Source: Deltaproteobacteria bacterium (lineage in GTDB: Bacteria; Bdellovibrionota; Bacteriovoracia; Bacteriovoracales; Bacteriovoracaceae). From it: 54,281 bases of DNA. The DNA lies in the NCBI GenBank assembly GCA_006226755.1, contig SBGE01000223.1:1-54281 (forward strand). The letters run 5' to 3'. The position numbers were made by a program, and so were the translations under genes. A model generated the notes under the pieces. That model saw only the letters and a program-made list of their open reading frames with translations. It searched no databases and was not told where the DNA came from. This document shows, piece after piece, positions 1-54,281 of this stretch. Every line of letters starts with the position of its first letter. The first letter of the stretch is position 1.

Positions 1-537
1 TGCAAAGGTTTGAGTGCTATGATCTCGGAAACTTTTTCTGCCGTCAGTGCACCAATACAATATGCTGCCCTTGAAGCCTACTGCGGCGACTACGATCTCA
101 TGAGTTACGTTAAGCAATGTACTAAGATACATAAGGCATGTGGAGAGTATCTTCATACTCGCTTTGTTGAGATGGGGCTGAATTGTCCGAAACCAGAAGG
201 GGCCTTTTATTTGTTCCCTGATTTTCAAAATTATAAAGAGAAGTTGGCCTCTAGAGGAATCAAGGGCTGTAAAACTTTGGCGACAGAGCTTTTAGATAAA
301 GCAGGAGTTGCACTATTACCGGGGTCAGATTTTTATTACCCGGAAAAGGCCATGGGCTGTCGAGTCGCAACTGTTGATTATGACGGTGACTGGGTTTACC
401 AAAAGTCCTTGGAGCCTCTTCATAATCCTCACGTCAATCAGCATTCGCTTGATCAGAATTTTGTAGAGGAGCATTGTCCAAATTTGAAGTGGGGAGCTGA
501 TCAAATTCAAGCATTTTTGGAGGCCTTGGATGAATAA
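1..537 (+). CDS. PLP-dependent aminotransferase class I/II (partial, C-terminal part)
   Basis: The frame is open from base 1, so the gene begins upstream of the window and about 178 C-terminal codons are present. The fragment runs from KGLSAMISETFSAV through APIQYAALEAY, then PEGAFYLFPDF, then GVALLPGSDFYYPEKA. This is the usual order for the C-terminal small domain of fold-type I aminotransferases (aspartate aminotransferase family), with the PEGAFY motif followed by the LPG stretch before the final substrate-binding region. The usual conserved Arg near the C-terminus appears as CRVATVDYDG, which is atypical. The PLP lysine lies off-window or at its very edge, so substrate cannot be named. 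The stop overlaps the next start by 8 bp, indicating a shared transcript. Confidence 0.8.
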   Translation, partial: CKGLSAMISETFSAVSAPIQYAALEAYCGDYDLMSYVKQCTKIHKACGEYLHTRFVEMGLNCPKPEGAFYLFPDFQNYKEKLASRGIKGCKTLATELLDKAGVALLPGSDFYYPEKAMGCRVATVDYDGDWVYQKSLEPLHNPHVNQHSLDQNFVEEHCPNLKWGADQIQAFLEALDE

Positions 538-952
538 GAAAATCTTGTGGACCTCGATACCTATTCTACTCGCTATTTTAATCTTTATAGTGGTTATCTT
601 TGTTGGTGGATCAGGAAGCCATGAAAAACTTTCGAATTACCTCCATAAGGAAAAGGGAAACATTAATGATGTCTTCCATCAGTATGCTCTAGAAGATGTT
701 AAGCTAACCCAGGAAAAAGTCACACAAGTCAAAGATCTTCAGGATTTTAGACGCTATCTCTTTTTTATGCCTAAAGTTCATTTCATCGCCACCTCTGCTG
801 AAGAGGCCTCGATTTTTGAAAAGTCCTTTCCGAATTTCTGTGAATTCACCTGGTCCAATCAGCCCAAATGGATGCTTAGAGCTCCCTCTTTGGCCGGTAT
901 CTCCGGTTATTTTGCAGTCTTCACCTGTCGAAAAATGCAGCTAAAAATGTAA
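530..952 (+). CDS. Small single-pass membrane-anchored protein, unknown function
   Basis: This is a 140-residue product that I do not recognise. Residues 5-28 form one strong hydrophobic helix after MNKK, which suggests an N-in membrane anchor or uncleaved signal. The remainder is mixed polar and is probably periplasmic, with two Cys residues near the end. Its ATG lies inside the last codons of the aminotransferase gene (8-bp overlap), so translation is probably coupled. No terminator is visible between this gene and the intergenic region that follows. Confidence 0.6.
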   Translation: MNKKILWTSIPILLAILIFIVVIFVGGSGSHEKLSNYLHKEKGNINDVFHQYALEDVKLTQEKVTQVKDLQDFRRYLFFMPKVHFIATSAEEASIFEKSFPNFCEFTWSNQPKWMLRAPSLAGISGYFAVFTCRKMQLKM

Positions 953-966
953 AAACTTTTGACACA

Positions 967-991
967 TGTCCAAGTGTTAAAACTTTGGACA
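967..991. repeat. Inverted repeat TGTCCAA-N11-TTGGACA, candidate activator site
   Basis: Two perfect 7-bp half-sites (967-973 and 985-991) are separated by 11 bases. Their centre lies about 80 bp upstream of the transcription start expected from the sigma-54-type promoter at 1035-1050. That is where enhancer-binding proteins usually bind. The activator role is inferred; only the symmetry and spacing are seen. Confidence 0.5.
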
Positions 992-1034
992 CCTGAAATC
1001 TCCTCCAAAGTACCGTTTTTATGGATGGAGAGTT

Positions 1035-1050
1035 TGGCACGTACTTTGCT
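1035..1050 (+). promoter_or_regulatory. Sigma-54 (RpoN) type promoter
   Basis: TGGCACG, four bases, then TTGCT exactly matches the -24/-12 core consensus TGGCACG-N4-TTGCW. The GG and GC dinucleotides are ten bases apart, as required. The start would fall near 1061, giving a leader of about 43 nt before the lipoprotein ATG at 1104. I found no comparable match elsewhere in the window. Confidence 0.8.
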
Positions 1051-1103
1051 TATCAGAGGGTAGACCAAACTCGTTTGTTTATTAGTTTTTTTTGGAGGAA
1101 ACG

Positions 1104-1778
1104 ATGAAAGCGAAAACCTTTGCAAAATTTCTTGTGCTCTTTGTGGCGCTAGGATTGTCTTCATGTGGTGGAGACAACAAAAAAGGAGATACTACTCCTG
1201 GTGGAACTATCAATGTTCTATCTAACCCGTCTGGAAATGGTACTAACCAAAACGTTAGAACCTGGGGCGAATTTATTAACAGTGTTGCGGCTAACCAATT
1301 TGGTGGAGCTTCAAGTGAGAACCAAGTTGTTCGTTGGAACAAATACAACAATGTATCTGATCTTTTGAACTATAGTGGTGACTCAGGATTCAACTTTGAC
1401 TGGTGTTGGGGATCTGATTGTTTTGACGATTCAGGTTACGGCGCAAGAAGAATTGGACCTATCAACCAAAGTTTGCCAATTTACAGAAACGGAACATTTG
1501 CTTTTGATGCTGAACTTGGAAACAACCTTCAAGAGCTTCTTAACAACATGGTAGCCAGAATGAGATCTGGAACTAACGTTAAGAAATGTGTTTACCTTCA
1601 GTGGCAAGGACTTGTTTGTGAATCAGAAGGACATTTCGCAGTAGGTGGATATCCTTCTACTCGATGGTACTTCGAGTACGGAAACAGAGCTTACATCATT
1701 GACACCAGACTTCCACTGGCTGCCAATCCTGTAGCTATCTTGAAGAAAGACACAAACGAAGGTTTCGCACTCCAATAA
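1104..1778 (+). CDS. Secreted lipoprotein, unknown function
   Basis: This is a 224-residue product with a classic type II signal: MKAK, a hydrophobic stretch, then the lipobox LSSC with the lipidated Cys at residue 21. The mature part starts GGDNKKGDTT, a flexible linker, and continues into an Asn/Gly/Tyr-rich domain with Cys pairs around WCWGSDCFDD and CVYLQWQGLVCESEG that could form disulfides outside the inner membrane. The start at 1104 is chosen because GGAGG lies just upstream; the earlier in-frame TTG at 1092 overlaps that ribosome site. Expression is probably sigma-54 dependent, and a strong terminator follows, so the gene is a monocistron. I do not recognise the family. Confidence 0.75.
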   Translation: MKAKTFAKFLVLFVALGLSSCGGDNKKGDTTPGGTINVLSNPSGNGTNQNVRTWGEFINSVAANQFGGASSENQVVRWNKYNNVSDLLNYSGDSGFNFDWCWGSDCFDDSGYGARRIGPINQSLPIYRNGTFAFDAELGNNLQELLNNMVARMRSGTNVKKCVYLQWQGLVCESEGHFAVGGYPSTRWYFEYGNRAYIIDTRLPLAANPVAILKKDTNEGFALQ

Positions 1779-1810
1779 GATTTCTTGAAAATAACCAAGA
1801 ATATATATCG

Positions 1811-1844
1811 GACAAGGCACTGACTAAGTGCCTTGTCTTTTTTT
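1811..1844 (+). terminator. Rho-independent terminator
   Basis: A perfect 10-bp stem (GACAAGGCAC / GTGCCTTGTC) with a 7-nt loop is followed by seven T. It ends the lipoprotein transcript. Confidence 0.93.
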
Positions 1845-1860
1845 AATTCGGACTGTCCCT

Positions 1861-1866
1861 TATAAT
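1861..1866 (+). promoter_or_regulatory. Candidate -10 element for the acyl-CoA dehydrogenase gene
   Basis: A consensus TATAAT lies 35 bp before the ATG at 1901, just after the preceding terminator. No good -35 hexamer is seen at the right distance, because the T-tract of the terminator occupies it. Confidence 0.4.
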
Positions 1867-1900
1867 AGATAGGTCAAACCTATTTTACAGGAAGGGAAAT

Positions 1901-3601
1901 ATGGCCGACTTCAAGACCGATCTCAGAGACCTCGAATTCACTCTTTTTGAATGGCTCAAGATTCAAGATCACAGTTCAGATATGGGTGAGAATGACCTAA
2001 AAGATATCCTCAATCAATATGACAAATTTATTGGAAATGAAATCTACCCAACGAGAGAGAAGGGAGATGTTGAGGGTGTTAAACTTGAAAACGGACAAGT
2101 CAAAGTTCCTGAATGTTTCCATAAGGCCAATCAACAATTCTATGAGAATGGATGGTTTGCTTTGGGTTATCCTGAAGAAATTGGTGGAATGCCAGTACCT
2201 CACGCTTTAAGCGTTGCTTGCACTTCTATCGCCAATGGAGCCAATGTTTCTTGGACAATGTATTACGGACTTTCTCGTGCCGCGATGAATGTTATTTATA
2301 CTGTTGGAACGGAGGAACAAAAAAATAAGTACATCCCTAAAATGATGGAAGGTTCTTGGGGCGGTACTATGTGTTTGACAGAGGCGGGTGCTGGATCTGA
2401 TGTTGGAGCTGCCAAGTCAACTGCAGAACCTGTAGGGGATGGAACTTACAAAATCAAAGGTGTGAAAATCTTTATTTCTTCTGGCGATAACGACCTTTAC
2501 GAGAATATTGTTCACTTGGTTTTGGCCAGAACTCCTGGGTCTCCAGAGGGTACTAAGGGTCTCTCTCTCTTTATTGTTCCTAAAAATAAAATCAATGCCG
2601 ATGGATCAACTGGTGAATTCAATAATGTACGCTGTACCAAAATTGAAGAAAAAATGGGACTTCATGGGCAAGCTACATGTGAGTTGACCTTTGGACAAGA
2701 AGGCGAATGTCTTGGTGAAATGATTGGAAATGAACACGAAGGTATCGTGAACATGTTCATCATGATGAACGAAGCTCGTCTCCTTTGTGGAATGCAAGGT
2801 GAGTCGCAAGCAAACCTGGCCTATATGATGACTGAACAATACGCTAGAGAGCGAGTTCAGTTTGGAATGGAAATTAATAAGCTCCATGATGTTAAAAGAA
2901 TGATGCTCAAAATGAGATCTATGACTCGAGCTCTTCGAGCACTCAATCTTTATGCTGCTGATCTTTTTGATAAGGCCCACGACGATCAGGATGTTGAAGA
3001 TATGATCGCTTTTCTCACTCCAATCTGTAAGTCGATTGGTTCTGAAGCCGGCTTTCAAATTTGTATTGATGCCATTCAGGTTCATGGTGGTTATGGATAT
3101 TGCAGTGAATACGGAATTGAGCAATTTGCCAGAGATACTAAAATCGCCACCATTTACGAGGGAACCAATGCCATTCAAGCGTTAGATTTCTCAACTCGAA
3201 AAGTTTTGAAAGATGGAGGAAAAACTCTGATGAAGTTTGCCACTCTTATTGGAGAGGCAGCGGCCAAAGGTTCAGCGGACTGGAAGGATGAGTGCGCACT
3301 GATCCAAGAAAGTCTCAAGGGTCTTCAAGAGATCATGACTGAATTTGGAAAACAGGCCTCATCAAAAAAAATGGATTCAATTTTGTTTAACTCATCAGAC
3401 TTCCTGACTTATTGCGGTAATTTGGTCTTGTCATGGTTGTTACTAGAGGGAGCTCTTTTGGCGAAGGGACAAAATGATGCTTATTACCAATCAAAGATTG
3501 TTGATTTCAGGACTTTTTGCCAGCATTACTTGACTGCTAACAAGGGGCTTCACAAAACGTTGATTGGTTTTACGGAAGATCTCTCTACCATAGAGCTTTA
3601 G
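1901..3601 (+). CDS. Acyl-CoA dehydrogenase (long DmdC/FadE-like form)
   Basis: This FAD-dependent enzyme introduces the alpha-beta double bond into acyl-CoA thioesters in the cytoplasm. At 566 residues it belongs to the long subgroup with an extra C-terminal domain, rather than the 380-residue form. The N-terminal helical domain leads into LGYPEEIGGMPVP. The middle domain contains CLTEAGAGSDVGAAKSTA, the usual FAD/substrate motif, and the C-terminal domain carries VHGGYGYCSEYG and IYEGTNAIQALD. Glu420 in IYEGT is the expected catalytic base. The ribosome site AGGAAGGGA precedes the ATG. Exact substrate (fatty acyl-CoA or methylthiopropionyl-CoA) cannot be told from sequence, and no other beta-oxidation gene is nearby. 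Confidence 0.93.
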   Translation: MADFKTDLRDLEFTLFEWLKIQDHSSDMGENDLKDILNQYDKFIGNEIYPTREKGDVEGVKLENGQVKVPECFHKANQQFYENGWFALGYPEEIGGMPVPHALSVACTSIANGANVSWTMYYGLSRAAMNVIYTVGTEEQKNKYIPKMMEGSWGGTMCLTEAGAGSDVGAAKSTAEPVGDGTYKIKGVKIFISSGDNDLYENIVHLVLARTPGSPEGTKGLSLFIVPKNKINADGSTGEFNNVRCTKIEEKMGLHGQATCELTFGQEGECLGEMIGNEHEGIVNMFIMMNEARLLCGMQGESQANLAYMMTEQYARERVQFGMEINKLHDVKRMMLKMRSMTRALRALNLYAADLFDKAHDDQDVEDMIAFLTPICKSIGSEAGFQICIDAIQVHGGYGYCSEYGIEQFARDTKIATIYEGTNAIQALDFSTRKVLKDGGKTLMKFATLIGEAAAKGSADWKDECALIQESLKGLQEIMTEFGKQASSKKMDSILFNSSDFLTYCGNLVLSWLLLEGALLAKGQNDAYYQSKIVDFRTFCQHYLTANKGLHKTLIGFTEDLSTIEL

Positions 3602-3607
3602 GAGAAA

Positions 3608-3637
3608 AAGTGTTAAACTCCATGATGATTAACACTT
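3608..3637. repeat. Inverted repeat (9-bp arms, 12-nt loop)
   Basis: AAGTGTTAA (3608-3616) pairs perfectly with TTAACACTT (3629-3637) between the acyl-CoA dehydrogenase stop and the next start. No T-tract follows on the plus strand, so it is not a standard terminator for the upstream gene. It may be an operator or a weak mRNA structure. Confidence 0.5.
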
Positions 3638-3652
3638 AAACTTAAAGATTTA

Positions 3653-4474
3653 ATGGACAAAAAAGAACAACTTCTAAAAGAGATCGAAGAATTTAATAAG
3701 GAGACTCACGGAAGCACAAACTATGATAAGGACGAAATCTTTATTATAGGACATAGACCGAATGAATATGCACCTTTTAAGTATCTGCAAAAGAAACTCG
3801 ATTGGTGCAAGAGCGTTCAAGATCTGCTTTCTTTGAGCTTTGTATGCGATTCTTTGGACCTTCATCCTAATGATGATTTTCCTAAATGGTATGAGCATCA
3901 GTTTGGTAAAAAACTGAAGCGCTCAATTTCCAAGGAAATCAGCTTGTTGCAGATTCCTGACAACAAAATCATCTTCAGCGCTATTGAAAAAGTGAACGAG
4001 GCTTACCAACTTCTTCGCGGGCATCAGATCTTGATGAACGGAAAGAATCTTCCAACTCAGTTGGGAGAGTGGTACGCCAAATGCATTTTTGGGCTTCATC
4101 AGAAAAAATCTGCTTCTCAACGAGGTTTTGATTTTTATCTGGGAGACAAAAGAGCTGAAGTAAAAGTTCACTGGGCGGATACATCCTCACCTAAAGGCGT
4201 GAAAATCAGAAAGTCCATGGTTGAGCTTTCGGATTACTGTATTGTTATTTATATAGCCAAGAACTTCATGCTTCGCGAAATATGCTTTTTGGACTCAGAC
4301 TTTGTCATGAGGAAGTTTGCGAGCAAAGGTCATACCGTCTTCTTGAAAGATCCGGATGTATCACCGTATTTCTTCTCAAATTCATCCAAACATTTGGATA
4401 AAGTCGTTAATTCTTCTGCACTTTTAAAGTTTGCCTCCCCGAATTGGGCGATGAAGCTAGCTGATAAATTTTAA
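3653..4474 (+). CDS. Orphan PD-(D/E)XK-like protein (putative nuclease fold)
   Basis: This 273-residue product matches no named family that I recognise. The region around 139-171 has the spacing of a PD-(D/E)XK nuclease core: Glu139 in LGEWYAK on a helix, Asp160 in RGFDFYLG, then Glu169 and Lys171 in AEVKVHW, giving D-x8-E-x-K. A following hydrophobic strand (YCIVIYIAKN) fits the core beta-sheet. The first 130 residues are helical, Lys-rich and unassigned. No methyltransferase or specificity gene is adjacent, so a restriction role is not supported; DNA repair or another nuclease-fold role is possible. The fold is inferred from motif spacing only. The gene sits between the acyl-CoA dehydrogenase and the polyamine genes on the same strand. 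Confidence 0.55.
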   Translation: MDKKEQLLKEIEEFNKETHGSTNYDKDEIFIIGHRPNEYAPFKYLQKKLDWCKSVQDLLSLSFVCDSLDLHPNDDFPKWYEHQFGKKLKRSISKEISLLQIPDNKIIFSAIEKVNEAYQLLRGHQILMNGKNLPTQLGEWYAKCIFGLHQKKSASQRGFDFYLGDKRAEVKVHWADTSSPKGVKIRKSMVELSDYCIVIYIAKNFMLREICFLDSDFVMRKFASKGHTVFLKDPDVSPYFFSNSSKHLDKVVNSSALLKFASPNWAMKLADKF

Positions 4475-4490
4475 ACTGCAGATAAATTTC

Positions 4491-4517
4491 GAACGGGCAT
4501 TGCACAAACTCCCGTTC
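4491..4517 (+). promoter_or_regulatory. Hairpin abutting the ribosome-binding site of the AdoMet decarboxylase gene
   Basis: GAACGGG (4491-4497) pairs perfectly with CCCGTTC (4511-4517) across a 13-nt loop. The Shine-Dalgarno GGAG begins two bases later, at 4519. There is no T-tract, so this is not an ordinary terminator. Its place suggests control of translation initiation or mRNA stability; the ligand or effect is unknown. Confidence 0.45.
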
Positions 4518-4533
4518 TGGAGTAATAAAACCT

Positions 4534-5448
4534 ATGTTTTTTGAAGGTAGTGAAAAGAAATTTGAGGCCGTGTTCTCAGGGGTTGATCTTAGAACTCTAG
4601 GAGTCGACTTTTACCGTGAACTTGTGGCCAAATCCCAAGCTGAAATCCTCTCATCAATTTCCAATGATGTTTGTGACGCCTATCTCCTTTCTGAGTCCAG
4701 CCTTTTTGTTTGGTCTGACAGAGTGTTGATGATCACGTGCGGTAGAACAACATTGATTCATGCTTGTCTGCATATGATCAATAAAATTGGAAAAGAGAAT
4801 TTAGAGTCTTTGATTTTTCAAAGAAAGAATGAGTATTACTCACATTTGCAACATACTACTTTTGACGATGATCTCAAGATCCTTCGTGAGACAGTAGATG
4901 GAACTTTCCTTCTTTTTGGACATGAGCATGAACACCACAATTGCTTGTTCCATTACAATAAGCCTTTTACTCCGGCCGAAGATGACAAAACTTTTGAATT
5001 ATTGATGTACGACATCAGTGATGAGCAGTCAGATTTCTTAACGACTGAAGGACATACTCAACAGGCCATCAGAGATTTTTTCAAATTCGATAAAATTCTT
5101 CCTGGATTTGAAATTGATGACTTTGTCTTTAATCCTTATGGCTACAGTATGAATGCTCTTAAAGGCGATAAGTATTGCACAATACATGTGACGCCACAGA
5201 AGCATTATTCGTATGTAAGTTTTGAAACTAATATTTCGATGGAGAGTAACTTCATGTCGACTATTCTAGATGTCTTGAAGCCGGATTCGTTTGATATGGT
5301 TGCTTTTGAACAAAATATCGCAGGTCTAACTCCTGATAACTATGACAGTCGCATGCTTTTCTCTGAAAAGATTGATTGTGGATATCGTGTAGATTTTGGC
5401 CATTTTTATAGAAGAGATGCAGGAGTAAAAGCTCCTAGAAAATTATAG
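4534..5448 (+). CDS. S-adenosylmethionine decarboxylase, eukaryotic type (pyruvoyl enzyme)
   Basis: This enzyme makes decarboxylated AdoMet, the aminopropyl donor for spermidine. The 304-residue protein matches the animal/plant AdoMetDC layout rather than the short bacterial SpeD. It starts FFEGSEKKFE, as in the human FFEGTEK (Glu8/Glu11 equivalents are Glu4 and Glu7). It has the self-cleavage site LLSESSLFVW, with Ser55 as the pyruvoyl precursor, and Cys69 in ITCGR exactly 14 residues on, as for human Ser68/Cys82. Later come Ser205 in GYSMN and His218 in IHVTPQ followed by YVSFETN, corresponding to human Ser229 and His243. All the processing and catalytic residues that I can check are present, so it should be active. 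Spermidine synthase follows 9 bp downstream. Acquisition from a eukaryote-like lineage is an inference. Confidence 0.95.
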   Translation: MFFEGSEKKFEAVFSGVDLRTLGVDFYRELVAKSQAEILSSISNDVCDAYLLSESSLFVWSDRVLMITCGRTTLIHACLHMINKIGKENLESLIFQRKNEYYSHLQHTTFDDDLKILRETVDGTFLLFGHEHEHHNCLFHYNKPFTPAEDDKTFELLMYDISDEQSDFLTTEGHTQQAIRDFFKFDKILPGFEIDDFVFNPYGYSMNALKGDKYCTIHVTPQKHYSYVSFETNISMESNFMSTILDVLKPDSFDMVAFEQNIAGLTPDNYDSRMLFSEKIDCGYRVDFGHFYRRDAGVKAPRKL

Positions 5449-5457
5449 GATTGAATT

Positions 5458-6315
5458 ATGAAGAGTTCATTGTGGATTGAAGAAATTTATGACGGTTTTT
5501 GTGGAGTTAAATTCAAAGTTGAAGAAACTTTGTTCTCTGGGAAAAGTGAATTTCAAACCGTAGATGTTGTTGAGACAAAAGGGCATGGAAAAATGCTTCT
5601 TAATGACGGATTGATCATGGTGACAGAAAGAGATGAATTTGTTTACCACGATATGATTTCTCATGTGCCACTCTTTGTTCACCCTAATCCTAAATCAGTT
5701 CTTATCATCGGTGGCGGAGACGGCGGAACAGCTCGTGAAGTTTTGAAGCACCAGTCTCTAGAGAGAATCGTACAAGTTGAAATCGATGCCATGGTGGTTG
5801 ACGCTTGTAAGGCCCATATCCCGCAAACTGCTTGTGCCTATGAAAACCCAAGAATGGAGTTGATCATTGGGGATGGTGTGAAGTTTGTTAAAGAAACTAA
5901 AGAGAAGTTTGACATTATCATGGTTGATTCAACTGACCCAATCGGTCCAGCGGCTCCTCTTTTTGGTCCTGAGTTTTATTCTAATATTTACAACATTCTT
6001 TCAGATGACGGAATTGTAGTCTCTCAAGGAGAGTCTCCATTTCTTATGGCCGATGTTCAAAAATCCATGCTGAAAGTTCTTCATGATCAATTTGAAGTTG
6101 TAAAAATTTACAACTTCAACAACCTGACTTACCCAGGTGGACTTTGGTCATTTACTTTCGCTTCAAAAGGTCTACATCCAATCAGAGATTTCAAACCTGA
6201 AAGAGTTGATGGTTCCAAGATTGAATTTCAATATTACAACAAGGAACTTCATACTGGATGTTTTGCCATTCCATCTTTCCAACGCAATAATCTTGAGGGA
6301 CTACTTAAAGATTAG
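5458..6315 (+). CDS. speE: Spermidine synthase (polyamine aminopropyltransferase)
   Basis: This enzyme transfers the aminopropyl group from decarboxylated AdoMet to putrescine, giving spermidine. The 285-residue length is normal. Residues 85-90 form the nucleotide motif GGGDGG, Glu108 in QVEIDA contacts the ribose, GDG at 139-141 follows, and Asp157 in VDSTDPIGPA is the expected catalytic Asp with the usual PIGPA loop. WSFTFASKG near the C-terminus also matches the family. It lies 9 bp after the AdoMet decarboxylase gene and clearly shares its transcript, so donor synthesis and transfer are encoded together. No ornithine, arginine or agmatine pathway gene lies nearby, so the putrescine source is elsewhere or external. 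Confidence 0.96.
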   Translation: MKSSLWIEEIYDGFCGVKFKVEETLFSGKSEFQTVDVVETKGHGKMLLNDGLIMVTERDEFVYHDMISHVPLFVHPNPKSVLIIGGGDGGTAREVLKHQSLERIVQVEIDAMVVDACKAHIPQTACAYENPRMELIIGDGVKFVKETKEKFDIIMVDSTDPIGPAAPLFGPEFYSNIYNILSDDGIVVSQGESPFLMADVQKSMLKVLHDQFEVVKIYNFNNLTYPGGLWSFTFASKGLHPIRDFKPERVDGSKIEFQYYNKELHTGCFAIPSFQRNNLEGLLKD

Positions 6316-6323
6316 GAGAGAGA

Positions 6324-6782
6324 ATGAATTACTGGTTGATGAAATCCGAGCCTGATGTCTTTGGAATTGACGATCTAAAACGAGTCAAAAAAGAGCCATG
6401 GGACGGAGTTCGAAACTATCAAGCCAGAAATTACATGAGAGACGAAATGAAAAAAGGGGATAAGATTCTCTTTTATCATTCAAACACCGATGTTCCAGGT
6501 GTTGTCGGTATTATGGAAGTTTCCAAAGAAGCATTTCCTGACCATACAAGCTGGGACAAAAAATCAAAGTATTTTGACCCAAAGTCTTCTGAAGAAAATC
6601 CTAGATGGTTTATGATTGAAGTTAAATATGTGAGTAAGTTTCCACGGACAGTTTCACTTCAAGAAATGAAAGATATGAAACCACTATCTGAAATGAAAAT
6701 TCTTCAAAAAGGAAACAGGCTTTCAATAACTCCTGTAACCAAAGCAGAGTTCGACCATATTGTTAAGGTCGCAGCAGGGTAA
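6324..6782 (+). CDS. EVE domain-containing protein (thymocyte nuclear protein 1-like)
   Basis: The 152-residue protein is a stand-alone EVE domain, a PUA-related fold that binds modified bases in nucleic acids. Recognisable blocks are YWLMKSEPDVFGIDDL at the start, WDGVRNYQARNYMRD, then GDKILFYHSN and GVVGIMEV. The SEP and WDGVRN..AR motifs are hallmarks of the family. The start is supported by the strong ribosome site AGGAGAGAG. It is the third gene of the polyamine operon, 8 bp after speE, although a functional tie to polyamines is not established. It ends directly against the convergent methyltransferase gene with no terminator between. Confidence 0.92.
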   Translation: MNYWLMKSEPDVFGIDDLKRVKKEPWDGVRNYQARNYMRDEMKKGDKILFYHSNTDVPGVVGIMEVSKEAFPDHTSWDKKSKYFDPKSSEENPRWFMIEVKYVSKFPRTVSLQEMKDMKPLSEMKILQKGNRLSITPVTKAEFDHIVKVAAG

Positions 6783-7976
6783 TCAGTTCACTTCGTAATG
6801 CATCAGTCGACAATCAATTGGTCCGTTAAAAAGAGGGTATTTTCTGGTCGATTTCAAAAAGATCTTTTTTCTGTATTCATCATCTGAAGTCAGTACGAAA
6901 GCATCTGAACGTTTAAAGTTATTCTTGAGAGCTTCCCCAATCTGGTAATAGAGCTCTTCTCCGCCTTCAAGTCTTTCTCCATAAGGAGGGTTGGTTATAA
7001 GAACCAATCCTTCGGTGTCGACATCGGGTTTGAATGATTTAAAATCGGTCTCAATGAGTTTGATGTGTCCTTCAAGACCTGCGGCCCTAATATTTTCAAT
7101 GGCAAATGAGATATCTCTATCACCACCAATCAAGTTTTGTGATTTGGATTCTTTAACCTTGTCTGCCATGACCGTAACTTTTTCAAAATAGTCAGAAACC
7201 CACTTCTGAAGGTTTTTATCATCTTGAAACCATTTGTGATTAAGAAAGGCAAAGTCAGTTGTTCTACCACGTCTGGCCTTTTTAATTTTAATATAAGTCG
7301 GAGGGAGACTCATTTGAATCATCGCTGCTTCAATAAGAATTGTCCCTGAACCACAAAACATATCAGACAAAGCAGCTTTTTTAGGATCCCATTTCGAGAT
7401 GTGTATCAAGATTGCCGCTAGATTTTCTCTTAGAGGAGCTTTGTGTTTTCCTCGTCTGTAACCACGATCACTCAGAGGAACATTGGTCATATCCAGATAA
7501 AATTTAGCATTGAATCCTGGCTCTCTTCCTCTACCTTCAACTCGGACGAGAAGAGAAATATCTGGATTGGAGGTGTCGACATTCGGTCTTCTTCCTGTTT
7601 GTGAACGAAACTGGTCAACGATGGCATCTTTCACCATCATAGAAAAGTGCATACTATTTTTGAAGAAGTTGTGAGCATCTGTATCGAACAATGTTTGAAT
7701 TTTGAAAGTCTGATTATTATCAAAAACCTTGTGCCACCATTTTGCATTAACTTTTCCATAAACATCTTTTTCGTTCATGATGGGGTAGACGTCGAGTAGG
7801 AGATACATTCTTGAGGCTAGACGAGTTTCAAAAAGAATTTTTAAAGCCGCTTCATTTTCCGCCTTGAATTGTACTCCACCGTTCTTTTTTTCAATATTTT
7901 TAGCACCAAGAGTTTTCAGCTCTTCTTCTAACCATTCTTCAGAACGTTTCGGGCAAGAGGCAAAATAGGTTTTCAT
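6783..7976 (-). CDS. THUMP-domain class I RNA methyltransferase, RlmL/YpsC-like
   Basis: This is a predicted 23S rRNA guanine-N2 methyltransferase. The 397-residue length matches single-domain RlmL (YpsC-type) proteins, not the fused RlmKL. The N-terminal part (FASCPKRSEEWLEEEL) and about 150 residues form the ferredoxin-like/THUMP module. The Rossmann methyltransferase follows, with DMFCGSGTILIEAA as the AdoMet-binding motif I and NPPYGERL at 329-336 as the catalytic motif IV of N2-guanine enzymes. Its ATG overlaps the upstream kinase stop as ATGA, so translation is coupled. Target position (for example G2445) is inferred from family. Confidence 0.92.
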   Translation of the reverse strand: MKTYFASCPKRSEEWLEEELKTLGAKNIEKKNGGVQFKAENEAALKILFETRLASRMYLLLDVYPIMNEKDVYGKVNAKWWHKVFDNNQTFKIQTLFDTDAHNFFKNSMHFSMMVKDAIVDQFRSQTGRRPNVDTSNPDISLLVRVEGRGREPGFNAKFYLDMTNVPLSDRGYRRGKHKAPLRENLAAILIHISKWDPKKAALSDMFCGSGTILIEAAMIQMSLPPTYIKIKKARRGRTTDFAFLNHKWFQDDKNLQKWVSDYFEKVTVMADKVKESKSQNLIGGDRDISFAIENIRAAGLEGHIKLIETDFKSFKPDVDTEGLVLITNPPYGERLEGGEELYYQIGEALKNNFKRSDAFVLTSDDEYRKKIFLKSTRKYPLFNGPIDCRLMHYEVN

Positions 7977-8926
7977 GGACGACTTTCTCCTCCGGATTCC
8001 TTCCGGTAATTATTGGCCCTTTGTATCAGCTCCTTGTAGCTGTCGGCCATCAAAGTGTTCAGATTTCCTTCAGTGAATCGTTTGATTCTCCAGAGGGAAA
8101 TGGAAAAGAGCCCAAGGACGATGGCTTGATCTAGAAGTTTCCTTTCAATCGCCGGTAGTGGGCGAATGGTTTCATAACCCGAAAGAAGACTATCGATAAG
8201 TGGGGTGATGATATGCCCTTTTTCAAGGCAAGTTCCAGAGATGCAAACACCTAGATCAAAGAGAAGTTCTCCGATTCCGGCTTGCTCAAAATCGAGAATG
8301 ACTTTGAGAACATCGTTGTGAAACAAAGTATTGTCATAATAAAGATCGCCATGAATAAGACCTTTTTGAAGGTCAGCTTCTTGCCATTCTTTGAGGTCAT
8401 CATCGAAATTCTTTTTGAATTCGACTCGAAAATCCTCTGGGCATCCGGCTTCTTTCACGTAGGCGAGAAGCTTATTGACTCCATAACCCACAGTCTCATA
8501 ATTTCGAATTTCCTCTTGCTCTTTAGTAGACCATTCAAGCGAGTGAAGTCGCGCCAGTCCTTCACCAATCATTCGACAGGTCATATCAGCAGGACCTGGA
8601 GGAATACCGTCAATAAACGGGAAGATCACTCCAAAATAACCCTCGCAGTGGTAAACCAATTCATTTGTGGTTGTTTCGAGAGGCGTTAAAGAAAAATTAA
8701 AGCCTTTCACGGACAAACGTTTGAGGATATCCATCTCTTCTTCAAGTTCTGTACTGTTCTTGTCATTACTGATTTTAAGAAGATAGGTCCCGAGACTGGT
8801 TTCAACTCGATAATTTGAATTGGAAATTCCAAGTGACAAGGCCCTTAATTCTCCGACGTCACCAAGCTGATAAAGCTCGATAATGCGCTGAGCAAGTTGT
8901 TTGTCGATTTTGGTGTAACTTCCCAA
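7973..8926 (-). CDS. Aminoglycoside phosphotransferase/homoserine kinase type II-like (ThrB2/APH fold)
   Basis: This 317-residue APH-fold kinase carries the Brenner motif IHGDLYYDN (191-199), with Asp194 as catalytic base and Asn199 binding metal, and the second metal motif LDFEQAG (Asp212). The N-terminal lobe has GISNSNYRVET, as in ThrB type II, and LLKISND as the ATP-lysine strand. The whole layout resembles homoserine kinase type II (ThrB2), and that is my best guess; choline or other small-molecule kinases of the APH fold are alternatives. No other threonine gene is nearby. It is the first gene of a two-gene unit with the RNA methyltransferase and is transcribed away from ahcY. Confidence 0.8.
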   Translation of the reverse strand: MGSYTKIDKQLAQRIIELYQLGDVGELRALSLGISNSNYRVETSLGTYLLKISNDKNSTELEEEMDILKRLSVKGFNFSLTPLETTTNELVYHCEGYFGVIFPFIDGIPPGPADMTCRMIGEGLARLHSLEWSTKEQEEIRNYETVGYGVNKLLAYVKEAGCPEDFRVEFKKNFDDDLKEWQEADLQKGLIHGDLYYDNTLFHNDVLKVILDFEQAGIGELLFDLGVCISGTCLEKGHIITPLIDSLLSGYETIRPLPAIERKLLDQAIVLGLFSISLWRIKRFTEGNLNTLMADSYKELIQRANNYRKESGGESRP

Positions 8927-8970
8927 TTTAAAAACCTTTTAAGTGTTGCGACATAGGTACCTTCAAAGGC

Positions 8971-9025
8971 CTCGAGAGGCAAGGGAAATTGCAGCTAGAA
9001 TGCCGTCTCGAGCTTGTAGATCGGC
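8971..9025 (+). promoter_or_regulatory. Structured leader before ahcY with two mutually exclusive pairings
   Basis: CTCGAGA (8971-8977) can pair with TCTCGAG (9006-9012). The second segment alternatively takes part in a hairpin GCCGTCT (9002-9008) / AGATCGGC (9018-9025, one bulged T) followed by GTTTTTATTT, which looks like an attenuator terminator. This geometry suits a riboswitch or attenuator. I could not match it to the SAH, SAM-I, SAM-II or SAM-IV consensus. A competing reading is that 9014-9043 is simply a promoter. Confidence 0.35.
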
Positions 9026-9043
9026 GTTTTTATTTGTTATAGT
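9014..9043 (+). promoter_or_regulatory. Candidate sigma-70 promoter for ahcY
   Basis: TTGTAG (9014-9019), 18 bases, then TATAGT (9038-9043). It lies about 80 bp before the preferred ATG at 9126 and overlaps the leader hairpin, so either this promoter or the hairpin model may be right. Confidence 0.4.
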
Positions 9044-9125
9044 GGCGGGACAAATAATTAGTATATTAAGGATAGTTAAAATGGAAACAACGACAGAAAC
9101 CGGGACAACAACGGTTGGAGGAAAC

Positions 9126-10421
9126 ATGAGTTTTACAGATTACAAAGTAGCCGATATTTCATTGGCCGAGTGGGGAAGAAAAGAAATCACAATCGCTGAA
9201 AGTGAGATGCCAGGGCTAATGTCTCTTAGAGAAGAGTTTGGTCCAAGCCAGCCGCTTAAGGGTGCCAAGATCGCCGGTTGTCTTCACATGACTATCCAGA
9301 CTGCAGTTCTTATTGAAACGCTTACAGCTCTTGGAGCTGAGGTAAGATGGTCTTCATGTAATATTTATTCAACTCAAGATCATGCTGCTGCTGCAATTGC
9401 AGCTGCTGGAATTCCAGTTTTTGCCTGGAAGGGAATGAACGAAGAAGAGTTCGATTGGTGTATTGAGAAGACTCTTAATTGGGCTGATGGTTCACCACTT
9501 AATATGATTCTTGATGATGGTGGAGACCTTACAAATATGGTTCTCGACAGATTTCCACAATATGTTGAAGGAATCAGAGGGCTTTCTGAAGAGACAACAA
9601 CAGGTGTTCATAGACTTTATGAAAGAGTTCAAAAAGGAACTCTTCCAATTCCAGCTATCAACATCAATGACTCTGTAACCAAGTCAAAATTCGATAACCT
9701 TTACGGATGTAGAGAGTCTTTGATCGACGGTATCAAGAGAGCAACCGATGTAATGGTTGCTGGTAAAGTTTGTGTTGTTGCTGGTTACGGTGACGTTGGT
9801 AAAGGTTCAGCTCAATCTCTAAGAGGTCAAGGTGGACGTGTTATCATTACTGAAATCGATCCTATCTGTGCTCTACAAGCAGCTATGGAAGGTTACGAAG
9901 TAATGAAAATGGACAAAGCTGCAAAGCTTGGTGATATCTTTGTTACAACAACTGGTTGTTACGATGTGATCAACGCAAGTCACCTCGACAGTATGAAAGA
10001 CGGAGCGATCGTTTGTAACATCGGTCACTTTGATTCAGAAATTCATATCAAGCACCTTCACCAAAACTACACAGAAGAAAACATCAAGCCACAGGTTGAT
10101 CAGTACACTTCAAAAGATGGAAGAAGAATCATCCTTCTTGCTCAAGGACGTCTTGTGAACCTTGGATGCGCCACTGGTCACCCTTCTTTCGTTATGAGTA
10201 ACTCTTTCACCAACCAGGTGATTGCTCAACTCGAGCTTTGGGAAAACAGTGCTAAATATGAAAACAAAGTTTACATGCTTCCAAAGCATCTTGATGAAAA
10301 AGTTGCCAGACTACACTTGGCAAAAGTTGGAGTTGAAATCGATACTCTGACTTCTGGTCAAGCTGAGTACCTTGGTCTTAAGCCAGAAGGTCCTTACAAG
10401 CCAGAACATTACAGATACTAA
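9126..10421 (+). CDS. ahcY: Adenosylhomocysteinase (S-adenosylhomocysteine hydrolase)
   Basis: This enzyme hydrolyses S-adenosylhomocysteine to adenosine and homocysteine, removing the product inhibitor of AdoMet methyltransferases. It is a cytosolic NAD-dependent tetramer. The 431-residue product begins [18 protein letters not shown], the family's normal N-terminus. It contains [29 protein letters not shown], the NAD motif [22 protein letters not shown], and the C-terminal PEHYRY with its conserved Lys and Tyr. I chose ATG 9126 because GGAGG lies 7 bp upstream and homologues start there; an in-frame ATG at 9081 would add 15 Thr/Gly-rich residues. A terminator follows. Homocysteine made here could feed the cystathionine beta-synthase encoded at 36360-37745. 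Confidence 0.97.
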
Positions 10422-10429
10422 TTCTGAAC

Positions 10430-10457
10430 GCCCCGTACACCGTACGGGGCTTTTTTT
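10430..10457 (+). terminator. Rho-independent terminator after ahcY
   Basis: GCCCCGTAC and GTACGGGGC form a perfect 9-bp stem with a 3-nt loop, followed by seven T. It ends only 12 bp before the rpiB GTG, so rpiB expression needs either read-through or a promoter inside ahcY. Confidence 0.93.
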
Positions 10458-10469
10458 CTTGGAGTCATT

Positions 10470-10907
10470 GTGAAAGTAGCTCTTGGATGTGATCACGCCG
10501 CTTTTGAAGGCAAAGAAGAACTCAAAAAATATCTCGAAACAAAATTTGAAGTACTCGATGAAGGAACATACTCTGATGAGAGATGTGACTATCCTGACTT
10601 TGCTTCCAAAGTCGCTAAAAGGGTTGTCGAAGAAAAAATACCTGGAATTTTGCTTTGCGGTTCAGGAATTGGAGTTTCTATTGTTGCCAATAGGTATAGA
10701 GGGGTTAGGGCCGCTCTGGTTAGAACACCTGAAGAGGCCAGACTTTCAAGACAGCATAATGATGCCAATGTCCTTTGCCTTGGAGCCAGGATCAATTCAG
10801 ATGCAGAGATCAGAGAAATGGTCGATGCATGGTTTGAAGCCGAGTTTGAAGGTGGAAGACACACAGATAGACTTGCTAAATTTGCCAACCTTGGAGAAGT
10901 GTTTTGA
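10470..10907 (+). CDS. rpiB: Ribose 5-phosphate isomerase B
   Basis: RpiB interconverts ribose 5-phosphate and ribulose 5-phosphate in the pentose phosphate pathway. The 145-residue length is typical. CDHAAFEGKEEL at the N-terminus binds the substrate (Asp8, His9). LLCGSGIGVSI holds the catalytic Cys63 in the anion-binding loop, and RQHNDANVLCLGAR carries the His and Asn of the active site. The start is GTG with GGAG upstream. The family also includes LacAB and allose-phosphate enzymes, but the residues seen favour RpiB. The gene's last base pairs overlap the likely start of the following membrane-protein gene. Confidence 0.95.
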   Translation: MKVALGCDHAAFEGKEELKKYLETKFEVLDEGTYSDERCDYPDFASKVAKRVVEEKIPGILLCGSGIGVSIVANRYRGVRAALVRTPEEARLSRQHNDANVLCLGARINSDAEIREMVDAWFEAEFEGGRHTDRLAKFANLGEVF

Positions 10908-11605
10908 AAGAGATGCTTGCTAGCTTGACCAATATTAAAAAAAATGAACTGGTGATGTTCATTCTGGTTTTTCTTGTAGCAATTGTTGGAATGGTTCTTA
11001 GTTATACCAACAAGCAATTTTATGAACACGTTTATGTGACTGAGGATGGTTGGATTGAATACCTAACTTTCCTTGCTCTTCTGTTAGGATCTATTCTTTG
11101 CTGGCATAGGGCCAATATCCTTAAACCTTTCAGGGGAAAATTCTTTGCCTTCTGTTTAACTATGATGGGATTTCTTTTTCTTTTTGGAGCTTTGGAAGAA
11201 ATTAGCTACGCCCAGAGATTGATTGGATTTGAAACTCCTGAGTGGTTTAAAATCCACAATACACAAGGTGAATTTAATTTTCATAATCTCAAGTTTGGCG
11301 ACTTTAAAGTTAACCGTTATATCTTTGGAACTTTCCTTGGGATTCTCGTCGTTTTGTATTTTTTGGTGATGCCTTTTCTTTATGTGAAATTAGAAAAAGT
11401 AAAAAATCTGGTAGATAAATTCGCCATTCCGGTACCGAAACTTTTTCATATCGCTGCCTATATTCTTTTGGCAATCATCGTTAAGTTCATCGATTCTTCA
11501 AGGAAAGGTGAAATTCTTGAGTTTGGTGGCTGTTGGATTTTTCTATTGATGTGCTTTGGTCCACTCAATAGACAACTTTTTAGTCGAAAATCATTTGAGA
11601 GATAA
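10904..11605 (+). CDS. Polytopic inner-membrane protein with EEISYAQR motif, unknown function
   Basis: The 233-residue product has about six hydrophobic segments: residues about 18-36, 50-66, 77-95, 143-163, 184-200 and 208-222. Between helices three and four lies a polar block that looks functional: EEISYAQRLIG, then NTQGEFNFHNL. Acidic, Gln, Asn and His residues of that kind near a membrane surface suggest a catalytic or binding site. I have no family name for it. TTG 10904 is favoured because GGAG lies 7 bases upstream and it overlaps the rpiB stop; ATG 10913 is the alternative. It forms a probable two-gene unit with rpiB and ends 2 bp from a convergent glycosyltransferase gene. Confidence 0.7.
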   Translation: MKEMLASLTNIKKNELVMFILVFLVAIVGMVLSYTNKQFYEHVYVTEDGWIEYLTFLALLLGSILCWHRANILKPFRGKFFAFCLTMMGFLFLFGALEEISYAQRLIGFETPEWFKIHNTQGEFNFHNLKFGDFKVNRYIFGTFLGILVVLYFLVMPFLYVKLEKVKNLVDKFAIPVPKLFHIAAYILLAIIVKFIDSSRKGEILEFGGCWIFLLMCFGPLNRQLFSRKSFER

Positions 11606-11607
11606 AT

Positions 11608-12342
11608 TTATTTAAGAAGCGTTCCAAGGGTTTTCATGACCCTGAGCCTGAGAACGGCGAAGAGAGCTTCAAAAATGATTCCTCCTGCCATCTTGGATTG
11701 TCCGTCTCTTCTTTCATAGAAGACGATAGGGACTTCTTTTACTTTCATCCCTAGAGACCAGATTTTGTAATTGAGTTCTAGTTGGAAGATGTATCCTGTC
11801 GAAACAATATTATCCAGATTTAGTGAGCTCAAGGCCTTTCTGGTAAAACACTTGAATCCACCAGTCGTATCATGGACCGGAATTCCTGTTACAAAACGTG
11901 TGTAGATACTGGCAAGATAGGAGAGGAGTAGTCTTCTAAAAGGCCAATTGATGATTCTGATTCCATCAATATATCTCGATCCGATAACCAGGTCATTTGA
12001 TTGAGCAGCTTCTAGAAGATCGGGAACTTGATTTGGGTCGTGAGAAAAGTCACAATCCATTTCAAAAACAAATTCATAGCTTCTTTCGAGGGCCCATTTA
12101 AAGCCTGTGACATAGGCCGTCCCTAGTCCAAGCTTTCCAGTTCTTTGAATCATGTGAAGATTATCAGGATATTCTTTTTGAAGCTTTTTTACGACGTCAG
12201 CGGTGCCATCTGGAGATCCATCTTCAATGATTAAAAGAGAGATACCTTGGTGCATGGACAACATGGTTGTGATCATACGCTCGATATTATCGATTTCATT
12301 GTAGGTTGGGATAATGACCAATGTTTTGTCGAAGGGCAGCAT
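11608..12342 (-). CDS. Polyprenol-phosphate mannosyltransferase-like GT2 enzyme (DPM1 family)
   Basis: This cytosolic-face glycosyltransferase is predicted to move a hexose from a nucleotide sugar to polyprenyl phosphate. The 244-residue size fits soluble DPM1-type enzymes without the C-terminal membrane helices. Motifs: VIIPTYNEIDNIE at the N-terminus, LLIIEDGSPDGTAD (the first Asp cluster), LGLGTAYVTGFKWAL, and EMDCDFSHDPNQVPDL, where DCD replaces the usual DAD as the metal-binding triad. DTTGGFKCF and YIFQLELNY follow the family pattern. GGAG precedes the ATG at a good distance. It could supply sugar donors to a membrane glycosyltransferase such as the Agl23-like protein at 15788, but that link is only inferred. 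Confidence 0.88.
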   Translation of the reverse strand: MLPFDKTLVIIPTYNEIDNIERMITTMLSMHQGISLLIIEDGSPDGTADVVKKLQKEYPDNLHMIQRTGKLGLGTAYVTGFKWALERSYEFVFEMDCDFSHDPNQVPDLLEAAQSNDLVIGSRYIDGIRIINWPFRRLLLSYLASIYTRFVTGIPVHDTTGGFKCFTRKALSSLNLDNIVSTGYIFQLELNYKIWSLGMKVKEVPIVFYERRDGQSKMAGGIIFEALFAVLRLRVMKTLGTLLK

Positions 12343-12360
12343 AATTCTCCAAATGTATGG

Positions 12361-12753
12361 CTAATTTTTACATGTGCTACAACGCTTTCGCAATGTTTCT
12401 CTGGTCAATTTAGCTATAGTGTTAAAGTACTCAACGGCCTTTTGGCCCATACCACTTTCTAGGAGCCAGGCAAATTTCTCGACCCCCGGAAACTTCGAAA
12501 TTAAATATTCAATGACCTCTTCTCCTACGAGAATATTTCCATTTTCATCAACAAGATGAACTTCCTTTTCGCATTGTTGTTTCGTGAGTTCTGGGAAGTT
12601 TGAAAATGCTTCAGCTTCGTGAATACTGATTTTATTGATCTGGCTTGTTCCAGGTATACGATCCAGGGCCTGCTTGAATCTAAGACATAGTCCACATTCA
12701 GAATCGTAAAAAAGAGTAGCTTGTTTTTCTGAGTCTTCCATGACCACCTTCAT
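12361..12753 (-). CDS. DCC-family (DUF393) thiol-disulfide oxidoreductase-like protein
   Basis: The 130-residue protein has the DUF393/DCC signature near its start: LFYDSECGLCLRFKQAL, with the D-x-x-C-x-x-C redox motif, and the family's WLLESGMGQKAVEYFN region further on. Such proteins have a thioredoxin-like fold; the substrate is unknown. The C-terminus ends in a second Cys pair, RCSTC, which might bind metal or be redox active. The start may be ATG 12753 or ATG 12741; the second has AAGGTGG at a better distance. It sits between the glycosyltransferase and the large secreted protein gene on the same strand, with 18-bp and 4-bp gaps, so the three may be co-transcribed. Confidence 0.8.
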   Translation of the reverse strand: MKVVMEDSEKQATLFYDSECGLCLRFKQALDRIPGTSQINKISIHEAEAFSNFPELTKQQCEKEVHLVDENGNILVGEEVIEYLISKFPGVEKFAWLLESGMGQKAVEYFNTIAKLTRETLRKRCSTCKN

Positions 12754-12757
12754 TTTC

Positions 12758-14371
12758 TTAATCTAGTTCGAGTCGTCCCCATCCTGAGATCATGTATCTT
12801 CTAGATACAATATCAAAAACACTTCTGCTGGTATCTTTAGAGATCTGTGCTGATCCACTTCGAGAAGCCTTGTCTCTGAAGTCGAGAACCTTTCCGCCTC
12901 TTGCTCCACGTTTTCCTTTCTTTAGGAATTTGTTGAAATCTACGCCGGAAGAAGATCCTTTTCTTCTTGGTCCATTAAGACCATCACCGCTTCCACTAAA
13001 AGAGAGAACTCTGTTTCTTGAGCCACCTCTATAAGCACGATTTCCTTTATAACCAGAATAATTTACGGTTCCAAGACGACTTCTGACGCCTTGAAGAGCT
13101 GATGGTGAAATCTTGGTTGCTGCTACTGTTCCTGCAACAGAAGCAGGGAGTCCCATTTTTGTAAGGGCCAGAGCTTCTTCTTTTTGAGCTTTGGTCAACT
13201 CTTTATCAAAAGGTACTGGCTTAATATTTCTCATAGCTTGTTTCGCAAGGGCGGCCTGCCTAAAAGCACTGCCTGACATATTACCTTGAGCAAGTTCTCC
13301 TCTGGAGATCTTTCTTAGAGGACCTGTCACACCTTGATTGAAGCCTTCTCCAAAATTGAGACCGTTGATGTTATTGATAAATTCTTTGTCATAACAAGTG
13401 TCAGTTGAAACACAGTTACATTGCGGGTCTGGATTCAGTTTGTTATCCATACAAGCAACTTGTACTGAGTTGGCAGCAATCTGACGTTTTCTGATTTGTG
13501 GCATACAAACAGTTACATCATTCATGGTTTCTGGCTGACCACAGTAACAGTTCTTTTCTGTAACTGGGTTACAATCTCCAGCTCCATCAAGTTTCGAAGC
13601 GATATCTCTAACTTTTTTTGCAGCATCTTTATGCTTTTTGACTTCCGACATATAAAAACCAGTCATAACACCGGCCATCCCGAGCTTCACCCATCCCATT
13701 GTTCCGACTGATGATGAAGTCGCGGCCATATAGCCGTAACATACTGTTGTGGCTCCCCAGCCAACAACTTGGTACTCTGAGTTTTTTGCTCTTGATTCAT
13801 GAGATCTAGCAGCTCTATCCAAACTTTCTTTTTGTGCGGTTTCTTTTTTTACTGGAATAGAACTCATTTCAGTTTGAGTTGCTTGCTGTTGAAATTGAGC
13901 AACCATTTCAGTCCCAACTGCAATATAACGACAGTAGTCCTGACGATTTTCTTCTTTAGGTTTCGCAGCATCTCCGTTATTTCCTGCTGTACCAGCTTCT
14001 CCTCCTGCAGGAGGTGTCTGTGGTTGCGCTGGAGTACTTCCTGTTGTTTTAACTTCAGCTTTAAATGAACCATCACCAGGCAACATCCCGACGATCATAC
14101 CAAAGGCCTTGGCAATCATTTTCACACTTTGATTCCCAACATCCATTCCAGCACAGGCCTTCTTATTATCTCCTGCACACTCTTCTTGTTTTTGACGTTC
14201 AAGATAGCCTTCATGAATGTAGTTTTCAGAAACATATTTATCTTTGTCGCTAAGGTTTTCAGGGTTGTTTTCTTGACCACCACGTCTGACTCCGACAATT
14301 TGAGCAGAAAGAGAGGTCACGAAAAGAAGACCTAGAACAAGGTAAATAAATTTTGTTTTTGATGTTTTCAT
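12758..14371 (-). CDS. Large secreted Cys-rich protein with Gly/Arg/Ser-rich tail, unknown function
   Basis: The 537-residue protein has a clear Sec signal (MKTSKTKF, a hydrophobic stretch, cleavage after SLSA near residue 23). The mature N-terminus is charged, followed by a Pro/Gly/Ala linker around 110-130. Residues about 200-240 hold one or two weakly hydrophobic segments (GYMAATSSSVGTMGWVKLG and AGVMTGFYM) that may cross or touch a membrane. A Cys-dense block follows: DCNPVTEKNCYCGQ, VTVC, QCNCVSTDTCYDKE. The C-terminal third is basic and Gly/Ser-rich (GYKGNRAYRGGSRNR, KKGKRGARGGKV). I recognise no family. It is divergent from a DtxR/MntR-type regulator gene with a 202-bp shared region, so regulation by that protein is possible but not shown. 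Confidence 0.7.
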   Translation of the reverse strand: MKTSKTKFIYLVLGLLFVTSLSAQIVGVRRGGQENNPENLSDKDKYVSENYIHEGYLERQKQEECAGDNKKACAGMDVGNQSVKMIAKAFGMIVGMLPGDGSFKAEVKTTGSTPAQPQTPPAGGEAGTAGNNGDAAKPKEENRQDYCRYIAVGTEMVAQFQQQATQTEMSSIPVKKETAQKESLDRAARSHESRAKNSEYQVVGWGATTVCYGYMAATSSSVGTMGWVKLGMAGVMTGFYMSEVKKHKDAAKKVRDIASKLDGAGDCNPVTEKNCYCGQPETMNDVTVCMPQIRKRQIAANSVQVACMDNKLNPDPQCNCVSTDTCYDKEFINNINGLNFGEGFNQGVTGPLRKISRGELAQGNMSGSAFRQAALAKQAMRNIKPVPFDKELTKAQKEEALALTKMGLPASVAGTVAATKISPSALQGVRSRLGTVNYSGYKGNRAYRGGSRNRVLSFSGSGDGLNGPRRKGSSSGVDFNKFLKKGKRGARGGKVLDFRDKASRSGSAQISKDTSRSVFDIVSRRYMISGWGRLELD

Positions 14372-14472
14372 AATAATTACCCTTGGTTGTCCTTAATTTT
14401 ACCACTCTGAAGCAAGAACTCTGACAGTGAAAAAACAGCCTAGACAAGAGCTCCCTAAAATTGAGCATTTAG

Positions 14473-14501
14473 TTCAATTTAGCGTCATTTTTTGGTAGGA
14501 T
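14473..14501 (+). promoter_or_regulatory. Candidate sigma-70 promoter for the DtxR/MntR-type gene
   Basis: TTCAAT (14473-14478), 17 bases, TAGGAT (14496-14501). The leader would be about 65 nt. The hexamers are moderate matches. Confidence 0.4.
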
Positions 14502-14573
14502 GGGCAGGCAACTTAATGAGGCATTCCGGTCCTGAATACGGGCATTTGGGCGATTTACTCCTAAGGAGAGCAA

Positions 14574-15098
14574 ATGACAGCTACAGATACAGAACTTTCT
14601 CACTCAATGGTTCACTACCTACTGACTATTCATAAATTGAAAGAAGGCCGGGGTTACGCCAGAGTGACAGATATTGCCAAGGATCTGGATTTGACCAAAG
14701 GGAGTGTTTCTACTGCTATCAACAACCTGAAGAAAAAAGGGTTGGTGATGGAAGAAGAGGATTCTAAGTTTTTAGTTCTGACTGATCTTGGCCACGATGA
14801 AGTCCATCGTATTTTGAGCTCCAGAACTTTGCTTTTCTATTTCCTTCGAGACTTTGTTGGAGTTGATGAGGAAGTTGCGGAAAAGGACAGCTGTTTGATG
14901 GAGCACCTGATGAGCCCTGAAACCAGCCATAAGTTTTTTAATTTCATGAAGAAACTAGCTTGTACTTGTGAAGATTTGAGTAAAGTCGGAAAACTTCCCC
15001 CTGAGTTTAAATTTCAGACGGCCCTAGATTTGTGTGCATACAAAGATGCCGAGGCTTTTATGGAAGATCAAAAGGGTGACAAGTATCTTGAAGAATAA
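14574..15098 (+). CDS. DtxR/MntR-family metal-dependent transcriptional repressor
   Basis: The 174-residue protein has an N-terminal winged helix (residues about 10-65) with YLLTIHKLKEGRGYARVTDIA, then LDLTKGSVSTAINNLKKKGLV as the recognition helix and wing. This is the arrangement of IdeR, DtxR and MntR. The dimerisation and metal domain contains EKDSCLMEHLMSPET, equivalent to the family's E-x-C-x-x-E-H block, so Cys, Glu and His ligands are present. It lacks the SH3-like third domain of DtxR and is slightly longer than MntR; the C-terminal extension has extra Cys (ACTCEDL). The metal (iron or manganese) cannot be assigned. AAGGAGAG precedes the ATG. No obvious metal transporter lies beside it. 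Confidence 0.88.
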   Translation: MTATDTELSHSMVHYLLTIHKLKEGRGYARVTDIAKDLDLTKGSVSTAINNLKKKGLVMEEEDSKFLVLTDLGHDEVHRILSSRTLLFYFLRDFVGVDEEVAEKDSCLMEHLMSPETSHKFFNFMKKLACTCEDLSKVGKLPPEFKFQTALDLCAYKDAEAFMEDQKGDKYLEE

Positions 15099-15798
15099 TC
15101 TTCTTTTCTTCCTTCTGTTTTGTGCCTCAACCACTCTTGAGGCCAAGTCGCTAAAGGGTTATTGCTTTGAAAGCAATGTCTCTTTGAAAGCTGTTCGCTC
15201 CCATCTCTCTGCTATTCTTTCTCCACGCGATGAAGTCTTTGAACGACCGAGCATGAACTGCATTGAAGTTACAATTAGTAGCACCAGAGAAGAATTGTTT
15301 GAAACGTGGATTTACAAACGATTTAAACCGATTCGAATTTACCGTACAGATGGAGTTGTCGAAAACAATCAAACAATGGGACAGATGCCTATGTGTAGAA
15401 TGACTGTTGAGAGAGTGAGTCGTTCAGATTCAAGCATTGATGATGTTTCAGCTGGTTCTCATAATAAACTAAAAAATACTCGATCCAAATCAAATGGAGT
15501 CAGCCAATCTTCTCTACTTTTAACATCTGGAGTAAGAGGTCGACTACGAATGGATGACCAAGAAGTATTCGTTACGTGTCATGTCTTTGGAACGAATTAC
15601 CGGGTAGAGCTTTCTCTTGATAGTTCAAATTCATCCCTTTCGACTTCAGTGAATACGACAAAAGGTTCTAGACTCAATATTGGTCAAATGGTTGAAGATC
15701 TTAACAACCGTTCAAGAAATATTGATATCAAAAAAGGCGTTAACTACCAGAAGCAGAAAGGTAGGGCCGTATCAGATTATTTCCTCATTATTCAGTAG
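15076..15798 (+). CDS. Secreted protein, unknown function
   Basis: The product of about 240 residues has a Sec signal (KNNLLFFLLFCASTTLEA, cleavage before KS). The start is uncertain: GTG 15076, used here, has GGAAG upstream, and TTG 15088 would give a tighter signal peptide with AAGGG upstream. Both overlap the end of the regulator gene (stop 15098), so translation is probably coupled. The mature part has three Cys, a Ser/Asn-rich middle (residues about 115-140 and 190-210) and no family that I recognise. Its 3' end overlaps the convergent Agl23-like gene by 11 bp. Confidence 0.6.
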   Translation: MTSILKNNLLFFLLFCASTTLEAKSLKGYCFESNVSLKAVRSHLSAILSPRDEVFERPSMNCIEVTISSTREELFETWIYKRFKPIRIYRTDGVVENNQTMGQMPMCRMTVERVSRSDSSIDDVSAGSHNKLKNTRSKSNGVSQSSLLLTSGVRGRLRMDDQEVFVTCHVFGTNYRVELSLDSSNSSLSTSVNTTKGSRLNIGQMVEDLNNRSRNIDIKKGVNYQKQKGRAVSDYFLIIQ

Positions 15799-17545
15799 TA
15801 ACTTTCTTGTAAACACTGATGTCCATTTTTCCTGGAGGGGTCCAGGGATTATGATGAAGAGCATAGTTTAGAAAATTCCAAAATGTCATTCTCTTGTAAT
15901 CGGGCAGCCACCAGTGCCTTAGGGAGACATCATTACGAGTGTGTGTTCTTTTAAGTTCTGCACCGGTTGCAGAATCTGAAGTTGAAGTAAGAACATAGTC
16001 GAACTCATTTAACTCTCGATTCCCTTTTATATAATTATATTGTTCTAGGCCGTAGAGGTACCAAGTGAGAGGCCATGTATTATGCTCCATCGCCATAACC
16101 AGGGGTTTATGTCCGATGGGAGATTGAATTTCCTCTCTTATTTGAAAGGCAACTTTCTCATAATCTCGAGAGGTGTGAACTTGGCTAATGAATTCAGTGT
16201 CAGCTCCGGCTCTCGAGTAATTAGTCATGATCATAATTCTGATTTGAAAGAGTGCCAGAACAATAGCTGAAACCTTTAAAAATCTATCAGAGTCAATGTT
16301 AAGGGAAGTTTCTTTTGAGACATATACGGTTAGAAAAAGAATACCCATAAAAAGAGGATAGACAGACAACCAAGGAACTTTCTCTCCGACCAAACTGTAG
16401 GTGAAGAAAAATGATGTAAAGAGGTAGCCCGTTAAGGCAAGATCTCTTTTCTTTTCAACAAGAAACACAGTTGTCATGATCAAAGAGTGACCGAGAAGAA
16501 GAATGAATGGATAGAAATCCAATGAAATTTTTATTTTTAAAACTCCGGAGAGGAGGCTTGTACTTGGAATGTCCAGCGGGCTTAAGTATTTTGCTATGAT
16601 TGACATCAAAATCAGGGCAACAAATGTTCCTCTGATCTGAAAGCTTCTTCTTAGATAAAAGTGAGCAGTTTGTAAGAAGATCATCAGAATAAAAACTTGC
16701 TCATACCAACTCAGCATAAGAAATTGGAAAATAAATGGACCAGCAATTCTATCTTTGTGGTGCTGATTGAGCCAATAGGCGAGACTTTTTCTATAAATTC
16801 CATCGAGAATACCATCTGGGTGCCTGAACCATGCTGAATAGAGTACGACATAAATAAAACAGACGCTTATTAGACCTACAAAAACTTTACCAGGATGATC
16901 TTTACAGAATCGCCAAGCTTTTCCAGCTAAAGTTTCAAGATCAAGTTTTAAAAGAGCATTGAGAAGAAACTCATAAACTAAGTAACCTAAAAAGATGGCC
17001 ACATGGACGTAGGCATTTTCCTTTATTGTAAAAGGAAGAATCAGACCCCATGTCCAAAGAAATGATTTCTTCCAGGCTGATTTACTGAACCAACCCATTA
17101 TCAACATTGCCAGGCAGATGAGCACTGGAGGATCGTGCCTGACAAACCTCGACCAATAGACCAGAGTAGGACTTGAGGCGATAAAAAGTGTCGCTAAAAA
17201 TAGTGTCGTTTTATTCAAATAGCGTCTGAACATAAAAGGGAGAAAAATAAGAAAACTTCCCATCAACGCCATGACCAATCTGGCGGTTGCCTTGGATTCA
17301 TCCAGTATTTGGTAGAAAAAGGGGTAGAGGTTATAAAGAAAAGGTCCGTGTAACATCGGATCATACTTGTAAAACTGAGAAGTAGGATGGTTGTAAAAAT
17401 AGCGGCCATAAATGGCATTCAGTGATTCATCGTGATGGAAAGGTCTGTCGGCCAACATGTAAAAACGAGCAAAGATACCGAGAAAAATAATGATTCCAAG
17501 GAGAATCCAAAAAAGCTGTTCGTTATGTTTTTTGTTCTCTGTCAT
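15788..17545 (-). CDS. Agl23-like membrane glycosyltransferase-type protein (TIGR03663, GT39-related)
   Basis: The 585-residue polytopic protein has roughly ten or more hydrophobic segments. The first periplasmic loop contains RPFHHDESLNAIYGRYF, the acidic HDE motif typical of GT39/GT-C enzymes that use polyprenyl-phosphate sugars, then DPMLHGPFLYN and SRFVRHDPP, both characteristic of the TIGR03663 group described as 'flippase activity-associated protein Agl23'. The C-terminal soluble part (HNTWPLTWYLYG) also fits. I placed the start at ATG 17545, since its ATGA overlaps the upstream FAD-protein stop; an upstream TTG/ATG at 17593 would duplicate coding of that gene. The role in transfer of a sugar to a lipid or protein is inferred from the fold. 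Confidence 0.82.
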   Translation of the reverse strand: MTENKKHNEQLFWILLGIIIFLGIFARFYMLADRPFHHDESLNAIYGRYFYNHPTSQFYKYDPMLHGPFLYNLYPFFYQILDESKATARLVMALMGSFLIFLPFMFRRYLNKTTLFLATLFIASSPTLVYWSRFVRHDPPVLICLAMLIMGWFSKSAWKKSFLWTWGLILPFTIKENAYVHVAIFLGYLVYEFLLNALLKLDLETLAGKAWRFCKDHPGKVFVGLISVCFIYVVLYSAWFRHPDGILDGIYRKSLAYWLNQHHKDRIAGPFIFQFLMLSWYEQVFILMIFLQTAHFYLRRSFQIRGTFVALILMSIIAKYLSPLDIPSTSLLSGVLKIKISLDFYPFILLLGHSLIMTTVFLVEKKRDLALTGYLFTSFFFTYSLVGEKVPWLSVYPLFMGILFLTVYVSKETSLNIDSDRFLKVSAIVLALFQIRIMIMTNYSRAGADTEFISQVHTSRDYEKVAFQIREEIQSPIGHKPLVMAMEHNTWPLTWYLYGLEQYNYIKGNRELNEFDYVLTSTSDSATGAELKRTHTRNDVSLRHWWLPDYKRMTFWNFLNYALHHNPWTPPGKMDISVYKKVTTE

Positions 17546-18927
17546 AAGACGTATGTTTCCTCTTTTTTGCCTGATAGCATCATCTCGGCCCACTCTACTC
17601 CTTGCATGAAAGTGTGGTCCTGGTTACTGACTTCATATTTCCAGCCACCAAATCGTCCCCTAGAGTAAATGTCGTTGGCATCGAGTTTGGGAATGACTTG
17701 ATTTAAAATTTCATCTCTTTCCAAAGAGGGGGTAGGATATCCATACTCCATTCTAAGATGCCAAGCAGAGACTATCTGGGTATCTTTTGTCATGAGATTT
17801 GAGCTTATTGATCCCTCGATGGTTTCTTGTATCACTTTTTTTGAATCCACTGGTTTATCTGTTGATTCACTCACTTCGGCCATGAGAGAGAAATACTTGC
17901 TCGAGTCTGGAACATTGTTTGGAGAGTAGTTTGAAAAAACTGTGACTCGATAAAATGGTGAGTCGTTTTCTGGAAAATACATCCAGCACTTATCTGCTAG
18001 GGATTCAGGAGCTTGTCCTTCCAGACCTAATCCTATGACATGTGTGGAAGAGTACTTAAGACCCGAAGAGATGGATTTCAAATCTTGGAAATTATCATCT
18101 GTGATCTTTTTGCACAACTGATCAACTGGAATCGTCGAAATAAGTTTTTCAAACCGAACTGATTTACCACTTTTAAAGTGCGCAACTTTGTGTTCAACGT
18201 CCAGTGAAATCAATTCTTCTTTAAAATGAATTTTCTTCTGATCAAGCTTTTCTGCTACAGAATCCCATATAGCACCAGTCCCTCCATTTTTTGGAAACTT
18301 GAATGTGTTATTCGGTCCCCAGGAAACATCATCTCGATCCAATTTGATATTTTCTTTTATTCTTTCTATGTCGACGACACTGACTCTTTCGCCGATCCAT
18401 TTGTAATTCATTAGGGCAGGGTCATAGGCCCAAACCTTAAAATTGTAAGGATATAAAAAGTGTTTGCAGATTCCTTCGCCAAATGAAGCTGAAAGCCAAT
18501 CTTTAAAATTATTGAGGACTGCGTTTTTTGGGAGGTTTTCAAGACCATTAAGGCATTCATTTCGTTCTACTTCAGGAAGTCGATGAATGTTGTTTTGAAA
18601 GGGATAGGGCACAAATCGATTCTTGATCCAAACCCAAGAAGATCTCATATGGTGTAACCAACCATCTTCACCTAAGGCTTCGTCCATGACATCATCAAAA
18701 TATTTATAATGGCTGAATTGAACGTGACCACCAATGTCCCAAGTGAAACCTTCCTTATCGACAAAACTTGTGGCTAAACCTCCAGCATGATTTTCTTTTT
18801 CAAAAATCAGCCAGTTCTTTTCATTTTGCTTATTGAAATGCCAAGCAGCTCCCAGGCCACAGGGACCAGCGCCTATTATCAAATATTTTGTTTGTATCTG
18901 TTCAGACAAACTCAGTTCTCCATTCAA
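17542..18927 (-). CDS. FAD-dependent amine-oxidase-fold protein (protoporphyrinogen oxidase/UDP-galactopyranose mutase-like)
   Basis: The 461-residue flavoprotein starts with the dinucleotide fingerprint YLIIGAGPCGLGAAWHF, then FEKENHAGGLATSF, which is the second FAD-contact block, and TWDIGGHVQFSHYKYFDD. That GGH block is seen in UDP-galactopyranose mutase-like and related FAD proteins that act on sugars or polyprenyl substrates. The C-terminal FAD-binding end is RGRFGGWKYEVSNQDHTFMQG. ATG 18927 overlaps the GT2 gene by 26 bp; TTG 18909 has GGAG at a better distance and would overlap by 8 bp. Genomic place between two glycosyltransferase-type genes suggests a modification of a lipid-linked sugar. 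Substrate is unknown. Confidence 0.85.
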   Translation of the reverse strand: MNGELSLSEQIQTKYLIIGAGPCGLGAAWHFNKQNEKNWLIFEKENHAGGLATSFVDKEGFTWDIGGHVQFSHYKYFDDVMDEALGEDGWLHHMRSSWVWIKNRFVPYPFQNNIHRLPEVERNECLNGLENLPKNAVLNNFKDWLSASFGEGICKHFLYPYNFKVWAYDPALMNYKWIGERVSVVDIERIKENIKLDRDDVSWGPNNTFKFPKNGGTGAIWDSVAEKLDQKKIHFKEELISLDVEHKVAHFKSGKSVRFEKLISTIPVDQLCKKITDDNFQDLKSISSGLKYSSTHVIGLGLEGQAPESLADKCWMYFPENDSPFYRVTVFSNYSPNNVPDSSKYFSLMAEVSESTDKPVDSKKVIQETIEGSISSNLMTKDTQIVSAWHLRMEYGYPTPSLERDEILNQVIPKLDANDIYSRGRFGGWKYEVSNQDHTFMQGVEWAEMMLSGKKEETYVL

Positions 18928-19654
18928 TACTTTTAAGTGAACTTCTGAATTTTAATCTAAATTTGATGAGCTCCCAAAAAGATTTCAAGCAAGCTTTAAT
19001 CAGTCTTGAACTTGGAAGACTAATTTGTCCAGTTTGTCTTTCAATGTGAGAGACAGGATATACTGGAATCTTTCCTCGAAAAGAAAAAGCAAATAGGCTG
19101 ATGAAGATATTGGGTGCAAAAAAATCTTTTGGTATATTCTTCAATGACGACTCAAGAAACTCTTTGGAAAGAAGTCTGTAGGGAACATTGGCATCCGGAA
19201 TCCAAACTCCGAAACTGATAAAAATGATCAATCGTAATATTCTTGAAATAATGATTCGGTGAAAAGGATCATTTCGATTGCTTCTAATTCCATAAACAGC
19301 GGGGGATTGATTTCTTGATTCCCATAATTTTGGAAAATCTGCATATTTAAATTGGTCATCACTATCAACATGGAAGATCCATTTGGGGTTCATTTCAAGT
19401 GCCCAATCATATCCATTTCGAAGAGCTGCGCCATGACCTTGATTGGCTTGATTTTGATATTTGAGTTCAGGGTAGTTGTCAGAGAGATTTCTCAGAATAT
19501 TTGGAGTTGCATCTGAAGATCCATCATTGATAACCAGTACTTGAAACGATGGTCCTAGAGTTCTGAGACCTTCAATCCATTCAGAGATGACCTTTTCCAG
19601 GCAACCTTCTTCGTTGTAGGCCGGTATAACGACAATGAGTTCAGAATTTTCCAC
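18902..19654 (-). CDS. GT2 family glycosyltransferase (DPM1/DPG synthase-like)
   Basis: The 250-residue GT2 enzyme has VVIPAYNEEGCLEKVI at its start, LVINDGSSDATPNIL as the first nucleotide-sugar motif, NQGHGAALRNGYDWAL, and HVDSDDQFKYADFPKL with the DxD metal site. The later DANVPYRLLSKEFL and the basic tail agree with polyprenol-phosphate sugar synthases. One hydrophobic stretch (IISRILRLIIFISFGVWI) is probably membrane-associated. The start is GTG, with AAAGGA about 13 bases before it. It is the first gene of a three-gene operon with the FAD protein and the Agl23-like protein, consistent with making a lipid-linked sugar that the last gene product then uses. Confidence 0.85.
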   Translation of the reverse strand: MENSELIVVIPAYNEEGCLEKVISEWIEGLRTLGPSFQVLVINDGSSDATPNILRNLSDNYPELKYQNQANQGHGAALRNGYDWALEMNPKWIFHVDSDDQFKYADFPKLWESRNQSPAVYGIRSNRNDPFHRIIISRILRLIIFISFGVWIPDANVPYRLLSKEFLESSLKNIPKDFFAPNIFISLFAFSFRGKIPVYPVSHIERQTGQISLPSSRLIKACLKSFWELIKFRLKFRSSLKSIEWRTEFV

Positions 19655-19741
19655 TGTCAGAATTTGTCCTTTGATTAAAAAGTAGTGATTTCATTATACT
19701 CTTAAATAATCAAGAGTTTGCAGAAGGGAAAGGACGGACTC

Positions 19742-20992
19742 ATGTTGAAAAAATTTATAGCAGACTTTAAAGCTCAAGCGAATCTCGACCCAGATGCCAA
19801 AAAGACAGTTGTCTCAATATGCTTGGTAATGTTCACTGTACTTTTTACCTATCCGCTCATCAGATCTACTACCACGAGTATGTTTTTGGATGCCTTTGGA
19901 GCAAAGAGTACACCAGTTGTCTGGCTTTACTCAATTGTAGGTTTGAGTCTGTGTATTACTGTCTATAACTACTTTCAAGTTCGATTAACTGCCCATAAAT
20001 TGTATTACTGGACTTGTTCACTTTCGGTTTTGTTTTTTCTTGCTGGTCCTTGGTTCGCCCAATTTTCAAAATTTTTGATCTACCCACTCTATATTTGGAA
20101 AGAAATATATATCGTTCTTCTTGTTCATATGAGTATTGGTTACCTCAACAATACGGTCAAAGAGGAACAGGCCAAAATCTTTTACGGACCTCTTGGCGCC
20201 ATTGGAAGTTTGGGAGGAATGATTGGGGGAATTTTAGGGGCTAAGCTCACTCAAACAATCAATACTGATCAAATTTTAATGACAGGGGCCTTGATTCTGA
20301 TTGTTAGTATGATGTTTTTTGGAATTTCCTCTTCGAAATTTTGTCTTTCAAAAAATATTGATAAAAGAGGTAACGAAAAACCACTCCATGCAATACTCGA
20401 AGTTAAGGAGTATGTGTTTTTGATGGCAATGGTTGTTCTGTTGTCCCAGTTCGTAATTAATCTGGCGAATTTCAAGTTCAACCTTTTGTTTGATGTTTTG
20501 GTGGAGACAAAGCATGAGAAAACTAAAAATCTAAATCTGATATACTCCAGCATTAATGCAGTCAGTCTAGCGGTTCAATTGTTAGTAATCCCTTTTGTTT
20601 TCCATTTGGTGAAAAAAAGAAGCGTCCATCTGTTTATTCCGAGCTTTTATTTACTGATTGCTTTGGTTGGTTTTGTCATCTCAGGTTCTTCTTTGATTGC
20701 TGTGGCCACCACTTTTGTCCTCTTTAAAGGACTTGATTACTCAATATTTTCAACAGCTAAAGAGCTTTTATACTTTCCTTTGGAAGCGCGGCAAAAATAT
20801 GGAGCAAAATATGTGGTTGATATGTTTGTTTATCGCTTTGGAAAAGGCCTGATTTCGATCATTTTGATCTTTTTTCAATCACCGAAATTTGTTAATACTC
20901 TCTTATTCATCTCCCTGCTATTATGGCTGGGATTCGTCATTCCTCTTTTTAAGAAAGGGGATCAGATTGTTACTCGTAAGGAGAGTCTTTAA
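19742..20992 (+). CDS. NTP/NDP exchange transporter-like membrane protein (TLC/Npt superfamily)
   Basis: The 416-residue protein has about 11-12 hydrophobic segments. Late in the sequence comes FKGLDYSIFSTAKELLYFPL, then QKYGAKYVVDMFVYRFGKG, which closely follow the conserved block of TLC-type nucleotide transporters (S/AKE-x-x-Y-x-PL, then a VD..R.GK). Early on, IRSTTTSMFLDAFGA and the GAIGSLGGMIGG stretch resemble the same group, also found in MFS-like relatives of unknown substrate. Canonical transporters are about 500 residues, so this is a short, divergent form and its substrate is not certain. ATG 19742 is preferred over TTG 19718 because AAGGA lies just upstream. The next gene begins immediately after the stop. 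Confidence 0.7.
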   Translation: MLKKFIADFKAQANLDPDAKKTVVSICLVMFTVLFTYPLIRSTTTSMFLDAFGAKSTPVVWLYSIVGLSLCITVYNYFQVRLTAHKLYYWTCSLSVLFFLAGPWFAQFSKFLIYPLYIWKEIYIVLLVHMSIGYLNNTVKEEQAKIFYGPLGAIGSLGGMIGGILGAKLTQTINTDQILMTGALILIVSMMFFGISSSKFCLSKNIDKRGNEKPLHAILEVKEYVFLMAMVVLLSQFVINLANFKFNLLFDVLVETKHEKTKNLNLIYSSINAVSLAVQLLVIPFVFHLVKKRSVHLFIPSFYLLIALVGFVISGSSLIAVATTFVLFKGLDYSIFSTAKELLYFPLEARQKYGAKYVVDMFVYRFGKGLISIILIFFQSPKFVNTLLFISLLLWLGFVIPLFKKGDQIVTRKESL

Positions 20993-23026
20993 ATGAACAA
21001 TATATTTTTTACCAAGTTTGAAACACCATTTGAAACCGTTCCATTTCATCAAATTAAAATTGATGATTTTCTTCCTGCCGTAAAGGCCGCCATTGCCGAA
21101 GTGAAATCAGATCTTGATAAAGTAAAAAAATCTGATGAAAGAGAAACTTTTTACAATGTTGTAGAAGCAGCAGAGAATGCTGGAAAAGTATTGGATATTG
21201 TTTCTTCGACTTTCTTTAATCTTCACTATGCACATACAAATGATGATATGGCGAAGATTGCAAGCGAGTTATCGCCAATGTTGGCTGAACTTTCGAATGA
21301 TATTCTTTTGGATGGAGAGCTTTTCGCAAAAGTGAGAAAAGTTTATGACGACAAAAATCAGTTGAATCTTGATGCTGAAGAAATGAGGTTGCTTGAGAAG
21401 AAATATAAAGAATTTTCAAGAAACGGAGCTTTGCTTACAGATTCTCAAAAGGACCAGTTACGAGAAATTGATAACAAACTTTCGAAACTTACAGTGAAAT
21501 TCAGTGAAAATGTTTTGAAGGAGACAAATAATTATCAATTGGTCATTGAAGATGAAGCTGAACTTGCTGGACTTCCTGAGGATGTAAAAGCAGCAGCTGC
21601 AGATCTTGCCAAAGAAAAAGAAATGGAAAGTAAGTGGGTATTTACCCTGCACTTTCCAAGTTACATTCCTTTTATGACTTATTCTGAAAACAGAAAAAGA
21701 AGAGAGGAAATGTATAAAGCCTATACCAGTAGGGGAATGAAAGAGAATGAACAAAATAATGAAGCGATCGTAAAAGAAATAGCTTCATTGAGATTTGAAA
21801 GGGCGAGACTTCTTGGTTATGACTCTCATGCTGCATTTGTTCTAGAAGAGAGAATGGCAAAAAATCCAGATCAGGTTTTTGATTTCTTAAAGGATCTTCT
21901 CAATCATTCAAAAGAAGCTGGTGTTAGAGATGTTAAAGAAGTAACTGACTTTTCGAAAGAAAACGGTGGTCCAGAAGAGATCATGCCATGGGATTACTCT
22001 TTCTGGTCTGAGAAATTGAAAAAAGCCAAATACGATCTTGATGATGAGTTGCTCAAACCTTTCTTTAAGGTTGATAAGTGTATGGAAGGTGTTTTTACAG
22101 TTGCCAGTAAACTTTACGATATCAAGTTTAAAGAAAGAAAGGATATTCCTGTTTACCATGATGATGTGAAAACTTATGAAGTTAAAACATCTGATGGTAA
22201 ACATGTTGGAGTTTTGTATACAGATCTATTTGCCAGACCGAGTAAGCAAAATGGTGCCTGGATGACTACTTTTAGAGGTCAATTTAGAACCAAAGAGAAA
22301 GATATCAGACCACATGTGGCCATCGTATGTAATTTTACAAAACCAACAGAAAGTAGACCTAGTCTTTTGACATTTAATGAGTTGACTACACTCTTCCATG
22401 AGTTTGGACATGCTCTACATGCTCTTCTTTCTGAATGTAAATATGAATCCTTGTCTGGGGCCAATGTCTCTTGGGACTTTGTAGAACTACCGAGTCAAAT
22501 TTTTGAGAATTGGGCCTACGAAAAAGAGTGTCTTGATACATTTGCTGTTCATCATGAAACAGGCGAAAAAATTTCCAAGGAATTGGTCGAAAGATTACTT
22601 AAGACCAGAACTTTTCAGGAAGGTCGTGCCACTTTGAGACAACTTGGATTTGCTCTTCTAGATATGGCCTGGCATTCAGGTGATCCAAGAAATGTTAACG
22701 ATATTTCTGATTTTGAAAGAGAGGCCACTGCAGAAACAGAAGTTCTACCAAGAGTTGAAGGTTCTGGATCAACATGTGCCTTTGGACATATCTTCAGTGG
22801 TGGATACTCCGCTGGTTATTACAGTTATAAATGGGCTGAAGTTCTAGATGCAGATGCCTTTGCCGCTTTCAAAGAAGAGGGTATTTTCAATAAGAAAGTT
22901 GCAACTCGCTTTAAAGATAATGTTCTTTCGAAGGGAGACTCTGAAGACCCAATGGTTCTTTATAAGAAATTTAGAGGAAAAGAACCTTCATCTCAGGCAC
23001 TTCTTGAAAGAGCTGGTCTGATCTAA
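20993..23026 (+). CDS. M3 family oligopeptidase (PrlC/Dcp type zinc metallopeptidase)
   Basis: This enzyme hydrolyses short peptides in the cytoplasm. The 677-residue length is standard. The zinc site is LTTLFHEFGHALHALL (HEFGH, His469 and His473, Glu470 catalytic), and the third ligand lies in the FVELPSQIFENWAYE block. The C-terminal GHIFSGGYSAGYYSYKWAEVLDADAF is the family's substrate-binding block. No signal peptide is present (MNNIFFTKFE), so it acts inside the cell. It is coupled to the transporter-like gene (stop followed at once by ATG). It could finish peptides brought in by the Opp system at 43928-49560. OpdA and Dcp cannot be told apart here. Confidence 0.95.
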   Translation: MNNIFFTKFETPFETVPFHQIKIDDFLPAVKAAIAEVKSDLDKVKKSDERETFYNVVEAAENAGKVLDIVSSTFFNLHYAHTNDDMAKIASELSPMLAELSNDILLDGELFAKVRKVYDDKNQLNLDAEEMRLLEKKYKEFSRNGALLTDSQKDQLREIDNKLSKLTVKFSENVLKETNNYQLVIEDEAELAGLPEDVKAAAADLAKEKEMESKWVFTLHFPSYIPFMTYSENRKRREEMYKAYTSRGMKENEQNNEAIVKEIASLRFERARLLGYDSHAAFVLEERMAKNPDQVFDFLKDLLNHSKEAGVRDVKEVTDFSKENGGPEEIMPWDYSFWSEKLKKAKYDLDDELLKPFFKVDKCMEGVFTVASKLYDIKFKERKDIPVYHDDVKTYEVKTSDGKHVGVLYTDLFARPSKQNGAWMTTFRGQFRTKEKDIRPHVAIVCNFTKPTESRPSLLTFNELTTLFHEFGHALHALLSECKYESLSGANVSWDFVELPSQIFENWAYEKECLDTFAVHHETGEKISKELVERLLKTRTFQEGRATLRQLGFALLDMAWHSGDPRNVNDISDFEREATAETEVLPRVEGSGSTCAFGHIFSGGYSAGYYSYKWAEVLDADAFAAFKEEGIFNKKVATRFKDNVLSKGDSEDPMVLYKKFRGKEPSSQALLERAGLI

Positions 23027-24084
23027 TAATCTTTTGAAATTTTTTCGAAAATATCCAAAGCGCCTTTCCATACTGGAAGGGCGTTATGATTTTGTTTTCC
23101 AAGCATGATTAAATGAGGCAATAACTGATTTGAAAAGTCTTCAGAACTTTCTCTTGGAAGAACAGAAGGCAAATTGTCGACGGCAAGAACCTCAACTTCA
23201 CTTTCAGTGACTGGAACAAAAGGTCTTTCCCAAGAGCCCAAGCGATCATATAGAGGAATGGGATTAAGTTCACTATTTGGGTCACAACTAACATCTGAAA
23301 TGATCTCTAAATTTCCACCTCGATCAAGAGTCTCTCGATCCAAGAAAGGAGGAATTTTAGACATCATTAAAACTGTATTGATGAAGAGTTCATGTTCAAG
23401 AATTTCTTGAAAAGGTCCACCTCTTTGAGTCTCTTCGAAATCCCAGTTCGTTGATTCAAGACCTAACATTGAAAGGGCTTCTCTAGCTCCTGAACCACAT
23501 CTTCCTTTGGCCCCAATAATTATCGATTTGGGATGCTTATTCTGTTTTTGTTGTTTTTCGCGAATATACTCAATTAAAAGATCTTTGTTTTCAAAATACT
23601 TAAAAGGGAGGGCGTGTTTTGTTCCTGCATGTTTTTGATAGTATCTGTCTACGGCCATCGCAGCTCCGACAAAACCGGCCCATCGACCAAATGCGGCTAC
23701 TCTTCGATTGTTTTCATCCATTAAGAATTCGAGATCGAAAAGTTTTCCACCACCTGACCTGAATCTCTCAAAAAGACCTTTTGCTCCTTCTTGACCTTTG
23801 AAGATGTGAGCAAAATAGATGTGATTATGTGGAAGAGGAAGGTTGTCCTCAGGAAGTTCTTTCAATCCAAGTATATAATCTTGTTCAGGAGCATTCCTCC
23901 AACTTTCTGGGGGTACGATTTTACATCCTACCGACTGGTAATCCTGATCTCGAAATATTCTTTCGTTCGACGATCCAACATGTATAGTACAACCAGTCTG
24001 CGCAATAAGTTTTTTTGCATTCTCTGGAGTCAGAGGTGTTCGTCTTTCATTGTCTTTTGTTTCTTCTCTAAGCCAAAACATCAT
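23023..24084 (-). CDS. Saccharopine dehydrogenase (NAD+, L-lysine-forming)-like, fungal LYS1 type
   Basis: The 353-residue protein has the N-terminus WLREETKDNERRTPLTPENAKKL, typical of the alanine dehydrogenase/saccharopine dehydrogenase fold. Further blocks are FAHIFKGQEGAKGLF, RVAAFGRWAGFVGAAMA, the NAD-binding strand SIIIGAKGRCGSGAREALSMLGL, EIISDVSCDPNSELNPIPLYD and VLAVDNLPSVLPRESS. The order matches yeast LYS1 closely, which makes lysine from saccharopine. It could run the reaction in reverse for lysine breakdown. No partner saccharopine-forming or aminoadipate gene is in the window. Its 3' end overlaps the M3 peptidase end by 4 bp. Confidence 0.85.
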   Translation of the reverse strand: MMFWLREETKDNERRTPLTPENAKKLIAQTGCTIHVGSSNERIFRDQDYQSVGCKIVPPESWRNAPEQDYILGLKELPEDNLPLPHNHIYFAHIFKGQEGAKGLFERFRSGGGKLFDLEFLMDENNRRVAAFGRWAGFVGAAMAVDRYYQKHAGTKHALPFKYFENKDLLIEYIREKQQKQNKHPKSIIIGAKGRCGSGAREALSMLGLESTNWDFEETQRGGPFQEILEHELFINTVLMMSKIPPFLDRETLDRGGNLEIISDVSCDPNSELNPIPLYDRLGSWERPFVPVTESEVEVLAVDNLPSVLPRESSEDFSNQLLPHLIMLGKQNHNALPVWKGALDIFEKISKDY

Positions 24085-24132
24085 AATTCACCTGTCTTCC
24101 ATTATCAGGGAGAGCGAGGATGGTTTCAAGTT

Positions 24133-25389
24133 TTATGAGAGTGTGTCAAATGAACTCTGATCTCTTTCAACAGTTTTTGCTGTACTGTTGTAAAGAGATT
24201 TCATTTCTTTGAAGAATATTCTTGGAATTATAAAGATCAAGAAACAAGCAGCCACGACTTTTAGGATGGTTAGTGTTGGGAAGTGGTTTCCAATGAGAGC
24301 AACGATGACTCCCCCTGTAATATTTGGAATGACAAAGGAGAGGTCCAAAAGACTATGAGTTCTCGTCAGGTAGCGAGTCTCTACTGTCTTGCTGATGTAG
24401 TTGAGTTGACTTGGTAGCCTTATGAAAACAACCATTCCCCACAAGAAGATCACAATTAGATTTAATGTATAATCGTGGCACCTAACCCAGATGTTCATCA
24501 TGATCGATTCAATGCAAATACTGGTGACAATCATTTTTCCTGGAGGAAATTTGTTTGAAAGCTTTGCTGAAAGTACTCCACCTGCAAATCCACCCAGGCC
24601 AAATGCAGAAAGAACGATGCCGTAAGTCTTTTCATCTTTTCCTAAAATCTCGGTAACAAAAGGCAGAAGCAAGGGGACAAGAATACCAATACATAATCCA
24701 CCTAGTATGCAATTCAAATACAAGGAGATGAGATCAAGTCTTGATTTTACAAGTCCTAGCCCTTCACCAATCTCAGACATGAATGATTGTTGTTCTTCTT
24801 CTGGATTTCGTTGTGGAGGTTTGTAGGTCGTTGCACTCAGAAGCATGACACCGATAAAGTAAGTGAAAAGATCAAAGCTCAAAACTTGTTTGATTCCACT
24901 GAAATAAGCGTAGGCCCATGAACCGACAAAGGGACCAACCAAATGAAGAAAGGCCATACTTGAACTGGTAATTGAGTTGGCTGTGCTGATATGTTCATGC
25001 GGAACAATATCGTTGATCATCGCTTGACGAGCGGGATTGTAAATTCCTGTAAAGAGAGCAACCAAGCTGTTGATTGTGATAACAAAGTAAATATTATCAG
25101 AAAAAATGAGCCCCAGAATCAGTGGAATTCTCATTATGTTACTCAGAATCATCACATTTTTTCTATTGAATCTCTGGCCTATCGGTCCACCAATAATACT
25201 TCCCAATGTGAGGCATAAAAGAAAAGAAGCTCGAGTTATTCCGAGATAGGCTTTATTTTCACCACTGAGATTGAAAACGAAAAGCATCAGCGCCGTTTCG
25301 GTGATAAAACTTCCCATCTCAGAGAAGAAGCTAGCGGCGTAGATCTTTCTGAAGTTAGGAAATTTGAAAACGAAAGGCGTTTTAATCAT
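24133..25389 (-). CDS. MFS transporter (MFS_3-like, EntS/macrolide-efflux type)
   Basis: The 418-residue membrane protein shows about 12 hydrophobic segments. It starts FKFPNFRKIYAASFFSEMGSF, the usual opening of MFS_3-type exporters, then has GPIGQRFNRKNVMILSNIMR (the MFS motif A position with an N-R-K variant) and NPARQAMINDIVPHEHISTANSI, a hallmark of the subgroup. Substrate is unknown. Its ATG overlaps the stop of the upstream oxidoreductase gene by one base (TAATG), so translation is coupled. A role in export of a toxic small molecule is a guess from family only. Confidence 0.88.
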   Translation of the reverse strand: MIKTPFVFKFPNFRKIYAASFFSEMGSFITETALMLFVFNLSGENKAYLGITRASFLLCLTLGSIIGGPIGQRFNRKNVMILSNIMRIPLILGLIFSDNIYFVITINSLVALFTGIYNPARQAMINDIVPHEHISTANSITSSSMAFLHLVGPFVGSWAYAYFSGIKQVLSFDLFTYFIGVMLLSATTYKPPQRNPEEEQQSFMSEIGEGLGLVKSRLDLISLYLNCILGGLCIGILVPLLLPFVTEILGKDEKTYGIVLSAFGLGGFAGGVLSAKLSNKFPPGKMIVTSICIESIMMNIWVRCHDYTLNLIVIFLWGMVVFIRLPSQLNYISKTVETRYLTRTHSLLDLSFVIPNITGGVIVALIGNHFPTLTILKVVAACFLIFIIPRIFFKEMKSLYNSTAKTVERDQSSFDTLS

Positions 25390-26378
25390 TATTTGGTCAA
25401 TTTTGCATTGAATGCAGCCAGTGCTTCGTCGAATTCTCTTGCAAGTCTATCAACGATCTCTTTAATGGATTCTTCCTTGTCGACGAATTCAATTGATGGC
25501 CCTGCACACCAAACTGATTTGTATGTTGCTCCAAAGGCTGCTTGCTCAAGAAGTTTCATACCTTTGTAGAATGTCAGCATTTTTGCATATTTTTTAATTT
25601 GCTTGTTTGAATTGAGCACTTTTTCCAAAACATTTTGTTCAGTACCAATTTTTTCAAGATATGGGGTTTTGATAACCGTACAAGGCGTTCCTGAAATTTT
25701 TGAAGTCAAAACAATGTCTTTTGCTCCGTAATCAATTATTGCTTTTTTATAGTCATCATTAACCCCACTTTCTTTTGAGGCAATGAATGGAGATCCAATC
25801 GAAACACCTTCAGCTCCCAGGGAAAGTGTTGAAAGAAGCCCTGCTCCTGTACCAACTCCACCAGCTGAAATAACGGGAATATTTGTAGCATCCTGAAGCA
25901 TTGGAACAAGAATACTTGCTGGAATTTTTCCCGCATGTCCGCCGGCTCCGCTATTGACTGCAATGACAGCATCAGCTCCTAGGTCTTCTACTTTTTTTGC
26001 ATACTCAATGTCCACGACATCACAGATGATTTTACATCCTTTTTTTCCAAGTCTCTCAATAATTTCTTTAGGACTACCAAGTGAAGTGATCACGAAATCA
26101 GGTAGCTTGTCTTCGCATATTTCCAATTGTCTATTCAAGTGAACGTTGGATTTATTTGCGATCAAATTAATTCCAAAAGGGCCTTTGCAAGAATCTTTCA
26201 TTTCTCCCATGGCCTTGTCGAATTCGTCAGGTGTTCGCCAGTTGAGTGCCGGAACACAACCAAGTATTCCAGCTTCAGCTGATGCAATCATCATTTCTTT
26301 ATTTGAAACAAGAAACATGGGAGCAAGGATGATGGGATATTTCACATTGAAAGTTTCAGTAAGCCAGGTGTTGATCAT
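25389..26378 (-). CDS. Nitronate monooxygenase/FabK-like FMN oxidoreductase
   Basis: The product of about 329 residues is a TIM-barrel FMN enzyme of the 2-nitropropane dioxygenase family. Motifs: NVKYPIILAPMFLVSN at the start, PFGINLIAN, VNSGAGGHAGKIPAS with the expected His base, then VISAGGVGTGAGLL for FMN phosphate and GAEGVSIGSPFIAS. Both nitronate oxidation and enoyl-ACP reduction (FabK) occur in relatives; the AGGHAG block fits the nitronate type, but this is not decisive. The start at 26378 is chosen because homologues begin a few residues before the NVKYPI strand; an in-frame ATG at 26426 would add 16 residues without a ribosome site. It leads a two-gene unit with the MFS transporter. 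Confidence 0.85.
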   Translation of the reverse strand: MINTWLTETFNVKYPIILAPMFLVSNKEMMIASAEAGILGCVPALNWRTPDEFDKAMGEMKDSCKGPFGINLIANKSNVHLNRQLEICEDKLPDFVITSLGSPKEIIERLGKKGCKIICDVVDIEYAKKVEDLGADAVIAVNSGAGGHAGKIPASILVPMLQDATNIPVISAGGVGTGAGLLSTLSLGAEGVSIGSPFIASKESGVNDDYKKAIIDYGAKDIVLTSKISGTPCTVIKTPYLEKIGTEQNVLEKVLNSNKQIKKYAKMLTFYKGMKLLEQAAFGATYKSVWCAGPSIEFVDKEESIKEIVDRLAREFDEALAAFNAKLTK

Positions 26379-26624
26379 AATTAAATCCAGATGTTTTTGG
26401 TCAGGAATAACAGTACTCTCTGTCATGTGATTTTAAGGTATTGTTGTGGTTTTTTGAACAGGGAAGTTGTACCCGATTTTATTGCTCCAGTAATTACCAA
26501 CAAAGACTTACACGGCTATTTGTAAGAACATATCAGGATACTGTCAGAAATGAATTGGATAGACTTAAATCCAGTTAATACTTAGATCAGGACGATCAAA
26601 AGCGTCGAAACCACTGGAGGGTAC

Positions 26625-27824
26625 ATGACACTTAAGTTCTTTGCCATTTTTTCTCTAGCTTTGCAGATAGGAAATTCGCAAGCTTCAATAGAGGAAGGAA
26701 AAGCACGTTGGATCACCATCGATAACGATGCTGCCGACCACGCAAAAGCCCATCTTGGAAAATCAGCTAAAATTCACAAATCAATGAACGGCATCACGAT
26801 GATGCAGATTCACGAAGAAGATATTCCAAGTCTTTCACATGAAATGCATCACGATTTTAACCGTTGTGGTGGCTTTGTATTCCATGACAGTGAAGAAGAG
26901 GCCCTTGCAACAATATCTGGAGAAAGCAAAAGATCATTCGCTAAAAAAGGTCTATTTGCTGATTACAACATTAATCAACAAGATGTTGTAAGACCTGCCG
27001 TAGAAATGGTTAAGGATTCAAATATTTCTGCGACGATTGAAAAACTTCAAAGTTTTCACAATAGGTACTATGAGTCTCAACATGGTGTAGATTCTCAAAA
27101 TTTTGTGAAGAGTAAATGGGAGAGCTTGGTTGCCAAGAGAAACGATGCTTCTGTTGAGTTTTTCAAGCATTCTTGGAAACAACCTTCAGTAATTTTGACT
27201 ATCAAAGGTTCAGAGTCACCTGATGAAGTGATTGTTGTTGGTGGTCACGCTGACTCAATTGCTGGATGGTTCGGTGGAGCCAATAGTAGAGCACCTGGTG
27301 CCGATGATAATGCTTCAGGTATCTCAACAGTTACTGAAGTTATTAGAGTACTTGCTGACAGCAATTATCACCCAAAGAAGACGCTTAAGTTCATGGGATA
27401 TGCTGCAGAAGAAGTTGGACTAAGAGGATCAAAAGAAATTGCTCAAAAGATGAAAACAGATGGAGCCAATGTTATCGGTGTCATGCAATTGGATATGACA
27501 AACTTTAACGGTTCAGATCTTGATATTGTAATGATGACTGATTACACAAACTCTACACAAAATGCATTTATCGGAAACTTGATTGATGAATATGTAACAG
27601 GAGTCTCTTGGGGCTACGATAAATGTGGATATGCTTGTAGTGATCATGCTTCATGGCACAATGCAGGATATCCAGCTTCTATGCCATTTGAAGCTAAAAA
27701 GCGTGACATGAATAGCAATATTCACACTGCAAGAGACACCATCAGTGTTTCAAGAAACAATGCTTCTCACGCTGCCAAGTTCGCCAAAATGGCCTTGGCC
27801 TTCGTTATTGAACTCGACAGATAA
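26625..27824 (+). CDS. Secreted M28 family aminopeptidase (leucyl aminopeptidase-like)
   Basis: This zinc exopeptidase removes N-terminal residues from peptides outside the cytoplasm. The 399-residue protein has a Sec signal, with likely cleavage after NSQA (residue 20) before SIEEG. After a propeptide-like region (residues about 21-170), the M28 domain shows all metal ligands: VGGHADS (His208), PGADDNASG (Asp near 228), AAEEVGLRGS (Glu262/263), QLDMTN (Asp near 290) and NIHTARDT (His near 367). A Cys pair in YDKCGYACSDHAS probably forms the Aeromonas-type disulfide. GGAGGG precedes the ATG closely. It is followed by a region with no terminator and then by the Suv3-like gene. It fits extracellular protein digestion by a predator or scavenger. 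Confidence 0.94.
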   Translation: MTLKFFAIFSLALQIGNSQASIEEGKARWITIDNDAADHAKAHLGKSAKIHKSMNGITMMQIHEEDIPSLSHEMHHDFNRCGGFVFHDSEEEALATISGESKRSFAKKGLFADYNINQQDVVRPAVEMVKDSNISATIEKLQSFHNRYYESQHGVDSQNFVKSKWESLVAKRNDASVEFFKHSWKQPSVILTIKGSESPDEVIVVGGHADSIAGWFGGANSRAPGADDNASGISTVTEVIRVLADSNYHPKKTLKFMGYAAEEVGLRGSKEIAQKMKTDGANVIGVMQLDMTNFNGSDLDIVMMTDYTNSTQNAFIGNLIDEYVTGVSWGYDKCGYACSDHASWHNAGYPASMPFEAKKRDMNSNIHTARDTISVSRNNASHAAKFAKMALAFVIELDR

Positions 27825-27848
27825 TTCCACTGAATTTACAGGGCATTT

Positions 27849-27871
27849 TACCAAAACAATCAGTTTTGGTA
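27849..27871. repeat. Inverted repeat TACCAAAAC-N5-GTTTTGGTA
   Basis: Perfect 9-bp arms (27849-27857 and 27863-27871). No T-tract follows. The repeat overlaps the -35 region of a candidate promoter with -10 TATACT, so it could be an operator; a weak transcript hairpin is the alternative. Confidence 0.5.
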
Positions 27872-27880
27872 GGATGCTCT

Positions 27881-27886
27881 TATACT
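27881..27886 (+). promoter_or_regulatory. Candidate -10 element for the Suv3-like operon
   Basis: TATACT lies 20 bp before the GTG at 27906. The -35 region is poor (AATCAG) but is covered by the inverted repeat at 27849-27871, which may indicate protein-controlled expression. Confidence 0.35.
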
Positions 27887-27905
27887 TTTTCAAAGGTTGA
27901 TCACA

Positions 27906-30584
27906 GTGGTTCAGGCCCTGATTCCAGAGCTCCCAGATTACGAAAGCATTCGGACACTTATATCTGTAGAAAGAAAAACATTTTTAAAGACAAATGGTTT
28001 TCTTGAAGACGATTCCTATGTTCGAAGTTCTGAAGATGCCAAAATAGTTTTGTCTTTTTTGGAAGATGTGCACAAACAACTTCAAGCATTTTTCAAAGAA
28101 AATCCTAGTTTGACGGGAAGATTTAAAAGTGAATTTGTTCCGTACCATGAATTTGTAGATCGAAATAACGTACTTGAAACCATCTTTATTTATGATTGCC
28201 TTATGCCTGAGAAAGAAATGTTCTTCTTTGGACAAGATGGTGGGTTAGACGAAAAAGTTCTATCTCTACATAAAGCGAATTTTGAAAAATGGTGTGTCGA
28301 AGCTCTTGAAAAACATAAAACAACCCAGGAATTGGTCAAAGTGAATTTCAGCCTTGATCTAAAAACTGATCAGCTGGATTGTAATTGTATTTCATGTATA
28401 GCAGATTTCAGAACCCGTCTTAGAGAGTTTATTTACGATGAGTGTATTGCCATGATTGAAAACACTCACTCTGAAATGGAAGTTCTTGTAGATACCAGAC
28501 CACAAGAATTGTCTGATCTGTTTTACACTCTTCAGAAAAAACTCGATAAAAAATTTCATGATGTCAGACATCGTCTAAAGCGATCAACTTTGAATAGACT
28601 TGAAAATCAGGTCAAGTCTTATTTGAAAGAAACATTTCATTATCCATCTCCGTTGGCATCAAAATATGCCAAATCTTTGAGACCGCAATTATTTGGAATT
28701 CTCTTGGAAATGGATCTCAATGACGACTTTATTACAGAAGATGAGTTTCAACGTTTCTTTGGACTCATTTCAAGTAATATATGGAGAAATGATAAATACA
28801 TCTCTAGAGAATTCAAAAAGATGGTTAAATCCGTCATGCTTCTCAAGAGAAAAGATATTTCCTCAAATATTCTCAATGAATATCTTGGAGAATTTTGGGT
28901 TCATTCTTCTGCAAGACAAATTAAACGTAAAATTATCTACCATATGGGGCCAACCAATTCAGGTAAGACCTATCATGCGATTCAACGTTTGGCAGAAGCA
29001 GAAAGAGGCTGTTATCTCGCTCCTCTGAGGCTATTGGCCGGAGAGCTTTACGATACTCTCAATTCTAAGGGAGTTGTGACAACACTTCTGACTGGTGAAG
29101 AGGTTATTGAAAACGAAGGTTCGACCCATTTCAGTTCAACAATTGAGATGGCCCGGTTCCAAGAAATATTTGACTGTGTCGTCATTGATGAAATTCAAAT
29201 GATCACTGATAGTTCACGTGGATGGGCGTGGACCCGAGCTCTGGTTAATGTTTTTTCTCCGGAAGTTCATGTATGTGGTGATCCCTCCGTTTACGATTTG
29301 GTCAAGAACATCGCCGATTTGTGTGGCGATGAGATAGAAGTACGAAACTATACGAGAATGACAGAGTTGGTTGTCGAAAGACAGCCTACAACTCTGGGAA
29401 ATCTTCAAAAACATGATGCTCTGATTGTTTTCTCAAGGAGAAATGCCCTTCGTTACAAATCAGATCTAGAAAGACTTGGGTTTAGAGTTTCTATTGTTTA
29501 TGGAAGACTCTCTCCTGAGGTAAGAAGGGAGCAGGCTCGAAAATTTGATGAAATGGAAACAGATATCATTGTTTCGACAGATGCTATTTCCATGGGGATG
29601 AACCTGCCAATTCGAAGAATTGTTTTTTCTACTTTAACGAAATTCATTAACAACAAAGAATATGTCATTTCTGAAAGTGAGATCAAACAGATTGCAGGAC
29701 GAGCTGGTCGATACCTTCGATTTCCTACTGGATTCGTTAATTGTCTTCAAAAAGTTGATGATGGAATCGATCAAATTCAATCAGCCCTCGATACTGACCT
29801 TGAGCAACAGACTCAGTGTATGGTTGGACCTGACTTGGATATTTTCAATCAGGTGAATGGAGCATTGTCATCGCATAACCTACCTGAATTGAAGCTTTCC
29901 GAATTTTTGAGATTGTTTAACACCATGACTTTTCAAAAGCCATTTTACTGTGTTGATCTTAAGGAAATGATTGAGCTCGCTGAAATGGTGGAAGAGGCTG
30001 ACATTGACAGCAATCTTTCCAATGCCGAAATCTTTGGTTTTGCTTGCGCTCCAGTCAACCTAGGTCTGATGGAGCACGTTCAATACTATATTTGGATTTT
30101 GAATAAGTATGTTCAGATGCAAGAAATTAGAAATGAACCTATTATTCACCAATCTGATGATATCGATTATCTTGAAACTTCCATTAAATGTGTTGAATTG
30201 TATCAATGGCTTTCGCGCCATTTTAACAATAAGAATTTCTTCTACAATGAAGGTGAATTGTTGGAAAACAAATCACTTGCTATCGAGCAGCTTAATGGCT
30301 TGCTCTCGGTAAAACTGATACCTAAGTGTTCGAGTTGTGGTGTTAAGCTAGAAGATGATTTCAAATTTCCTATCTGTGAAGAGTGCTTCAAGGAACGCCG
30401 ATTTAAAGGAAGACGTCCTTCTGGTCATTCAAAAGGTGGCAAAGGCAAACCTGGTAGCGGCAGCGGTAAAGGTGGATACCGAGGTAAGTCTAGTGGAAGC
30501 GGCAGTGGTGGTGGCCCTGGGAAAGGTGGAAAGAAATTTTCTGGAAAGAAGAAGTTCGGGGTCAAAAGAAAACGTAAGGGATGA
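27906..30584 (+). CDS. Suv3-like superfamily 2 RNA helicase with long N-terminal extension and basic zinc-ribbon tail
   Basis: The protein of about 892 residues contains the core of the mitochondrial/bacterial Suv3 DExH helicases: Walker A MGPTNSGKTYHAIQRL (near residue 350), PLRLLAGELYD (Ia), DEIQMI (motif II, near 431), CGDPSVYDL, then IVYGRLSPEVRREQAR, IVSTDAISMGMNLPIRRIVF and QIAGRAGR (motif VI). ATP-dependent unwinding of RNA duplexes is expected. The N-terminal ~345 residues are helical and Lys-rich, have CNCISC near residue 160, and do not match a domain I know. The C-terminus has a zinc-ribbon-like pair (CSSC ... CEEC) and a Gly/Lys/Ser-rich tail suited to RNA binding. GTG 27906 is favoured over TTG 27897 because AAAGG lies at the right distance. 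Its stop overlaps the next ATG. Confidence 0.88.
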   Translation: MVQALIPELPDYESIRTLISVERKTFLKTNGFLEDDSYVRSSEDAKIVLSFLEDVHKQLQAFFKENPSLTGRFKSEFVPYHEFVDRNNVLETIFIYDCLMPEKEMFFFGQDGGLDEKVLSLHKANFEKWCVEALEKHKTTQELVKVNFSLDLKTDQLDCNCISCIADFRTRLREFIYDECIAMIENTHSEMEVLVDTRPQELSDLFYTLQKKLDKKFHDVRHRLKRSTLNRLENQVKSYLKETFHYPSPLASKYAKSLRPQLFGILLEMDLNDDFITEDEFQRFFGLISSNIWRNDKYISREFKKMVKSVMLLKRKDISSNILNEYLGEFWVHSSARQIKRKIIYHMGPTNSGKTYHAIQRLAEAERGCYLAPLRLLAGELYDTLNSKGVVTTLLTGEEVIENEGSTHFSSTIEMARFQEIFDCVVIDEIQMITDSSRGWAWTRALVNVFSPEVHVCGDPSVYDLVKNIADLCGDEIEVRNYTRMTELVVERQPTTLGNLQKHDALIVFSRRNALRYKSDLERLGFRVSIVYGRLSPEVRREQARKFDEMETDIIVSTDAISMGMNLPIRRIVFSTLTKFINNKEYVISESEIKQIAGRAGRYLRFPTGFVNCLQKVDDGIDQIQSALDTDLEQQTQCMVGPDLDIFNQVNGALSSHNLPELKLSEFLRLFNTMTFQKPFYCVDLKEMIELAEMVEEADIDSNLSNAEIFGFACAPVNLGLMEHVQYYIWILNKYVQMQEIRNEPIIHQSDDIDYLETSIKCVELYQWLSRHFNNKNFFYNEGELLENKSLAIEQLNGLLSVKLIPKCSSCGVKLEDDFKFPICEECFKERRFKGRRPSGHSKGGKGKPGSGSGKGGYRGKSSGSGSGGGPGKGGKKFSGKKKFGVKRKRKG

Positions 30585-31390
30585 ATCTTCAATCAGCAGT
30601 AGAGCAAGTCTTATTCGGTGGTAGTATCGAGGACAAACTTCTCGATCTGTCTGAGTTTGATCTTAAATTTAGTCTGACGCCAACCAAGAAAGAGATTCTC
30701 CCTGGTCGAAATAAATCAATAGAGTTCTCAAAAGAACAAATTAAATTTCCAAGAGCAGGAAGTTTTCACTTAAAAGAAAAGCGAGCATTGGCCCTGCATT
30801 TTTTTGCCAATCATGAATTACTTGCTATTGAAATGATGGCAGCCGCACTTCTGATGTTTCCCGATTTGACGGAATCCTTTAAGAAAAATCTAGTTTCAAC
30901 TATCAAAGACGAACAAAAGCACTTTCTCCTCTATCGAAAAAGAATGAATCAGCTTGGAGTTGATTTTGGTGATTATCCATTAAATGATTTTTTCTGGCGT
31001 CAATTTGCCAGTATTAAATCTCCTGAAGAATTTTATGCTTTAGTGGCCTTGACCTTTGAATCAGCCAATTTGGATTTTGCCATTTATTACAGAGACATTT
31101 TTGGAGAAGTTGAAGATCTTGAATGTCAAAAGATCATGTCAATCGTTTTGGAAGATGAAATCAAACATGTGGCGAGAGGGAGAAGCTTTCTTGAGTCCCA
31201 AGTCGATCCTAAAGAGCTTTGGAACTATTATCAAAGTCTTCTTCCAGATAAAATTACTCCCGCCAGATCCAAAGGAATCAAGTTTTTTGACGAGCCAAGA
31301 TTGAAGGCAGGACTTTCTCCGGAGTTTATATCCTCTCAGCGAGATTATCGGGATCAGTTCAAAGTTACTAAACGCAAGGAATGGGATTGA
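30581..31390 (+). CDS. DUF455 family ferritin-like di-iron protein
   Basis: The 269-residue protein shows the ferritin-like metal pattern on four helices: FFANHELLAIEMMAA, TIKDEQKHFLLY, TFESANLDFAIYY and LEDEIKHVARGRSF. The Glu and E-x-x-H ligands are in the right order for a di-iron centre, and DUF455 is the matching family. Its enzymatic role is not known; related ferritin-like proteins are oxygenases or oxidases. The ATG overlaps the Suv3-like stop (ATGA), so it is translated with it. The next gene starts inside its last 10 bp. Confidence 0.85.
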   Translation: MNLQSAVEQVLFGGSIEDKLLDLSEFDLKFSLTPTKKEILPGRNKSIEFSKEQIKFPRAGSFHLKEKRALALHFFANHELLAIEMMAAALLMFPDLTESFKKNLVSTIKDEQKHFLLYRKRMNQLGVDFGDYPLNDFFWRQFASIKSPEEFYALVALTFESANLDFAIYYRDIFGEVEDLECQKIMSIVLEDEIKHVARGRSFLESQVDPKELWNYYQSLLPDKITPARSKGIKFFDEPRLKAGLSPEFISSQRDYRDQFKVTKRKEWD

Positions 31391-32325
31391 GTACTTTCAG
31401 AGTCAACATTGACTTCGAGTATGAACTCTATGACAGTTCTTGGTCGTTCGAGGGAGCAACTTTTAGAAAAATGTGTCAAGAATTAGAGTGGCTATATCTG
31501 TTTATGGGTGAGGACGGTACATCTTTATCCAGTGATGTGAACTATAGTCAAATGTATCTGGATTTCGTTTCTGATATTTCAAAAAAACAAATTGATAAAG
31601 TTCTTCTTTCTAGGAATGCCATTCCGTGGTGGGGTAATTCATTTAATGATGAAGAAAAAAAATGGAACAGCAAACTGACTTCATTTGAAATCAGTTCCAA
31701 GCTTGGACTTTTGCCCGCTGGGTCCCGAATAATAAATTCATCGCAAGAGTTGGATCAGTATTTTCAAGAGGGGATGGTTCTCAAACCCCCCTTTGAGTTT
31801 TCCGGCCGAGGATTCAAGAAGAGTAAAGATGGAAAAGTAGATTTTCCTGTAATTCTTGAACCATGGGAAAACCGTTCTCTGGATTTTGGGATACGCTACG
31901 ATTATCAGACTAAAAATTTAAGCATCATTGAGAACTTTAATGATCGAAAAGGCCAATTTCGCGGAGGAAGGCTTCGACCTGATCTCTTGGATGACCTAGA
32001 TCAAAATATTTTACAAAAGATAGTCGAAGAATATCGCCTTTTGGGAATAACGGACTCTCTTCAACTTGATTGTTATCAGACCCAAAGGGGAATCAGATAT
32101 CTTGTAGAGGCCAACCATCGCAAAACCATGGGTGATTTTATAAAATATATGAATTCAATAGAGCAGTTTTCCACTTCCTCATTTCTTTTTCTCAATAAAA
32201 AAGATTCCACACAATTTGAAAAAATGAACACAAGATTCATCAGACTTTCTCCTGAAAATAATTTTTTTCAATGTTATGCTGTCGAAGACCTTGAACAGGA
32301 CCTATTAGAGAGTTTCTTAAACTGA
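31381..32325 (+). CDS. ATP-grasp-like protein, unknown function
   Basis: The 314-residue product resembles a degenerate ATP-grasp enzyme. Residues about 130-150 give VLKPPFEFSGRGFKKSK, like the ATP-binding Lys and flexible Gly loop. ILEPW follows at the position of the hinge acidic residues, and QLDCYQT then YLVEANHRKTMG provide the late acidic and Asn residues that bind Mg-ATP (an E-x-N motif). The N-terminal part is not typical. ATP-grasp enzymes join a carboxylate to an amine or thiol. The 10-bp overlap with the DUF455 gene suggests that the two products act together, but the substrate is unknown. The fold is inferred from motif order only. Confidence 0.6.
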   Translation: MGLSTFRVNIDFEYELYDSSWSFEGATFRKMCQELEWLYLFMGEDGTSLSSDVNYSQMYLDFVSDISKKQIDKVLLSRNAIPWWGNSFNDEEKKWNSKLTSFEISSKLGLLPAGSRIINSSQELDQYFQEGMVLKPPFEFSGRGFKKSKDGKVDFPVILEPWENRSLDFGIRYDYQTKNLSIIENFNDRKGQFRGGRLRPDLLDDLDQNILQKIVEEYRLLGITDSLQLDCYQTQRGIRYLVEANHRKTMGDFIKYMNSIEQFSTSSFLFLNKKDSTQFEKMNTRFIRLSPENNFFQCYAVEDLEQDLLESFLN

Positions 32326-32388
32326 GTAAAGTACTCGGTAAAAATGCAATTTCAATTAAATATGCTCCCCATCTTGTCGATAAGTACT

Positions 32389-32394
32389 TATAAT
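32389..32394 (+). promoter_or_regulatory. Candidate -10 element TATAAT
   Basis: A consensus TATAAT lies 37 bp before the start at 32432. No clear -35 is seen. It suggests that the Pro/Glu-rich gene has its own promoter. Confidence 0.35.
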
Positions 32395-32431
32395 CAAATG
32401 TAACGCAGATTCCTAAATCTTTTGAGGTTAA

Positions 32432-33415
32432 ATGGACGTCAAAGAGATTATCGACAAAATCAAAGCTTCACTGCCTTTCCTTAACAAAGGAGAGGAGGAA
32501 GATGATGATGAAGTGACAGGTGAGCACGAAGTCGATATTGATGACGATGATGAAGAAGGCGCAGAACCAAAAAAGAAAAAAGCCAAGGGTGAACAAGGCG
32601 AAGAGGGAGATGAAGAGGATGCAGAAGTTGATGAAGCTGCAGCCAAACGCTCAAAACTTATCAAAGGTGTCGCCGGTCTAGTTGTGGCCTGGGTTGCAAT
32701 AGATGAGTTTATTTTAAAAGAAGATCCACCTCCACCAGCTCCGGTTGTTCAGAAAAGACCTCAAAGAAAAAAACCTAAGAAAACTCCAGCTCCGGTAGAA
32801 ACTGCGGTAGCTGAAACAACTCCTGAAGTGGCCCCAGAGGTAACTCCTGAAGAAGCACCACCAGAACCAATGGAAACACCGGTTGCCGAGTTCACTCCAG
32901 AAGAAACTCCTGAAACAATTGAAACACCTGTGGCCGAAGTTACTCCAGATGTCACAGTTGAGGAAACGCCAGAGCCAGTCGCAACAGTGGCCGTCGAGGA
33001 AACTCCGGATATTCCAGTTGCAGGTGGCGAGACTGATACAGGTACAAATCCAATGGGAGGATTTGTAGACGGCGGAGCAGGTAATCAGCCCATGGATAGT
33101 GCCATCACCAATCTTGTTGATAATGTAAAAGATCAAAACTTAGAAGATAAGATTGCGCCACCAAAGATGGAGTATATTGAACCACCTGACTATGAAAGTT
33201 TAGGACGCGGCCTGGTTTACAATTGCAAAGGGAAGCACTGGGCATGTGTTGATAAGAGATCTTATTTCAAGTGTCGGGACAATCAAAAATGGTCAAAAGA
33301 AAATGGAAAATCTCCCGAGTGTGTGACTAGACCTGTTTATGCTTCATATGAAGATTGTCGTACAATTCAAAAGTATTACGTAAATACAAGTTTCAAAGTC
33401 GATTTCTGCGAATAA
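32432..33415 (+). CDS. Acidic, Pro/Glu-repeat envelope-spanning protein with Cys-rich C-terminal domain
   Basis: The 327-residue protein has four zones. Residues about 1-70 are highly acidic (Glu/Asp runs) with a basic patch PKKKKAKG, probably cytoplasmic. Residues about 72-92 form one hydrophobic helix (LIKGVAGLVVAWVAIDEFIL). Then comes a long Pro/Glu/Thr/Val region, repeating units like ETPVAEFTPEE, ETPVAEVTPDV and VEETPEPV, that should be extended and could cross the periplasm. A final compact domain of about 70 residues has six Cys (NCKGKHWACVDKRSYFKC, then PECV, EDCRT and a C-terminal CE), probably disulfide-bonded. This layout recalls TonB-like linkers, but no TonB domain is visible. 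Function is not known. Confidence 0.7.
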   Translation: MDVKEIIDKIKASLPFLNKGEEEDDDEVTGEHEVDIDDDDEEGAEPKKKKAKGEQGEEGDEEDAEVDEAAAKRSKLIKGVAGLVVAWVAIDEFILKEDPPPPAPVVQKRPQRKKPKKTPAPVETAVAETTPEVAPEVTPEEAPPEPMETPVAEFTPEETPETIETPVAEVTPDVTVEETPEPVATVAVEETPDIPVAGGETDTGTNPMGGFVDGGAGNQPMDSAITNLVDNVKDQNLEDKIAPPKMEYIEPPDYESLGRGLVYNCKGKHWACVDKRSYFKCRDNQKWSKENGKSPECVTRPVYASYEDCRTIQKYYVNTSFKVDFCE

Positions 33416-33457
33416 GAGAAGTATTCACTTTCAATTGAAAAAAATGAAATGATTTTC

Positions 33458-34183
33458 TTAAGCGGCGTCTTTCTTGAATTCGCCCTCGATGATACCAAGA
33501 GCAAATGTTGGTTGGTTTTGAGCTTGATCTCTTTCCATGGCCTTGATGAAAAACTCTACAAGATTGGGATCAAATTGTGATCCTGCAAATTCTCTTAGTT
33601 CTTCAAAAGCAACTTCATAAGGAAGGCCCTTTCTATAAGGTCTGGTTGAAGTCATGGCATCAAAAGTATCAGCGATAAGAATGATTCTTGAGTAAAGAGG
33701 AATATCTTCACCGGCCATTCCATCTGGATAGCCTCTTCCGTCATATCTTTCGTGGTGATGCTTGGCGAACTTGGCAGCCTCTTCAAACGGAGCAAATCCT
33801 TTGAGGATTTCAGCTGAAAGCTCAGGGTGTTTTTTCATTTTGAGAAATTCATCTTCATCAAGTCTTGCTGGCTTGAGGAGGACACTGTCTGGAACACCAA
33901 TTTTTCCAATATCGTGAAAAAGAGCTGCAAGCTCTAGATCATAAAGCTGTTCATCACTCAGTCCGTATTCTTTTCCAAGTTGAAGACTGTAAAAGGCAAC
34001 TCTCATACTATGACCGAACGTATAATCATCTTTGCACTCCAGGGCCTTGAGCAAAGCACGAACAGACATCTCAAGGATGTCTTTTCTTACTGATTTTAGA
34101 TCCTCTACCTCTTTAGTAAGATTCAACATGGCCAGACCGCTGACCAAGTGAGGAAGAGAAATTACGTTGTCTTTTTTTGCCAT
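33458..34183 (-). CDS. HD-GYP domain protein, probable cyclic-di-GMP phosphodiesterase
   Basis: The 241-residue protein is mostly one HD-GYP domain. The metal residues are intact: GHSMRVAFYS, LFHDIGKIGVPDSVL, KHPELSAEIL, HHHERYDGRGYPDG and LIADTFDAMTSTRPYR. All five signature blocks, including H-D, HHE and GYP, are present, so degradation of cyclic-di-GMP (or a related cyclic dinucleotide) is expected. No sensor or receiver domain is fused, so control must come from a partner or its short N-terminal part. It is a single gene, divergent from the PP2C-like gene. It makes a useful contrast with the degenerate relative at 49714-50763. Confidence 0.93.
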   Translation of the reverse strand: MAKKDNVISLPHLVSGLAMLNLTKEVEDLKSVRKDILEMSVRALLKALECKDDYTFGHSMRVAFYSLQLGKEYGLSDEQLYDLELAALFHDIGKIGVPDSVLLKPARLDEDEFLKMKKHPELSAEILKGFAPFEEAAKFAKHHHERYDGRGYPDGMAGEDIPLYSRIILIADTFDAMTSTRPYRKGLPYEVAFEELREFAGSQFDPNLVEFFIKAMERDQAQNQPTFALGIIEGEFKKDAA

Positions 34184-34460
34184 TAAATTCAGCCTGTAAA
34201 AATAAATAACGCTGAGTATTATTTTATCGTCAATCTAGATAAATTTCGGAATATCCAAGGGGAAACTTTAGTGGATAAATAGACTTTAAGTACTTTCGGT
34301 AAGTTATTCGAATTCTAAACCACAAAAGATTAGCCAAGATGAATGGGCAGCATTTTACAAAACTTCTTTAACATATCGAATTTATTGAAATGAGATTCTT
34401 CAATACCAAAGTCCCCCAATTGCAGTTAAAATAGTGAAATTACAGGAGAGTAGAAAATCG
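34184..34460. other. Divergent intergenic region, no gene found
   Basis: An AT-rich 277-bp stretch between the HD-GYP gene (minus) and the PP2C-like gene (plus). It must carry both promoters, but I cannot name convincing hexamers. I see no RNA gene, terminator or long repeat in it. Confidence 0.5.
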
Positions 34461-35612
34461 ATGGATATGATTAAACTTTTCATTTGCTCCAAGGATCCGG
34501 CACCATTTGGCTATTTCAGACCAGTAGAAAGTCGTTTTCCTATGATGAAATTCAATACTCAGCAGTTGGCGGGACTCGAAGGAATCAAGTTCACTGGAAA
34601 TGAGACAGTTGTTTTTCATATCAAAGACAAAAAAGATATTCAGGCCATAGAGTCCTTCACTGAAAAAATCAGAGATTTCTTTGTTTGCTTCAATTGGAAT
34701 AGCCTCGAGGAGGGTCTACAAGAGAGAATCAAACTCTTTTACACCACTCACCCTCAAGTGACAGGTCTGATTGACCTTGGTAAACCTTTGGAGTTTCATT
34801 TACCGCTTCTAGCTTCATCGTTCAGAAAAGGTCTTGAAGACAAAATTGATCTAGGCGAAGTAAGCCAACAGATGAACAAGATCGTTGGAAGAAGCTTGGC
34901 TGAACTTCAGCGCTTGAAGCGTTTGCACGAAAAAATTGTTCCAATGAGACAGGAAAACTACAAAGGTTTGAATATTGTTTCTAAGTTTGGAGCAGGTGAG
35001 AGTAGTGGTGGCGAATTCTTTGATATCGTCAAAGGAGACAAGCAGTTTTTGGTTCTTGTCACATCTTCTTCGTCTTATGTCGTCTCATCCATGGTTTTAA
35101 CACACTTCGAATACTTCAGAGATAAAACTCTCTTCAGTAATGAAGAGATGGAAAAGTTTCTGACAAATCTTTCTCATGATATTCGAGATAGAGGCTTCGA
35201 TGATACTGATCATCGAGTTGTTGAAATTTTTCTCATGAGAATTGATATTAATTCTCTTCAAATTGAAGGCCATCAATTCGGAGAGTTCGAACTCAAATCA
35301 CTCAAAGGTGTGCATACAAAATCAAATGAGCTGCCATTGGATGATATGTTTTTTGAAAAAAGTCATTTTGTTTCAAGACTTAATCGAGGGGAGCAGCTTC
35401 TGATCTTGTCCCCTGGAGTTCTAAGAAACTTTCAAACAAGGAAGGAAGAACTTCCTTCATCTTTCTATACCGATTTGTTTGATCAAGCACCAAATCAGAT
35501 GATCAACGAAATCTTTTTTCAGATGAAAAAGGAAGTCAAAGGAGATTTCCTTGATCATGATGCAACAGTAATTTATCTGGAGGTAAATCCCAATGTCATT
35601 GTTCAAGTCTAA
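34461..35612 (+). CDS. Degenerate PP2C/SpoIIE-type phosphatase-like protein
   Basis: The protein of about 383 residues appears to contain a C-terminal SpoIIE/RsbU-like PP2C fold. LQRLKRLHEKIVPMRQE resembles the linker helix before such domains. GESSGGEFFDIVKGDKQFLVLVTSS follows the pattern of GGDFYD...VGDVSGHG, and DHDATVIYLEV at the end follows the DDiT-L motif. Key metal residues are changed, however: GGDFYD has become GGEFFD, and the second acidic loop (GDVSGHG) has become VTSSSSYVVSS. It is therefore probably inactive or works by binding. The N-terminal ~150 residues are unassigned. ATG 34461 is chosen for the AGGAGAG upstream; GTG 34434 is an alternative. A 20-bp overlap joins it to the next gene. 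Confidence 0.55.
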   Translation: MDMIKLFICSKDPAPFGYFRPVESRFPMMKFNTQQLAGLEGIKFTGNETVVFHIKDKKDIQAIESFTEKIRDFFVCFNWNSLEEGLQERIKLFYTTHPQVTGLIDLGKPLEFHLPLLASSFRKGLEDKIDLGEVSQQMNKIVGRSLAELQRLKRLHEKIVPMRQENYKGLNIVSKFGAGESSGGEFFDIVKGDKQFLVLVTSSSSYVVSSMVLTHFEYFRDKTLFSNEEMEKFLTNLSHDIRDRGFDDTDHRVVEIFLMRIDINSLQIEGHQFGEFELKSLKGVHTKSNELPLDDMFFEKSHFVSRLNRGEQLLILSPGVLRNFQTRKEELPSSFYTDLFDQAPNQMINEIFFQMKKEVKGDFLDHDATVIYLEVNPNVIVQV

Positions 35613-36255
35613 AGCGATTTTAACTCTGCTTTTTCTCTTCTTTACCTCTTCAGCTTTTTCAGCTTTTGATGAAATGCAATGCTTGAACAGCAGCTTTTCC
35701 ACTTCTGTTAGTCATAAGGGAAAACCATTTGGTTTGACTCAAAATGTAATCAAGATCGGCAAGGAAAATTGTGTCATTACGATTGAACATGAAAAGCTCA
35801 AGTTCATGAAAAAGAAATTTGTCATTGATGTTTGTCGAGCACCTGTCCATATTAAGGCCGGTGTTGGAGCAGTCGAAGTCCTTAAACGTGAAGGTGAGTG
35901 TGATAAAAAGGCCAAAGGTGAATTCTGTAAAGAATTGAGGTTCATTGAAGATATCATTCAAGATGATGGTTTGATCTTTGCCAAAGGTGAAAAAGAAGAC
36001 ATTGAAACTGACCACGGAAGAATTTATTGTTCTTACTTGCTACTTAAGGCCTATCTAGAATCTGGCCGAGTTCTCTCACGTCACAATGGCGGCTTTAGGA
36101 TGCAAGGAATTCCTCTCATTGCACCTTCTGAGCTTAAAAAGAATCCTAGTGATGGAATGGCCGAGTCTACAAAAGCTGATGAAGAAGCTGCGCCAGTAGC
36201 TCCAGCGGTTGAAGCTACTCCCCAATCAACAAGTAATCAGGGAGCTGATTTCTAG
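35593..36255 (+). CDS. Secreted protein, unknown function
   Basis: The 220-residue protein has a clean Sec signal (MSLFKSKAILTLLFLFFTS, cleavage near AFS|AFDE). The mature domain is about 150 residues with five Cys (MQC, ENC, DVC, GEC and FC...YC) likely to pair in the periplasm. A C-terminal Ala/Glu/Pro tail ends ATPQSTSNQGADF. I do not recognise the family. The ATG lies 20 bp inside the PP2C-like gene, so the pair is co-translated, and the secreted protein may be an output or partner of that gene. The stop is 3 bp from the stop of the convergent gamma-enzyme remnant. Confidence 0.65.
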   Translation: MSLFKSKAILTLLFLFFTSSAFSAFDEMQCLNSSFSTSVSHKGKPFGLTQNVIKIGKENCVITIEHEKLKFMKKKFVIDVCRAPVHIKAGVGAVEVLKREGECDKKAKGEFCKELRFIEDIIQDDGLIFAKGEKEDIETDHGRIYCSYLLLKAYLESGRVLSRHNGGFRMQGIPLIAPSELKKNPSDGMAESTKADEEAAPVAPAVEATPQSTSNQGADF

Positions 36256-36258
36256 AAA

Positions 36259-36360
36259 TTATTTTACGGATTTAAAAGCGGCGCCAGTCTCTTTGTCAGG
36301 TTCTCCACCAACGTGAATTACTTCACTTGAAAATTGCAAATCTTTATTTTTGCCGGCCAT
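36259..36360 (-). pseudogene. Remnant of a cystathionine gamma-synthase/lyase gene (33 codons)
   Basis: Directly after cystathionine beta-synthase, the TAA overlaps an ATG by one base, as at a real coupled junction. The 33-codon frame reads MAGKNKDLQFSSEVIH, then VGGEPDKETGA. This is the N-terminus of Cys/Met-metabolism PLP enzymes, where family members read ...T..IH.G.EPD..TGA. After TGA the likeness stops, and the frame ends AFKSVK before TAA. The next + gene ends 3 bp away. It looks like the surviving start of a deleted gene. It is too short to be an enzyme. Confidence 0.75.
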
Positions 36361-37745
36361 TAGTTGCTTTCCTTGTCATTGATAAAGTGAAGAATATCAA
36401 TGTCTGTGAGTACGTTGCAAAGCTTGTCGTTCTTTGTCACAAGTACAATTTCTTTTTTGATGAGACTGTCAGTCACATCTGAAAGAAGTTGGTTGCAATC
36501 AATTGTCGTGAATTTATTGGTCGTTGCTAGAGAGATTGAATCTGAAAGGTGATAAGCACCTTGGAAAACCGGCTTGAGCAGGTCTTTTTCAGCAACAACA
36601 CCTTTCACAGTACCTTGCCCCATAACTGGAAGCTGAGAAATTCCTTTCTCGTCGAACATCTTGATAGCGTCACCGATTGTTGCAGTATCTGGAATGGTGA
36701 TGACATTGAGGTCTTCTTTTCCAAGATACTTCAAGATTTCACTGATCTGGACGTTAAATGATGAATCAAGATATCCGTTATCACTCATCCAGTCGTCATT
36801 GAAAATTTTTGAAGCATATCTGTTTCCTGAATCGTGAAGGAGAACAAGAATCTTTTTCGGCTCTTTTAATTTTCTAGCATATTTGATGGCACCAAGAACG
36901 GCAGCTCCAGCTGAACCACCGGCATAGATCCCTTCTTGTTTAAGAAGTCTTCGGGTCATCAGAAAACTTTCTTTGTCGCCAATAACTTCATACTCATCGA
37001 TATAATCGAAGTCGTAGTTACCTGGAATAAAGTCTTCCCCAACACCTTCTAGTACATATGATTTAGCTTCAATCATCTCACCAGTTCGGGCGTAGTGATA
37101 AACGATGGAACCTTCACAATCGACACCAATGATTTTCACTTTGTCGCCCATCTTCTCTTTGAAATATTTTCCACAACCCGAAATTGTCCCACCTGTTCCA
37201 ATACCGGCCATGAATACGTCGAAGTCTCCACCTGTTTGCTCGTATATTTCTGGAGCTGTCCAAGTATAGTGAGTCATACGGTTATCAAGATTGTCGTATT
37301 GGTTTACATAGAATGAGTTTGGAATGGTCTCACTCAATCTTTTTGAAACACTATAGTAAGATCTAGGATCATCAGGCTCTACGTTGGTTGGGCATACAAC
37401 AACTTTCGCACCAAATGCTCTGAGGTTGTCGATCTTTTCTTTTGATTGTTTGTCAGCAAGAACGAAAATACATTTGTAACCATTAACAACTGCCCACATC
37501 GCAAGACCGACACCGGTATTCCCTGATGTTCCTTCAATGATTGTTCCACCTGGCTTGAGTCTACCATCTTGGACAGCTCGATCCAGCATGTAGGCACCAA
37601 TTCGATCTTTAGTCGAACCGCCCGGGTTCATGTATTCGAGTTTGACGTAGATTTCACTCTCTACATCTGCGGCGACTTTATTAAGTTTAACAATAGGTGT
37701 TCCACCAATCGCTTCAAGAACGTTGGCCTTAGCTCCCTTCATCAT
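36360..37745 (-). CDS. Cystathionine beta-synthase
   Basis: This PLP enzyme condenses homocysteine with serine to cystathionine, the first step of reverse transsulfuration. The 461-residue product has NPGGSTKDRIG, with the PLP lysine at residue 46, TSGNTGVGLAMW for PLP, GTGGTISGCGKYFKE and GGSAGAAVLGAI. About residues 335-455 make two CBS domains that usually bind adenosyl ligands such as AdoMet. The heme-binding N-terminus of animal enzymes is missing. I set the start at ATG 37745: GGGAG lies 6 bases upstream, while the TTG at 37751 abuts that site. It follows the second ArsA-like gene by 28 bp. The normal partner, a gamma-lyase/synthase, survives only as a stub after it. Confidence 0.95.
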   Translation of the reverse strand: MMKGAKANVLEAIGGTPIVKLNKVAADVESEIYVKLEYMNPGGSTKDRIGAYMLDRAVQDGRLKPGGTIIEGTSGNTGVGLAMWAVVNGYKCIFVLADKQSKEKIDNLRAFGAKVVVCPTNVEPDDPRSYYSVSKRLSETIPNSFYVNQYDNLDNRMTHYTWTAPEIYEQTGGDFDVFMAGIGTGGTISGCGKYFKEKMGDKVKIIGVDCEGSIVYHYARTGEMIEAKSYVLEGVGEDFIPGNYDFDYIDEYEVIGDKESFLMTRRLLKQEGIYAGGSAGAAVLGAIKYARKLKEPKKILVLLHDSGNRYASKIFNDDWMSDNGYLDSSFNVQISEILKYLGKEDLNVITIPDTATIGDAIKMFDEKGISQLPVMGQGTVKGVVAEKDLLKPVFQGAYHLSDSISLATTNKFTTIDCNQLLSDVTDSLIKKEIVLVTKNDKLCNVLTDIDILHFINDKESN

Positions 37746-37773
37746 GGTCAACTCCCTTTTGAGTTTTTGTTGA

Positions 37774-38829
37774 TCAGGACATCTTCCAGGCTTCGGCCAA
37801 CTCGCTCACATGTTGAGCTGGAGAAGTACCGAGAACCTCTGGAAAATCGATGACTTTTTCGAAGTTTCTACTTGCGAACTCTTTTATCTTATTTTCCCTG
37901 TCTAGCATAGAGTTACGGACGTGAAGATAGTGTGAGTTGGTAGGATTCCAGCCTTCGAGATGGCTTCGAAGGCATTTATTGATACAGAGATAGCTGTCGC
38001 CATGCATGAATTCCACTGCGTGATTGTGCAGGGTGTTGGCCTCGTCTATTTTGTGTTGTTCAACAGAGGTTACCAAGAACCAGTTAGAGTTCTCAATTTG
38101 TCTCAAGCGGTCTTGAAACTTGAGGGCCTCAAGGAAGGCTTCGCGATTTTTATAAATGGCCACAACGGCATCCACAAAGGTTTCGACGAATTCTTCACCT
38201 GTCACTTTTTCAAGATATTTAAGTAGTTTTTTCACTCCCGAGGAAACAATCATCGCAAGAAAACCTGTGCCTTCTTTTTCTGAACTTCTTTGAAACTTCT
38301 TTCCAAGAAATTTAAAGATCTCAATAAAGCTCTTATCGAAGAATTGTTTAATTCGAAGAGAGGCCTGGAGGAAATCAATAAAGTGTTTTCCTGGAGGAGT
38401 ATCAAGGACAATTGTATCGTAATTTCCTTTGCTCAAGTGGTGCTGAACTTCAATGATGGCCATGATTTCGTTCATTCCACCATTGGGGCGGGCGAGAATA
38501 TCAATAATTGGATTTTCAAATTCTCTTTCAGTTCCAGCTTCCCATTTCATACGTCTCAATGTGGCTCTCGGAGACATCAAAAGAGCATCAAATGTGAATG
38601 ACTTCTGTTCATATCCAGGAAAAATAGTCGAACTGATAGGTTGAACCTCTCCAGCTTCGGTATTTTCGAGGCCCAGAATTTGCTTCAATCTTTTTGCGGG
38701 ATCAATTGTGATCAGCAGAACTTTTTTATTGAGATTCGCAAGTTCTAATGCCCTGGATGTAGCCAGAGTGGTTTTTCCAACTCCTCCGGTTCCGCAAAAA
38801 ATCTCAATCGGTTTTGGGTTTATTACCAT
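37774..38829 (-). CDS. ArsA/Get3-like P-loop ATPase (second of a pair)
   Basis: The 351-residue ATPase has the deviant Walker A FCGTGGVGKTTLATSRAL, the A-site LLITIDPAKRLKQILGL, the switch block IVLDTPPGKHFIDFL, and a helical region with many Phe/Leu residues. This matches the anion-transporting ATPase group (ArsA, Get3). No ArsB, ArsC or ArsR gene is nearby, so arsenite export is not supported; a role in membrane-protein targeting or in a motility or polarity machine is as likely. It overlaps the upstream ArsA-like gene by 7 bp, so the two are probably one heteromeric complex. Confidence 0.88.
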   Translation of the reverse strand: MVINPKPIEIFCGTGGVGKTTLATSRALELANLNKKVLLITIDPAKRLKQILGLENTEAGEVQPISSTIFPGYEQKSFTFDALLMSPRATLRRMKWEAGTEREFENPIIDILARPNGGMNEIMAIIEVQHHLSKGNYDTIVLDTPPGKHFIDFLQASLRIKQFFDKSFIEIFKFLGKKFQRSSEKEGTGFLAMIVSSGVKKLLKYLEKVTGEEFVETFVDAVVAIYKNREAFLEALKFQDRLRQIENSNWFLVTSVEQHKIDEANTLHNHAVEFMHGDSYLCINKCLRSHLEGWNPTNSHYLHVRNSMLDRENKIKEFASRNFEKVIDFPEVLGTSPAQHVSELAEAWKMS

Positions 38830-39632
38830 AGACCCTCCAAGTGCTTGGTGAGGCCTTTGATATTTTCCACTTCATTTGAAGTTGAGAGGTGAGGGAGTAT
38901 CTTGGCAAATTTACCTTCAAATTCGCTGACGACTTCTTTTTCCATCTCTACTTTTTTTGCCAAGAAACTTGGAAGTTCTTCATCTTGATTATTGAGTTCA
39001 TCAGACAAATGAATCGCATCGTTGACGATCAAACTCACATTGGAGATCTCAAGATCATTCAAGCTCTTTTTGAGATCTATTCCTTCATTAACGGCCATTA
39101 ATGTAGGCAAAGTTACTACAATTGTTCGAAGTCTTTTTTCATTATAGATGAACTGATGCATCCGATTGATATCGTCAACGATCATTCCCTTTCCGAACAT
39201 TTCTTTGAAATTATGAGATGATTCAAACATGGTGATGGCATGTCCACTTGAAGGAGAGTCCATCACGATATGCAGATCCGGATCATTCTGGAGTTTTTCT
39301 ATGATGTGTCCTAAAAGGATCATCATCCCAAGACCCGGAATCATATTGAAGAGAGATTTGAAAAATGGTGTTTTCATAATCCAGCCGGCAACCATCTCAC
39401 TACCAAGTTTCTTGGCAATGTAGGTTTCTGCGGATTTTCCTGTGCTCATTTCCCAATAAGGAATTTCCATTTGATCACAGAGTTTCTCATTAGTGATCTG
39501 ATCAAAGCTGTTATAAAGAACTTTGACTCCAGATTCGTGGAGATGTTTGGTAATAGCGAGTGCCAAGGAAGTTTTTCCCACACCACCTTTACCGGTGACG
39601 ACAATAAGTCTTGGAACTTTAGAAGAGTCCAT
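38823..39632 (-). CDS. ArsA/Get3-like P-loop ATPase (first of a pair)
   Basis: The 269-residue protein has Walker A VVTGKGGVGKTSLALAI, DQITNEKLCDQ at the A' position, and VMDSPSSGHAITMFES in place of the usual DTPPGKH switch, so it is the more divergent member of the pair. Residues further on are helical. The gene begins 3 bp after the outer-membrane protein gene and overlaps the next ATPase by 7 bp. Pairs of adjacent ArsA-like ATPases are, to my knowledge, common in predatory and gliding Deltaproteobacteria-like groups; what they do is not settled. Confidence 0.85.
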   Translation of the reverse strand: MDSSKVPRLIVVTGKGGVGKTSLALAITKHLHESGVKVLYNSFDQITNEKLCDQMEIPYWEMSTGKSAETYIAKKLGSEMVAGWIMKTPFFKSLFNMIPGLGMMILLGHIIEKLQNDPDLHIVMDSPSSGHAITMFESSHNFKEMFGKGMIVDDINRMHQFIYNEKRLRTIVVTLPTLMAVNEGIDLKKSLNDLEISNVSLIVNDAIHLSDELNNQDEELPSFLAKKVEMEKEVVSEFEGKFAKILPHLSTSNEVENIKGLTKHLEGLW

Positions 39633-39635
39633 TTC

Positions 39636-40286
39636 TTAGAACGAATACATCCCGGTGATCATCAACTTAGCATAGGAACCTTCAACTTCGGGACCTAGGT
39701 CTTGTTTGACATCAAACGGGTTGTGTAGCTTTGCCAGAATTCCTGTCGTAAAATTTCTGTTCAGTCTGAGCTCCGCTCCGACACCGACGTGCCAACCGAA
39801 AGAGGTTTTCGTTTCAGATTCTTGAAGAACTCCATTCACATATCTTTTGACCTTTGGTTGATAAAAACCAAGACCACCAGTTGCGAAAGGAGCAAAAGCA
39901 TCAAATTGATAGACTTTAGCTTTGATTCCAAGACCGAGCCCTGTCGTACGCACCCATTGTTGTCTGAACGAATGCTTGTTCGAATGGAAATCAGCAATGA
40001 AATCGAAAGAGTGACTGGCAGAATAAGTATAAAGTAGATCCCAAGTAATTTTGTCTTCGCCGTAATCATCAAACTTTCCTCTTAGAAAGGTTTGACCGAT
40101 TCCGACACCAACAGAATGAACTTTGACTGCTCCTGGAACTCTAGGTTCAGCAGAGACAACTCTTGGTTCAGTTTTTTTGGTTTCTTTTTTCTCGACGGCT
40201 TCTTCTGCGCCAAAAGCAAAACTGGTTCCGATCATAAAAACTATGACCGGAACCAGCTTCTTATTGAAATTCAATGAAAAAGGCAT
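39636..40286 (-). CDS. Outer-membrane beta-barrel protein
   Basis: The 216-residue protein has a Sec signal (NKKLVPVIVFMIGTSFAFG, cleavage before AEEA), a short charged linker with a repeated PRV motif, then alternating hydrophobic/aromatic strands: VHSVGVGIGQTFLRG, ITWDLLYTYS, SFDFIADFHS, AFAPFATGGLGFY, WHVGVGAELRL and LMITGMYSF. The C-terminal Phe is the usual signal for outer-membrane assembly. About eight strands are predicted by eye. It starts the run into the ArsA-like pair, with a 3-bp gap to the first ATPase, suggesting a shared process at the envelope. Confidence 0.75.
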   Translation of the reverse strand: MPFSLNFNKKLVPVIVFMIGTSFAFGAEEAVEKKETKKTEPRVVSAEPRVPGAVKVHSVGVGIGQTFLRGKFDDYGEDKITWDLLYTYSASHSFDFIADFHSNKHSFRQQWVRTTGLGLGIKAKVYQFDAFAPFATGGLGFYQPKVKRYVNGVLQESETKTSFGWHVGVGAELRLNRNFTTGILAKLHNPFDVKQDLGPEVEGSYAKLMITGMYSF

Positions 40287-40329
40287 TTTACCAGATCCCT
40301 TTTAAAGGATTAATACAACCTCTCTAAGC

Positions 40330-40728
40330 TTAGTTCAAAGTGCTTGGAGTTTCAATTGTTGTATTAAGATCTGTGTTCTGCATGAAAGGCTTGAAACCTT
40401 CAGTAGCAGTTGTCTCAGCAGCAACTTCAGGAGCTTCAACACCTTCAAGGCTTCTGATATATCCAGTAAATGTACCTTCAGTGCTTCTGATAACTCTCTT
40501 AAGAAGCTCAACATCACCAGCTTTAGTTGATTTTCTTTCTTGATCAAAAAGAAGCTGAATTTGAGTCATGTATGTGATGTCGTTCTTAGTTTTGTTGTCG
40601 ATTACCTGAATCTCGTGACCTTCTCTGATGATCTGAGCGATCTCTTCAAGAGTCACATAACAGCTTTGATGTGTGTCATAAAGCTTTCTGTTTTGGTACC
40701 TTTTGATAATTCTAACGTCATTCATCAT
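40330..40728 (-). CDS. PhaR-like PHB/PHA accumulation regulator
   Basis: The protein of about 132 residues opens with RIIKRYQNRKLYDTHQSCYVTL, the PHB_acc_N DNA-binding signature, then EEIAQIIREGHEIQVIDNKT and DITYMTQIQLLFDQE. In PHA-producing bacteria PhaR represses phasin genes and senses polymer granules. No phasin or PHA synthase is in the window, so another target is possible. Start 40728 is favoured because GGGG lies 5 bases upstream; the ATG at 40752 is too far from it. It ends 43 bp before the outer-membrane protein gene on the same strand. The C-terminal 40 residues are Glu/Ala/Thr-rich and variable. Confidence 0.85.
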   Translation of the reverse strand: MMNDVRIIKRYQNRKLYDTHQSCYVTLEEIAQIIREGHEIQVIDNKTKNDITYMTQIQLLFDQERKSTKAGDVELLKRVIRSTEGTFTGYIRSLEGVEAPEVAAETTATEGFKPFMQNTDLNTTIETPSTLN

Positions 40729-40794
40729 TCTTTCCCCTATTTTTGGATGCAAGTTTTGTTTACTTACAAACTGATAATTTTCAAATCCGTTGTG

Positions 40795-40822
40795 CTTATA
40801 GCATGCGATCCGTGGATTTTAA
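40795..40822 (-). promoter_or_regulatory. Candidate sigma-70 promoter for the PhaR-like gene
   Basis: Read on the minus strand: TTAAAA (40817-40822), 16 bases, TATAAG (40795-40800). The leader to the ATG at 40728 would be about 60 nt. Confidence 0.4.
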
Positions 40823-41125
40823 CGTGATGTGTAGAATTTTCACTGCCTTGCGACATTTTTTAGGATTCTGTTAGGGAAACCTCAAAATATCGGCAAGTTA
40901 CACATTGTTAAGTGGGCCACGCACCACACTTAATGCTTTGCTTAAGCTAACGACCCAATGAATTAGCAATTTCCAAATGATGCTGTCAACATAAAGCGGC
41001 TTAAAATCAGCCTACACTGCACAAATTTTTTTAAAATTATGTGATTCTTACTACTTATAAAACCAAATAAAAAAGACCGATTCTCGTACAAAACCCGTGT
41101 TTAAAGCTCAAATTCTAGCATTTGA

Positions 41126-41140
41126 CGGAAATTCTTTCCG
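41126..41140. repeat. Palindrome CGGAAA-TTC-TTTCCG
   Basis: A perfect 6-bp dyad with a 3-bp centre, overlapping a TTGACG that could be a -35. It may be an operator upstream of the TPR lipoprotein gene. Confidence 0.3.
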
Positions 41141-41263
41141 ATCATAGGCCCTGCATCAATCGTTCCCAGCTTTCGCTAAGACTTTTATTGAAAAGGTCGA
41201 AAAGATGATAAATAGGGGCTTCAGGTATGGAGCCGTATAATCCTATGGAAAGGAATGATTCAG

Positions 41264-43141
41264 ATGAATAAAGCTACGATCCTGATTCTTTTGTTGCCGA
41301 TGTCGCTACTTGTTTCATGTGCAACGGGGTCGAAATCAAAAGACATTCAAAAAGTAGAAACTCCTGTTGCCCAAGTCGATCCAGGCGAGGCCTTAAAGCA
41401 AGCTGCTGAAAAACTAGATAAGCTCGCTGACGAAGCCAGAAAGTCGGGTCCAGAAGCTGTTCGCTATTTGGCAACTGACCTATATCTCAAGGCGACAGAT
41501 GCTTCGATCAGAGGCGATGCTCAAACCGCAGTTTTTCTTTATAAGCATGTTCACTCACTTGTCCCAGATGATGTTTACATAAAAAAGAAATATGCTGTTG
41601 AGTTGATTAGAGTTGGTGATCTTGAGAGTAGTGAGAGCCTACTTAGTGATGTTTACAAAGCCGAAAAAGATGAAAACGTTGGTTTGATTTTGGGTGGTGT
41701 TTACACTGCACTCGATAAAACCAAAGAAGCCAGAGTAACTTATCGTTCTGTGATGAAAGACCATCCTAAGAGTGAAGAGGCCTGTGTTTTTCTCGCAAAA
41801 TCATTTGCTTTGAGTAAGGACAAGAAAGAAGCCTATAAGCTTTTGGATAGCTGCGAAGCCAAGATCAAAGGCAAAGCAATTTTTAGTTACTTCAAAGGGA
41901 AAATGGCCGTCGATGAAGGAAATAAGAAAACTGCGATGAAGTATTTCCAGCATTCTTTGAAAGTCGACAGAAATTATCACCAGTCTGTTATTGCCATTGG
42001 ACTTCTTCATGAGGAAAAAGAGCAGTATGATAAAGCGATTGGTGTATACGAAAAGTTTTTGAAAGTTGAGCCAGAAAATTTTCCAGTACTATCAAGACTT
42101 GTTCAGATTCTTTTTGCTACGGGTAAGTATGATCAAGTTGTTCGTTATGCTGAGAAGCTTTCAAGTCTTGACCAGTCGGATCTCAATCTAAAAGTCAGAC
42201 TAGGAATCCTTTATACTGATAAGAAAAGATTCAATGATGCCATTGGTGTCTTCAAAGAAATACTTGAAGCAGTTCCTGGGTCAGACAAAATTCTTTATTA
42301 CTTGGGAAGCCTCTATCAGCAAATTGATAAATTTCATGATGCAATCGGCTACTTCTCAAAAATTGAAAGTGCCAGTACCTTATTTCACGATTCTCATGTT
42401 CAAATCGCTCAAATGTTGCAGGCGATGGCCCAAGAGAAACAAGATCAAGAAAATAAATTTGTTGAATTCGTTAACGAAAAATCAAAATCCAATGACAAGT
42501 TGAAATTGGAATTGGGTGTGATGTTGACTGGATACTGGGAAGGAAAGAGTCAGTACGAGAAAGCCATTGTTGTTCTCGATGACCTCAAGTCTCACGAAGG
42601 TTATACGGAAGGACATGAATATTACAGAGCTTCTCTTTATGAGAAGAATAAGCAATTCGATGATGCGAGAGACATCATAGAAAAAATGATTGAGAAAAAT
42701 CCTGAGAATCCACATGCTTTGAACTTTCTTGGGTACTCTATGCTGGAGAGAAATGAAGATCTTGAAAAGGCCTATGTGCTAATCAAGAAAGCCGTTGATC
42801 TCAAGCCTGAAGATGGATTCATCAGAGATTCGCTAGGATGGTATTACTATAAGGTAGGAAAGCTTGATCTTGCACTTCAAGAAATCAAGAAGGCATGGGA
42901 ATTGGTGAAAGATGATGTTGTCATCACGAAGCACCTTGCCATTATCTACAAGGAAATGGAAAAATACGACGAAGCTAAGAAGTACTATATGGAGGCTTTG
43001 AAGCATTGCAAACTCGAAAGCGAAAAACAAGATGTCTTGAAAGAACTGGAAGATTTGGAAAATGTCAGACTACCAGCTTCGAAGGACAAGCAAGATGTAG
43101 TGAAGGAGCCCCGTACAACGGACGCTCCTTCCTCCAATTAA
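41264..43141 (+). CDS. TPR-repeat outer-membrane lipoprotein (type found upstream of lolB)
   Basis: The product of about 625 residues has a lipoprotein signal (MNKATILILLLPMSLLVSC, lipidated Cys19) and about ten TPR units across residues 70-600, for example around DKAIGVYEKFLKVEPENFPV and DDARDIIEKMIEKNPENPHA. Near the end comes ALNFLGYSMLERNEDLEKAY, then IRDSLGWYYYKVGKLDLALQEI. That GY...SLGWYYYKVG pattern is the one seen in TPR proteins encoded next to lolB in Betaproteobacteria. Start 41264 is preferred because AAAGGA lies upstream; ATG 41255 abuts it. The C-terminus is Lys/Asp-rich. It probably acts as a scaffold at the envelope. The next lipoprotein gene follows or overlaps. Confidence 0.85.
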   Translation: MNKATILILLLPMSLLVSCATGSKSKDIQKVETPVAQVDPGEALKQAAEKLDKLADEARKSGPEAVRYLATDLYLKATDASIRGDAQTAVFLYKHVHSLVPDDVYIKKKYAVELIRVGDLESSESLLSDVYKAEKDENVGLILGGVYTALDKTKEARVTYRSVMKDHPKSEEACVFLAKSFALSKDKKEAYKLLDSCEAKIKGKAIFSYFKGKMAVDEGNKKTAMKYFQHSLKVDRNYHQSVIAIGLLHEEKEQYDKAIGVYEKFLKVEPENFPVLSRLVQILFATGKYDQVVRYAEKLSSLDQSDLNLKVRLGILYTDKKRFNDAIGVFKEILEAVPGSDKILYYLGSLYQQIDKFHDAIGYFSKIESASTLFHDSHVQIAQMLQAMAQEKQDQENKFVEFVNEKSKSNDKLKLELGVMLTGYWEGKSQYEKAIVVLDDLKSHEGYTEGHEYYRASLYEKNKQFDDARDIIEKMIEKNPENPHALNFLGYSMLERNEDLEKAYVLIKKAVDLKPEDGFIRDSLGWYYYKVGKLDLALQEIKKAWELVKDDVVITKHLAIIYKEMEKYDEAKKYYMEALKHCKLESEKQDVLKELEDLENVRLPASKDKQDVVKEPRTTDAPSSN

Positions 43142-43776
43142 TTTTTCTCACCCTCCTTTTTTCCTCCTGTTCACACTTCAAATCAAAAAATTTATCGACT
43201 TCCAAACAGTTTCATCAATCTGTTACAAAGTTCTGCTTTTCTGGTGAAGGAAAAGGGCGAATTCAATTAAGAAACAACAAATATCTTTTTCGATATGAAT
43301 CAGTTCTCAACCAGCAAGAGAAGACTTGGCAATTGGCCTTTAATATCCCCGTTCATGGGGAGGAGTTAATTGAACTCGATTGGAATAAAGAACTTCGAGT
43401 GAACGGAAAGTTTTATGGAAGATTACTGGCCCAGACAAGACAAATGAAAAACGGGGAAGAGCAGAGAATGCTATTAAAGAAGTTTTTGCATTTCTTGGTC
43501 GACATGGGAAAACTTTCGAATGCTAAAATTGAAGATCTTTCATGTGATGAAAAATCTTGTAAGGCCTTTGATCAGCAGTGGGCATGGAGTCAAAAGGACT
43601 CCAACTTTACTGTGACGCAAAAACTTAATGACAGACATCTTCTTGTTGCAAAGGGTTATGAAACTGGTGAAAACTTCTTTGGAAAGTTGACATTTTCAGT
43701 CGAAGATACTGAAAACTCTCAAGCCGTCTCAAAAGACCTTGCACTTAGTCTCTTTGCCACTAGCTGCGATCGCTAA
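43006..43776 (+). CDS. Putative LolB-like lipoprotein (start codon uncertain)
   Basis: The mature part, from the lipobox FSSC (SFLQLIFLTLLFSSC), is about 200 residues. It starts SHFKSK, then FCFSGEGKGRIQLRN, YLFRYESVLNQQEKTWQLAFN and IELDWNKELRVNGK. This alternating pattern resembles the LolB beta-sheet that receives lipoproteins and inserts them in the outer membrane, and the upstream TPR gene is the usual lolB neighbour. The only normal in-frame start is TTG 43006, which overlaps the TPR gene by 136 bp and puts 54 residues before the Cys. An ATT at 43141, overlapping the TPR stop by one base, would give too short a signal. Family assignment is moderate. Confidence 0.55.
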   Translation: MQTRKRKTRCLERTGRFGKCQTTSFEGQARCSEGAPYNGRSFLQLIFLTLLFSSCSHFKSKNLSTSKQFHQSVTKFCFSGEGKGRIQLRNNKYLFRYESVLNQQEKTWQLAFNIPVHGEELIELDWNKELRVNGKFYGRLLAQTRQMKNGEEQRMLLKKFLHFLVDMGKLSNAKIEDLSCDEKSCKAFDQQWAWSQKDSNFTVTQKLNDRHLLVAKGYETGENFFGKLTFSVEDTENSQAVSKDLALSLFATSCDR

Positions 43777-43828
43777 TGTAAGAAATTTTCTTTTGCTGCC
43801 GTGAGTCTCCATTCTTTATAGAGAATAA

Positions 43829-43858
43829 TTGGAAAAAGCTCGTCTTTTTATATATAAA
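43829..43858 (+). promoter_or_regulatory. Candidate sigma-70 promoter for the opp operon
   Basis: TTGGAA (43829-43834) with TATAAA (43853-43858) at 18 bp, or TATATA (43851-43856) at 16 bp. The leader would be about 65 nt before the ATG at 43928. Confidence 0.6.
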
Positions 43859-43927
43859 TTTCGGCTAAACCTGCATGAGCTTTGGTTTTTACCGTTATTA
43901 GCAAATATTTGTACAAGGATGATCCTA

Positions 43928-45685
43928 ATGAAAAAGATGATCACGATTTTGTTGTCGCTTGGTCTTGTGCTCGGACTCTCGAGCTGTACCAAAAAAGAAA
44001 TTTCCAATGAAAAGGTTTTGAATCTTGCCGTTTCGGCCAAGATCAAAGGGATGGATCCAATCTATGCCAACGACCTTTACTCTTCAAACGAAGTTGCAAG
44101 AGTTTACGAAGGACTACTCGAGTATCACTACTTGAAGAGACCTTACACTCTTGTTCCAAACTTGGCTGAAGCCCTTCCAACAGTTTCAGATGATGGAATG
44201 ACTTACACTTTCAAAATTAAACAAGGTGTAAAGTTCCACGATGACAAAGCTTTCCCAAACGCAAAGGGAAGAGAACTTACAGCTGAAGATTTTGTTTACT
44301 CAATCAAAAGACTTGCCGATCCAAAACTACAGTCACTTGGATGGTGGCTACTTGATGGAAAGATCAAAGGTCTTAATGAGTGGAGAGACAAGTATGCTGA
44401 TCAACCAAAAGTTGATTACACTGAAGAAGTTGAAGGTCTTAAGACCGTTGACAGATATACTCTTCAGTTCACACTTGCTAAGCCATTTCCACAATTCCTT
44501 TATGCTCTAGCTATGCCATTTACATTTGCTGTTGCTAAAGAAGTAGTTGATCACTATGGAAGCGAATTCATCAACCACCCTGTTGGAACTGGTCCATTCG
44601 TTCTTCCTGAGTTCAAACAAACGAACATGATTGTTTATACAAAGAACCCAACTTTCAGAAAGAAGACTTTTCCAGCTGAAGCAAGTGACGAGTTTAAAGA
44701 GATGCTTGCAGACGCAGGAAAACAACTTCCACTTGTTGATAAAGTTGTCGTTAACATCCTAGTTGAATCACAACCTAGATGGTTGAACTTCCAAAAAGGT
44801 AAAATCGACTATATCGGAATTCCAAAAGATAACTTTGATTCTGCTGTTATTCCTGGAAAAGGGATTACTGATGATCTTAAAGCAAAAGGTATCAACCTGA
44901 CTGTAACGCCATCTCTAGATGTTACTTACACTGCTTTTAATCACGACAATAAACTTTTTGGTAATGAGAAACTAAGACAAGCTATGTCTGCAGCTTTCGA
45001 TCCATACACTGCCAACAAACTTTTTTATAATGATACAGCTCTTCCAGCTCAATCAGTTGTTCCTCCAGGAATTGCAGGTCATATTGATGGTTACAAGAAT
45101 CCATTTATCGGACCAAACGTTGAGCTTGCAAAGAAACTTCTAGCTGATGCTGGTTTCCCAGAAGGTAAAGGACTTCCTGAGATTACTTATGACTGTCCTT
45201 CTTCAACAATCTCAAGACAGATTGGTGAATTCTTCAAGCAGCAAATGGCTAAAATTGGCGTGAACATCAAAGTTGTTCAAAACCCATGGCCAGAGCTACA
45301 AAAGAAAATCAAAAACAGAACTGTAATGCTATACGGAATTGCTTGGGGAGCGGATTACCCAGATGCTGAAAACTTTCTTCAGCTTCTCTACGGTCCTAAC
45401 AAGTCTCCAGGAGCAAATGGTTCTGGATTCAACAATGAAGAATTCAATAAGCTATTTAAAACAGCTGCTGTTCTTCAAGACAGTCCTGAAAGAACTGCTC
45501 TTTATGAGAAAATGAACAGAATCGCTGCTGAGAAAGTGCCTTGGATCTTTGGTGTTCACAGACAAAGTTATGTTCTTTTCCATAGCTGGGTGAAGAACTA
45601 CATTAATGCTGACTTCAATGCAGGTCAGGCTCAGTACTTGAATGTTGATATCAAGGCGAAACAGGAAGCGATTAAAAAGCTCTAA
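43928..45685 (+). CDS. oppA: Peptide ABC transporter substrate-binding lipoprotein (OppA/DppA family)
   Basis: This is the envelope receptor for oligopeptides (SBP_bac_5). The 585-residue product begins MKKMITILLSLGLVLGLSSC, a lipoprotein signal with Cys20. The mature protein shows the family landmarks: LAVSAKIKGMDPIYAND, VARVYEGLLEY, DDGMTYTFKIKQGVKFHDD, NHPVGTGPFVLPEF, then LRQAMSAAFD and GIAWGADYPDAENFL. Start 43928 is fixed by the lipobox and an AAGGA upstream; the in-frame TTG 43829 is the -35 of the promoter and was rejected. It heads a complete five-gene transporter operon. The cargo could also be another small peptide or conjugate. Confidence 0.95.
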   Translation: MKKMITILLSLGLVLGLSSCTKKEISNEKVLNLAVSAKIKGMDPIYANDLYSSNEVARVYEGLLEYHYLKRPYTLVPNLAEALPTVSDDGMTYTFKIKQGVKFHDDKAFPNAKGRELTAEDFVYSIKRLADPKLQSLGWWLLDGKIKGLNEWRDKYADQPKVDYTEEVEGLKTVDRYTLQFTLAKPFPQFLYALAMPFTFAVAKEVVDHYGSEFINHPVGTGPFVLPEFKQTNMIVYTKNPTFRKKTFPAEASDEFKEMLADAGKQLPLVDKVVVNILVESQPRWLNFQKGKIDYIGIPKDNFDSAVIPGKGITDDLKAKGINLTVTPSLDVTYTAFNHDNKLFGNEKLRQAMSAAFDPYTANKLFYNDTALPAQSVVPPGIAGHIDGYKNPFIGPNVELAKKLLADAGFPEGKGLPEITYDCPSSTISRQIGEFFKQQMAKIGVNIKVVQNPWPELQKKIKNRTVMLYGIAWGADYPDAENFLQLLYGPNKSPGANGSGFNNEEFNKLFKTAAVLQDSPERTALYEKMNRIAAEKVPWIFGVHRQSYVLFHSWVKNYINADFNAGQAQYLNVDIKAKQEAIKKL

Positions 45686-45698
45686 AAGGTTCTTTTAA

Positions 45699-46640
45699 GT
45701 GAATATTTGGGTATATGTCCTAAGAAGGCTCCTCTATGTAATTCCGATATTACTAGGGGTTTGCCTTATTATCTTTGTTCTCTTTAACGTAGTAGCAGGT
45801 GATCCAACTCACCTGCTTCTTGGTAAACACGCAACAGCTAAACAAATGGCCGAGCTTCGTCATGAGCTAGGTTTGGATAGACCATGGTTTTTCCAATATC
45901 TTGACCTTGTAAAATCGGCTTTTACTTTTGACTTTGGAAGATCTTGGTCAACTAAACAATCCATTACGACTATGATCAGTGAAGGAGCTCTTCCTTCGTT
46001 GACTCTAACGATTCCTGGATTTGTTTTGACGACAATTTTTTCTGTTAGTTTGAGTTTACTTGTAGCTTTTTATCGAGGTTCGTTTTTTGACCGTTTTTCA
46101 GTCTTTATTTGTGTCGGTTTGATGAGTATTTCTTCTCTTGCCTACATTCTTTTTGGACAGTGGTTTTTTGCTTATTACTTAGGGTGGTTTGAGATTTCAG
46201 GATACGATTCTGAATTTCCAAACTGGATTCCTTACGTACAGCTACCAGTTCTTATCTGGATTATTCTTTCCATTGGGCCTGATTTGAGATTTTTTAGAAC
46301 AATCATGCTTGATGAAGTTTATCAGGACTATGTAAGGACAGCTCGTTCAAAAGGTTTGGGAGAGAAAGTTATTCTTTTCAAACACGTACTTAAGAATGCA
46401 ATGATTCCTATCATTACATATGTCGTTATTCAGATTCCTTTCCTTATTCTTGGAGCACTTCTTATTGAGTCGTTCTTCGGGATTCCAGGTTTGGGAGGAA
46501 TTACGCTTAATGCGATCAATTCATCGGATTTCCCTGTGATCAGGGCCATGACAGTATTGTCTGCAGTCGCCTATATCATTTTTAGTGTGATTACAGACGT
46601 ACTTTATACGATCGTTGATCCACGAGTTAGATTGAAATAA
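45699..46640 (+). CDS. oppB: Peptide ABC transporter permease, OppB/DppB family
   Basis: The 313-residue inner-membrane protein has six hydrophobic segments. It starts WVYVLRRLLYVIPILLGVC, typical of DppB/OppB, followed by DPTHLLLGKHATAKQMAEL and LGLDRPWFFQY. The cytoplasmic EAA loop that docks with the ATPases reads YVRTARSKGLGEKVILFKHV. The C-terminal part is PGLGGITLNAINSSDFPVI. The start is GTG, 13 bp after the oppA stop. Confidence 0.95.
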   Translation: MNIWVYVLRRLLYVIPILLGVCLIIFVLFNVVAGDPTHLLLGKHATAKQMAELRHELGLDRPWFFQYLDLVKSAFTFDFGRSWSTKQSITTMISEGALPSLTLTIPGFVLTTIFSVSLSLLVAFYRGSFFDRFSVFICVGLMSISSLAYILFGQWFFAYYLGWFEISGYDSEFPNWIPYVQLPVLIWIILSIGPDLRFFRTIMLDEVYQDYVRTARSKGLGEKVILFKHVLKNAMIPIITYVVIQIPFLILGALLIESFFGIPGLGGITLNAINSSDFPVIRAMTVLSAVAYIIFSVITDVLYTIVDPRVRLK

Positions 46641-46653
46641 TTAAGGATAAAAG

Positions 46654-47553
46654 ATGGAAAATGCCCAAGTGGTAACAGCCAATATGACTCAGAACAAAGA
46701 GCAAAAATCCAAATCGCTTTGGAGACATGCTTTTGAAACTCTTATGAAAGATAAGATGGCGGTTGCAGCAATTGCAATCTTCATCATCTACTCAATCATT
46801 GCTCTTTTAACGAGTGTTGATATTATCGCCGGTGACTGGGCGAAAGAGGTTGGAGCAAGTTACTCACCTCCGTCAGTTGAAAACTGGTTTGGGACTGATA
46901 TTTTCGGAAGAAGTGTTGTTGCCAAGACATTGAAGGGGACTCAGGTCGCTATGTCGATTGGACTATTCACAGCAACTCTTTCTGCGATCATTGGAATTAT
47001 ACTTGGTTCAATTGCTGGATATTATGGTGGAAAAGTCGATGAGATCATCGTTTGGTTTTACACAACTTTTTCATCTATCCCTGGAATCATGCTTTTGGTT
47101 GCGATTACCTTCATTCTTGGAAAAGGACTTGTTGCAGTTTATCTAGCCTTGGGATTAACCAGCTGGGTGAGTTTGTGTCGTCTGATCAGAGGTGAAGTTA
47201 TCCGTCACAAGGATAGAGAATATGTTCATGCTGCCACGGCCATTGGAGGGGGAGATTTTAGAAAACTCTTCATGCATATTCTTCCGAACGTTCTTCATAT
47301 TGTGATCATCAACTTTTCTCTTCAATTTCAGGTAGCCATCAAGTCGGAAGTTATTCTTTCGTATCTTGGTCTTGGGGTTCAAGGGAGACCATCATGGGGA
47401 ACCATGATTGATGATGCCAAGCTTGAGCTTGCAAGAGGCGTTTGGTGGCAGCTGGCAGCAGCGACATTTGCAATGTTTGTGATCGTTCTCTCGTTGAACA
47501 TTCTTGGGGATGCTTTGAGAGATGCCCTTGATCCAAAACTTAAAGGTAAGTAG
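46654..47553 (+). CDS. oppC: Peptide ABC transporter permease, OppC/DppC family
   Basis: The 299-residue permease has an N-terminal extension and helix (SLWRHAFETLMKDKMAVAAI), the motif NWFGTDIFGRSVVAKTLKGT, typical of OppC, and further helices. The EAA loop YVHAATAIGGGDFRKLFMHI contacts an ATPase subunit. The second half of the family, SEVILSYLGLGVQGRPSWG and the C-terminal LGDALRDALDPKLKG, is intact. It starts 13 bp after oppB and pairs with it to form the membrane channel. Confidence 0.95.
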   Translation: MENAQVVTANMTQNKEQKSKSLWRHAFETLMKDKMAVAAIAIFIIYSIIALLTSVDIIAGDWAKEVGASYSPPSVENWFGTDIFGRSVVAKTLKGTQVAMSIGLFTATLSAIIGIILGSIAGYYGGKVDEIIVWFYTTFSSIPGIMLLVAITFILGKGLVAVYLALGLTSWVSLCRLIRGEVIRHKDREYVHAATAIGGGDFRKLFMHILPNVLHIVIINFSLQFQVAIKSEVILSYLGLGVQGRPSWGTMIDDAKLELARGVWWQLAAATFAMFVIVLSLNILGDALRDALDPKLKGK

Positions 47554-47581
47554 AATTTAGTTCCATATAACAGGATAAAAA

Positions 47582-48568
47582 ATGAGCGAAAAAGTACTCG
47601 AAGTTAAAAACCTCAAAGTTGAATTCAACACGGACCGTGGTGTTGCCACTGCAGTCAATGGTGTGAATTTTGATGTTTATAAAGGTAAAACCATTGGTAT
47701 CGTTGGAGAGTCTGGATCTGGTAAGTCAGTTTCGGCACTCTCTATTATGAGATTGATTCCTAATCCTCCGGGAAGAATTTCTGGTGGAGAGATTCTTTTT
47801 AATGGTGAAAACCTCTTGAATATTCCAATGGAAGATATGAGAAGAATCAGAGGTAACAAGATTGCCATGATCTTCCAGGAGCCAATGACTTCATTGAATC
47901 CTGTTTTTACAGTTGGTAACCAAATTGAAGAAGTTCTCGAACTTCACCAAAGTCACCTCTCACCTAAAGATAGAAGAGAAAAAGCTGTTGATATGCTTAG
48001 ACTGGTTGGGATCCCGTCTCCTGAGAAAAGGGTGACTGAATATCCTCACCAAATGTCTGGTGGTATGAGACAAAGGGTGATGATTGCCATGGCCCTTTCT
48101 TGTGAACCAGATATTTTGATTGCTGATGAGCCTACAACTGCACTCGATGTGACAATTCAAGCTCAGATTCTTGAACTCATGAACAAGCTTCAAAAAGAAC
48201 TTGGTATGGGAATCATCATGATTACCCACGACCTTGGAGTTGTTGCTGAAACTTGTGATGACGTTGCCGTTATGTACTGTGGACAGATTGTTGAACATGC
48301 AGATGTGAAGACATTGTTTAATCATCCTCAGCATCCATATACAAAAGGATTGATTGAATCTATTCCAAGTTTTGATTCTACTTCAGGTAAGTCGAAAGAG
48401 AAGCTTGCAACTATTGAAGGTATGGTTCCATCGTTGTTTGATCTTCCTGAAGGATGTAACTTCCAGGATAGATGTGCTTATGCAACCGAAGAATGTCGAA
48501 GTAAAGAACCATCTCTGAGACCAATTGCTTCAGAACATGAAGTAAGTTGTTTCAACCCGCTTAAATAG
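47582..48568 (+). CDS. oppD: Peptide ABC transporter ATP-binding protein, OppD/DppD family
   Basis: The 328-residue ATPase has Walker [13 protein letters not shown], the Q-loop [13 protein letters not shown], the signature [15 protein letters not shown], Walker [13 protein letters not shown] and the H-loop ITHDLG. The C-terminal oligopeptide extension has the Cys motif [16 protein letters not shown] and then VSCFNP, the usual four-Cys site for an iron-sulfur cluster in OppD/DppD. It lies 28 bp after oppC. It forms a heterodimer with the following OppF-like subunit. Confidence 0.95.
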
Positions 48569-48585
48569 GAAAAGGTTAATAGGAT

Positions 48586-49560
48586 ATGAGTGATTATTTG
48601 ATTGAAGTCAAAAACCTTACAAAAAGATTCCCGATCAAGGGCGGTCTTTTTGGAAAAGAAGTAGGCGCAGTAAGGGCCGTTAACAATATCTCTTTTAGAA
48701 TCAAAAAGGGTGAAACTCTTGGTCTGGTTGGAGAATCAGGTTGTGGTAAGACTACACTTGGAAGATCAATTTTAAGATTGATTGAGCCAACTTCTGGAGA
48801 AGTTTTCTTCAACGGTGAAGATATTTGTAAGTATGATTCAGAGAGAATGAGAGCTGTCAGAAGAAAAATGCAGATCATCTTCCAGGATCCTTATGCTTCA
48901 CTTAACCCAAGAATGACAGTTGGAGCGATTCTTTCTGAGCCAATGGAAATTCACAAGTTGAATACCGACAAAGAGCAGAGAAAGAAAAGACTTTATGAAC
49001 TTCTTGATCAAGTTCAACTTCCTAAAGATGCTTTGAACAAATATCCACACGAGTTTTCAGGTGGACAAAGACAAAGGGTATGTATCGCAAGAGCACTTGC
49101 CGTTGAGCCAGAGTTTATTGTTTGTGATGAACCTGTTTCTGCACTAGATGTTTCTGTTCAGGCCCAGGTGGTAAACCTTTTGATGGATCTTCAAAAAGAT
49201 CTAGGTCTTACTTATCTTTTTATTGCTCACGATCTTAAAGTTGTTGAATACATCTCGAATCGTGTTGCCGTTATGTATCTTGGAAATATGGTTGAAGTCG
49301 CTGAGTCTCACGAGCTTTACGGTGGTTCAAGACACCCTTATACCAAAGCTCTTTTCTCGGCTATTCCTCAGCCAAACCCAAATATTAAACATGAAAGAAT
49401 TATTCTTGAAGGAGATATTCCTTCACCAATGAACCCACCAGCTGGTTGTCATTTTCATCCAAGATGTTGGATGGCCAAGGATGAGTGTAAGCAATCTTAT
49501 CCTGGAATTACTAACCAGTCGGAAACACACGAGTTCAAATGTCATAATCCAATTCAATAA
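48586..49560 (+). CDS. oppF: Peptide ABC transporter ATP-binding protein, OppF/DppF family
   Basis: The 324-residue ATPase shows Walker A GESGCGKTTLGRSI, the Q-loop IIFQDPYASLNPR, the signature FSGGQRQRVCIARAL, Walker B FIVCDEPVSALD and FIAHDLKV. The PASLNPR-like block is typical of OppF/DppF. The C-terminal Cys group AGCHFHPRCWMAKDEC and then KCHNP is intact. It closes the operon and is followed by a strong terminator. All five components of an oligopeptide importer are thus present and appear functional. Confidence 0.95.
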   Translation: MSDYLIEVKNLTKRFPIKGGLFGKEVGAVRAVNNISFRIKKGETLGLVGESGCGKTTLGRSILRLIEPTSGEVFFNGEDICKYDSERMRAVRRKMQIIFQDPYASLNPRMTVGAILSEPMEIHKLNTDKEQRKKRLYELLDQVQLPKDALNKYPHEFSGGQRQRVCIARALAVEPEFIVCDEPVSALDVSVQAQVVNLLMDLQKDLGLTYLFIAHDLKVVEYISNRVAVMYLGNMVEVAESHELYGGSRHPYTKALFSAIPQPNPNIKHERIILEGDIPSPMNPPAGCHFHPRCWMAKDECKQSYPGITNQSETHEFKCHNPIQ

Positions 49561-49590
49561 ATTTGAATTTCAAATTTTCTTTAAGAAGAG

Positions 49591-49615
49591 GGGCCAAAAG
49601 TTTTGGCCCTTTTTT
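49591..49615 (+). terminator. Rho-independent terminator of the opp operon
   Basis: GGGCCAAAA and TTTTGGCCC form a 9-bp dyad around one G, followed by six T. Confidence 0.93.
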
Positions 49616-49687
49616 ATTTGAGTGAATCGCTCAGCTAAATGCTTAAAAACTAACAATTTTAATATTTTACCCGATAAGCAATACGAT

Positions 49688-49701
49688 GGAGAGCGTTCTC
49701 C
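49688..49701 (+). repeat. Short hairpin GGAGA-GCGT-TCTCC before a ribosome site
   Basis: A 5-bp stem with a 4-nt loop ends 3 bp before the AAGGAAA ribosome site of the next gene. It sequesters a decoy GGAG; a regulatory role is only possible. Confidence 0.25.
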
Positions 49702-49713
49702 AAAAGGAAATTA

Positions 49714-50763
49714 ATGGAAAGAAATAGTGCTGCGAACGCGAGCTTTTTAACCGACGATGATTCAGAGTCAGGACAGTTAGATTCAGAAATTAGTTTTGAA
49801 CAGCTCGAAAATTTTTGTTTTGCCCCAGGTGACATTACTTGGAAAGGTAAACTTACTCTTTGTTCAGCTGGTGATGTTGTTGATCACTCTTATCTGTTGA
49901 AGTTCTCAAAAACGCAAAATAGTTTTCCATGTCATTACAGAATGTACTCTTGGAATGTTGAAAAGTTTTGTTCGTTCATGACTGATCTTTCAGAAAGTAA
50001 GGCCCATTCTCTAAGAGATCAAACTCGAATCAATTTTCTAGCATGGTTTAGAATGATCTACTGGCTAGGCAAGACGGATGGCTCACTTCTCGATTTGATG
50101 GAAGGTGCTCATCGAAGTTTCTTTGACCTACCAAAAGAACTTGAAGCTGAATGGAAAGAGAAAAGCTTGGATCTCTATAGGGTTTACTCCTTGCAGGGAG
50201 CCCTCATGGTTTGCTTTTCACTTGCTCTTGGTTATGTCGATTATAAAGTTTTGAAAGACATCTATCATCTTCCTTTCTTTTTCGACTCAGGACTATTGGA
50301 CAAGCTTAATTTTAATTACGTCGCAGCCATTTCAGAAGAATGGCAAGATAAAGGAAAACCTCTACATCTTTTGAAAAATACTGTAGAGAAAAAAGAATTT
50401 GAAGATCACTCAAAAAAGCCATTTGTAAATTATCCAGAAGTGGAAGAAAAGTTTTTTCATATGAAAAATCTTTTGCCTCTCATCATGCGACATCATGAGA
50501 AAACTGATGGGAGTGGATTTCCTGATGGCCTCAACTGGTCAGAGCTCTCTGACTTGGAAGCATTGATTGTTTTTGTTTCGCAAAATTATGGACTTGAATC
50601 TGTAGATTTTAACAATGAAAACACCTGCGTCTTCCTCAATGGAAGAGTTGATAGGGATGTTTGTAATGAAAAAACCTTATCCCCAAGATTGGAAGCAATG
50701 TTGGTTGGGATTTTTAAAAACCTTGATAAGTATCTCGTGGATACTGATTTGATTGGAGCTTAG
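49714..50763 (+). CDS. Degenerate HD-GYP-like protein
   Basis: The 349-residue protein resembles an HD-GYP protein without a working active site. Its C-terminal third has LPLIMRHHEKTDGSGFPDGL, which closely follows the family's IxxHHExxDGxGYPxGL block but reads GFP for GYP. The start of the domain, where HDIGK is expected, instead shows VLKDIYHLPFFFDSG. The N-terminal ~120 residues are acidic and unassigned. A binding or scaffold role for a cyclic dinucleotide or partner protein is more likely than catalysis. AAAGGAAA precedes the ATG. Its TAG overlaps the next gene's GTG by one base (TAGTG), so the two proteins are made together. Confidence 0.6.
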   Translation: MERNSAANASFLTDDDSESGQLDSEISFEQLENFCFAPGDITWKGKLTLCSAGDVVDHSYLLKFSKTQNSFPCHYRMYSWNVEKFCSFMTDLSESKAHSLRDQTRINFLAWFRMIYWLGKTDGSLLDLMEGAHRSFFDLPKELEAEWKEKSLDLYRVYSLQGALMVCFSLALGYVDYKVLKDIYHLPFFFDSGLLDKLNFNYVAAISEEWQDKGKPLHLLKNTVEKKEFEDHSKKPFVNYPEVEEKFFHMKNLLPLIMRHHEKTDGSGFPDGLNWSELSDLEALIVFVSQNYGLESVDFNNENTCVFLNGRVDRDVCNEKTLSPRLEAMLVGIFKNLDKYLVDTDLIGA

Positions 50764-53567
50764 TGAGTCGTAATAAGTATAAATACATTTACGATGAACT
50801 GCCTGAAGAGCTTATCTCTTTGATGGAAGAGATAGGTATGGAGCAGGCAGAAGAAGCTGGAGAAGACGTTCTGGTTCTAGGGCCAGAGAATGGTTCTCAA
50901 GTATCATTGGATAAGCCAGACAATTTGGCTGAGTTTTTCCAAAATTCTGGAGAAATGGCGCTCTGTCCCGCAGCTCTAAAAGATCCGCTTTTCTTACAGA
51001 TGGTGAAAAATACCCTCAAGAAAGGTGGATTCATCAATGTCGATGGAATGTCCGGTGGACTAATTACAGATTCAGAAAATATCAAGATGGTCGACCATAT
51101 GAGCGTCGGTTATTATTCTGATATTGTCGCGACGGATGCATTTGAATTAGGTTTTAATTTCGTCCGAATTAGAAACTACATGATGAACATTTTGACTTAT
51201 TTCAGTTATCTCAATAAGGGTGAAATTGCCTTTATACCCATCGATATTGAATATGGAATGAATGACAATCATATGATGATACAGATTCATGCCAACGTTC
51301 AAAATTTTGTGAAAGATTATTTATGGGAAGCTTTACAGCCATCGAGTCACAAGGCTCCTTTTTCTTCACTTGTAGGCGACTCTCTCAAACAAACTGACTT
51401 TTTGAGCATCACATATCTACAATCAGCTAGTAAGGTGATCTTTACTTCTAGCTGGAGCAAGAAAACTCCAGAAGAAAATTGGTTCAGTTCAATCTCTCTT
51501 AAAGATATAAAAAGCTTTGAAGAGAGAAAAGATGAACTCCTAGAGCGCCCGAGGGTTAAAGTTGTCAAGACAACAGTGAAAATGGAATCGGATGAGTTGC
51601 CGGGACTTTCGACCAATATTCTTGGTGGTTCTGAAGACAACAAGAAGAATCTAGTTAAGATCAAAAGAGTTGTTGAAGTCATTCAAAAAGTGAAGAAATC
51701 TTCTGGGGTTAATCCGGAAGAGGTTTCACAGGATGAAATTGATGAAATGCTCAGCCAAATGAAACCTGAAGTTGCAGACTCTCTATCTGAAGAAGAGAAA
51801 GCTTACATTGCAGATGCTGTGAAGGATCCGAAAGAGCTCAAAAAGATTGATGCAGGTATTGATAGAGTTCTCGATTCTTTTGAAGGTGAACGATATGTGG
51901 ACTTGTTCTCTGAAAGCATTGAAGACATGAGTGCTGAAGAGGTTAATAATTATTTCAAGAAGAGTGAAAACGAAGAAGATAAAGTTACAGATGAAACTTG
52001 GCAGGTTAAAAAACTTAAAATTGTTGATGACCTTAAGGCCAATAGTGAAGAAATTAGAAAATCTGGTGGTGGTCGAACAGAACTTAATGCAGAAGTTTTA
52101 AAACTTGTATCCAGAGAATTGGAAGCAATTGAAGATGATTGTGCTCCTATGGTGGACGAGTTGGCTGACAAGGTCACCGAGCAAATGATCGCTGAAAAAA
52201 TAGAAAAATCTGGAGGGGATGTCCAGGCAATGGCACTTGAACATTCGAGAGAAGTTCAGGCCTTGAAGAATCAAGTTAACTCAGCAAATGAAAGAGCACT
52301 TCGGATGAAGAAGCTCATCGATATCATGAAAGGACAAATTGCCAGCATGGCAGCAGTTGAGTCCAAGTTAAAGAACCTTGGTGAAGGGGACAACCTTGAA
52401 AAGGCAAATCCTCAAGAACAAATCAATTATCTAAAAATTCAACTTAAAAATGCTTTAAATGAAGCCAAAGCAAAAGATATTGAGCTCAGAAAATTGGCTG
52501 AAGCAACTGTCGTTCAACCTGGTGCTGCGCCAGCTGATTCATATGAATCACCTGAAGCAGAAGAGCAGTTGAAAGATGTAGATGATACTTTAGCTGCTGT
52601 TGGAGGAGATACTGACGATATTGAAGAGAAGCTCAACAAGCAGCTTCTTTATTTGAAAAATGCTCTTGATAAACAAATTCGTGAGACTAAAAATCGTGAA
52701 AGTACGATTGAAAAGATTAGAACGAGTAATGAAAAAATTATCGAATTGAAAGACAAAGAAATTGAGAAGCTTAAAAATCGTCCAATGATGGGAGCCTCTC
52801 ATGCTGGAAATTCAGGTGATTCGAAGACTGTGGAAGGAGACTCTTTGAATGCCATTGAGCTCCAAGAAGAGAATCAGAATCTTAAAACACAACTTGAAAT
52901 GATGACGAATAGACTTTCTCAGCTGAATGAGAATATGGAGGCCAAAACTAAGGCCATTTCTCAAAAGATGGAAGCTGATATGTCGAAGCTAAGGCAAGAG
53001 AGTCAAAAAGCTACATCCACAATCAATAAACTGAGAGAAGAAAAAGAAAGAGTGAATCGACTGCTTAAAAAGAGTCAGCAACAGGCCAGTATGTATGAGG
53101 AAGAGGTCAGACTGTTAAAAATTGAGGCCAATCAAAGACAAGAAGACAAAAAAGAGAAGGCCACTGCTAATGTCGCTGAAGCAGGTAAGTTGAAAGAGCT
53201 ACAAGACAGAGAAAAGCAGTATGCAGAGAAGCTCAAAGCTGCAGGTCTTAAAATGAAATCCTACGAACAGAAAATAAAGTTCATGCAGGCCCAAATTGAT
53301 GCCGCGCAAGGTGGCGGTGGTGCTGCTGGTGGGAAAAAGAAGGCAGGTGCTCAGGCCCAGTCTTCTGGTGGTGCTAATGATCAGAAGTTTCAGCTTAAAA
53401 TCCGTCAGCTTGAAACGCTCAAAGCGAAGGCCGAAGAGGCTAGTAAAAAGGCCCTGGACGATCTCAATGGGGTCAAAAAAGAGAATGTGCAGCTCAAACA
53501 AGAGCTCAATGCCACTAAATTGAAACTCGAAGAAATGGAAAGAAAAGCAGGTAAAAAAGCTGCCTAA
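50763..53567 (+). CDS. Large coiled-coil protein with globular N-terminal domain, unknown function
   Basis: The 934-residue protein has three parts. Residues 1-260 are globular, starting YKYIYDELPEELISLMEE, with a hydrophobic segment around MMNILTYFSYL; I cannot assign them. Residues about 260-450 are acidic and helical. From about 490 to the end it is mostly heptad-like Glu/Lys/Leu sequence (for example HSREVQALKNQVNSANER), interrupted by a Pro/Ala linker (VVQPGAAPADSYESPE) and a Gly/Ala patch near 850 (AAQGGGGAAGGKKKAG). The length of the coiled coil suggests a scaffold or cytoskeletal role. GTG 50763 overlaps the stop of the degenerate HD-GYP-like gene, so they probably form one complex. 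It recalls polarity or motility scaffolds such as AglZ in layout only. Confidence 0.7.
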   Translation: MSRNKYKYIYDELPEELISLMEEIGMEQAEEAGEDVLVLGPENGSQVSLDKPDNLAEFFQNSGEMALCPAALKDPLFLQMVKNTLKKGGFINVDGMSGGLITDSENIKMVDHMSVGYYSDIVATDAFELGFNFVRIRNYMMNILTYFSYLNKGEIAFIPIDIEYGMNDNHMMIQIHANVQNFVKDYLWEALQPSSHKAPFSSLVGDSLKQTDFLSITYLQSASKVIFTSSWSKKTPEENWFSSISLKDIKSFEERKDELLERPRVKVVKTTVKMESDELPGLSTNILGGSEDNKKNLVKIKRVVEVIQKVKKSSGVNPEEVSQDEIDEMLSQMKPEVADSLSEEEKAYIADAVKDPKELKKIDAGIDRVLDSFEGERYVDLFSESIEDMSAEEVNNYFKKSENEEDKVTDETWQVKKLKIVDDLKANSEEIRKSGGGRTELNAEVLKLVSRELEAIEDDCAPMVDELADKVTEQMIAEKIEKSGGDVQAMALEHSREVQALKNQVNSANERALRMKKLIDIMKGQIASMAAVESKLKNLGEGDNLEKANPQEQINYLKIQLKNALNEAKAKDIELRKLAEATVVQPGAAPADSYESPEAEEQLKDVDDTLAAVGGDTDDIEEKLNKQLLYLKNALDKQIRETKNRESTIEKIRTSNEKIIELKDKEIEKLKNRPMMGASHAGNSGDSKTVEGDSLNAIELQEENQNLKTQLEMMTNRLSQLNENMEAKTKAISQKMEADMSKLRQESQKATSTINKLREEKERVNRLLKKSQQQASMYEEEVRLLKIEANQRQEDKKEKATANVAEAGKLKELQDREKQYAEKLKAAGLKMKSYEQKIKFMQAQIDAAQGGGGAAGGKKKAGAQAQSSGGANDQKFQLKIRQLETLKAKAEEASKKALDDLNGVKKENVQLKQELNATKLKLEEMERKAGKKAA

Positions 53568-53647
53568 ATCTCCTTGTCATTTTTTTCCTGATTTATTAAA
53601 CTGCATCTCACGTCAGACCACAAAACGTTTCAACGCGTCACATATGT

Positions 53648-53730
53648 GCCCAGATGGTGAAATTGGTAGACACGCTAGACTTAGGATCTAGTGCTTCGGC
53701 GTGGAGGTTCAAGTCCTCTTCTGGGCACCA
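53648..53730 (+). tRNA. tRNA-Leu (anticodon UAG)
   Basis: The acceptor arm GCCCAGA/TCTGGGC, the D-loop AAATTGGTAGAC, the anticodon stem CTAGA/TCTAG with loop CTTAGGA (anticodon TAG), a variable arm as in class II tRNA, and the T-loop GTTCAAGTC are all present. The CCA end is encoded. It should read CUN, chiefly CUA. Confidence 0.96.
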
Positions 53731-53740
53731 TTTTTAATTT

Positions 53741-53772
53741 AAAAAAGCCAGCTTTAGACTGGCTTTTTTTTT
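53741..53772. terminator. Bidirectional Rho-independent terminator
   Basis: AAAAAGCCAG and CTGGCTTTTT flank a 7-nt loop. T-runs on both strands let it end the tRNA transcript (plus) and the DUF486 transcript (minus). Confidence 0.9.
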
Positions 53773-53780
53773 GCCAAAAA

Positions 53781-54131
53781 TCACGATGTTTTTGTTGGAA
53801 GATCCCGGAAGATAAAAAAGACGGCAAGTATTAAACATAGAGATGCATAGAAAAAGTTTTTGGTAAGAGGAACTTTCATGTAGCTCAGACAAAAAATACC
53901 AAAGACAGTCATCGTAATAACTTCTTGAATAACTTTTAGTTGGGGAAGACTGAAATATTGATGACCAATTCTGTTTCCTGGAACTTGAAAGCAGTATTCA
54001 AAAAAGGCGATACCCCAACTAATAAGAATAACAATCCACAAAGGTCGATTGGACATATTTTTTAAATGGCCATACCAAGCTATGGTCATGAAGATATTTG
54101 AAATCAAAAGTAAACCGATGGGTTTGAACAT
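53781..54131 (-). CDS. DUF486 family small membrane protein (DMT-like)
   Basis: The 116-residue protein has four hydrophobic segments, the typical size and layout of DUF486. Landmarks are MTIAWYGHLKN, the loop IAFFEYCFQVPGNRIGH (the family's FEY..QVPANRIG motif with a Gly in place of the usual Ala) and LKVIQEVITMTVF. The family is placed near the drug/metabolite transporter fold; the substrate is unknown. AAAGAG lies at a proper distance before the ATG. It is a single gene ending in the shared terminator. Confidence 0.93.
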   Translation of the reverse strand: MFKPIGLLLISNIFMTIAWYGHLKNMSNRPLWIVILISWGIAFFEYCFQVPGNRIGHQYFSLPQLKVIQEVITMTVFGIFCLSYMKVPLTKNFFYASLCLILAVFFIFRDLPTKTS

Positions 54132-54281
54132 GATTGGCTCTTTGGTTAGAAAAACTCTTATTCTTATTAGACATGAAGTTACGAGCTTTTACAGCAGAGT
54201 TTTTTATGGATTTCTTTACAAAAGTTATAAAATATATCCCTCTATGTGCCTCAAGCATCTTTTTTAAATAATCATTAATTA

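Follow-up and report, generated by a model that had tools for sequence, protein, structure and literature searches.

At the locus described here, the frame of a putative outer-membrane lipoprotein emerges from the end of the gene in front of it, and the arrangement raises two questions, namely where its translation begins and whether its product is a LolB. The window, i.e., the whole stretch of 54,281 nucleotides that was analysed, holds a TPR lipoprotein gene followed by an overlapping frame for a LolB-like lipoprotein, and both frames, already proposed by the first-pass annotation, were confirmed (Table 1). The former codes for 628 amino acids and contains RDSLGWYYYKVG, while the latter is open from stop to stop over positions 42979-43776.

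Table 1. Features of the TPR and lolB-like genes, in coordinates of the window
Feature	Position	Strand	Remarks
TPR lipoprotein gene	41255..43141	+	start ATG 41255 or, in frame, 41264; many TPRs; IRDSLGWYYYK motif
Shine-Dalgarno (SD) GGAGG of lolB-like gene	42991..42995	+	inside TPR gene, codons ATG-GAG-GCT
Putative start codon TTG	43006..43008	+	made by TPR His-Cys codons CAT TGC
lolB-like gene	43006..43776	+	256-codon precursor plus stop
Out-of-phase overlap of both genes	43006..43141	+	136 nt
Predicted signal peptide, 54 codons	43006..43167	+	long Arg/Lys-rich n-region in the overlap, then FLQLIFLTLLFSS
Hairpin GAAGGAGC...GCTCCTTC	43102..43131	+	directly before TPR stop
Mature LolB-like domain, Cys1 to Arg202	43168..43773	+	AlphaFold2, Foldseek
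P61-V62-H63-G64, predicted strand 3-4 turn	43348..43359	+	place of E. coli LolB NPLG loop (Leu68)

Beside the TPR gene, on the minus strand (39636-40752), lie an outer-membrane beta-barrel gene and a PHB/PHA accumulation regulator (PHB_acc_N). Near its C-terminus the TPR protein of the window carries RLPAS, followed by a tail of 19 residues; this R-(L/M/I)-P-A-S motif (window ~43067-43084) is strongly conserved at or near the TPR C-terminus, class-wide as well as in families f12 and f18, is kept whatever the overlap, and is perhaps a docking tail. The hairpin before the TPR stop has a counterpart in a congener (G001), where a strong hairpin of different sequence (GGAGCAGAAAA...TTTTCTGCTCC) occupies the same place; such hairpins are not general among class members, and a scan for terminator-like elements at the junction of the two genes gave nothing useful.

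Related loci were gathered with an alignment of the TPR protein, since that of the LolB-like protein offers no sufficiently conserved stretch, and the matches came mostly from Bacteriovoracaceae, Halobacteriovorax, Bdellovibrionales or their kin, most of the genomes compared being metagenome assemblies. Cultured members with the TTG form are represented by records named Bacteriovorax sp. BSW11_IV and DB6_IX. Searching for the TPR protein at class level returned the same 129 genomes as at family level. The LolB-like protein, with its mature domain kept, is present in 122 of these 129 family genomes, as is the TPR gene, and it occurs in 73/73 class genomes with completeness of at least 90% and contamination of at most 5%. 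The TPR gene lies upstream of the lolB-like gene class-wide. A total of 111 loci were parsed and aligned on the TPR C-terminus, and they fall into four layouts. In layout (i), with 51 loci, the lolB-like gene has a separate start near or after the TPR stop (48 ATG). In layout (ii), with 38 loci including the window, the lolB-like frame reaches back into the TPR gene in a different phase, and a single fixed position, the TPR codons E-A-L-K-N-C, hereafter site 1, carries TTG (36) or ATG (2). The 20 loci of layout (iii) also overlap out of phase, without a usable ATG, GTG or TTG, and two loci form layout (iv), with a TPR-internal ATG that belongs to the other phase. The overlap measures 52-139 nt across the overlap group and 82-139 nt in the TTG/ATG class. 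The two loci with an ATG in the other out-of-phase frame (L027 and L085, from genomes G028 and G104) represent an independent form of nesting. Likewise, in family f18 a LolB-like lipoprotein (L238:1339-2004) seemingly starts in the TPR gene, at an ATG ~97 nt before the TPR end, which suggests that the overlap either extends beyond the class or evolved a second time.

As to the nature of the product, a lipobox was found in all parsed loci, preceded by signal peptides of 29-59 residues in the class, and Cys1 is invariant in 36/36. The AlphaFold2 model of the mature protein (mean pLDDT 94.4, 11 strands, 3 helices) is a confidently predicted LolA/LolB-type fold, an unclosed beta-barrel with a helical lid. 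Its top matches in a Foldseek search against the PDB are LprG, LolA, RseB and Vibrio cholerae LolB (probability 0.5-1.0, low TM-scores of 0.3-0.47), with LprG and LolA rather than LolB at the head of the list; several LolA and V. cholerae LolB reach probabilities of 0.92-1.00 (E about 2e-3 to 2e-2, TM 0.35-0.47). The turn between strands 3 and 4 reads P-[LVIFM]-x-G, where position 62 is hydrophobic in 67/72, Pro61 is kept in 71/72 and Gly64 in 66/72. The turn takes the place of the NPLG loop of E. coli LolB, whose Leu68 is required for insertion (PMC11885536).

Searches by sequence gave a different picture. The PF03550 LolB profile had no match in the genome of the window, Pfam LolB recognised none of 72 members, and hhalign did not match the LolB-like protein to E. 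coli LolB or to the LolB of family f12; single-protein searches with Pfam, NCBIfam, PDB sequences and hhalign returned no LolB. The window's genome contains a LolA over the cut-off, and its matches to LolC/E-like permeases are all below the cut-off. Gene order adds a further line of evidence. In family f12 of the same phylum, which to our knowledge is outside the taxa usually credited with LolB, a TPR gene with a C-terminal PAS is followed, in three genomes, by a lipoprotein that exceeds the Pfam LolB cut-off and whose alignment with E. coli LolB spans 170 columns (E 3e-4), and a peptide-transporter gene lies downstream there as well as in the window. In this family, L231-L236 are LolB genes behind a TPR gene of the same kind.

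The ranking of LprG and LolA at the top of the Foldseek list and the lack of a LolB profile match would also fit a lipoprotein of the LolA/LolB/LprG/RseB fold that carries some other lipid or glycolipid and is not a sorting receptor. We consider this unlikely, though worth keeping in mind, given that the loop residue is hydrophobic in nearly all members, that the position behind the TPR gene equals that of the Pfam-recognised LolB in f12, and that every good class genome has the protein. The protein is LolB-like in fold, loop and gene position and not a LolB member by sequence. The LolB identity put forward by the first-pass annotation stands with respect to the fold, which has a LolB among its structural matches, the hydrophobic loop and the synteny with Pfam-recognised LolBs, and it falls short at the sequence level; the same three features support the presence of a LolB-like lipoprotein outside the Beta- and Gammaproteobacteria.

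The second question concerns the start. TTG 43006 is the sole ATG, GTG or TTG ahead of the lipobox in the lolB-like frame of the window, in agreement with the earlier observation that the only normal start lies 136 nt inside the TPR gene. The further claim that the gene has no ordinary start codon does not hold, as TTG 43006 is an ordinary one preceded by a GGAGG, and codon and GGAGG alike are conserved class-wide. The duplex energy of this SD is -9.3 kcal/mol; its distance to the TTG, 10 nt, is long and counts against it.

An NTG is found at site 1 of the alignment in 38 genomes, belonging to Bacteriovoracaceae and kin, and when synonymous codons are re-drawn the lolB-like frame is open by chance with a mean probability of 0.03 over the 38 genomes, and in 0/2000 re-drawings for the window, although the NTG and the open frame helped to define layout (ii) and are therefore partly circular as evidence there. 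Only one locus, G075, has an in-phase NTG at site 1 and a frame that is not open. Independent of the definition in that way are the results for the codons of the TPR gene. The glutamate codon of the SD is GAG in 35/35 class members, the median over 16 Glu columns being 0.31, and of 155 TPR columns no other reaches 97% conservation of the third base. At the start site, the TPR protein has a Cys in 38/38 loci of layout (ii) versus 1/51 of layout (i), and the codon before it in layout (ii) never ends in C, with AAT in 28/28 cases of Asn. In addition, the strength of the SD at site 1 has its median in the top 3% of same-phase positions in the gene. In two genomes, the lipobox Cys lies past the TPR stop by just 12 nt (G004) and 6 nt (G014), so near that the TPR gene has to contain the coding sequence of the signal peptide, and initiation at the stop is therefore excluded in both. 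We regard layout (ii) as direct evidence, of a comparative kind, for selection on the nested start and its SD, and initiation of lolB-like translation at TTG 43006 in the window is strongly supported by these alignments.

The relatives in layout (iii) extend this picture, since all 20 overlap loci without a usable NTG have ATT (19) or ATC (1) at fixed places of the TPR gene. In 17 of them an ATT, and in one (G075) an ATC, is found at a second site, the TPR codons E-D-V-L-K (aGAGGAcGT ATT AAA), whereas in G007 and G141 the ATT lies at the first site (site 1'), seven nt past GGAGG (GGAGGC). At many of these loci, in-frame stops just upstream rule out an earlier start. In the 14 species of genus g15, whose TPR identity goes down to 45%, no synonymous site is more constrained than the bases that make this ATT: among 83 four-fold columns, only that of the Val supplying the A has its third base fixed throughout, and among 43 Leu columns, only the one supplying TT is TTR in every case. 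Moreover, ATT or ATC is still kept where the TPR residues have changed (G068, G100 and G101, with Leu for Val, and G075, with Ile-Ser). The SDs of site 2 are weaker, moderate to weak (median -5.7 kcal/mol), while those of site 1' are strong. Over the 20 loci, the first-site SD codon is GAA in 10 and GAG in 6, and it is often GAA again after the move to site 2.

On a tree built on the TPR protein minus its last 60 residues, the overlap loci form one group (96% SH-aLRT), inside which lies one locus of layout (i), G010, and ATT at site 2 requires approximately four changes, at least two of them forced by well supported branches. The nested start thus appears to have moved, or turned into ATT or ATC, several times among the relatives. 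At L100 (G075), the TTG and the GAG SD codon of the old site remain, and an in-frame TGA three nt before the site-2 ATC cuts them off; this locus has the look of a relocated start whose former site is still visible, or of a short leader followed by reinitiation. Initiation on AUU or AUC in some 20 relatives is well supported, and the comparative evidence is strong, short of proof. Rare start codons, suggested earlier for the window, seem to be used by its relatives, at other places and within the TPR gene.

Other routes to the same protein have to be weighed against initiation at the nested site. A programmed -1 frameshift, producing a TPR-LolB fusion, would agree with the lolB frame being -1 relative to the TPR frame and with the conservation of the GTATTAAAA stretch in genus g15. 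It is nevertheless very improbable, as no slippery heptamer is common to the loci, and G111 (GTA TTA GAG) and G075 (ATA TCA AAA) keep ATT or ATC and not the slip sequence; furthermore, the lipobox is invariant, 51 relatives produce the protein from a separate start that is nearly always ATG, and frameshifting needs neither an SD nor a start codon. Slightly less credible still is the route envisaged by the first-pass annotation, in which ribosomes terminate at the TPR stop and reinitiate on ATT 43141 or an adjacent rare codon. In many overlap loci an ATT or ATA does coincide with the TPR stop, since TAAT is read as xTA ATx in the lolB-like frame, and the ATT of the window is just the TAA-TT of that stop, not conserved as a start; neither triplet is present there in G001, G004, G016 and G035. 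In the window, such a start would leave a signal of 9 residues without a basic residue, only 6-12 nt separate the lipobox Cys from the stop in G014 and G004, and the conserved upstream SD, NTG and open frame would remain unexplained. Lastly, that one protein was split by an error of sequencing or assembly, or that the gene has decayed, is conceivable for a draft genome of 309 contigs and has a negligible probability, since 58 parsed loci from separate genomes share the out-of-phase arrangement, which excludes the base-call error joining the frames that had been considered, and the mature domain is conserved as described above.

Taken as a whole, we assign a probability of about 0.7 to the reading that the window encodes a divergent LolB-like outer-membrane lipoprotein, translated from TTG 43006 with an SD inside the TPR gene. 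Ribosomes would initiate out of phase within the final ~45 TPR codons, an unusually long basic n-region would be encoded by the overlap, and signal peptidase II would cut at Cys 43168. The fold, the loop and the synteny suggest a mature protein that is anchored in the outer membrane, takes lipoproteins from the separate LolA and inserts them via its hydrophobic strand 3-4 loop. The nesting may couple LolB-like synthesis to the TPR mRNA, the weak start codon may keep its dose low, and a low, fixed ratio of the LolB-like protein to its TPR partner would be the simplest reason for the start staying in the TPR gene. AUU and AUC are codons discriminated against by IF3. It seems reasonably probable to us that a probably essential gene of outer-membrane biogenesis is started out of phase inside its neighbour, on AUU or AUC in several lineages, so that translation of a LolB-like receptor is held low and tied to both IF3 and the TPR partner.

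The conserved nested start, with ATT or ATC in relatives, resolves the "missing start" and is wider than the original observation. Gene callers will misplace or drop genes of this kind. With the protein in all 73 good genomes of this Bdellovibrio-related class and LolBs recognised by Pfam in a second family of the phylum, it becomes directly testable when LolB arose, orthologues on both sides of the ATT change are available for comparison, and an unusually long conserved gene overlap is now available to test.

Comparison with known systems places these features in context. With E. coli LolB (PF03550, 1IWM), the protein shares a size of ~200 amino acids, the lipoprotein nature, a beta-barrel with a helical lid in the predicted model, a loop between strands 3 and 4 in which Pro is followed by a hydrophobic residue (PVHG here, NPLG there) and a separate LolA in the genome; it differs in lacking any detectable similarity at the sequence or profile level, and in having two additional conserved Cys and a precursor with a 54-residue signal and a nested start. 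LolB has since been found by fold in Bacteroidota (PMC11885536), and the LolB1 and LolB2 described there were likewise identified from their fold and protruding loop instead of their sequence, and lie outside the Beta- and Gammaproteobacteria, although they belong to another phylum, have other gene neighbours and carry a C-terminal Lys-rich tail that is absent here. In the lbcA-lolB-ipk operon of Pseudomonas aeruginosa, a gene for a TPR outer-membrane lipoprotein directly precedes lolB (PMC6050968), which is the same order as here; in our case, however, the two genes share 52-139 nt out of phase in the overlap group, and the window has peptide-transporter genes downstream in place of ipk.

Few natural AUU starts are known, with two E. 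coli genes, infC and pcnB, as the examples (PMC9410913). The probable AUU initiation in ~20 relatives is of the same type, whereas the window itself uses TTG, and the present case differs in that it concerns an envelope-protein gene, with a start nested in another gene and changed several times in one class. Finally, a survey of 2008 accepted no real co-directional overlap of at least 60 bp among those analysed, the longest real one being holD-rimI, up to 56 bp (PMC2478687). The overlap described here is also conserved, co-directional and out of phase, but it spans 82-139 nt in the TTG/ATG class, with the SD and start conserved inside the upstream gene in 38 genomes.
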